This document shows positions 1-33,560 of a DNA stretch of 33,560 nucleotides, in pieces; position 1 is the first letter of the stretch, and each line of letters starts with the position of its first letter. A program made the position numbers and the translations under genes. Source of the DNA: Bacillota bacterium (GTDB lineage Bacteria; Bacillota; Sulfobacillia; Sulfobacillales; Sulfobacillaceae); assembly GCA_023475835.1 (NCBI GenBank), contig JAMCVM010000166.1, forward strand, positions 1-33,560, in the 5' to 3' direction. Under the pieces are notes generated by a model. It was not told the DNA's origin. It saw only the letters and a program-made list of their open reading frames with translations, and made no database searches.

Positions 1-738
1 TCCAGATATTTTTCCAGAATGTTCCCGTGCGCCCACGAGCATGAATTCTTTCTGATGACCAATGAAATACAGGTGAAGCGCTTCGAGGACAGATTCCGCC
101 GTCGGTGGCTCCGCGATGGGGATAAGCTCGGCATTCGCGGCGACGATGAGCGACAAAACTCGCAACGTCTTGGCCGCGTCCGCAATTGGTAGGTCGGCAG
201 CCCAGAGGGCGCGACGCAAGGCATCGGGTCTTGAGAGCGGCACTCGCAACGTGCCTCGTGTGACCGACCACACGATGATTTCGTAAGCTCCGGCCATTCG
301 GGCGATTGGGAGGATGAGTGGAGCGATCCAGTCTTGCTTCCAGTAGAGTCCACCTTTGGGCGGTGGTGACAATGGCTCCGAACCTTCGGGTGGTGTAGTT
401 GTGGGCATGTCCACCGCCCATGCCACGTTGGGCGGGGTTGTGAGCTGGGACAGCACCGCGACCTCTGTGGGGGCTGCGTCGGTCAGCCACGTTTGCCACG
501 CTTTTTTCTGTGCTTCGCGTTGTTCGGCTTGGTCTTGGGCCGCCTGCGTTTGCGCGGTGGCCGTCACGATTTTTCGCGCGGCGGTGGGGCTGATCTGGTA
601 TTGTTCGGCGATTTTTTTTGCCGCATCCGCCTTGATTTTCTCAGCTTTTGCGGACGATGCAGCTGCGTCCACGATGCTTTCGATAATGTTTTCTTGTGAT
701 TCGGCATCTCCGCGTGGCGTACGATACGAGTCCGGCAT
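1..738 (-). CDS. Unrecognised protein, cut by the left edge
   Basis: I read this frame directly: from an ATG at 738-736 it stays open for 246 codons to the first base of the window, so the C-terminus is missing. An AGAAAGGGG-type ribosome binding site lies 6-8 nt before the start. The N-terminal half (about residues 15-80) is rich in Ala, Lys, Gln and Glu and looks helical or coiled; residues about 43-58 (EQYQISPTAARKI) resemble a helix-turn-helix. A Pro-rich linker (about 115-130) precedes a more globular, hydrophobic part. I do not recognise a family. The gene lies on the accessory side of the tRNA operon, so a plasmid, phage or integrative-element origin is possible but unproven. Overlapping plus-strand frames (356-790) are shadows. 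Confidence 0.6.
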   Translation of the reverse strand, partial: MPDSYRTPRGDAESQENIIESIVDAAASSAKAEKIKADAAKKIAEQYQISPTAARKIVTATAQTQAAQDQAEQREAQKKAWQTWLTDAAPTEVAVLSQLTTPPNVAWAVDMPTTTPPEGSEPLSPPPKGGLYWKQDWIAPLILPIARMAGAYEIIVWSVTRGTLRVPLSRPDALRRALWAADLPIADAAKTLRVLSLIVAANAELIPIAEPPTAESVLEALHLYFIGHQKEFMLVGAREHSGKISG

Positions 739-1881
739 GGTGGTACCCCTTTCTTCAAATGAAGGCGATGGACGCGCAATAAAAAAATAAAAACGCGCAC
801 GAGGGAAGGAATTTCCATAAAATGCCAAAGGTGGTCGATAGGCGAAAGAAAAATGCCCCCATTATATGCCGCGTCATCCTACTTCACGTGAAGAAAGAAG
901 CTAGCGATCGAAAGGGCCCTTGGTTACGTGTGATCCATTCGCTCAACAGGAGAACAGATGTTTGTTTATGAAGACAAAAAAATAACCTGCCTCGTGGGCA
1001 GATCTCGCGCTACTGTTTTGGTGTGCCTTCGTGCGTCGAAGTCCATCGCTGTAACCGTCATCCGGGTCGCGGCATCGTCCCAATAGATCGTGAGCCGTTC
1101 CTGTTCCACTGTGGTCGAGGTGCCCTCCCAACGGTTTCCCGTGTCGACATCGCTCGTTCCATCGATCAGACGCTACCGTCTGGTCACAGTATCCGGTTCT
1201 TCGCACGTTGGCTGCGCCTCGTGAACCGAGGTGCCCCCCGACCCGGTTGGTCTCCGGTCATTCCTGGACCGCACGGTAGGTTCGCGGTCCAGGGTTGGCG
1301 TTTCTGGGCTTGTTGCCAGGAATATTGATTCCTGGGGCCTTCGCGGCGTGCCGGGCTCGCGAAGCAATCGTTGCCGGGTTGACCCGGATGTGTTCCACGC
1401 GGCTTCTCTTCACCGCACGAAACCCGGGTGGGGCTCATCGTTCCCGTGATGATCCCTGTATCCCCATGTCTGTCTGGCATTCGGGCTGGTCACTACGCGG
1501 CCCTAACGATTGGTGCCGATGTGCTTGACTCCTCTTTACTGGCTCGTGTTTCGCGAATTCGTTCGCGTGGCCTGGCTGATCAAATGAGGCACCCTCTTTG
1601 ATTCACGGACCCCACGTTCCCGGCGTCTCCGCACTGCCCAATAAACCGTCCTTGCACAACCAGTCTCGGCTTTGCTCGACTGTGCCGACTCCGTCTGTTC
1701 GTTTCCTCCGGAGCGTGATGCGTACTCCGATGAATACGAAGCGAGTATGTCGACCTCTAGCGACCTCCTTATCCACATGTGGCTAAGTTGCGTTTGCTAA
1801 AGGGAATCTATCCAGAAAACTCGCGAATGTCAAGGGGATCTGCAAAGAATTGTCAGGAGCAAGCCAGGATGCCGCGGACTA
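739..1881. other. Long stretch without a supportable gene
   Basis: I find no convincing gene here. Two short open stretches have protein-like composition but no start with a ribosome binding site. One is minus-strand 966-1172, which ends in a TAA and has a run of Asp/Thr/Val-rich residues such as ERLTIYWDDAATRMTV. The other is plus-strand 1383-1601, containing AGHYAALTIGADVLDSSLL. Both are bounded by stops on each side, as expected for decayed gene fragments in GC-rich DNA, but chance open frames are equally likely. An A/T-rich patch lies at about 779-795. I see no insertion-sequence termini and no RNA gene. Confidence 0.35.
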
Positions 1882-2065
1882 GGTGACGGATTTGCGATCC
1901 GTCACCCAAACCGTGCCAATCGGGCACCAAATCAGCAGGGTCCTAAGTAGTAAAAACCCGTCACCTTCCCCCGTCCTACCCCGATGAAGGGTCTGGCATG
2001 GTCTAAGAAAGCCTAGCGTAGTCTCCGCTCACGGCCCGCGTGGTGACGGATCTTGGTGACGGATC
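1882..2065. repeat. Cluster of GGTGACGG repeats, one pair forming a perfect hairpin
   Basis: GGTGACGGAT occurs at 1882-1891 and its exact inverse complement at 1897-1906, giving a 10-bp stem with a 5-nt loop (TTGCG). A reverse copy of the core (CCGTCACC) is at 1958-1965. Two direct copies of GGTGACGGATC lie at 2042-2052 and 2055-2065. These five copies of an 8-nt core sit within 184 bp, just beyond the terminator of the tRNA operon. Such clusters can be binding sites for a recombinase, replication initiator or regulator; which one is not shown by the sequence. Confidence 0.7.
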
Positions 2066-2092
2066 GGGTTTTCGCCGACGTTTCGCGGCAAC

Positions 2093-2122
2093 AAAAAACC
2101 CGCAATCCCTTGGAGGATGCGG
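2093..2122 (-). terminator. Intrinsic terminator of the tRNA operon
   Basis: On the minus strand CCGCATCC (2122-2115) pairs with GGATTGCGG (2108-2100), with one bulged base, and is followed by six T residues (2098-2093). It starts 8 nt past the encoded CCA of tRNA-Lys, the expected place for the end of this operon. Confidence 0.75.
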
Positions 2123-2130
2123 CTTTTACT

Positions 2131-2206
<76 letters not shown>

Positions 2207-2215
2207 ATACTATGG

Positions 2216-2292
2216 TGGTAGCGGCGGGTGGACTCGAACCACCGACGTCACGGGTATGAACCGTGTGCTCTAACCAACTGAGCTACGCCGCC
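2216..2292 (-). tRNA. tRNA-Met (elongator, anticodon CAT)
   Basis: The acceptor stem GGCGGCG pairs with CGCCGCT, the anticodon loop is TTCATAC in a CACGG/CCGTG stem, the T-loop is of the GTTCGAG type, and CCA is encoded. The sequence closely resembles Bacillus elongator tRNA-Met. A CAT anticodon could also belong to a lysidine-modified tRNA-Ile, but the body fits methionine better. Confidence 0.92.
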
Positions 2293-2296
2293 TCGT

Positions 2297-2373
<77 letters not shown>

Positions 2374-2394
2374 ACGACAATTGGCACAATGCCT

Positions 2395-2423
2395 ATTCTA
2401 GGGTCAGAGCGCGCAAAAGTCAA
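2395..2423 (-). promoter_or_regulatory. Sigma-A promoter of the tRNA operon
   Basis: On the minus strand a TTGACT -35 box (2423-2418) and a TAGAAT -10 box (2400-2395) are separated by exactly 17 bp. They lie 21 bp upstream of the 5' end of tRNA-fMet. Each box matches five of six consensus bases. Confidence 0.8.
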
Positions 2424-2504
2424 GTCGTGATGACCACAAATTACTTAGCGGCGGTGACTGGCCAATAGCCCAACGCGAGCCAGAAATGCCTCGCTTCGGC
2501 ATTG

Positions 2505-2534
2505 TTCACCGTGAGCTTGTCCGTGGAATATGAT
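2505..2534 (+). promoter_or_regulatory. Possible promoter of the late flagellar operon
   Basis: TTCACC (2505-2510) and TATGAT (2529-2534) are spaced by 18 bp, 63 bp before the first start codon of the plus-strand operon. The -35 match is only four of six. No sigma-D/FliA type TAAA...GCCGATAA element was seen here, so sigma-A control is the simplest reading. Confidence 0.35.
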
Positions 2535-2597
2535 AAGATTATGGGAAGAGTTGTTTCGGGGTATCATTCTTTTAGGAGTTCTAAGGAGGGTTTTTAG

Positions 2598-2825
2598 GTG
2601 GACCGCAAGGCAAAGATTTACGGATGGGAACTACACGTGAAACAAGACAGTGAAGGCTTTACTTTTCAGGTCTCTGCCGATCCTGAACACCAACGTGCTC
2701 GCCGAGATGTCTTCGGCCTTATGGACGAGGTCGCAAGAAACGCGCGTGAAGCCGGAGTCAGTGTGGGCGAGCTTTTAATGCATTCGGCGAAATCGCAATT
2801 GGATCGCTGGACTGGAAGGCGCTGA
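2598..2825 (+). CDS. Small unknown protein, first gene of the flgN-flgK-flgL-fliW-csrA operon
   Basis: The GTG start has an AAGGAGGG ribosome binding site 7 nt upstream. The 75-residue product is soluble and highly charged, with a predicted beta-strand start (YGWELHVKQD...FTFQVSADP) and a helical C-terminal half rich in Arg and Glu that ends in RWTGRR. I do not recognise a family. In Bacillus subtilis the comparable operon begins with the anti-sigma factor FlgM, but the FlgM pattern is not visible here. It is probably a real gene, given the ribosome binding site and its place at the head of a compact operon. A regulatory role is only a guess from position. Confidence 0.7.
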   Translation: MDRKAKIYGWELHVKQDSEGFTFQVSADPEHQRARRDVFGLMDEVARNAREAGVSVGELLMHSAKSQLDRWTGRR

Positions 2826-2892
2826 GGCAGCAGCGCTGTCGGCTAGGCCCGTCACCATCGTCGGATTATCTTTAGACCAAGGAGGTATGTTC

Positions 2893-3090
2893 GTGAAAAA
2901 TGGGACTCTTTCTCAGAGCGACTACGTTCAGACCATGGCTCAAGTACGTACCTTGAGATCCGAACTCTTCCGGTTGGCTGAGAAAAAAGGCAACTTAGAT
3001 CCAGAAGTCCTTGCCCTCAGCCAGGTCATTGATCGTCATATCGTCGTGATTCAAAAGCATTGGCGATATGAAAACCCTCAGGTTAGTTGA
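2893..3090 (+). CDS. Spo0E-like aspartyl-phosphate phosphatase
   Basis: Proteins of the Spo0E family dephosphorylate phospho-aspartate on response regulators such as Spo0A and so delay sporulation. This 65-residue protein has the family architecture of two helices joined by a short turn. The signature S-Q-x-x-D is at residues 43-47 (LSQVIDRHI), where Ser-Gln and Asp are the hallmark residues. An ATG at 2887 lies only 1 nt from the AGGAGG box, so I prefer the GTG at 2893, spaced 7 nt from it. It is the second gene of the late flagellar operon, which would couple expression of a sporulation or phosphorelay brake to motility genes. The target regulator cannot be told from sequence. Confidence 0.8.
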   Translation: MKNGTLSQSDYVQTMAQVRTLRSELFRLAEKKGNLDPEVLALSQVIDRHIVVIQKHWRYENPQVS

Positions 3091-3180
3091 AGCAAAACCT
3101 CTTCTCTTTTAATATGCCTTTATTTTGGGGCCTTCCTAGGTAGAACGTCTTACAATAGTAGGAGACGTTTTGGATGGAAG

Positions 3181-3591
3181 GTGAACGCCATCGAAAGGCT
3201 GTCATTGAACTCGGATGTGGCTCTGGCTTGGTCTCAGGCCTCGGCTGGATCTTCCTTGATGCCTTCTGCTCGGTTGGAGGATAGTACCGAAGGCCTTTGG
3301 CATCTTTTATCGTCAAGCGAGTTGGCATTGGCCGAGATCCCCAATCTAGAGCGCTTTAGCGACTATCAAAACACCGTCAAAAGGTTGCTGCAGTCGGGAC
3401 TGTCTCGCTACGTGGTCCGCAAAGAGACGTATCGTTCTCCTCGGGGGCGGTTCCAAAGCATGGTTTATGTCACCGCAGTCCACCGCGAACTGGAAAACTT
3501 GCGGCAAGAACTTTTGGCTGACCATGTGGGGACAGGCATCCTTCGCCACTTCGACGCCATTCGAGGGTTGCTGTTAGACCTGTTGACTTGA
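3181..3591 (+). CDS. YaaR family (DUF327) protein
   Basis: The 136-residue product matches the YaaR/DUF327 pattern. It has a variable N-terminus, then a helical core with LERFSDYQNTVKRLLQSGLS (about 55-75), a basic segment containing RSPRGRFQ, and the characteristic C-terminal IRGLLLDLLT. The family's function is unknown; members are small helical cytosolic proteins of Bacillota. In B. subtilis yaaR lies near tmk and holB, whereas here it directly precedes flgN, suggesting a motility-linked paralogue. The GTG start has only a weak nearby ribosome binding site. An AGGAG at 3160-3164 is 16 nt away and partly inside a hairpin (3144-3169), so initiation may be regulated or weak. Confidence 0.75.
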   Translation: MNAIERLSLNSDVALAWSQASAGSSLMPSARLEDSTEGLWHLLSSSELALAEIPNLERFSDYQNTVKRLLQSGLSRYVVRKETYRSPRGRFQSMVYVTAVHRELENLRQELLADHVGTGILRHFDAIRGLLLDLLT

Positions 3592-3604
3592 TCAGGAGGT
3601 TCTT

Positions 3605-3937
3605 GTGAATACGCCGTTTACGCAACTCAGCGGGCACATTCGAGTGCTTCAGGAACTGACAGACGCCAAAATTGCGGCGGTGCTGGCTCGCGATCCCAAT
3701 CAACTATTGGCGCTCTTGCAATCAGAAATCGATCCCATGCATGCACTCGATCGATTTTCCGACGAAGTAGACCGGCTAACCGCAGAAGAGCGCGCTCAAC
3801 TACGTCGACAAATTGAAGCCTGGCAAGTCCGAACCGATTACTTACAACAACTGCTGCAGCGCAACCTGGGCTATATTGATTTTATTCGCTCGCTTTGGAC
3901 GTCGCTGCCAAATGTGGGTCTCAGTCTCGATCTCTAA
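3605..3937 (+). CDS. flgN: FlgN-type flagellar export chaperone
   Basis: FlgN keeps the hook-filament junction proteins FlgK and FlgL unfolded and delivers them to the export apparatus in the cytoplasm. The 110-residue protein is predicted all-helical, with the family pattern of an N-terminal helix (LSGHIRVLQELTDAKIAAVL), a middle coiled coil around residues 50-80, and a C-terminal helix with QRNLGYIDFIRSLW. The GTG start follows CAGGAGG by 6 nt. It sits immediately before flgK and flgL, its clients, as in Bacillus. Sequence conservation in this family is low, so position contributes much to the call. Confidence 0.8.
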   Translation: MNTPFTQLSGHIRVLQELTDAKIAAVLARDPNQLLALLQSEIDPMHALDRFSDEVDRLTAEERAQLRRQIEAWQVRTDYLQQLLQRNLGYIDFIRSLWTSLPNVGLSLDL

Positions 3938-3991
3938 CGGATGCTGTCGTTTACGGTTCTCGCTGATCCTCTCACTAAAGGAGTGCTCTAG

Positions 3992-5362
3992 ATGTCATTT
4001 CTAATGTTAAACATCGCTGGGCGAGCGCTTGCCACGCAACAACTGGCGATGGAAGTAACGGGGAACAATTTGACCAATGCGACCACGCCTGGTTATCAAA
4101 CCGAGACAGCGGCTGTTACGGAAGCTCCACCGGTTCCTGTCTCGGAACTAGGCAGCAATGGCCAAGCCGGTCAACTCGGTGAAGGCACTACGGTCAGCAC
4201 GATCCAGCGAGCGCAAAACTCCTTTCTGTCCCAGTCGCTGCGCGGTCAGATGAGTCAAACCGGGATGTGGCAATCCGAGAATCAATTATTAGGCCAAATC
4301 CAAAACACCTTTCAAGAACCCTCTAGTTCGGGCCTGGAGGAGACGTTAAGTTCGTTTTACGCAACCTACAACACCCTCTCGCAAAATCCTTCGAGTCCTG
4401 CTAACCAGACAGCGGTAGTACAACAGGGGAAAATCGTCGCCCAGACATTCAATCAAATGGCCAGTCAAATCAGCGATATGCAGACCCAAGCTAATCAATC
4501 CGTCCAATCCACCGTGGAACAGATCAACAGCCTCAGTGCCAAACTGGCCAACTTGAATCGACAGATCACCACGGTCATCGGCGCTGGGCAATCCCCCAAT
4601 GATCTCGAAGATCAACGCACTGAGGCGCTCAATCAGTTGAGTCAGCTCGTCAATATTTCCTATACCCAAAACGGAACCACCGGTGCCGACAACGTCTACC
4701 TCGGCGGGCAACCCTTGGTCACGGACGGGCAAAATTATAATCTCGCCACGGTGAATCAACCTAGTGCCAATGGTGACTATACCGCGGTCCAGGTGACATG
4801 GGCGGACACCAGTGAGACCCCGCCGACCATTGCCTCCGGCAGCCTGGCCGGGCTCATCAACGTGCGTGACCAGAACCTGGCATCGTATCAGAACCAACTG
4901 ACCAGTTTGGCTCAAAATTTACAGGCCATTGTTGAATCTTCAGCTTCGAGTTCGCCCGGGCTGTTCTCTTCGACCGGGCCGAATGCGGCAAGCACCTTAA
5001 CCTTTTCCGCCAACCCCGGGTATAATGGCAGCGCTGCCACCACCAATCAAGGGGTCCTTTCTTTATACCAGAATCTCACCACCGGGCCAGCATCGGCCAC
5101 ATCAGGATCGTCGACACTGCTTGACCAATATACCAACTTGGTGGACCAAGTTGGCAACGACGGGCAAAATGCGTCGACCCAATACCAGACGGCCAACACC
5201 ACCCAAACCGACTTATCCAATACCCTCAGTTCCCAGGTGGGAGTCAACGTCGATCAACAATCTGCCCTACTTATCCAGGAACAGCAGAGCTACAGCGCTG
5301 CCGCTCAACTAGTCAGCACCGAACAGGCCACCATGCAAAGCTTGCTGCAGGCCGTAAGTTAA
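3992..5362 (+). CDS. flgK: Flagellar hook-associated protein 1 (FlgK)
   Basis: FlgK forms the first junction ring between hook and filament, outside the cell. The 456-residue product begins with the axial-protein motif ALATQQLAMEVTGNNLTNA (about 12-30), which includes the NN-x-x-N-x-x-T-x-GY consensus (NNLTNATTPGY). It ends with the matching heptad region (SALLIQEQQSYSAAAQLVST) that pairs with the N-terminus. The centre is rich in Ser, Thr, Gln and Asn with few charges, fitting a secreted, acid-exposed protein. Length is in the usual range for Gram-positive FlgK. AAAGGAG lies 7 nt before the ATG. It follows flgN and precedes flgL. Confidence 0.95.
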   Translation: MSFLMLNIAGRALATQQLAMEVTGNNLTNATTPGYQTETAAVTEAPPVPVSELGSNGQAGQLGEGTTVSTIQRAQNSFLSQSLRGQMSQTGMWQSENQLLGQIQNTFQEPSSSGLEETLSSFYATYNTLSQNPSSPANQTAVVQQGKIVAQTFNQMASQISDMQTQANQSVQSTVEQINSLSAKLANLNRQITTVIGAGQSPNDLEDQRTEALNQLSQLVNISYTQNGTTGADNVYLGGQPLVTDGQNYNLATVNQPSANGDYTAVQVTWADTSETPPTIASGSLAGLINVRDQNLASYQNQLTSLAQNLQAIVESSASSSPGLFSSTGPNAASTLTFSANPGYNGSAATTNQGVLSLYQNLTTGPASATSGSSTLLDQYTNLVDQVGNDGQNASTQYQTANTTQTDLSNTLSSQVGVNVDQQSALLIQEQQSYSAAAQLVSTEQATMQSLLQAVS

Positions 5363-5450
5363 GCTCTTAGACTTCAGCCTGTTGCGAATATCCCATCAGA
5401 GATCTCAGCCCATTGGGCCAAAAGAGTCTAGCGCTTAGGAGGGACCCACC

Positions 5451-6350
5451 GTGCAAATCACGCCGACCATTATGATGAACACCTTCTTGCAGGGCACAAA
5501 CACCATATCTCAGCAAATGATGAAACTTGAAGAAGAGACCGCGACAGGCCAAGCCTATCAATATCCTTCGGACAATCCGTCGGCAATTGCCGGAACCATG
5601 GATTTGAATGCCGTAGGGGGTCAAATCGGAGCCTATCAAGCCGCCGCCACCGGAGCCCAGGGCTGGATCGATGCTGGATCGAGTGCCCTTCAGCAGGTCT
5701 CCCAATTATGGACCAACGTCATCCAACTAGCCACCGAGGCCTCTAACAGTGCCCTTAATTCTAGCGACACCCAAGCTATCGCCGATCAATTGAGTGAAGC
5801 TAGCACCACGCTCAATGAACTGTTAAGTACACAATATAGCGGTCAGCCGTTGTTCAATTTTTCTACCACGGGATCAGGCGGCGGGTCTTCCTCGGCGACC
5901 ACCGGCACCCCGCTAGTATTTCAAATCGGTCCCAATGAACAGGTAACGGTTAATCTGACCGGGACCGAATCCTCCCTATGGTCGACGCCTCCCACCACGG
6001 GCAACATTTTTACCCAGATGGAGTCCGATCTGAAAACGCTAACTCACGAGGTCTCCTCGGGTCAAAATCCTAGCAGTTGGACCGTGTCACTCAACCAACT
6101 CAATACCGACAACAGCTATATCTCCAATGCGGATTCCCTATTGGGTGGACGCCTACAACGCGTCAACCAACAGACCACGTATTTATCTAATCTGCAAACG
6201 ACGGTCACCCAAGGCATCACCAGTCTCGACGGTGCCAACATGACCCAGGTCGCAAGCCAATTAGCCCAGGCCGAGACCGCCTATCAAGCCGCACTGCAGA
6301 CGGGCTCGCAAATCCTTCCCCTATCCCTACTAAGCTATCTGCATCCCTAA
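5451..6350 (+). CDS. flgL: Flagellar hook-associated protein 3 (FlgL)
   Basis: FlgL forms the second junction ring, between FlgK and flagellin. The 299-residue product starts MQITPTIMMNTFLQG and carries the flagellin-like N-terminal helix with LEEETATGQAYQYPSDNPSA (about 25-45), the S-x-D-P/NPS signature of FlgL and flagellins. It ends in a helical segment (ASQLAQAETAYQAALQTGSQ) that packs with the N-terminus. The middle is Ser/Thr/Gly-rich. The GTG start has AGGAGGG 8 nt upstream. It is separated from flgK by 88 nt without an obvious promoter or terminator. Confidence 0.93.
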   Translation: MQITPTIMMNTFLQGTNTISQQMMKLEEETATGQAYQYPSDNPSAIAGTMDLNAVGGQIGAYQAAATGAQGWIDAGSSALQQVSQLWTNVIQLATEASNSALNSSDTQAIADQLSEASTTLNELLSTQYSGQPLFNFSTTGSGGGSSSATTGTPLVFQIGPNEQVTVNLTGTESSLWSTPPTTGNIFTQMESDLKTLTHEVSSGQNPSSWTVSLNQLNTDNSYISNADSLLGGRLQRVNQQTTYLSNLQTTVTQGITSLDGANMTQVASQLAQAETAYQAALQTGSQILPLSLLSYLHP

Positions 6351-6370
6351 ATGAGGAGTCGGTTAAACCG

Positions 6371-6817
6371 ATGAACATTCAAACCAAGTTTCACGGAACG
6401 ATCGAGGTTCCTGACGCCGACCTGCTGTTGATTGACCAGCCGCCTTTGCTCGGATTTTCCGGGCTGACCCGTTTTCTTTTATTACCTCACGCTCCTGACA
6501 GCCCTTTTCTCTATTTACAATCTGCCGAAAATCCTGGAATATGCTTTGTGGTAGTGGATCCGTTGCTATGGATTCCAGACTATGCCATCCCTGAGGCCGA
6601 TGTGAGCGATCTTGGGTCTAAAGAGAATTGGGCGGCGCTCACTTTGTGTACGATTGACCCCCGCGGCGGCCAGGTGACGGCCAATCTGCGCAGCCCGCTG
6701 GTGATCAACAAGGTGAGCCGGCGCGGGGGTCAATTCGTTTTATCGGTGCCATATCCGCATCAGTTTCCCTTGATGCAACAGGAGGATTCGCATGCTGGTC
6801 TTAACCAGAAAGTCTGA
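6371..6817 (+). CDS. fliW: Flagellar assembly factor FliW
   Basis: FliW binds both flagellin and CsrA. When flagellin is exported, free FliW titrates CsrA and releases translation of flagellin mRNA. The 148-residue product shows the beta-barrel family pattern, including PLLGFSGLTRFLLLP (about 25-40), a hydrophobic strand with the FVVVDPLLW motif, and LTLCTIDP...VTANLRSPLVIN toward the C-terminus, which is diagnostic. The last 26 nt overlap csrA, the usual pairing. A 5-bp inverted repeat lies between its ribosome binding site (GAGGAG, 6353-6358) and the ATG, so a folded leader may control initiation. Confidence 0.93.
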   Translation: MNIQTKFHGTIEVPDADLLLIDQPPLLGFSGLTRFLLLPHAPDSPFLYLQSAENPGICFVVVDPLLWIPDYAIPEADVSDLGSKENWAALTLCTIDPRGGQVTANLRSPLVINKVSRRGGQFVLSVPYPHQFPLMQQEDSHAGLNQKV

Positions 6818-7049
6818 CGAGGCAATTCGCATCCTGGATGGCGCCATCCGCATCGTCGTGTTAGAAGTGCAAGGCGACCAAGTTCGGCTGGGCATTGAGG
6901 CTCCCAAGGCGATCGACATCCTGCGCGAAGAAATCTATCTCTCTCAGGAGGAAAATCAGCGCGCATCGGAAGTGATTACTCCGGAAGCACTGAGTCAGCT
7001 GACGGGGACTCGACTGCCACATCCTCCGAAGAAACCAGAATCTCCTTAA
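6792..7049 (+). CDS. csrA: Carbon storage / translational regulator CsrA
   Basis: CsrA is a dimeric RNA-binding repressor of translation; in Bacillus it blocks the flagellin ribosome binding site and is antagonised by FliW. The product starts MLVLTRKSDEAIRI and contains VLEVQGDQVRLGIEAPK (about 23-39) and LREEIYL (44-50), covering strands 1 to 5 and the conserved Arg (R45) used for RNA contact. At 85 residues it is longer than typical CsrA (about 60-75): residues 62-85 form a Pro-rich tail. That tail is encoded in a 74-nt tail-to-tail overlap with fliN on the other strand. AGGAGG precedes the ATG within fliW. No terminator follows. Confidence 0.95.
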   Translation: MLVLTRKSDEAIRILDGAIRIVVLEVQGDQVRLGIEAPKAIDILREEIYLSQEENQRASEVITPEALSQLTGTRLPHPPKKPESP

Positions 7050-7416
7050 TTTTTACTCCAAATTGCTCCCCGGCCAGAACCACTTCACCGCGGGCCACAA
7101 GGCGACCGTTCAAATACACGTCGACCAATTCGCCATAGGCCCGATCCAATTCGATGACCGTCCCACTTTGGACCTGCAAGACATCGCGCACGGCCAGTTC
7201 CGTGGTCCCCAAAACCACTTCCACCGCCATCGGAATGTCCCACAAAAATGCCACCGGCGTCTCTGGGCCTGGGGCCCTTGGGGGCTCGTCGGTCAGTTCG
7301 GCAAATTCCAACCGGCGGATCTCGACCGGATCCGAGCCAGGATCGCCGGCATGCACCAACGCCTCTACTTCTTCTGCGGTTAGACGAGCCGTTTTCTTAG
7401 ACATGATCTCTCTCAT
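6976..7416 (-). CDS. fliN: Flagellar motor switch protein FliN, with N-terminal CheY-docking-like motif
   Basis: FliN forms the bottom of the C-ring that sets rotation direction and helps dock export substrates. The SpoA/FliN domain spans about residues 58-127 (IPMAVEVVLGTTELAVRDVL, IELDRAYGELVDVYLNG, GEVVLAGEQFGVKIKEI). Residues 12-21, LTAEEVEALV, resemble the LSQDEIDALL peptide that binds phospho-CheY in FliM and FliY; the CheC-like domain of FliY is absent. The C-terminal 20-odd residues extend past the usual end and are encoded opposite the 3' end of csrA. The ATG at 7416 overlaps fliM by 20 nt and is only 2 nt after GGAGG. An in-frame ATG at 7404 is an alternative start and keeps the motif. 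Confidence 0.9.
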   Translation of the reverse strand: MREIMSKKTARLTAEEVEALVHAGDPGSDPVEIRRLEFAELTDEPPRAPGPETPVAFLWDIPMAVEVVLGTTELAVRDVLQVQSGTVIELDRAYGELVDVYLNGRLVARGEVVLAGEQFGVKIKEILVSSEDVAVESPSADSVLPE

Positions 7417-8323
7417 TGCCTCCTCTATTGCCTACCACACGCACCGCGAGATTGCTCCCTCGGCGGCCAAGCACCACTTCCAGTTTATCCTGTCCCGCCA
7501 CGGCTAAGGGTAGTGGCCGGTCGGGACGCGTAGGCAAGACGATCACATCCTCCAGTTTTAGATCGCCAAACTCTCTAAGAGTGAGCCGAGTCCGTCCGAG
7601 GATGACACTCGCTTCGACCGAGACCTCCTCCACGTAGCGTTGCATCTCTGCCGATCGAAGCACCGGCTGGGCGTCGTCATCGCCACGCCCCCACCCATGG
7701 CGAGTTACCGACACGGCCAGCGGCTGAATGGCAGAAAATGGCCACACCCATAGCAACTGGTCCTTGCGGCCTACCATTTGAATTTGTTGCCGTTCGACTA
7801 CGACCAAGTCGCCTTCAGAGGCAATCTGGGCAAAGGCCGGATTAAACTCCACGGCTCGCACCACCGGCTGTAATTTGACCAGACTGCGCCAGGTTTGGGC
7901 ATAAAGGTCCAAGAGTTGCACCATCACCCGACGAAAAATGGTTTGCTCAATTTCGGTGAGCTCACGTTCTCCAAACTCTCCGCTGCCATTGCCGCCTAAC
8001 CCGCAGTCAATGATCGCCAGCGCAGTGCCGATATCGAATTGTAGTACCGAGTTGCCGCTGACCTCCGTTCCCTCATCGCCATACACCACTAAGACCGAAG
8101 GGCTTTTCACATGGTCCACATACTGATCATAGACGACCTGGTCGATGCCCACGAGGCTCATCGAAACCGGGGTTCGAAGATAGGTGGCCAAAAAATTCGA
8201 GGCTAAGCGCATAAACGACTCACTCATCAAGGCGATCCCATCCAACTGTAAGCTCGACAATTGATGCGGTCTTTGAAAATCATAAGCCCTCACTTCAATC
8301 TGCGAAGCAACGATTCCTCCCAT
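7397..8323 (-). CDS. fliM: Flagellar motor switch protein FliM, short N-terminus
   Basis: FliM links FliG to FliN in the C-ring. The 308-residue protein has the entry motif YDFQRPHQLS (about 14-23), the CheC-like middle domain with the GGNG loop (about 110-113), and a C-terminal SpoA domain (EVSVEASVILGRTRLTLREF, about 228-300). The N-terminal LSQxEIDALL peptide that docks phospho-CheY in other FliM proteins is missing: only about 13 residues precede YDF. GGGAGG lies 8 nt before the chosen ATG, and the preceding ATG is out of frame, so the short N-terminus looks genuine. fliN follows with an overlap. Confidence 0.93.
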   Translation of the reverse strand: MGGIVASQIEVRAYDFQRPHQLSSLQLDGIALMSESFMRLASNFLATYLRTPVSMSLVGIDQVVYDQYVDHVKSPSVLVVYGDEGTEVSGNSVLQFDIGTALAIIDCGLGGNGSGEFGERELTEIEQTIFRRVMVQLLDLYAQTWRSLVKLQPVVRAVEFNPAFAQIASEGDLVVVERQQIQMVGRKDQLLWVWPFSAIQPLAVSVTRHGWGRGDDDAQPVLRSAEMQRYVEEVSVEASVILGRTRLTLREFGDLKLEDVIVLPTRPDRPLPLAVAGQDKLEVVLGRRGSNLAVRVVGNRGGNERDHV

Positions 8324-8341
8324 ACCCCATGCCTCCCTAAT

Positions 8342-8824
8342 CTATTGCGTCAAAAAGGTCGGGAAGTATACATCCCCAATTGTGCCCGGCCCGAAAATTG
8401 ATTGCAAAACTAACGACACTTGCGCCTTAAAGGTTTCTTCGCCTCCCGATGCGGACAGTTCCTGGTAGCTGGTCGAACGGGCTAAATTAAGCAAAGCGTT
8501 TTCCACTTTAGCATTCAAGATCGGATTGCCCGTACCCGAGGTCGTCGATGAACCGCTGGAAGGCGTACCTCCTTGGGCGGTCAACGCTTGCGGCATGATG
8601 GAAAAGGTCAGACTGTAGCTGAGATAATTCTGCCCCCCGACTAAATCCGATTCTAGACCCGTATAGGAAACTGGCACTGCTTTCAGCGCGTTAAACGCCA
8701 ACGCTTCCACAACCGGTGCGGGTTTATGCGACAATAGGGACGGAAATCCTTTCACAATCCCTCCGGCTCCAATCACCACCCCGGCTACAAAAATTAGAAC
8801 CAACATCCCGATCCTTTTGATCAT
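8342..8824 (-). CDS. fliL: FliL-like flagellar basal body-associated protein
   Basis: FliL proteins are single-pass membrane proteins around the stator that support torque. The 160-residue product has a signal-anchor helix (IGMLVLIFVAGVVIGAG, about 5-21) and then a periplasmic-type domain with strands such as NYLSYSLTFSIMP and EETFKAQVSLVLQSIFGPG. A GTG at 8848 would place the AAGGAGG box inside the gene, so I use the ATG at 8824, 8-9 nt after that box. The Ser/Gly/Thr-rich insert (about 88-103) is unusual. Placement directly before fliM is typical. Sequence similarity in the family is weak, so confidence rests on topology, size and position. Confidence 0.8.
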   Translation of the reverse strand: MIKRIGMLVLIFVAGVVIGAGGIVKGFPSLLSHKPAPVVEALAFNALKAVPVSYTGLESDLVGGQNYLSYSLTFSIMPQALTAQGGTPSSGSSTTSGTGNPILNAKVENALLNLARSTSYQELSASGGEETFKAQVSLVLQSIFGPGTIGDVYFPTFLTQ

Positions 8825-8844
8825 TGGCTTGGCCCTCCTTGGCC

Positions 8845-9621
8845 TCACGCATTTATCGTGTCAATGGATTGATTCAAGCTTTGAGCCACCGTCATCACTT
8901 TGGCATTCATTTGGTACATAGTTTGCGCCTGAATCATGGTGGCGTAGGAATCGTTGAGATTTACGTTGCTGTCGTTTAGAGCCCCACTTTGAATCGTTCC
9001 CGCACCATTTTGCCCAGGCTTTTGCAGCACCGCTGGACCCGAGTCAAGGCTAGGTTGATAGAGATTGGAGCCGACATTGACCAACCCTTGGCTATTGGCA
9101 AACGTCGCCACTTGAATTTGGCCGACAGGCACTGAGGTCCCCCCGACGGTCGAAACGATTTGCCCGGTGGAATTAATTTGATAGGCTCCATCCGCGGGGA
9201 GCGGAGTTGGCAAATTCAGTTTTGCCCCACCCGGCAACACCAAGTTGCCCTGAGCGTCTTGGCTAAACTGACCCGCTCGTGTGTAAAGAGTTTGCCCCTG
9301 AGCGTTCGTCACCATAAAAAATCCCGACCCATTAATCGCCAGGTTGCTGGACACCGAGGAATCACTCACTGAGGCCCCAAAGGTCGGCACATTCTCAGCA
9401 AGATAGGGCCCCTGGTTATACGAATACCCCGGGGCGACCACCTGCCCGGCGAACGGTACGTTTTGCGGACGCGCTAAGATACTTCCCCCGGTGCCGGTTT
9501 CCGCTTGCCGCGCTCCAAATCCAGGGGTGTTCACATTGGCCACGTTTGTGGCCACCGCAGAAAACAAATTCGACGACGCATTGAGCCCCGATCCCGCAAT
9601 CCCTAACACTGAATTCATCAT
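8845..9621 (-). CDS. flgG: Flagellar rod/hook-basal body protein, FlgG/FlhP type
   Basis: This is an axial rod protein of the FlgF/FlgG/FlgE family, exported through the flagellar type III system. The 258-residue product has the N-terminal motif VATNVANVNTPGFGARQ (about 23-39), the central strand LAINGSGFFMVTNAQGQTLY (about 94-113) with TRAGQFSQDAQGNLV, and the C-terminal SNVNLNDSYATMIQAQTMYQ preceding the terminal coiled coil. It lies directly after a paralogue; such pairs are called flhO/flhP in Bacillus and flgF/flgG elsewhere. Which is proximal or distal rod cannot be decided by eye. GGAAAGGAG precedes two adjacent ATGs. Confidence 0.88.
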   Translation of the reverse strand: MMNSVLGIAGSGLNASSNLFSAVATNVANVNTPGFGARQAETGTGGSILARPQNVPFAGQVVAPGYSYNQGPYLAENVPTFGASVSDSSVSSNLAINGSGFFMVTNAQGQTLYTRAGQFSQDAQGNLVLPGGAKLNLPTPLPADGAYQINSTGQIVSTVGGTSVPVGQIQVATFANSQGLVNVGSNLYQPSLDSGPAVLQKPGQNGAGTIQSGALNDSNVNLNDSYATMIQAQTMYQMNAKVMTVAQSLNQSIDTINA

Positions 9622-9671
9622 CGATCTCCTTTCCTGATGACACTACGCGACCGACCATCGTCGCCTGAAAG

Positions 9672-10406
9672 CTAGGCCAGCACCCCCAGACCACCGGCGG
9701 TACTGAGTCGCTTGGACTCCGCATTCACCAAAGTGGTCAACGACTGGTAGCTGCCTTGGGCCTGAATGAGGCTTTGGATCGACTGATTCAAGGACACATT
9801 GGACCCATCTAAACTCCCTTGGACCACCGAGGCATTGGCGGCTGCCACGGCTTTAGCGTTTGTTTGATAGAGCCCGTTAGTCCCGGACGTCAAGCTGGCC
9901 CCTGGTAGTTGATAGAGTCCGATAGTCCCTACGACAATGCCGTTTTGGCTGACCGTCCCATCATTGGCCACCTGAAACGATTGCGTCGGATTGATGACCA
10001 AGGGCTGTTGGTTTTGGTCCAAGAGCACGCCGCCGCCTTCGTTGACGATGCGCCCGTTGGGGTTGACCGAAAATGCCCCGTTTCGCGTGTACTGAGTGCC
10101 CGTGGCCGTCTTCACCGCGAAAAATCCGTTGCCCGCGATCGCCAAGTCCGTACTGACCCCAGTGGACTGCACCGCACTCGGAGCGGTGAGCACGCTGTTG
10201 GTGTAGACCACCCCTGAAGGCACGGTACCGATCGCCATCGTTCCTGAACCTCCCACCCGAAACACGGTTTGCTGAATGCCATCGACGGTTTGTCCGATCT
10301 GCGACAAATATCCTGGATTCATCTGGTTCGCCATGTTGCCAGCCACTTGGTTCAAGGCCCCGGTATCCGCAATCAGGCCAGAGAGGGCCGTATACAATGC
10401 ATCCAT
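9672..10406 (-). CDS. flgF: Flagellar rod/hook-basal body protein, FlgF/FlhO type
   Basis: This is the second member of the rod-protein pair, 244 residues. It begins MDALYTALSGLIADTGALNQ, has the partial N-terminal motif LNQVAGNMANQMNPGYLSQ, the core strand TDLAIAGNGFFAVKTATGTQ (about 86-105), YTRNGAFSVNPNGRIV, and the C-terminal SNVSLNQSIQSLIQAQGSYQ. The NPGY in place of the usual TxGYK is a small deviation. AGGGAGG lies 6-7 nt before the ATG. It sits 50 nt upstream of its paralogue and 70 nt after flhG, within one operon. Confidence 0.88.
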   Translation of the reverse strand: MDALYTALSGLIADTGALNQVAGNMANQMNPGYLSQIGQTVDGIQQTVFRVGGSGTMAIGTVPSGVVYTNSVLTAPSAVQSTGVSTDLAIAGNGFFAVKTATGTQYTRNGAFSVNPNGRIVNEGGGVLLDQNQQPLVINPTQSFQVANDGTVSQNGIVVGTIGLYQLPGASLTSGTNGLYQTNAKAVAAANASVVQGSLDGSNVSLNQSIQSLIQAQGSYQSLTTLVNAESKRLSTAGGLGVLA

Positions 10407-10476
10407 GTTCCTTACCTCCCTAATTGGTACCTAAGCCCGCGGCTGTGGTTCATCCCACCGGCTTCTCGCTCCGCCC

Positions 10477-11421
10477 TCAAAAACGAGGATCGACCCCATC
10501 CGTCTCAGGTAATGGGCTGACTACCGAACGCAGGCGCTCAATGAATCGCCCCACCGTTCCTTTGGTTCGGCTCATGACCGCACCACGCTCAATCAGGCGA
10601 TCGGCTAACGCTTGGACATCGCGACTCGCGATGGTGCTTGGATAAGCTAACACAAATGGCATTTGCTTACTAATGGCCATCGGCACGTGATCATCATCTT
10701 GGATCAAACCCGCCCATTCCACTTCAACATGCAGCATTTTTGACGCCAGATCGATAAGTCGTCTTCCCATCCTTTCCGATCGGTCGAGGCTCTGCGCGCG
10801 ATTGACCAAGAGGCGAATGGTTGGCGTCTCGGCACTTTCCCAGATCGCCTTGATTAAGCCGTAGGCGTCGGCCAAGGCGGTAGGCTCAGGGCTGGTCACG
10901 ACTAAGACTTCATCGGCGGCTAAGACAAAACTCATCACATTGGGCGCAATGCCCGCACCGGTGTCAATGAGTAGCCAATCCGACTCCCCATCCAACGCCC
11001 GAAACCCTTCAATGATACTGGTGATCTCTTCAGGCAAGGCCGCTGCCAAGCGCGATATGCCCGAGGCACCGGGGATTACCCGAATGCCCCGGGGACCCTT
11101 CCACAAAATCTCGCCAAGCTCCTTTTGGCCTTCCAGCACATCTGCCAGAGTCTCCTGAGGTTCCATTCCCAGTAAAATATTGATGTTGGCCAATCCCAAG
11201 TCAGCATCCAAGAGGAGGACTCTCTGGCCTTTGATAGCCAAGGCTAACCCAAGATTCAACGTCACATTCGATTTTCCCACCCCCCCTTTGCCGGAAGTGA
11301 CCGCCATGACCCGAGTCTGGGTCGGCGGGTGCGCCGGCGACGACGGTGGCGCTATTTCTCCTTGGTCGGCCACCCACCGCCGCAAAGACTCCTCTTGCTC
11401 CTGTCCCGATTTAGCCACCAT
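10477..11421 (-). CDS. flhG: FlhG (YlxH), MinD-like ATPase controlling flagellar number
   Basis: FlhG is a membrane-cycling ATPase that limits flagellar number and stimulates the FlhF GTPase. The 314-residue protein has the deviant Walker A KGGVGKSN (45-52), DADLGLANINILLG (switch region), LLIDTGAG (Walker B) and VTSPEPTALADAYGLIK, all typical. Its N-terminus has EQEESLRRW (about 9-16), resembling the DQAxxLR activator helix that contacts FlhF, with only the Gln, Leu and Arg retained. It overlaps flhF by 11 nt, the standard gene pair. Confidence 0.93.
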   Translation of the reverse strand: MVAKSGQEQEESLRRWVADQGEIAPPSSPAHPPTQTRVMAVTSGKGGVGKSNVTLNLGLALAIKGQRVLLLDADLGLANINILLGMEPQETLADVLEGQKELGEILWKGPRGIRVIPGASGISRLAAALPEEITSIIEGFRALDGESDWLLIDTGAGIAPNVMSFVLAADEVLVVTSPEPTALADAYGLIKAIWESAETPTIRLLVNRAQSLDRSERMGRRLIDLASKMLHVEVEWAGLIQDDDHVPMAISKQMPFVLAYPSTIASRDVQALADRLIERGAVMSRTKGTVGRFIERLRSVVSPLPETDGVDPRF

Positions 11422-12667
11422 ATTCTCCCCCCATCAACCACGACACCAGGCCGTCGACCGTAGCTTGGTGAATATCCTCAGGCACGCTTTGCCCGTTGGT
11501 GACAAAGCTGACCGCTAAGTCCATGGTCATCAACGCGCTGAGCACCGGACCGGGTCGACGGGCTTCGTCCACCTTGGTGATGACTACCTTCCCTGGCTCT
11601 CCCTGGAGAAATCCACTGGCTAATCCCCGAATCTCATCCGCAGCAAAGGTTGCTGGCACGGTCAAAAGCACCTCAGCCGTTTGATACCCTTCCCAAATCG
11701 AACGCACCTCGGCCATATGCAGAGAATGTCTGACGCTATGGCCTTGAGTATCTATCAAGACGACATCGGCATTACTCCCTCGAACCACGGCCTCTACCTC
11801 CTTGGGGCGATTCGCCACCCGAAACGGCACCTTGAGAATTCCGGCGAAAGTCTCCAATTGTTCGACCGCTCCGACTCGAAAGGTATCCGTGGTCACCATC
11901 AAGACCGACTGATGCTGTTCGAGATGGTAGTGCGCAGCCAATTTGGCAATGGTGGTCGTCTTTCCACTGCCGGTCGGACCGACCAAAACCACTACCATTT
12001 GACCTCCGTCGCTTCTCAGTTCTTGCATCTTAGGCATTCGCGGTCGCACGATCGTCAACAGATCCTCTTGCCATTTCCGCGCTGAGGATTTGGAAGGCAT
12101 CGCCTCGGCCAACTCCCTGGCTAGAGCGAAGTCCATTCCCCGTTCGGTCAAGAGTTTATAGGCCTTTTGCTGAACATTTGTGGAAAACCCTTCCAAGCGA
12201 CCCAGACGATCATCGATTTGATGCAAGGCGTGAATGAGCGCGTCGGTCTCAGCCAATCGATCAGTGGGTTTTTCCACGCGAATCAAAGGCTCGGAATCTA
12301 ACCGGGGAGCTTCCGGCTCAGGACTGGCACCAGTCTCCGTCCGGCTTGGCTCCCGGATTTCGATGCGGTCTAATACCGGATGGGGGTCTAATCCGTCGTC
12401 TTCAACCGCACGCCGTCCTCGGTTCATCGGAATGACGCGGTCAGCCAGGTTGTCCGGGGATTTTTCAACGTCTGGCATCGGTTCGCCCGACCGCTTGGTC
12501 ACCGGATAGTCGGTGGCCACCAACACTTGAAACCCATGCTCCCAGAATTTCCACCACCGATCTCGGCTCATGCCCGAGGATAAGATGACGGCGTCGTCTC
12601 CCAGTTCCCACTTGGCCTGGGCTAAAGCTTCTTCGGCGGTGCGGCCGCTGTATCGTTTCACAATCAT
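11411..12667 (-). CDS. flhF: FlhF, SRP-type GTPase for flagellar placement
   Basis: FlhF is a signal-recognition-particle-like GTPase that directs where the first basal-body parts are inserted. The 418-residue product has the typical N-terminal B domain (MIVKRYSGRTAEEALAQAK), a long charged Pro-rich linker (about 60-140), an N domain and a C-terminal NG GTPase. It shows the P-loop GPTGSGKTT (230-238), DTFRVGAVEQL (261-271) and TKVDEA. The G3 motif reads DTQGHS (about 307-312) instead of the usual DTAGR-type. The start ATG overlaps the flhA stop by 4 nt (ATGA), a sign of translational coupling. Confidence 0.93.
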   Translation of the reverse strand: MIVKRYSGRTAEEALAQAKWELGDDAVILSSGMSRDRWWKFWEHGFQVLVATDYPVTKRSGEPMPDVEKSPDNLADRVIPMNRGRRAVEDDGLDPHPVLDRIEIREPSRTETGASPEPEAPRLDSEPLIRVEKPTDRLAETDALIHALHQIDDRLGRLEGFSTNVQQKAYKLLTERGMDFALARELAEAMPSKSSARKWQEDLLTIVRPRMPKMQELRSDGGQMVVVLVGPTGSGKTTTIAKLAAHYHLEQHQSVLMVTTDTFRVGAVEQLETFAGILKVPFRVANRPKEVEAVVRGSNADVVLIDTQGHSVRHSLHMAEVRSIWEGYQTAEVLLTVPATFAADEIRGLASGFLQGEPGKVVITKVDEARRPGPVLSALMTMDLAVSFVTNGQSVPEDIHQATVDGLVSWLMGGEYGG

Positions 12668-14697
12668 AGCTGAATCACTCCTAAGGTCTTGACCGCAATA
12701 TCAGGACTAATTTCCGCATAAGACAGCACGGCCAGATCGCGCATCAAGCGTTCGGTCAAGCGTTTAAAGTACAAGCGAATCCATGGCGAGGCGATGACCA
12801 CCGGACGGGCCCCGGCCGGTGTCGTCTTCATCGCCTCGCGCAAATTCCCCAAAATCGACTGAGCCTTTTGGGGGTCCAGGTTCAAATACGCTCCCGTCTC
12901 TGAGCGCTCAATCGACCCTCGCATTTCTGCTTCCACTTCGGGAGAGAGCACTAAGGCATGGAGCACGCCGGTGCTCAGATAGGGCCGCACAATCGTCCGA
13001 CCAATCGCTTGGCGCACCGCCTCGGTCAAGAGTTCAGGATCGTGGGTCGAGCGCGCGCGATCGGCCAAAGCCTCCAAGATGGTGGGTAAATCCCTAATGG
13101 AAACCCGTTCGCGAAGAAGATTGGCCAATACCCTTTGCACCTCCCCCAACGTCAACAACTCGGGAATGAGTTCTTCCACAATCGTGGGATGACTTTTCTT
13201 AACATGATCGATCATGGCTTTTAAGTCTTGACGTCCGAGAATTTCCCAAGCGTGGCGGCGCACCGATTCAGCTAGATGGGTGACCATGACCGACCCGGCA
13301 TCGATGACGGTCCAGCCTTGCAGTTCGGCACGATCCCGGGCATCTTCGCCAATCCAATAGGCAGGCAATCCAAAAACAGGATCCTTAGTGGGGACTTGGC
13401 CTTCGACCATCAGTTCCCCACTGCCCATGGCCAAAAACCTATCCGGTCGGAGTTCACCTTGAGCCACCTCGCCTCCCCGAATGCGAATGCGGTATTGATT
13501 GAGGTTCAACTCTAAATTATCGCGCACGCGTACCGAGGGTAGGACCAGGCCCAACTCCGACGCAATCTGCCGACGCAGCGCCGAAATGCGCTGGATCAAG
13601 TCCTGTCCGGCGCGACCTCCGGCCAGGGGAACGAGACCGACGCCCAGTTCCAGTTCAATGGTGTCGACGCCAATTAAGTTCATGGCCGACTCTGGACTTT
13701 TGTCTCGCTCTCTCTCTTTGCCTGCCTCGGCCATTTCAGTCGCCTGCACTTGGGCTTTTTGAGTTCGCTCCAGGTTCCATCCCAGATACAGTCCGCCCAA
13801 CCCTAAGATGCTGGGGATGAGGGGGGGCAATCCGAAGAGGGCCAACATGAACAGTACAATCGATACGATATAAAGGACCCGGGGCAGGGCGGTCAATTGA
13901 TTCAGCAAGTCTCCTCCAAAGCTGCCCCCACCGCCACCCGACCGAGTCACGATGATGCCCGCCGCCGTGGATAACAATAAGGCAGGAATTTGAGTGGTGA
14001 GACCTTCGCCCACGGTTAAGATGGTATAGGTACTAATCGCGGTGCTGAAACTAAGATGGCGGCTCACGATCCCCAGTACGAGCCCGCCGATGATATTCAC
14101 CACAATGATGACCACACCGGCCATCGCGTCTCCGCGCACAAACTTGGAGGCTCCGTCCATGGCTCCGTAGAAGTCGGCCTCACGTTCCACGTCTTGGCGA
14201 CGACGTTTAGCCTCGACTTCTTTAATCATCCCCGCGTTCATTTCCGCGTCGATCGCCATTTGCTTTCCGGGCATCGCGTCCAATGTGAAGCGGGCAGCGA
14301 CCTCAGAGACTCGTTCTGCTCCCCGCGTAATGACCATAAATTGAATCACAATCAGAATGATAAAGATAATCACCCCGACCAACACATTGGACCCGACCAC
14401 CAGCCGGCCAAACGTCTGGATGACATTGCCAGCCGAACCGTCGAGCAAAATCAAGCGAGTCGCCGTGACTTCCAAGGCCAGCCGAAAGAGTGTGGTCAAG
14501 AGCAGCAAAGAGGGGAAGGAGGATAGATCCAACACTTCGCGAATAAACATCGTACTGACCAGGACCGTGACTGCCAACGCAATATTGAGAATCAAGAAGG
14601 TATCCAGGACGAAGGCAGGTACGGGGATCACCAGCATCAAAATGGCAATCACCGCCGCCATCGGAACGAATCCTTCTTTCAACACTTCGCGTCGCAT
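12664..14697 (-). CDS. flhA: Flagellar export gate protein FlhA
   Basis: FlhA is the large nonameric component of the flagellar type III export gate and couples proton flow to substrate unfolding. The 677-residue product has about eight N-terminal membrane helices (residues about 12-310) and a cytosolic C-terminal domain that receives chaperone-substrate complexes. The FHIPEP-family signature is clear: RVSEVAARFTLDAMPGKQMA (about 129-148), followed by AIDAEMNAGMI. SxGVxxLxLSPEVE-like and VVIASPWIRLYFKRL segments near the C-terminus also fit. Length is standard. GGGGGAT lies just before the ATG, which is 2 nt after the flhB stop. Confidence 0.96.
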   Translation of the reverse strand: MRREVLKEGFVPMAAVIAILMLVIPVPAFVLDTFLILNIALAVTVLVSTMFIREVLDLSSFPSLLLLTTLFRLALEVTATRLILLDGSAGNVIQTFGRLVVGSNVLVGVIIFIILIVIQFMVITRGAERVSEVAARFTLDAMPGKQMAIDAEMNAGMIKEVEAKRRRQDVEREADFYGAMDGASKFVRGDAMAGVVIIVVNIIGGLVLGIVSRHLSFSTAISTYTILTVGEGLTTQIPALLLSTAAGIIVTRSGGGGGSFGGDLLNQLTALPRVLYIVSIVLFMLALFGLPPLIPSILGLGGLYLGWNLERTQKAQVQATEMAEAGKERERDKSPESAMNLIGVDTIELELGVGLVPLAGGRAGQDLIQRISALRRQIASELGLVLPSVRVRDNLELNLNQYRIRIRGGEVAQGELRPDRFLAMGSGELMVEGQVPTKDPVFGLPAYWIGEDARDRAELQGWTVIDAGSVMVTHLAESVRRHAWEILGRQDLKAMIDHVKKSHPTIVEELIPELLTLGEVQRVLANLLRERVSIRDLPTILEALADRARSTHDPELLTEAVRQAIGRTIVRPYLSTGVLHALVLSPEVEAEMRGSIERSETGAYLNLDPQKAQSILGNLREAMKTTPAGARPVVIASPWIRLYFKRLTERLMRDLAVLSYAEISPDIAVKTLGVIQL

Positions 14698-14699
14698 CC

Positions 14700-15791
14700 C
14701 TATCCCCCTCTCCCCTGCCGTCGCCGTAAAATGAAAGCTATAATCTCGGCGACGACCTGATAATGCTCAGGCAAAATCGCTCGGCCTACGGGAAGCACGT
14801 AAAGCGCCCGGGCCACGGGAGGGTTCTCGACCACGGGAACGCCATACTGGTAGGCGATCTCGCGAATTCGAAGGGCAAATTCGTCCTCGCCTTTGGCCAC
14901 TAATTCCGGTGCCGCCATCGTATCATCCCAGCGCAGGGCGACGGCGAAGTGTGTGGGATTGGTCACCACGACCGTGGATGAGCGCACCGCTTTGAGACCT
15001 ACCCGCGCATAACGCCGCTGCAATTCTCGGCGGCGGCCTTTGACTCGTGGATCGCCTTCCACGTCTTTGTGTTCGTCCTTGACCTCGCGGTGGGACATGC
15101 GCAGGCTTTGTTGAAACGAACGCATCTGCCAGATGAGATCAATGATGCCGACAAAAAGATAGGCCAGTCCAGCTCGAAGCAGCACTCCGGTTAACGCAGT
15201 CTTGGCGAATTGGAGGGACGCGCCCAGGGAGGTGCTCATCAGCCCCGGATACTCCGCCACTTGTTGACGAATGAGCAAGCCGGCGGAAACCCCCACCACG
15301 GCGATTTTCAAGAACCCCTTCAACAGGTTAAAGAGTCCGTTCATCGAAAACATTTGGGTCACCGCGGTGATCGGATTCAATCGATTAAAATCGGGCACTA
15401 ACTCTTGCAGTCGAAAGTTGAGTCCACCCTGAACGATCCCCATCAGCAAACCCACCATCGCCAGCGCGAGCACGATCGGCGCTAACATTTCAGCCAGGCT
15501 CGGCAACACCAAAGCCATGACGGCACCCAAGCCTTGGGTAAAGCCCAGCGTTCGCATGTTTTGAAACACCGAGATCTCCAATGTGGCCAAGTGCGCGCCC
15601 AACCACGGCATATACCACTTCAACATCAAGAAGGCGACGATCAAGGCAGCGGCGGCTTGAAAATCATGAGACTTCCAAGACTTGCCCTCTTCCCGGGCGC
15701 GTTGCCGACGCCTAGGCGTCGGTGCCTGGGTCCGGTCCCCGCCCGAAAGCTTCCAGCCAGGCGATGCGGAAAGTTCATAGACCGCCGTCAT
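14700..15791 (-). CDS. flhB: Flagellar export gate protein FlhB
   Basis: FlhB controls the switch from rod/hook to filament export through self-cleavage of its cytosolic domain. The 363-residue protein starts with basic residues (TQAPTPRRRQRAREEGKSWK) before the four membrane helices. The conserved VSMSHREVKDEHKDVEGDP-like segment is present as RMSHREVKDEHKDVEGDPRV (231-250). The autocleavage site NPTH is at 278-281. The frame is open further upstream to 15848, but GGAGGG lies 6 nt before the ATG at 15791, and that ATG overlaps the fliR stop by 1 nt, so I chose this start. Confidence 0.95.
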   Translation of the reverse strand: MTAVYELSASPGWKLSGGDRTQAPTPRRRQRAREEGKSWKSHDFQAAAALIVAFLMLKWYMPWLGAHLATLEISVFQNMRTLGFTQGLGAVMALVLPSLAEMLAPIVLALAMVGLLMGIVQGGLNFRLQELVPDFNRLNPITAVTQMFSMNGLFNLLKGFLKIAVVGVSAGLLIRQQVAEYPGLMSTSLGASLQFAKTALTGVLLRAGLAYLFVGIIDLIWQMRSFQQSLRMSHREVKDEHKDVEGDPRVKGRRRELQRRYARVGLKAVRSSTVVVTNPTHFAVALRWDDTMAAPELVAKGEDEFALRIREIAYQYGVPVVENPPVARALYVLPVGRAILPEHYQVVAEIIAFILRRRQGRGG

Positions 15792-16564
15792 CAATGTCCC
15801 TCCAAAATGGCTAACCATCGACTGATATCGTAAAAAGCAGTGTGCCAAATATTCGGTACCACCGTCATTAGCAAGGGCAACATGCCTAAAATCACCACGA
15901 TACTGATGCCGAAGTTGATCGGCAGCGACAAAAAATAGGCGTTGAGTTGAGGAAAGGCTCGGGACACCACGCCAATGACCATATCCACCACCAAACTACA
16001 AAGAAATAGTGGAGCCGCAATTAAAAGAGCCGTCATCAATGCGGACTGAAACAATCCGACGATGAACATGATGGCGTTGCCGGAAATCGCCTCGTGGGTC
16101 AACGGCAACGCCACAAAGCTGGCGTGAAGCGCTGTCATGGTTAACTCCAAACCGCCGCCCGCGACAAAGATGAACGTGGCCAAAAGAGTCTGCCATTCCG
16201 AAAGGAAGGAGCCCGCCGACAACAAGCCGGGATTGGCTGCCACGGCTAAGCCGACACCCATTTCGTAGGTAATCATTTGTCCCGCCATCCCGAAGATAGA
16301 GAGATAAAGCGCCAACACCAAGCCAATGGCCAGCCCAATCAAGAGTTGGAAAACCACTCCCAGCCCGAGCGCCAATCCTTGGACCGACACCGCGGGAACC
16401 GTGGTCACCAAAGCCACAGCGAATAAAAACACCATGGCCACTTTCAACATTTTGGGAACATAGGCTGAGCCCAGCACCGGAGCCGAAATCACCAATCCAG
16501 TCAGACGTGCCGCAACCAGCACAAACGTCGTCACCCAATCATTCAATAGCACGGTTAGAGTCAT
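15791..16564 (-). CDS. fliR: Flagellar export gate protein FliR
   Basis: FliR is a membrane component of the FliPQR export pore. The 257-residue product is strongly hydrophobic with about six helices. The N-terminal VLVAARLTGLVISAPVLGS matches the family, as do QLLIGLAIGLVLALYLSIF and the C-terminal RAFPQLNAYFLSLPINFGIS, whose FPQxNxFxxxxPIxI pattern is diagnostic. fliR leads directly into flhB, as usual, but its normal upstream partners fliP and fliQ are elsewhere on the opposite strand. AAAGG lies 11 nt before the ATG. Confidence 0.95.
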   Translation of the reverse strand: MTLTVLLNDWVTTFVLVAARLTGLVISAPVLGSAYVPKMLKVAMVFLFAVALVTTVPAVSVQGLALGLGVVFQLLIGLAIGLVLALYLSIFGMAGQMITYEMGVGLAVAANPGLLSAGSFLSEWQTLLATFIFVAGGGLELTMTALHASFVALPLTHEAISGNAIMFIVGLFQSALMTALLIAAPLFLCSLVVDMVIGVVSRAFPQLNAYFLSLPINFGISIVVILGMLPLLMTVVPNIWHTAFYDISRWLAILEGH

Positions 16565-16588
16565 ACGTCGTTCAACCTTTGGTGGTCC

Positions 16589-16933
16589 TCATTCTTGTTC
16601 TCCGCCCCATTCGGTGACCCGCACACCAAAGCGATTACCGACCAAGACGATGGTGCCGCTTCCGACTCGACGATCATTAATAAACAAATGCACTGGATGT
16701 CGCCACGACTCCTCCAAAGAAATCCGGCTGCCGATTCCAATCTCCAACCACTGTTTCAACGTGCTTTTGGTATGCCCGATTTGGACCTTAAAGGTTACCG
16801 GCAAGTCCCGAAACTTTTCCAGTCCCCGGTCTCCCGATAGCGTCAGCGAGGGTGATCTCCCGGGTTCGGCCGTCTCCTCCCCGTTGCCCCAGATTTTCTC
16901 TGGTAATCCTGGGCTCATCGGTTCGCCTTCCAT
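16589..16933 (-). CDS. Second FliN-like SpoA-domain protein
   Basis: The 114-residue product has a charged, Gly/Glu/Pro-rich N-terminal tail (about 1-45) and a C-terminal SpoA/FliN domain. That domain contains LPVTFKVQIGHTKSTLKQWL, SRISLEESWRHPVHLFINDR and VLVGNRFGVRVTEW, which align with the FliN beta-fold. It lacks an EIDALL-like docking peptide. A GTG at 16945 overlaps an excellent ribosome binding site (AAAGGGGGTGAT), so the ATG at 16933, 11 nt after the box, is preferred. It heads the fliR-flhBA operon, away from fliM/fliN. It may be a C-ring paralogue or an export-sorting FliN; the sequence does not decide. Confidence 0.8.
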   Translation of the reverse strand: MEGEPMSPGLPEKIWGNGEETAEPGRSPSLTLSGDRGLEKFRDLPVTFKVQIGHTKSTLKQWLEIGIGSRISLEESWRHPVHLFINDRRVGSGTIVLVGNRFGVRVTEWGGEQE

Positions 16934-17177
16934 TCGAAGTATCACCCCCTTTCAGAGTGTGCCCGCCCGCACTCCAAATTCCTAGCAAGCGGCCAAAAGC
17001 CTACCCGTGGAGACCAGGCGGTTTACGCGCTTCAATGACCGCTTTGGTTACACCTGGTTCTTTTACACGTTTTGACTTCTAGGCCAATCCTGAAGTTCCT
17101 CTTTTCAACCCCAAGAAATTCGTTTGCCGTCAAATAGCCTCATAGTTTGTCGAACGCCCGCAGTTTGCCGCTATAAT
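16934..17177. promoter_or_regulatory. Divergent intergenic region between fliN-like and fliO genes
   Basis: This region separates two divergently transcribed export-gate operons, so it should hold promoters for both. On the plus strand a perfect TATAAT is at 17172-17177 with TTGTCG at 17147-17152 (19-bp spacing, longer than ideal). Inverted arms ACCAGG and CCTGGT flank 17022-17065, with an inner CGGT/ACCG pair. No clear minus-strand promoter pair was found. The plus-strand -10 box partly overlaps the only canonical fliO start codon, which is hard to reconcile with both being used. Confidence 0.4.
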
Positions 17178-17567
17178 GTGGCCAAGGGGGAATGCGTCAT
17201 CTTAAGTGGGGGGATTTTATTCAATTTTCTATGGGCTCTATTGTTAGTCCTCGCCTTGGCTTATGTCGCAGCTCGTCTCTTAAAGTCGACAGGACTGGGC
17301 AAAAGGAGTCCGTCCCAATTTATCGAGCAACTCGATTACTTGACCTTGGGTCCCAAACGCGGGATTGCCATTATTCAGGTCGTGGACAAGACACTTTGTG
17401 TGGCCATCAGCGATCGTGGCATCGAGCTGCTATGCGAAGTCGATGGCGATGCACTGAAAGATCGCATGACCCACCTACCTGCTATCAGCCGAGTGGGCAT
17501 TCCGGGCTTAGGACAATTTGCTGAAGAGGTCTGGCAACACTTAAAACGTTCCAAGGCTGGTGGCTAA
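17178..17567 (+). CDS. fliO: FliO-like flagellar export assembly protein
   Basis: FliO helps assemble the FliP ring of the export gate. The product has one membrane helix right at the N-terminus (GILFNFLWALLLVLALAYVA) and a small cytosolic domain with LGPKRGIAIIQVVDKTLCVA and ISDRGIELLCEV, the FliO/FliZ pattern. It is directly followed by fliP and fliQ. The start is uncertain. GTG at 17178 has no ribosome binding site and touches a TATAAT. AAGGGGG at 17184-17190 points to initiation near 17199, where the codon is ATC. A TTG at 17124 is less likely because it would translate the promoter region. Confidence 0.85.
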   Translation: MAKGECVILSGGILFNFLWALLLVLALAYVAARLLKSTGLGKRSPSQFIEQLDYLTLGPKRGIAIIQVVDKTLCVAISDRGIELLCEVDGDALKDRMTHLPAISRVGIPGLGQFAEEVWQHLKRSKAGG

Positions 17568-17572
17568 TCCCT

Positions 17573-18322
17573 ATGAAACGTCTTTCGATCAAATCCCTGC
17601 TGTTGGCGCTTTGGATGCTCCCCTTGTGGGGCGGGGTGGTTCTGGCCGCTCCACTGCCTTCTGTCAACATTTCACCCAGTGGAGCCTCGCCCAGTGATAC
17701 CATCTCCATTTTGGCACTCCTAACGGTGCTGTCGTTTCTTCCTGCCATTTTACTGACGATGACCGCATTTACCCGAATCATCACGGTCCTATCGTTTGTT
17801 CGCAGCGCGCTCGGCCTTCAGAACACCCCCCCCAACCAAGTCTTAATCGGACTCGGACTCTTCATTACCCTCTTCGTTATGTCTCCCACGCTGACCCTCA
17901 TCAACCGCCACGCGTTGACCCCCTATCTGGCTGGGCATCTCTCCCTGCTCCAGGCGGGCAGTGCGGCCATGGCACCGATGCGTACCTTTATGTACCATCA
18001 GACCCGATCGCAAGATATCGCCTTGTTTTTGAATTTGGCCCACTCGCCTCACCCCCATAGCCTCGCCCAAATCCCGACCACCACGCTCATTCCCGCCTTT
18101 ATTATTTCCGAGTTGCGCACGGCATTTGAAATTGGCGTCTATATTTATATCCCATTTGTTCTCATTGACCTCGTGGTCGCTACGATCTTAATGTCCATGG
18201 GTATGATGATGCTGCCGCCGACCTTAATCTCGTTGCCTTTAAAGATTCTGCTATTCGTTTTGGCCAACGGCTGGACCCTCGTCGTGCAGTCTTTGGTGCT
18301 GTCGTTTCACGGAGGAGGATAA
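17573..18322 (+). CDS. fliP: Flagellar export gate protein FliP
   Basis: FliP forms the core pentamer of the export pore in the membrane. The 249-residue protein has a cleavable-type signal peptide (KSLLLALWMLPLWGGVVLAA) and four membrane helices. The family signatures are ILLTMTAFTRIITVLSFVRS, PPNQVLIGLGLFITLFVMSP and LIPAFIISELRTAFEIGVYI. Length is standard. It begins 5 nt after fliO and ends 2 nt before fliQ. The ribosome binding site is weak, suggesting translational coupling to fliO. Confidence 0.96.
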   Translation: MKRLSIKSLLLALWMLPLWGGVVLAAPLPSVNISPSGASPSDTISILALLTVLSFLPAILLTMTAFTRIITVLSFVRSALGLQNTPPNQVLIGLGLFITLFVMSPTLTLINRHALTPYLAGHLSLLQAGSAAMAPMRTFMYHQTRSQDIALFLNLAHSPHPHSLAQIPTTTLIPAFIISELRTAFEIGVYIYIPFVLIDLVVATILMSMGMMMLPPTLISLPLKILLFVLANGWTLVVQSLVLSFHGGG

Positions 18323-18324
18323 TC

Positions 18325-18597
18325 ATGCTCGACCATTTTTTGAGTCTCAGTCAAACTGCCTTCACCACGGCAGGCATTGTCCTCTTGCCTATCTTAGCCG
18401 CGGTCCTCATCGTGGGACTCTTAGTCGGAATTTTTCAAGCCACCACCCAAATTCAAGAAATGACCTTATCATTCTTGCCTAAACTCATCATCTTGGGCCT
18501 GATGATTTATTTAGCCGGACCATGGTTTCTTAGGATTCTAACCCAATTCATGCAACAAGACCTCTCAACCTTTTGGCATCTCACCTATCTGCCATAG
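18325..18597 (+). CDS. fliQ: Flagellar export gate protein FliQ
   Basis: FliQ packs around the FliPR pore. The 90-residue product has the two-helix hairpin of the family: AGIVLLPILAAVLIVGLLVG (17-36), then FQATTQIQEMTLSFLPKLI, the conserved loop motif, and a second helix ILGLMIYLAGPWFLRILTQF. GGAGGAGG at the end of fliP supplies the ribosome binding site. fliQ ends this short plus-strand operon; fliR, its usual follower, is encoded on the other strand about 1.8 kb away. No clear terminator follows. Confidence 0.95.
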   Translation: MLDHFLSLSQTAFTTAGIVLLPILAAVLIVGLLVGIFQATTQIQEMTLSFLPKLIILGLMIYLAGPWFLRILTQFMQQDLSTFWHLTYLP

Positions 18598-18870
18598 CCA
18601 GGCTGGCTTAAGCCTTTATCCTGCGCGCGGGTCAAATTTGACGGTTTGATGCCAAATCTGGGGGCATCTCAACACATTGCTGCATAACGCTTTCCTAACA
18701 CCATGGCGTTCCCCCCAAAAAGAAAACTATGACCCGATAGACCCTTTTTTAGCCGCGGGCGTCCCCAAAACGGCGGTCAGTCCGCGTCGCACCCGATAAA
18801 ATGCGCGCCATCAAGAGGTTTTGCGCGGCGAGATCGTGGCTACGTTCTGCAATGATATGCCCGGGTTTTT

Positions 18871-19035
18871 TCATTGTTCCGGATCAACTATTCTAAAAGG
18901 CCTTTCCCCCTTGCAGATCACCCGAACCACGAACGCACGATCACCACCTCGGCCTCGCTCACGTTTCGTGCCTTCTGCGATCGCGGAGCTTAACAGCCGT
19001 CCGTAAACGATGGCTTGTTCTTGATGACCGTACAT
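18871..19035 (-). CDS. Possible small protein of unknown function
   Basis: An ATG frame of 54 codons reads MYGHQEQAIVYGRLLSSAIA..., then a Gly/Arg-rich turn, a strand-like stretch AFVVRVICKG, and the end FRIVDPEQ. Composition and alternation look protein-like. There is no ribosome binding site before the ATG and no recognised family, and it lies in a convergent intergenic region. It may be a genuine small gene, a remnant or chance. Confidence 0.25.
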   Translation of the reverse strand: MYGHQEQAIVYGRLLSSAIAEGTKRERGRGGDRAFVVRVICKGERPFRIVDPEQ

Positions 19036-19046
19036 TTCGGGGTGTG

Positions 19047-19125
19047 AGTGCGGTCTTTTATTCCCGGGAACGCACTTGTAGCTGGGTTACAAGGTGGGGA
19101 AGAGCCCTCATCCTATAACCCAGCT
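19047..19125. repeat. Two adjacent inverted repeats (possible structured RNA)
   Basis: AGTGCG (19047-19052) pairs with CGCACT (19071-19076) around an 18-nt loop that contains the palindrome TTCCCGGGAA. Immediately after it, AGCTGGGTTA (19080-19089) pairs perfectly with TAACCCAGCT (19116-19125) around a 26-nt loop that can pair further (GGTGGGG with CCCTCATCC, imperfectly). Neither is followed by a T tract, so terminator function is doubtful. Confidence 0.5.
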
Positions 19126-19270
19126 TACGCGTGTCACCTAATTGGACAGGATCTCCGATCGAAGCCTTGGCCAAAGCCTCCACCAAGTGACCGACCAGGA
19201 CACTTCGCCGGCCGCTTGGTAATCTCCGCTCCCGCCAAGCTCAGCTTGGATTGAGAACAACAAAAGGAAT

Positions 19271-20518
19271 CTACTGAACCGCGTTGGTTAACGTCTGAGC
19301 CAGGGTTTGATCGACCGTGACCACCTTGGCGTTAGCCTCATAGCCTTGTTGCGCCACAATGAGATTCACGAACTCTCCGTCGAGATTCACGTTCGACTCC
19401 TCTAATTGGCCCGAGGCTACAGACCCCAGTTGACCGGTGTTGGGCACTCCGACTTGACTGGTGCCGGAATTAGCGGAAGCCTGCCACAAGTTGTTCCCGA
19501 TGTTGGTGAGGCCCGCCGGGTTATTAAATCCCGCCAAGGCCACTTGACCCAAGACCTGGGTTTGACCGTTAGAATACGTGCCGACAATCTGGCCCGCGTT
19601 GTTAAAGTTATAACTAGACAGGGTCCCCGAAGCATTGCCATTGGCGCTGGCCTCAAGCGTCGAAGGCGCGTCAAATTGTGTCATTTGGGTGTAGTTCAGA
19701 CTGACATTGCCGGGCATATTCCACGCCGCAGGAAATCCCGACAAAGTAATGGTGCTGCCATTGGCGGTGACGGTTAAGGGGGCCACCGCGCCTGCCGTAT
19801 CGGTTCCGTTGGCCGACACATACCAAGTACTGCCGGTACCCGTCGCCGCTGCCACCGGGGTTCCTGAGCTGTTAAAATAGATTGGAGTCGATCCGGCCGT
19901 TGGCGTCGAAGAAAAATTCAGTGTGGTCGATTCCTGAGCGCCAAGCGAATTATACAAGGTCAAGGGCAGACTCAAGGTCGTACCCGAAGCCGATAGGTTT
20001 CCCGTCAGGGTACCGGTCGATGTCGCCGCCGGCGCGATGGAACCATTGAGGGGAATCGTCAAAGGCACTAGGCTCGCCTTGGTCTGAGCGCTGCCTCCGG
20101 TCCAGCCCATGACTAAGTTGCCAGTAGGATCCACTAAAGCGCCATTGGCATCCAAGCTAAAGTTACCGGCCCGGGTATACGCTAAACCCTGGGGTGTCTG
20201 CTCTAAGAAAAACCCGTTGCCTTGAATGGCCAAGTCGGTATTGACCCCCGTCGATTGCAACGTCCCCTGGCCCATATTCACCTGGATGGCGCTTACGTTA
20301 ACCGCCCCTCCGGCGGTCTCCTGGATGGGATTCGTGCCGCCAATGGTGGCGGTGGGCGCTGTCGCCCCTTGGGTGGTCTGCTGCAAAGCTTCAGCAAAAC
20401 TGACCGCCCCCGATTTGTATCCCACGGTATCCACATTAGCGATATTCTGAGATACCACACTCATAAAGGTCTGATCGGCGTTCAATCCAGACACCGCCGC
20501 GTACAATGGATCTGCCAT
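19271..20518 (-). CDS. flgE: Flagellar hook protein FlgE
   Basis: FlgE polymerises into the hook. The 415-residue product starts MADPLYAAVSGLNADQTFMS and has SQNIANVDTVGYKSGAVSF (the NxANxxTxGYK axial motif). It also has TDLAIQGNGFFLEQTPQGLA with TRAGNFSLDANGALVDPTG, a large Ser/Thr/Gly/Asn-rich central insert (about 130-290), and the C-terminal SNVNLDGEFVNLIVAQQGYE, typical of hook proteins. A GTG at 20527 lies only 2-3 nt from AAAGGA; the ATG at 20518 (about 11 nt) is preferred. It is the last gene of the basal-body/hook operon. Very few charged residues fit export into an acidic exterior. Confidence 0.94.
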   Translation of the reverse strand: MADPLYAAVSGLNADQTFMSVVSQNIANVDTVGYKSGAVSFAEALQQTTQGATAPTATIGGTNPIQETAGGAVNVSAIQVNMGQGTLQSTGVNTDLAIQGNGFFLEQTPQGLAYTRAGNFSLDANGALVDPTGNLVMGWTGGSAQTKASLVPLTIPLNGSIAPAATSTGTLTGNLSASGTTLSLPLTLYNSLGAQESTTLNFSSTPTAGSTPIYFNSSGTPVAAATGTGSTWYVSANGTDTAGAVAPLTVTANGSTITLSGFPAAWNMPGNVSLNYTQMTQFDAPSTLEASANGNASGTLSSYNFNNAGQIVGTYSNGQTQVLGQVALAGFNNPAGLTNIGNNLWQASANSGTSQVGVPNTGQLGSVASGQLEESNVNLDGEFVNLIVAQQGYEANAKVVTVDQTLAQTLTNAVQ

Positions 20519-20559
20519 CGCTGTCACAATCCTTTCCCGCTCGGGTTATCCGAGCTTGG

Positions 20560-21033
20560 TTAATTCCCCTGACCGCCGTTTAAGCTCGGAGCGTCCACCA
20601 ACGACCAGTGGCCGCCGACGCTACTTTGCTGCGCTCCTTCGGTCCGTCCAGAGCACGGGGTTTCCTCATCTGAGGTCCGACCCACAAACACCAAGGTATC
20701 CACCCGATTCACCATGGTCATCTCACCGGTATTGAGGGCCAGTGCGGTAATGACGGTTCGATTGGCCGGAGACACCACTAAAATGCCATGATTGGTGACT
20801 ACTGCCGCCGTTTTCGAACCGGCCTTGGCTGCTGCATCCACCGCTCGCGATACCCCGGGAAGTTCGCCGGCGGCGAACTGAAATCCACGCTCGGCCAGTC
20901 GATCCTGGGCGTGAGTCGACACTGTCAGCACTTGCTCCAAGGCAGTTTTGAACGACGATGGCGCCGGGTTCTTGGCCACCAAAGCCGACTGAACTGACCC
21001 TATGGCGCCTATTGCGCCTAACGGTTCATCCAT
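20560..21033 (-). CDS. Flagellar operon protein of the TIGR02530 type (between flgD and flgE)
   Basis: The 157-residue product carries the conserved block of the small flagellar operon family found between flgD and flgE in Bacillota. It has STHAQDRLAERG (about 39-50), then AVDAAAKAGSKTAAVV, ILVVSPANRTVITAL and NRVDTLVFV, matching the family's KHAxxRL...AxxKGxK...NxTVITA...NIDSxV pattern. The biochemical role is unknown; the family is associated with hook assembly by gene context. The C-terminal 40 residues are Ser/Gly-rich and not conserved to my knowledge. The start overlaps the flgD stop by 8 nt. Confidence 0.8.
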   Translation of the reverse strand: MDEPLGAIGAIGSVQSALVAKNPAPSSFKTALEQVLTVSTHAQDRLAERGFQFAAGELPGVSRAVDAAAKAGSKTAAVVTNHGILVVSPANRTVITALALNTGEMTMVNRVDTLVFVGRTSDEETPCSGRTEGAQQSSVGGHWSLVDAPSLNGGQGN

Positions 21034-21496
21034 TTTGAACTCCGGTCAAATCCGACAACGCCAACGTCCTGCCATTGGCCAATTCCACTTGAACGACGCC
21101 GTTTTGGCCCAAGGTAACGCCGGCAACGGTTCCCGAACCCAAGGACTGGGTAGAGACGGTCTTACCAATAAGTTGGGCTGCCGAAAGCAAAGCATCCGAA
21201 CCACTACCGTTAGACAATTGGCTCAAGATCTGAGTTAAGGTCTGTTGTTGTTGATTGGCTGCTGAAAGACTCGAGAATTGCGCCAACTCAGAAATAAATT
21301 GCGTATCATCGACTGGATTCGATGGATCTTGATACTGGAGTTCAGTCGATAGCAAGGTCAGAAAGTCGGACTCGTTGAGTTGGCTCGAGGGCGGCAAGGT
21401 GCCTACTTGGCTGGCAGCACTCGGGTTAGTCACTGCGGCAGTCGGCTGAGTCGCAGCGTTGGCCGCACTGCTTCCTGCAATGGGTGATGTAGCCAT
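21026..21496 (-). CDS. flgD: Flagellar hook capping protein FlgD
   Basis: FlgD is the scaffold that caps the growing hook and is later replaced by FlgK. The 156-residue product has a Ala/Ser/Thr-rich N-terminus and the diagnostic block DFLTLLSTELQYQDPSNPVD (about 44-63) followed by TQFISELAQFSSLSAANQQQ. The C-terminus is a short beta region (VAGVTLGQNGVVQVELANGR) without the full Tudor/FnIII domains of enterobacterial FlgD, the usual short Gram-positive form. AAAGGAGG precedes the ATG by about 9 nt. fliK is upstream and the TIGR02530-type gene overlaps its end. Confidence 0.93.
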   Translation of the reverse strand: MATSPIAGSSAANAATQPTAAVTNPSAASQVGTLPPSSQLNESDFLTLLSTELQYQDPSNPVDDTQFISELAQFSSLSAANQQQQTLTQILSQLSNGSGSDALLSAAQLIGKTVSTQSLGSGTVAGVTLGQNGVVQVELANGRTLALSDLTGVQNG

Positions 21497-21522
21497 CTGA
21501 AATTCCTCCTTTCTATCAACAG

Positions 21523-23151
21523 TCAGGCTCGAAAGTCAATCCCGTCAGTACTGTCTGCTCCGCGCGCCTCGTCAGCGGTCGAGCCGCTGCCTGTGGAACC
21601 AGCACCTCCCCATCCCGATGGGTCGGCTCGGGCAGGGGATCGACTAAATCCCGACTGCGCATGAAACTCCTGATTCACATAAACCCGAACTTCCACCGCA
21701 CTCGGGTGGTTGCGTTGGAACAGATCACTGGCCAACTGGCGCACATCGGCGGGAGTCCCCAATCCGGCATTGCCCGGATGCTCAGTGAGATGCACGGTCG
21801 TGGTTAAGGCGTCCCCTTTGTCCTTAACCTCCACCGTAAAAGCGGCCATCGGGTCTTGGGGTGGCGGTCTGACCGCCCAGGTCGTGCTTTGACCGTCCTC
21901 CGCTGTATTGGCCCGGGTTAACGTCCACATCGGGCCCTTGGCGGGAGCGATGGATGGATGAGGGCTTTTGGCTGGCGAAGCCACTGGCCCGCCTAGGGGT
22001 CCGACCGCCCGAGGGGTGGCATTTCGGGCTGGGACGGGACTCGCAGCCACCACGCCCGTTTCGCTGGCAGGCTCCACCAAACTTGGCTTCGGCTCTGCCA
22101 ATCTTGGCTTCGCCTCTACCGATGCCGGAGTCCGGCGAATCTTCTCGTGTTGAGACCCGAGGCCGTTTTGTTTGCCAAATGAGCTCAACCCCTGGCCCTC
22201 ACGGTCGCCTGCGGCGCGGGTGCGCGTCCTTAATTTAGGGAAGTGGCCTCTCGCTCCAATCCCTCGTCCCACGATTTTCATCGGCTTCACCAACCGTGGA
22301 TCCCGCGAGGCAGGCACGGTCGACTCCCTCCGGGTAGGCACGATCAGATTCCCAACCGAGCGTTCCTGAAATCTTTGACCCTGGACGCCTCGGTGGCTTA
22401 TGCCCCCCACCCTACTTTGAGCGACTGTAGCGGTCACCCGCTTCTCGGCGATCACGGGTGAAGCTTCTTGGGCTTTTTCCCCACTAGGGATCGCAATCGG
22501 GCGAGGGTTGATCCTCCTTACTATCGAGACCGTACGGTTTGAACCGATGTCGCCGCGGATTGGGTTCTTAAGGCTGAGACTGGCGACATTTCTTCGCACG
22601 GCTGCCGCGTTTCGGCCTTCGGAACCTGGTGCACCGGTCCTGGCCGACGATGGCGCGAATCTTTTCTCGACCGGCTCCGGGACCGCGGATTTGGCCGACC
22701 TGGCGGCTAGCCCGTCCATCCTCTCCTTCGCTACCTCAGCGAAGTCACTCGCGTTAGACCCTAGGCGTTGGTCCTGAAGCGGCATTGGGGCTACCGGCGT
22801 CCTTCGCGGCAATCGATGGATGCGGGTGACAGTCCCACGAAGGCTGGGTTGGGGATGGATCAGACGGGTCTCGAACAAAATCGCCTCTGCCAGCGACCCT
22901 ACCGGGTGGGATTTTTTTCCCATTTTATGGCCCGTTTTGGCCGCGCTGCGCCCAACCTTGGCGGTCTTTGCCCTAATATCTCTTGTGAGTTGCGAGGCTG
23001 ATGGCAATTCTTCGCCTCCCACCTCTCTGAGGGCTTGCGCGAATCCTTTCGCCGTTAGCTGTTCGGTTACAGGCGAACCATGTCCTGGCGAGCCATGCTC
23101 CCGGATCGCGGGGATGGCCGCGGAATGAGCTTTTGGTTTCACTCGGCCCAA
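21523..23151 (-). CDS. fliK: Flagellar hook-length control protein FliK (start uncertain)
   Basis: FliK measures hook length and triggers the FlhB specificity switch. The C-terminal part (about residues 430-515) has the FliK fold pattern: FTVEVKDKGDALTTTVHLTE, then VRQLASDLFQRNHPSAVEVR and VYVNQEFH. The N-terminal 400 residues are long, Arg/Pro/Ala-rich and low in conservation, as in other FliK rulers. A canonical start exists only at TTG 23151 or GTG 23142, without a good ribosome binding site. The same frame stays open to a perfect AAAGGAGGT (23259-23251), after which the first in-frame codon is ATT at 23247. The protein may therefore start there, adding 32 residues. Confidence 0.82.
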   Translation of the reverse strand: MGRVKPKAHSAAIPAIREHGSPGHGSPVTEQLTAKGFAQALREVGGEELPSASQLTRDIRAKTAKVGRSAAKTGHKMGKKSHPVGSLAEAILFETRLIHPQPSLRGTVTRIHRLPRRTPVAPMPLQDQRLGSNASDFAEVAKERMDGLAARSAKSAVPEPVEKRFAPSSARTGAPGSEGRNAAAVRRNVASLSLKNPIRGDIGSNRTVSIVRRINPRPIAIPSGEKAQEASPVIAEKRVTATVAQSRVGGISHRGVQGQRFQERSVGNLIVPTRRESTVPASRDPRLVKPMKIVGRGIGARGHFPKLRTRTRAAGDREGQGLSSFGKQNGLGSQHEKIRRTPASVEAKPRLAEPKPSLVEPASETGVVAASPVPARNATPRAVGPLGGPVASPAKSPHPSIAPAKGPMWTLTRANTAEDGQSTTWAVRPPPQDPMAAFTVEVKDKGDALTTTVHLTEHPGNAGLGTPADVRQLASDLFQRNHPSAVEVRVYVNQEFHAQSGFSRSPARADPSGWGGAGSTGSGSTADEARGADSTDGIDFRA

Positions 23152-23272
23152 AGCCTTTGCAAATCCCCCCCAAACCCGAGTGTTCTTGGCATTCTCGGCA
23201 ACCCTAGGGTTCGCTCCCTCTCGGGATATTGCGATAAGTGTCGTAATATCACCTCCTTTCAGCGATCAAATA

Positions 23273-23884
23273 CTAGCCTCTCGAGACTTTCGGTTTCAGA
23301 TGCGAGCGAACAAACTGTTCCAGGATGCCTCGCTCCCGATAACCCAGACTTAGAAAACGAACCGCTGTTTCCCAGCCCTGGCGTCCCCGAAAATCCTTCG
23401 CAGTCTTATCTGCGCGCACCACCTTGGCTCTGACGCTCAAGGTCTCAGGTCCCAGCCTCAACACTAAACTCAAGTCCAATTCGACCCACAGCGGAATCAC
23501 ACTCGGAAATCTGAGTCCCGCAACCGAAAGATCTAATGTGGTGGTGAGATAGCGCTCCCGATGAGGAATCCCATATTCCACTGGCACGGTCACTCTCACT
23601 CGAGGCACCTGGCGTTTGTCCGAAACCCTGGCTTTGCCCTCCAGATTGACTAACATAATTGGAAGCGTTTCCAACACGTCTTTCATACGAGCCGACTGTG
23701 ACCACCGCGTTTCATCATCCATCCAAACCATTTCAAACGCTTGTCCGGGTAACGGTGTCAATTCCGACTCGATGTCCGGCAACGCCTCCAAATACACATC
23801 CCGGCCCAGTACCCGAAGCACTCGAGTCCGAACCAAACGCTTGCCCATAACCATCTCAATTGTCATATTGGGGAGCAAACCCAC
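23273..23884 (-). CDS. PilZ-domain protein, YcgR-like flagellar brake candidate
   Basis: YcgR-type proteins bind c-di-GMP and act on the motor to slow or bias rotation. The 203-residue protein has an N-terminal YcgR-N-like beta domain (about 8-85) and a C-terminal PilZ domain (about 88-200). The c-di-GMP motifs are RxxxR (RQVPR, 91-95) and DxSxxG (DLSVAG, 118-123), both intact, so ligand binding is likely. It is embedded between fliJ and fliK in the hook operon, which ties it to the flagellum. The GTG start is 12 nt after GAGGTGAT. Confidence 0.85.
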   Translation of the reverse strand: MGLLPNMTIEMVMGKRLVRTRVLRVLGRDVYLEALPDIESELTPLPGQAFEMVWMDDETRWSQSARMKDVLETLPIMLVNLEGKARVSDKRQVPRVRVTVPVEYGIPHRERYLTTTLDLSVAGLRFPSVIPLWVELDLSLVLRLGPETLSVRAKVVRADKTAKDFRGRQGWETAVRFLSLGYRERGILEQFVRSHLKPKVSRG

Positions 23885-23893
23885 TGCCGCAAA

Positions 23894-24319
23894 TCACCTC
23901 TCGGGAGGCGGTTGGCCCGCCATAATCAATTCTTGTTGCTCGCGGCCGAGCCGAAACGCTTGACGGGCGTGCCGACGCTGTTGTTGGCGAATGACTATGC
24001 GCCTCAAGGTTTCCTGCTTTCTCCACAGCCGCAAAATTTCTACTTCCATGTCGTAAATTCGAGTTTTTTGGCAAAATTCCTCTTCGCCTAAACGCTTCGC
24101 TTCGACATTTCTTCGATGCCAGTACCGGACAAAGTCAAAGAGGAGATCGGCTTGCTCGACACTGGGGGGCAGGGTGTCTCGCCTAAGACTCTGTTCAATA
24201 TCGCCTTTACGGGCCTGGATCCGGCTCAACTCCTGGCGAGCTTCGCGAATATCGCGGGCCTTGCGATCGAGTTCTTGCTGCAATACGTCGATATATAGCA
24301 AAATTGCTGGTTCGTTCAC
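23894..24319 (-). CDS. fliJ: FliJ-like flagellar export protein
   Basis: FliJ is the coiled-coil stalk of the export ATPase and recycles chaperones. The 141-residue product is almost entirely predicted coiled coil: LQQELDRKARDIREARQELS at about 13-32 and, after a short break, a long second helix rich in Arg, Gln and Glu (RRIVIRQQQRRHARQAFRLG). This two-helix antiparallel layout and the size fit FliJ, as does its place right after fliI. Sequence identity in the family is low. The GTG start follows GGAGGATGA. Confidence 0.82.
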   Translation of the reverse strand: MNEPAILLYIDVLQQELDRKARDIREARQELSRIQARKGDIEQSLRRDTLPPSVEQADLLFDFVRYWHRRNVEAKRLGEEEFCQKTRIYDMEVEILRLWRKQETLRRIVIRQQQRRHARQAFRLGREQQELIMAGQPPPER

Positions 24320-24381
24320 TGCTCATCCTCCTGCTGCCGGCAAGGTTAATGTCGCCACGAATTCCGCCCAAGAGAGGGTTT

Positions 24382-25698
24382 TCAGGCTGAATTCGCTTCC
24401 CCTAACAGACGCCCTAACGCCTCTACCCCCTCCTCGGGGGCGGTCCATTCGGACTCTGGCTGATCCAACCACTGCCGCAGGGCTTCCTCTTTGTCCAAAG
24501 CGAAATCTAACGATTCATCCGTGCCCGGCTGGTAGGCGCCTAAACTTACCAAGTCTTTGGAGCGCTCGAGCCGAGCCAGCGACTGTCGAGCCAACCGAGC
24601 CACTCGAGCGTGGTCCGAATCAATGATGTCGGGCATCACCCGGCTCAGCGAACGCGGGATGTCGATCGCAGGAAAATGGTGGCCTTCGGCCAGCTCTCGA
24701 GCCAGATAGTAGTGACCATCCAGGATGCTGCGGGCCGCATCGCCGACCGCATCGTTAGGATCATCGCTATCCAGCAACACGGTATAAAGTCCGGTAATTG
24801 CGGCGCGTTCGGTCCGACCCGCACGTTCCAACAGCCGAGGCAGTAATTGGAAGACAGATGGGGTATAGCCACGCATCGACGCAATTTCTCCCGACTGCAG
24901 GCCCACCTCGCGCTGCGCCATGGCTACTCGAGTGAGGGAATCCAACACCAACAAGACATCGATGCCACGGTCACGAAAGTCTTCGGCTATGGTCATCGCC
25001 ACCTCGGACACTTTGAGTCGCATCAGTGCAGGAGCCTCCGACGTGGCGGCAATCACTACCGTGCGCGCCCGAGTGCTGGCGTCCAATCCCTGACAGAACT
25101 CGGCCACCTCCCGCCCTCGTTCCCCCACCAGCGCGACCACCGCTATCGGCGTATCCGTGCCTCGCAACAGCATATTGAGGAGGGTCGTTTTCCCTACTCC
25201 GGCTCCGGCAAAAATTCCCACTCGCTGCCCTCGTCCTAAGGTCAACAGGCCATCGACGGCACGTACGCCGGTCGCCAACTTTTCCGTAATCGGGCGCTTT
25301 TGCAATGGCGAAGCGGCTGCCCGGCGAAGGGCCCGACGATGGCCGCGAACGGGCCCCGCTCCATCTAAAGGCCGACCGAGCCCGTCGAGAATGCGCCCTA
25401 GCACCAGATCACCCACGGGCACGGTGGCCTGTCGGCGTCCGGACCAGACCGGAGTCCCCGAGCGGATCCCATCGATTTCCTCGTAAGGGAGCAAGTAGAC
25501 CCGATGATTGGACAACACCCCCACCACCTCGGCATCGACGGCTCGAGCAGCGGCGCCAATGACCACCATCTCCCCAATCCCCACCGGCAATCCCGCCGCT
25601 AGGATGCTGAGCCCCTTCACCTCTTCGATGTTCCCCTGATAACGAAACATCGGCGCTCGAGCAATACTCGCCTCAAGCGCCCCAAGATCGATCGCCAT
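24382..25698 (-). CDS. fliI: Flagellar type III export ATPase FliI
   Basis: FliI is the hexameric F1-beta-like ATPase at the base of the export apparatus. The 438-residue protein has Walker A GAGVGKTT (165-172, Lys170), the catalytic ALVGERGREV segment (about 189-198), and Walker B VLLVLDSLTRVA (248-259, Asp253). It also has the family loop LPRLLERAGR and the C-terminal ARLARQSLARLERSKDLVSL helices. The start overlaps the 3' end of fliH by 26 nt. Length is standard for FliI. Confidence 0.96.
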   Translation of the reverse strand: MAIDLGALEASIARAPMFRYQGNIEEVKGLSILAAGLPVGIGEMVVIGAAARAVDAEVVGVLSNHRVYLLPYEEIDGIRSGTPVWSGRRQATVPVGDLVLGRILDGLGRPLDGAGPVRGHRRALRRAAASPLQKRPITEKLATGVRAVDGLLTLGRGQRVGIFAGAGVGKTTLLNMLLRGTDTPIAVVALVGERGREVAEFCQGLDASTRARTVVIAATSEAPALMRLKVSEVAMTIAEDFRDRGIDVLLVLDSLTRVAMAQREVGLQSGEIASMRGYTPSVFQLLPRLLERAGRTERAAITGLYTVLLDSDDPNDAVGDAARSILDGHYYLARELAEGHHFPAIDIPRSLSRVMPDIIDSDHARVARLARQSLARLERSKDLVSLGAYQPGTDESLDFALDKEEALRQWLDQPESEWTAPEEGVEALGRLLGEANSA

Positions 25699-26362
25699 AA
25701 CGCACCTCGTCTTCGATTTGGCTCAAGGCCGTTGCCATCCCCGCCAATGCGGTCAAGCCTTCCCCTTCAATGCGCACTTCATAAGGCGGCAGCGCTGTCT
25801 CGACCAACGCCGCGGCCACGGTCACGATGGGGCTCAATGAGCCTACGAGCATCTCCAACTTGTCCGCCCATCGTTCACCCACCGCCAAGCGCACTGCCTC
25901 CACTCTCATACTGCCAACAACCTTAGCCAAATAATCCGCAAACCACCCGGGATGTTCCTCCACCGCCATGGTCAAGATGGATTCGGCGAGCACCTTGGCT
26001 ATCCGTACCACGTTGTCGTCTTGCCACAACTCAAGCCAATCCGTCATCCGCTCTACGGTGTCTAGGAGCGCGTTTAAAGGTGCCCGGGCCGACTCCCATT
26101 CCCTTGCCACTTGTTGCTGCAGTTCTTGCCAGACCGCTTCCCGCCCTTCCTCGAGACCGCGATCTCTGGCTTTTTGTCGCTCCACCTCAGCTTCCCGGCG
26201 CGCCTCGGCAACAATGCGCTCCGCCTCTAGTTGAGCCTCCTCCAGGATTTTTCTCAATGCCTCTTCGGATTTTTGATGGTCAACCACCGGGGCCACCAAA
26301 CCAATGCGATGGGCGTCAGGTACGCGCAGTTGGCGCACCGTCTTGACCACGTTAGACGACAT
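25673..26362 (-). CDS. fliH: Flagellar assembly protein FliH
   Basis: FliH is the peripheral-stalk-like regulator of FliI. The 229-residue product has a central, Glu/Ala/Arg-rich coiled coil (LRKILEEAQLEAERIVAEAR and following) and a C-terminal globular domain with VVRIAKVLAESILTMAVEEH, typical of FliH and V-type E subunits. The frame is open to 26494, but this would run far into fliG. The ATG at 26362 is 6 nt after AGGAGG and overlaps the fliG stop by 11 nt, so it is preferred. Confidence 0.9.
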   Translation of the reverse strand: MSSNVVKTVRQLRVPDAHRIGLVAPVVDHQKSEEALRKILEEAQLEAERIVAEARREAEVERQKARDRGLEEGREAVWQELQQQVAREWESARAPLNALLDTVERMTDWLELWQDDNVVRIAKVLAESILTMAVEEHPGWFADYLAKVVGSMRVEAVRLAVGERWADKLEMLVGSLSPIVTVAAALVETALPPYEVRIEGEGLTALAGMATALSQIEDEVRYGDRSWGA

Positions 26363-27356
26363 AGTCATCCTCCTCACCCCGGGCCAGCACCACTTCGCCC
26401 TGATCTTCCAGCAGCCGAATCGCACTGATGATTTCTCTTTGGGCTTGCTCCACGTCCCGAATTCTGACTGGGCCGAGCACGTCAATATCGTCACGCAATA
26501 ACTCGGCTGCCTTCTGGGAAAGATTCTTAAACACTTTACTAGCTACCTCGCCCGCGCTCCCTTTGAGCGCCAAGGCCAAAGTCTTATTGTCCACTCGCCT
26601 GAGCACTTTTTGAATTGCCTGATCGTCGAGTTGCACAATATTCTCAAAGACAAACATTCGGCTTCGAATTTCTTCCGCCAGTTCCGGATCACTCTGTTCC
26701 ATCGAGTCCAAGATGGCGCGCTCCGAGGTGCGATCGGCATTGTTCAGAATCGGAACAATCGTATTAATCCCACCGACCCCGACCACTTCATCGACCGCCA
26801 CGCTCGACAACCTGCGTTCAACCAGCGCTTCCACCTCTTTCACCAATTCAGGAGAAATGCGCCCCATGCGCGCAATCCGCTGGGCGACTTCATTCTGCAA
26901 CTGGCTTGGAAGGCCGGATAGGACGCGCGATGCCTGCACCGGTTCCATATAGGCTAACAACACCGCAATGGTCTGCGGATGTTCGTTTTGGACGAAAGCC
27001 AACACTTGCAGGGCATCGGCCTTGCGCAACACTTCGAACGGTCTTCGCTGCATATAGGACGAAAGATGATGCAAGATTTCTTGAGCCCGCTGCGAGTCAA
27101 ACGCCTGTTCCAACAAGTGGCGAGCGGCCTCCAACCCACCTTCAGCGATTTCTTGTTCCGCCACCGAGATTTGATAAAACTCCGAAATCACCTCATCTTG
27201 ACTGCGTTTGTCGATCCGCTTGAGATTGGCGATTTCAAGCGTAATGCCCTCCACCTCGGAACGTCTAAGTCCACGTAAAACCGACGACGCATCTTGAGAT
27301 GGCAGACTCATCAATAACACCGCAGCCTTGCGCACCCCAGAAAGAGGATTGGCCAT
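26352..27356 (-). CDS. fliG: Flagellar motor switch protein FliG
   Basis: FliG is the top of the C-ring and transmits stator torque. The 334-residue product has the N-terminal FliF-binding domain (VRKAAVLLMSLPSQDASSVL), the EHPQT motif (125-129) followed by IAVLLAYM in the middle armadillo domain, and the C-terminal torque domain. That domain has LDDQAIQKVLRRVDNKTLAL, DDIDVLGPVRIRDVEQAQRE and charged residues in the helix that faces MotA. Length is standard. It lies 1 nt after the fliF stop. Confidence 0.96.
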   Translation of the reverse strand: MANPLSGVRKAAVLLMSLPSQDASSVLRGLRRSEVEGITLEIANLKRIDKRSQDEVISEFYQISVAEQEIAEGGLEAARHLLEQAFDSQRAQEILHHLSSYMQRRPFEVLRKADALQVLAFVQNEHPQTIAVLLAYMEPVQASRVLSGLPSQLQNEVAQRIARMGRISPELVKEVEALVERRLSSVAVDEVVGVGGINTIVPILNNADRTSERAILDSMEQSDPELAEEIRSRMFVFENIVQLDDQAIQKVLRRVDNKTLALALKGSAGEVASKVFKNLSQKAAELLRDDIDVLGPVRIRDVEQAQREIISAIRLLEDQGEVVLARGEEDDYVV

Positions 27357-27357
27357 A

Positions 27358-28926
27358 TCAATCGTCCTCCGCCAGCCAGGTCCGAATTAACCGAGCCACC
27401 GTATCGGGATGTTCATGCGCCGTTTTATTTAAATGGGCGCGGGCCTCGGCATGAATATTGCGTTCAATCATCTCAGTCTGCGGCTGGGGCAAGAGATCCG
27501 CCACGGTCATGGGCATGGGCATGCCACCAGCACCCAAGTACAGTCCTTCCGGTTCAGCCAATTCCAGCGACCGTGGGCTCTGCCTTTTCATAACCCGGCG
27601 AATCCCGACGATGAGCAGAATCAAAGCCAAAAAGGCTAAGGCGGCCTCAATTTGTTGACGCAGGCGATTGGCCCGTTGGGTCGCCGCAATTGAAGCTAGA
27701 GCCTGTTTCACCAAGGAATGGTTAAACGGCTGAGCTAAGATATCTACCTGGTCACCCGCCCGAAGATTCAGTCCTGCCGCCTGAACGACCAGATTTCTGA
27801 GCGATCTCAGCTTGGCAGGACTCATCGCCTGGTCGACCGCCACCGCCACGGTCATCCGATTAATTCCGCCGGCGGGGATGGTTACTTCGTTGACGGTCTG
27901 ATTCACATCGTAATGGGTCGTGACAGCGCGAGAGTTTGAGGACGACGGCCCGTTCACGGTTGTCGGATAGGTGACCGTATTAGCACCGGCTCCGGCGGCC
28001 TTGACGGCGGCCGCACTCGATTTAGAGGAGGTCACGTTTGAGGTCTGGCTGCCGAGCACGCCTCGACCGTAAGTGACCTGGCGTACCTCGCGGTTATTGA
28101 AATTCAAGCTCGCATTCACCCGAACCACGGCATTGCCCGGGCCTAGCACCTGCGTCAACAGCGACGACACTTGGGACGAGACTTCGTTGTCCACCGCCTG
28201 TTCAGCTGCAAGTTGCTGAGCCGCTTGTCCCGCAGCCGACGATCCATTGTTGCTCAGCACGCCTTGAGACAAGACGGTGCCGTATTGATCGACCACGCTG
28301 ACATCCGCCAAGGGCAACCCCGAGATCGCATGGGCCACCAGATTCATAATGCCTCGCACTTGTCCTGGATTGAGGTTCGCACCCGGATTCAAATCCACAA
28401 ACACGGACGCCGAAGCCTGACTGGCGCCCTCGCCGAACAATGAAGGCGACGGTTGGTTGATAAGCACCTTAGAACTTTTAATCCCGGCGATGGAATCGAT
28501 CGTCGACTCCAAGGTCGCTTCCGTATTAATCAATTGATTGATCTGAATCTCCTGGTCGGTCTCGCCCAGGCTAAAGCTCACTGGCGTGGGCAGGCCGACG
28601 GTCCCACTGGACGGAATGTTAGCACTGGCCAAATCGACTCGCACCTGGTCGACATCGGCGGCGGGGACCATGACCGTTCGCCCCTGATCCGTCAGTTCAT
28701 AGGGTACCTTCATTTGAGTCAGTTGGTTGGTAATCTGGCCCGCCGACTGGGCAGACAGATTATTGTACAGCGGCTGCCAGTTGGTTCGGGTAAGAAACCC
28801 AATGCCGACGATCAGCGCCACCAAGCCCATCACCGTCATGGCACCGAGACGCAGTCGTCGGGTAGAGTCAGTGGTCCTCCACCAGGCCAAGATTCGATTT
28901 TGCAGATTCTTGAGGGATTCGTTCAT
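27358..28926 (-). CDS. fliF: Flagellar MS-ring protein FliF
   Basis: FliF forms the membrane ring on which the flagellum is built. The 522-residue protein has two membrane helices: one near residues 26-46 (LGAMTVMGLVALIVGIGFLT) and one near 425-445 (EAALAFLALILLIVGIRRVM). Between them lie the ring-building motifs, including the conserved WQPLYNNLSAQSAGQITNQL region, QEIQINQLINTEATLESTID, and PASASVFVDL-like strands. The acidic C-terminus (HPDTVARLIRTWLAEDD) is the FliG-binding end. AAGGGGT lies 7 nt before the ATG. Confidence 0.96.
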   Translation of the reverse strand: MNESLKNLQNRILAWWRTTDSTRRLRLGAMTVMGLVALIVGIGFLTRTNWQPLYNNLSAQSAGQITNQLTQMKVPYELTDQGRTVMVPAADVDQVRVDLASANIPSSGTVGLPTPVSFSLGETDQEIQINQLINTEATLESTIDSIAGIKSSKVLINQPSPSLFGEGASQASASVFVDLNPGANLNPGQVRGIMNLVAHAISGLPLADVSVVDQYGTVLSQGVLSNNGSSAAGQAAQQLAAEQAVDNEVSSQVSSLLTQVLGPGNAVVRVNASLNFNNREVRQVTYGRGVLGSQTSNVTSSKSSAAAVKAAGAGANTVTYPTTVNGPSSSNSRAVTTHYDVNQTVNEVTIPAGGINRMTVAVAVDQAMSPAKLRSLRNLVVQAAGLNLRAGDQVDILAQPFNHSLVKQALASIAATQRANRLRQQIEAALAFLALILLIVGIRRVMKRQSPRSLELAEPEGLYLGAGGMPMPMTVADLLPQPQTEMIERNIHAEARAHLNKTAHEHPDTVARLIRTWLAEDD

Positions 28927-28953
28927 CGTGTCTACCCCTTGTCTTCGAAAGGA

Positions 28954-29247
28954 CTACCCGAGTTGCATATTCATAATCGTCTGGTACGCGTTTTCGGCCC
29001 CGGTGGTGACGGAAGTCGCCACGTCCAGGGTCATTTGAGCCTGGGTCATCGCGACCATCGCGCTAGTCACTGAGCCCGTCCCCACCATGGCTTGACTGAT
29101 CGCCGATTGCGCACTGGCTTGAGAGGTTTGCAACTGACCCACCGCCGAGCTCACCATGTTGGCAAATGAGGTCGCGTGACTAGACGGAGTGTGCCCCGGT
29201 GCCAATAGTTGAGCAGGCGCGGGCAATCCAGCAATACCTAACATCAT
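28954..29247 (-). CDS. fliE: Flagellar hook-basal body complex protein FliE
   Basis: FliE joins the MS ring and export gate to the rod. The 97-residue product has a variable N-terminus and then the family's helical C-terminal block: MVSSAVGQLQTSQASAQSAI, MVGTGSVTSAMVAMTQAQMT, and TGAENAYQTIMNMQLG at the end, where NAYxxIMxMxx is diagnostic. Two adjacent ATGs (29247 and 29244) are possible starts. It sits 2 nt after flgC and before fliF, the standard flgB-flgC-fliE-fliF order. Confidence 0.93.
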   Translation of the reverse strand: MMLGIAGLPAPAQLLAPGHTPSSHATSFANMVSSAVGQLQTSQASAQSAISQAMVGTGSVTSAMVAMTQAQMTLDVATSVTTGAENAYQTIMNMQLG

Positions 29248-29249
29248 CT

Positions 29250-29651
29250 TTACGCCCCCAATGTAAACGCTTTGACATACGTGCTAGTCTCCGCCGAAAA
29301 GGCATTGGCGTTGGCTTGATACGCACTTTCAGCCTGGATCATATCGACCATTTGGCTAGCCACACTGACGTTGGGATAAAGCACGTTCCCCTGAGCATTG
29401 GCCTGAGGATTGGTGGGATCGTACACAGCCACGGTCGGCGTTGTTTGATTATAGATGCCACCCACCTCCACACCTTGTCCGACGCCCTGTTTGTTTGCCG
29501 GCAAGGCGACCAGTTGCATGAACTCGGTTTGATAGGGACCGCCGGCGGGCGTGGCGGTGGTATCCTGGTTGGCCAAGTTGTTGGCCACCACGTCAATGCC
29601 CACGGTCTCGGCACCCAGTCCGGTAGCACTAATATGCAGCGCGTCAAACAT
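29250..29651 (-). CDS. flgC: Flagellar basal-body rod protein FlgC
   Basis: FlgC is a proximal rod subunit. The 133-residue product starts MFDALHISATGLGAETVGID and has VVANNLANQDTTATPAGGPY, where NNLAN is the axial-protein signature and TxxGGPYxxE is typical of FlgC. It continues with VYDPTNPQANAQGNVLYPNV, a FlgC hallmark (YxPxxPxAxxxGYVxxPNV), and ends MVDMIQAESAYQANANAFSA. The start overlaps the flgB stop by 1 nt. Confidence 0.95.
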   Translation of the reverse strand: MFDALHISATGLGAETVGIDVVANNLANQDTTATPAGGPYQTEFMQLVALPANKQGVGQGVEVGGIYNQTTPTVAVYDPTNPQANAQGNVLYPNVSVASQMVDMIQAESAYQANANAFSAETSTYVKAFTLGA

Positions 29652-30001
29652 TACATCGCCTTCCCTTCAGTCACAATTTTAGTTTGGGTAACGTGGTGGT
29701 TATAGGCAGAGAGCGCCATCTGGTAGGTGAGTTGAACCTCGGCCAAATCCGTCATCTGACCTGTCAGTGACACGTTGCTGCCATCAGGGCGCAGGCTGCC
29801 CGGGCTTTTGACCACGGTGCCCCGAACATCTAACACAGACTGTGCTCCGCTAGCCATGGCTTGGGACAATTGGCCCTGAAAAGATAGCGTCGAGGCCTTA
29901 AACCCTGGTGTTTCGTAATTGGCTAAATTATTAGCAATCAAGCTTTCACTTTTCTGCGCAAGGGTTAACGTACTAACCACCAGTGCCTGGGTCACGTTCA
30001 T
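29651..30001 (-). CDS. flgB: Flagellar basal-body rod protein FlgB
   Basis: FlgB is the proximal rod subunit next to the MS ring. The 116-residue product has SESLIANNLANYETPGFKAS (the NNLANxxTPGFK motif), then a Ser/Gly-rich middle, SNVSLTGQMTDLAEVQLTYQ and a C-terminal helix. The frame opens upstream to 30052, but AAGGCGG lies before the ATG at 30001, which begins the normal FlgB N-terminus (MNVTQALVVSTLT), so I start it there. It is separated from motB by 138 nt, the widest gap in the operon. Confidence 0.93.
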   Translation of the reverse strand: MNVTQALVVSTLTLAQKSESLIANNLANYETPGFKASTLSFQGQLSQAMASGAQSVLDVRGTVVKSPGSLRPDGSNVSLTGQMTDLAEVQLTYQMALSAYNHHVTQTKIVTEGKAM

Positions 30002-30016
30002 AAAACCGCCTTCTTT

Positions 30017-30044
30017 CTTTAGGCAATCGCCCGGGTTTAATTTA
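30017..30044 (-). promoter_or_regulatory. Weak sigma-D/FliA-like element before flgB
   Basis: On the minus strand TAAA (30044-30041) is followed after 16 nt by GCCTAAAG (30024-30017). The sigma-D consensus is TAAA-N15-GCCGATAT. The -35 is perfect, the -10 matches five of eight bases, and the spacing is 1 nt long. It lies 15 bp upstream of the flgB start, in the largest intergenic gap of the operon. This could be coincidence. Confidence 0.25.
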
Positions 30045-30139
30045 AAGACCATTCAAAGCACCGCATCTTCGGTTTCTCGGGTCGACACGGACGGCACCAC
30101 GGTTTTGCCGACGCCACAGTTTGGATGCCTCCTCGGGGC

Positions 30140-30889
30140 CTAGGGCCCATTTCCAATCGCCACTTCCGCCACCTTGGCTCGCAGCACCAAAATGTTTACC
30201 CGCCGATTTTGTTGGCGGCCGCTGGCAGTGGCATTCGATGCTATCGGATGGTACTGGCCAAAGCCCGCGATCGAAAGCCGTCCCGGATCAATTCCCGAAA
30301 CCTTGGACAAGACATAGACCACGTTGGCCGCACGCATCGCCGACAACTGCCAATTGCTCGGGAATTGTGCGGTATGAATGGGTGTCGAGTCGGTATAACC
30401 TGACACTTCGATGTCATTGGGCACCTTCTCTAACGCCGTACCCAATCGCATCAACAAATTGACCGCCTGCGTGCTCAAGAGCGCCGATCCCGAAGGAAAG
30501 AGTAAAGCCGCATCAATACTGACTTCCACGCCGCGCATGTTCGTCTCGACACTGACTTGACGAGCCAAACCAGCCTGGTTGATAGCCGACTGCAGCGCGT
30601 TTTCCAATTTGTTGAGCGCTTGCGCTTCACTAGGACTGGAAATCGCCGTCTGAGTCCCGGAATCGCCATTAATAATGGAAGGCCCCGGAGACTGTCCAAT
30701 AATGCTGTTCGAATTAAACTGCTGAGCTAAAGCCGCGGTAATGAGCGAAAATTTCACTTGTTGGGTGCGGCTGATGGCGTACAAAATAATGAAAAAAGCC
30801 AACAGTAGGGTAATTAGATCCGCATACGTAATCAGCCACCGCAACATTCCGGCGTCGTGGCCAGTCTCGTCGTCATCCTCCCACATCAT
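30140..30889 (-). CDS. motB: Flagellar stator protein MotB
   Basis: MotB anchors the stator to peptidoglycan and carries the proton-binding aspartate. The 249-residue product has a short acidic cytosolic tail, one membrane helix (LRWLITYADLITLLLAFFII) with the ion-binding Asp24 in TYADLITLL, a plug/linker region, and a C-terminal OmpA-like domain. The OmpA motifs are VSGYTDSTPIH, NWQLSAMRAANVVYVL and RLSIAGFGQYHP, with the basic end GRQQNRRVNILV. The start overlaps motA by 4 nt (ATGA). Confidence 0.95.
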   Translation of the reverse strand: MMWEDDDETGHDAGMLRWLITYADLITLLLAFFIILYAISRTQQVKFSLITAALAQQFNSNSIIGQSPGPSIINGDSGTQTAISSPSEAQALNKLENALQSAINQAGLARQVSVETNMRGVEVSIDAALLFPSGSALLSTQAVNLLMRLGTALEKVPNDIEVSGYTDSTPIHTAQFPSNWQLSAMRAANVVYVLSKVSGIDPGRLSIAGFGQYHPIASNATASGRQQNRRVNILVLRAKVAEVAIGNGP

Positions 30890-31704
30890 GAAACCTCGAG
30901 CGGTTGACCGGCAATTGTGGGCGACTCGGATTTGCCAGATCCTGGAGCCGACGACGGCCGAATAAAGCTCATCAGCTTATCCCGGAGCAAACTCGGGGGC
31001 ATGCCCATCTGGATCGACAAGATCCCCTCCAAGGCCATTTGGCGCATCAGCAAGTCGTGCTTGGCCTTATTCTTCAAGTTGGACGCCATCGGCAACCACA
31101 GCAGGTTCGCCGTGGAGACTCCATACAAGGTGGCGATAAAGGCCAGGCCAATCGACGCAGCCAGGGCGCTCGAATTTCCACTCAACTCGCCTAAGACGTG
31201 CACGAGTCCCATCACAGTTCCCATGATGCCGAAGGTTGGGGCGTAGCCTCCAGCGGCCTCGAAGATACTGGCTCCCATTTTTTGCTGGCTGAGCCTAGCG
31301 TAAATGTCCGCCTCCAACATCTGCTTCAGCAATACCGGATCGGCATTATCGACGATTAATTGCAACCCCTTGGACAAAAACGGGTCGTCCGTCTGATCGA
31401 TTTCGGATTCGAGCGCCAGAGGTTGTCTCTTGCGCGCGATGTCGGTATAGCGCACTAACTTCTCAATCAATTCAATGGGCTCAAAAGTGGTGCGAGTGAG
31501 TCCCATCCGAATCAGTTGTGGTATTTTTTTCAACTCGTCCAACGAAAAGGAAATGACTGTCGCGCCAATGGTCCCACCAACGACAATAATGGCGGCCGTG
31601 CCTTCCAATAGGGCGCCGGCTTTCCCTCCCTCTAGAACAAATCCGGCAATCAAACAGATTGCGCCAAAAATGATGCCGCCGAGCGCCGTCACGTCAATTT
31701 TCAT
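30886..31704 (-). CDS. motA: Flagellar stator protein MotA
   Basis: MotA forms the pentameric ring of the stator that turns against FliG. The 272-residue product has four membrane helices: LGGIIFGAICLIAGFVLEGG, IIVVGGTIGATVISF, and the pair around YAPTFGIMGTVMGLVHVLGE (the conserved Pro of the third helix) and IATLYGVSTANLLWLPMASN. The charged cytosolic loop between helices 2 and 3 contains RKRQPLALES. The open frame extends to 31785, but MKIDVTALGG at 31704 is the natural family start, 4 nt after the previous gene. Two of these membrane blocks are family signatures. Confidence 0.95.
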   Translation of the reverse strand: MKIDVTALGGIIFGAICLIAGFVLEGGKAGALLEGTAAIIVVGGTIGATVISFSLDELKKIPQLIRMGLTRTTFEPIELIEKLVRYTDIARKRQPLALESEIDQTDDPFLSKGLQLIVDNADPVLLKQMLEADIYARLSQQKMGASIFEAAGGYAPTFGIMGTVMGLVHVLGELSGNSSALAASIGLAFIATLYGVSTANLLWLPMASNLKNKAKHDLLMRQMALEGILSIQMGMPPSLLRDKLMSFIRPSSAPGSGKSESPTIAGQPLEVS

Positions 31705-31708
31705 CGGT

Positions 31709-32284
31709 CTACATCCAAATTCCGCGCGTCGCTCTAGAGATCGCGCGATGACGCACCACGGCACTGGGATTAGCGAACTGGTCATATTCTTCCGGGGTGA
31801 CTAATCCCCGTTGAATCATTTCCCGGCGAAGCTCTTTGGAGCCTAGTTCAAACCCATTGCAATTGTCTACTCCAATGTAGTTTCCTGGCGACAACACCAC
31901 TTGCGGTACCCAGACATCGTCCGACGGCAAGTACAGGGCCCGCACGTCGAACATGCGGCGATTGCCCACCACCTCCCATACGCCCGACCATTGATGTGCA
32001 CCCATCACAATATGGTACATGCTATCGCGATTGCGCTCTTGGTTGCACTTAATGACGTGTTTGCAAAAAATGGGTCCCTCGAGCGTGTCGTCGATTTGAT
32101 ACAAGACATGGGTCATAATGTAAGCAATCAGTTCAGCGCGCGATGGGATTCTTTCCCCGTTTGGAAAATACGAGTCGGATCCAGGGCGACGACCTCGCCG
32201 TTTGGATTGCGGCACGACAAAAATTGGCGTCGCCAATTCCACTGTCTGACCCCCATCAAAGAACGCAAGCGACTTATTTAGCAT
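31709..32284 (-). CDS. Unknown protein, first gene of the motA-motB-flgB operon
   Basis: The 191-residue product is soluble. It has an N-terminal region with a basic patch (QSKRRGRRPGSDS, about 26-38), a central helix (RAELIAYIMTHVLYQIDD), a Cys/His cluster FCKHVIKCNQ (C-x-H-x3-C), a Trp/Tyr-rich middle, and DDVWVPQVVLSPGNYIGVD. A charged C-terminal helical end follows (KELRREMIQRGLVTPEEYDQ). I do not recognise a family. The frame opens to 32404, but AGGAGG at about 9 nt before the ATG at 32284 decides the start. Its stop is 4 nt before motA, so it is clearly the first gene of the motor operon. A nucleic-acid-binding or metal-binding role is only a guess from composition. Confidence 0.75.
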   Translation of the reverse strand: MLNKSLAFFDGGQTVELATPIFVVPQSKRRGRRPGSDSYFPNGERIPSRAELIAYIMTHVLYQIDDTLEGPIFCKHVIKCNQERNRDSMYHIVMGAHQWSGVWEVVGNRRMFDVRALYLPSDDVWVPQVVLSPGNYIGVDNCNGFELGSKELRREMIQRGLVTPEEYDQFANPSAVVRHRAISRATRGIWM

Positions 32285-32434
32285 TTTTCCCGCCTCCTGT
32301 ACATTCCACTTTAGTACCGAGGTTCGACGGGTCCTGGCTACCTCCTCTTTTTTGCCCCGACTTTTGACAACGGCTGACAGCGAACGACAAGAGAAGATCG
32401 ACATCCGGCCGAAAAGGTTTACGATTCCTTACTC

Positions 32435-32464
32435 TAGATACTCCATAGCCTTTGCGGTTATAAT
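32435..32464 (+). promoter_or_regulatory. Putative sigma-A promoter of the OsmC-family gene
   Basis: TAGATA (32435-32440) and a perfect TATAAT (32459-32464) are spaced by 18 bp, 43 bp upstream of the start codon. The -35 matches four of six bases. Confidence 0.5.
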
Positions 32465-32507
32465 AAGTGGAATGGAACGTCGCCTTACCATCGAAAGGAG
32501 TGGTCTC

Positions 32508-32939
32508 ATGCAGCTAAGTATTCGTTCGGAGTCCCTTCAGGGGATGCAGTCGATTCAGTGTACCGATTCTGGGCTCAGTTGGACCATTGACGAGCCGGTG
32601 TCCATGGGCGGCACCAATCTGGGGCCCAACCCGCTGGAAGCGGTACTAGGGGCATGGGCAGGATGTCTCAGTATTGTCATTCGCATGGTCTGTCAAGAAA
32701 ACGGATGGCCTATTGGTCCCGTCGCTGTCCACGCTAGCGGGGAATTTGATCCCCGTGGATTTATGGGAATCCCCGGCGTCTCACCTTATTTTTCAACCGC
32801 CGAGGCTACGGTTGAAGTCTCTCAGTTAGATGCTAGTTGGGTGGAGCCCCTCACCCAATCTGCCGAATCTCGGTGCCCCGTCAGTGGACTTCTCCGAGCT
32901 GCAGGGGTGCACACCTCGATCGCCATTCAGCCCAAGTAA
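32508..32939 (+). CDS. OsmC/Ohr family protein (thiol peroxidase type)
   Basis: OsmC-family proteins reduce organic peroxides with two reactive cysteines. The 143-residue product has GTNLGPNPLEAVLGAWAGCL (about 35-54) with the first catalytic Cys at 53, and ESRCPVSGLLRAA with the second Cys at 123, in the spacing and context of the family (NPxExxLxxxxxC...CPV). AAAGGAG lies 9 nt before the ATG at 32508; the frame is open further upstream but without a better start. It diverges from the motor operon and has its own promoter-like sequence and terminator, so it is probably an independent oxidative-stress gene and not part of the flagellar set. Confidence 0.85.
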   Translation: MQLSIRSESLQGMQSIQCTDSGLSWTIDEPVSMGGTNLGPNPLEAVLGAWAGCLSIVIRMVCQENGWPIGPVAVHASGEFDPRGFMGIPGVSPYFSTAEATVEVSQLDASWVEPLTQSAESRCPVSGLLRAAGVHTSIAIQPK

Positions 32940-33310
32940 TCCGGCGAAGTGAGATTTGCGGTCGAGGGAGCGGCCCGATGGGTCTTGGGTCTTGGCCGTA
33001 GAATCCCATGTAGCATGGGTAAAGCGCAGGCCCAATGCTGAGCCCGCTTCGGGAAGGGTCGCCGCCAACTGGGTCGACCCTTTTTCGTTCCTTTCAGGGC
33101 CTGTGAGCCCCTCGCCGCTATCCGTGGTGGCCATGGGTGGACAGAGGATGAAAAGGTGCGACGCCGTCACGGATTCGACCGCTCTCAGGCGCTCCAATCA
33201 CAATGAACCCACCGCCTCGATGCGTGATTGAATTCCTTCAGCGAACCGAGGCGTAGGATCCTTTCATTGGCTGACGAACCGAATCCAGGGATAAGGGTAA
33301 ATAACTGCTA
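32940..33310. other. Intergenic stretch with a terminator and no supported gene
   Basis: Open frames on both strands here (32956-33231 plus, 32826-33197 minus) have Arg/Ser/Pro-rich composition without family motifs or ribosome binding sites and look like chance. A 6-bp hairpin CCCATG-TAG-CATGGG (33006-33020) and a terminator (33054-33085) are the only structures seen. The DNA becomes A/T-rich from about 33290, near the inferred end of a mobile element. Confidence 0.4.
33054..33085 (+). terminator. Intrinsic terminator downstream of the OsmC-family gene
   Basis: AAGGGTCG (33054-33061) pairs with CGACCCTT (33075-33082) around a 13-nt loop, and the stem runs into a T tract (33081-33085). It lies 114 nt past the OsmC-family stop. 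Confidence 0.6.
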
Positions 33311-33321
33311 AAACAAATCAC

Positions 33322-33346
33322 ATGATGTCTATGTACATCGCATCAT
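33322..33346 (+). mobile_element. Possible left-end hairpin of an IS200/IS605-superfamily element
   Basis: Two alternative small hairpins overlap here. GATGT (33324-33328) pairs with ACATC (33335-33339) around a 6-nt loop, and ATGATG (33322-33327) pairs with CATCAT (33341-33346). IS200/IS605-type elements, including IscB carriers, have short imperfect subterminal hairpins at their ends instead of terminal inverted repeats. The A/T-rich context and the structured RNA that follows support this, but neither a transposase nor the far end is in the window. Confidence 0.35.
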
Positions 33347-33360
33347 AAGGTGTATAATAT

Positions 33361-33560
33361 GGGCGTGGCGGGGATGTTCCCCGCCGGAGCAAGCCAGCTA
33401 CCGGACTGCGTGACCGGCTAAGAGGAAACGCCTCTGGGAAATCCGCCGTGCATCGCACGGAGTACCAGCGTCGGGGCCCGCTTTACCCGCAAGGGAACGG
33501 GACAGGCAAGAAGGTGGCGGTTGGGGGCCGAATCCCCCCTGTCGCCGGAAGGAAACTGAG
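33361..33560 (+). ncRNA. Highly structured RNA, candidate HEARO / IscB omega-RNA, cut by the right edge
   Basis: A perfect TATAAT (33353-33358) is followed by a chain of hairpins. GGCGGGGA-TGT-TCCCCGCC spans 33367-33385. AGAGG-AAACG-CCTCT spans 33421-33435, and CCGTGC-ATC-GCACGG spans 33446-33460. CCCG/CGGG (33477-33480 with 33498-33501) encloses a CCC-GCAA-GGG tetraloop stem (33486-33495). GGCG/CGCC (33516-33519 with 33543-33546) encloses GGGGG/CCCCC. No open frame fits this stretch. The order of stems and single-stranded pieces such as CTGGGAAATCC and GGAAGGAAACTGAG recall HEARO RNAs, which lie just upstream of iscB genes and act as guide RNAs. The call is from memory of the family and needs a covariance search; iscB itself would lie beyond the window. 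Confidence 0.5.

Follow-up and report, generated by a model that had tools for sequence, protein, structure and literature searches.

Organization of the right edge of the window

The window, a 33,560-nucleotide stretch of a Bacillota genome (contig G000:C140), stops within a repeated element of about 500–550 bp. The left end of the element lies at position 33298, its hairpin-rich part continues past 33560, and the contig end falls inside the repeat. The final ~265 bases of the window matched many other sites of the same genome, and the copies in this genome were 89–99% identical over long stretches. Complete copies (e.g., L002, L005, L006, and L008) measured about 500–550 bp and had common ends and unrelated flanks: they start GGG-TAAATAACTGCTAAAACAAATC, with T or C after GGG, and finish with GCTTAAGCACGTTATAGC-GG. 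A collection of plasmids contained no match to the element. At the far side of the window, three consecutive tRNA genes occupy 2134–2373 on the minus strand.

All parts of the window copy were read on the plus strand. The left flank ends in AGGG (33294–33297), a TAM-like position in which GG (33296–33297) is the exchange dinucleotide. The left end (LE) of the element runs from 33298 to a deletion junction at 33364 and is 96–99% identical in many copies. It includes TATAAT (33353–33358), the probable -10 box of a putative LE promoter, which is conserved in all LE copies listed, and ATGGGC (33359–33364), a remnant of the tnpA start; copies that bear tnpA go on with ATGGGTATGCTAGTGAATATTGG. Next comes a structured 5′ domain of ~175 nt (33365–33539), delimited by alignments and covariation. 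It is specific to this lineage, in which it separates the tnpB stop from the reRNA core. The domain opens with a hairpin (33366–33386, arms TGGCGGGGA and TCCCCGCCG; helix 1, 98.5% of cells paired), followed by a multibranched core (33397–33518) that is closed by GCTACC (33397–33402) and GGTGGC (33513–33518). Within this core, a stem at 33477–33501 carries a GCAA tetraloop (33489–33492). The ordinary IS607 reRNA core starts with TGTCGCCGGAAGGAAACTGAG at 33540–33560, and its remainder lies beyond the contig end. The first-pass annotation had described a TATAAT followed by G/C-rich stems and no coding frame at this edge; these features were located as given above, and no ORF of more than 53 aa overlaps the element.

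The element belongs to the IS607 family

Judged by its sequence relatives, the window element is of the IS607 family and of the TnpB kind, not of the IscB/HEARO kind. In full-length relatives (L111 and L112), the order is tnpA, tnpB, RNA, and right end (RE). The tnpA products of L111 and L122 combine an N-terminal MerR-like HTH with a Resolvase domain, as does IS607 TnpA. TnpB, 481 aa long in the window lineage, possesses a Cas12f1-like TNB domain in these relatives and yielded sequence matches to TnpB and Cas12f structures. Its residues D250, E355, and D436 (RuvC D-E-D) as well as the zinc cysteines C408, C411, C426, and C429 were invariant in eight relatives. The relatives thus carry the residues that characterize TnpB; the window's own genome shows only a tnpB remnant of ~56 aa, and an intact cognate tnpB was not found in the assembly. 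One copy in this genome, L047, retains pieces of both genes, the IS607 tnpA N-terminus and the tnpB C-terminus, in the interval that separates its left end from the RNA. Copies with tnpA starts also exist in the window's genome, as is evident from five contigs that end inside tnpA (L204, L205, L206, L208, and L210); the window copy lacks a tnpA gene.

The ends of the element were fixed by an interrupted gene. In G005 (two contigs), a full-length IS607 element of 2516 bp (L111:918–3380) interrupts the potassium-ATPase gene kdpB. In silico removal of 2516 bp, leaving one GG, restored a frame of 696 codons, whose alignment to KdpB shows no gap at the junction. The restoration therefore fixes both ends and shows exchange at a dinucleotide, GG. 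Based on these ends, the 3′ end of the RNA touches the flanking DNA, which is the guide position of TnpB RNAs. As in other IS607 elements, the exchange leaves no target duplication, as seen in kdpB and in the GG present at all 33 left junctions and most right junctions. Among the 33 distinct left junctions, positions -1 and -2 were always G, position -3 was G in 32, and position -4 was G or A in all. These (R)GGG flanks are compatible with published G-rich TAMs, but part of the (R)GGG pattern may reflect insertion preference. The right flanks were all different beyond GG.

Structure and conservation of the 5′ domain

The stems of the window copy pair 33366–33374 with 33378–33386, 33397–33402 with 33513–33518, 33407–33412 with 33503–33508, 33446–33451 with 33455–33460, 33477–33488 with 33493–33501, and 33523–33527 with 33534–33538. 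Because the window segment folds no more favourably than shuffled sequence does (z = -0.09), stem density by itself is not evidence of a functional RNA; the energy of a whole copy was only mildly favourable (z = -2.83). Covariation, unlike energy, sets the stretch apart from shuffled sequence. In an alignment of 15 homologues, 97.7% of the cells paired and both sides had changed at 14 pairs, versus 6.1 (SD 1.4) in shuffles and 0–4 with slid partners. Such changes occurred in each of helices 2, 3, 5, and 6 of the multibranched core, including three pairs of helix 6, the GCAA stem, and the compensatory changes span genera and families. The window copy scored 168 bits with covariance model R1, which was built partly from that copy. 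Conservation of the domain was 82–92%, versus 72–79% at fourfold sites of tnpB, in three pairwise comparisons only. The domain matched no Rfam family at E ≤ 10.

The covariance model of the domain matched 10 of the 154 genomes of the class; among 398 genomes of the phylum, only the source genome and G005 matched. A DNA pattern of the domain was present in nine contigs among 84,980 species genomes; each of the nine comes from a MAG that bears the label Bacillota, Clostridiales, or Sulfobacillus benefaciens. The domain was thus found only in Bacillota. Since these searches used strict filters or an exact pattern, diverged forms are under-counted. Diverged forms of the domain occur in G013, G001, G010, and G037. 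Four copies (L120, L121, L122, and L123) contain an extra unit of ~75 nt ending in CATAAGCATGGGG within the 5′ domain; the unit is single in the first three and a tandem double in L123 (G004:C24).

Layout of the guide RNA

The RNA has the arrangement of an IS607 reRNA: a structured RNA on the 3′ side of tnpB that ends at RE, with the flank in the position of the guide. Published IS607 reRNAs are in addition reported to require a pseudoknot. TnpB relatives at ~50% identity (L139, L140, and L141) encode a compact form of this RNA, laid out as GTCGCCGGAAGGAG ... CCCGGC ... GCGAACAAT – stem – GAGCGG. It starts inside the 3′ end of tnpB, which the core motif overlaps, and runs on to RE. The ~175-nt domain is absent from these relatives. 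In the window lineage, the tnpB stop comes earlier and ~175 nt of structured RNA separate it from the reRNA core; the distance from the first hairpin to RE is 372–471 nt. The terminal stem beside RE is preserved with sequences that differ among end classes. The duplex of an end's own arms averaged -10.5 kcal/mol, versus -6.1 (SD 0.36) when the arms were randomly exchanged between sequences, in a set of 46 automatically collected ends of which a few are spurious. Where the downstream side was assembled, the domain occurred only together with the reRNA core and RE, as judged by the GCGAA and RE columns, the automatic core column being a loose motif. In L002, one loop within the reRNA core holds an extra 46-nt insertion with a hairpin (alignment A1, columns 312–357); it also occurs in L084 and is common to copies of two genera (G000 and G004).

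The first-pass annotation had proposed the guide RNA of a nuclease encoded by an insertion sequence. The kind of RNA stands, but the family, the nuclease, and the side of the guide do not. The guide had been placed at about 33330–33365, a stretch that cannot serve as such because it is the element's own LE and is nearly identical among copies. The guide position is instead the right flank, beyond the reach of the window contig. Similarly, a nuclease gene had been expected beyond the window, whereas the full-length relatives carry tnpB upstream of the RNA.

Copies without protein genes retain the RNA

Between TATAAT and the first hairpin, the sequence takes at least six forms in the window's own genome (the L002 type, the window, the L018, L019, and L027 types, and L060), in addition to the remnant-bearing L047. 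Further deletion forms were found in relatives (L088, L089, L084, and L100). In every form, the break falls before GTGGCGG or in its first 1–2 bases, leaving the RNA essentially whole behind promoter-like LE sequence. The assembled copies thus display many distinct deletion junctions, none of which extends into the RNA, though the junctions may not all be independent. Several TnpB-less deletion copies therefore retain the whole RNA. Two diverged copies, L033 and L099, have the multibranched part but not the first hairpin. The count omits copies whose interiors are unassembled, and these could hide losses of the domain; the copy on C169, seemingly without the RNA, contains a run of N at an assembly gap and was likewise omitted. 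One element copy has six degenerate CRISPR-like direct repeats of 37 nt, spaced 66–80 nt apart, about 200 nt to its right, at L006:2210–2598 (G000:C92).

Proposed mechanism and comparison with known systems

Taken together, the sequence data indicate that 33298–33560 is very probably the left half of a non-autonomous IS607 element that consists of LE, a long TnpB reRNA, and RE, and from which tnpA and tnpB were deleted. In the proposed mechanism, TnpA of an intact copy would move elements of the window type through exchange at GG. The LE promoter would drive the RNA, whose 3′ end would leave RE and enter the flank, providing the guide. TnpB from another element would bind the scaffold in trans and cut the emptied site beside (R)GGG, such that copy-back is favoured. 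The ~175-nt domain would be a lineage-specific 5′ accessory to the scaffold that sets the reRNA core apart from the tnpB ORF. What is known of TnpB biology makes the guide-RNA reading very likely (PMC10711439, PMC11061315).

The nearest described systems resemble the window lineage in part. The reRNA of the IS607 TnpB of ISXfa1 likewise belongs to an IS607 element that inserts at a matching dinucleotide, and extends from the right end past the transposon boundary; it is ~150 nt long, versus 372–471 nt in the window lineage with its added 5′ domain (PMC10711439). The RAGATH-18-derived reRNA of IS607 TnpBs such as ISFba1 also lies wholly downstream of tnpB, and the AG-rich TAM published for these TnpBs at LE, AGGAG or GAGGG (PMC11061315), is in line with the (R)GGG at the TAM-like position here. 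The ISFba1-type RNA is 184 nt and its TnpB is 387 aa (PMC11061315), whereas the TnpB of the window lineage has 481 aa. A search of its RNA at E ≤ 10 against 4227 Rfam families, assumed to include the RAGATH-18 model, gave no RAGATH-18 match. The unusual part is therefore the extra folded domain of ~175 bases before an ordinary guide RNA, for which an earlier description in literature outside open access is possible.

If the proposal is correct, this TnpB guide RNA is 2–3 times longer than the cited IS607 examples, and an added domain has uncoupled it from the protein gene so that it spread as protein-less copies. Sub-lineages with and without the domain offer a direct test of the effect of extra scaffold RNA on TnpB, a question that bears on the evolution of TnpB RNAs toward Cas12 guide RNAs. 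A bolder version, which we consider unlikely, is that the domain is a previously undescribed RNA module, captured by an IS607 TnpB system, which enables TnpB-less copies to express stable guide RNA under their own LE promoter and to exploit TnpB in trans. A small number of nucleases would then serve an array of guides spread across the genome.

Alternative explanations

The favoured role of the domain is that of a 5′ accessory that would extend the reRNA scaffold. Its main rival, to which we assign a somewhat low probability, is that the domain is a separate RNA device outside the mature TnpB-bound RNA, such as a processing or self-cleaving module or a regulator of the tnpB mRNA, with the rest of the proposal unchanged. 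Indeed, the domain forms its own closed multibranched unit, the compact relatives manage without it, and the published IS607 reRNAs are ~150 and 184 nt (PMC10711439, PMC11061315). However, no Rfam ribozyme or regulator was matched at E ≤ 10, and the domain is kept in tnpB-less copies, in which regulation of a tnpB mRNA would be useless. A further argument against a separate device is that the reRNA core and RE accompany the domain wherever sequence downstream of it was assembled. An HDV-like ribozyme, considered on account of a CTAAGG motif, was rejected: none of the ribozymes in Rfam matched, and CTAAGG is not an invariant motif.

The copies may also be dead repeats that persist via transposition alone, with an RNA that has no present function in its own genome. 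The high identity of the own-genome copies, which may be recent, and the failure to find an assembled intact tnpB are consistent with this reading. The compensatory changes across genera and families argue against it, as does the fact that every assembled internal deletion stops before the RNA, and we consider it quite improbable.

A group I or group II intron, or an IStron, would equally be a structured RNA in a transposon, and the first hairpin starts with GUGGCG, loosely like the 5′ end of a group II intron. This possibility is very remote: no Rfam intron family matched at E ≤ 10, an intron-encoded protein is absent, and no copy precisely free of the domain was found in the window lineage.

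Least credible of all is the candidate named in the first-pass annotation, a HEARO omega-RNA belonging to an IscB element, even though the genome does contain iscB genes with HEARO. The comparison with HEARO (RF02033) is apt in that both are structured guide RNAs of transposon nucleases that can lack the protein gene, but in HEARO the guide is 5′ and the nuclease gene downstream, whereas the window lineage has another RNA family and nuclease, with the guide 3′ and the gene upstream. HEARO was not matched at E ≤ 10 on either 33200–33560 or a complete copy, and it was refuted by the same covariance scan, in which a positive control beside a genuine iscB of this genome scored 131 bits (E = 2.9e-29). 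The iscB predicted just downstream did not appear either: the complete copies that were read run into unrelated DNA without iscB. Elsewhere in the genome, L048:543–759 (G000:C173) is a genuine HEARO RNA and L048:812–2125 an intact-looking iscB of 437 aa with RRXRR and HNH domains; eight more RRXRR matches, mostly partial, occur in the same genome.
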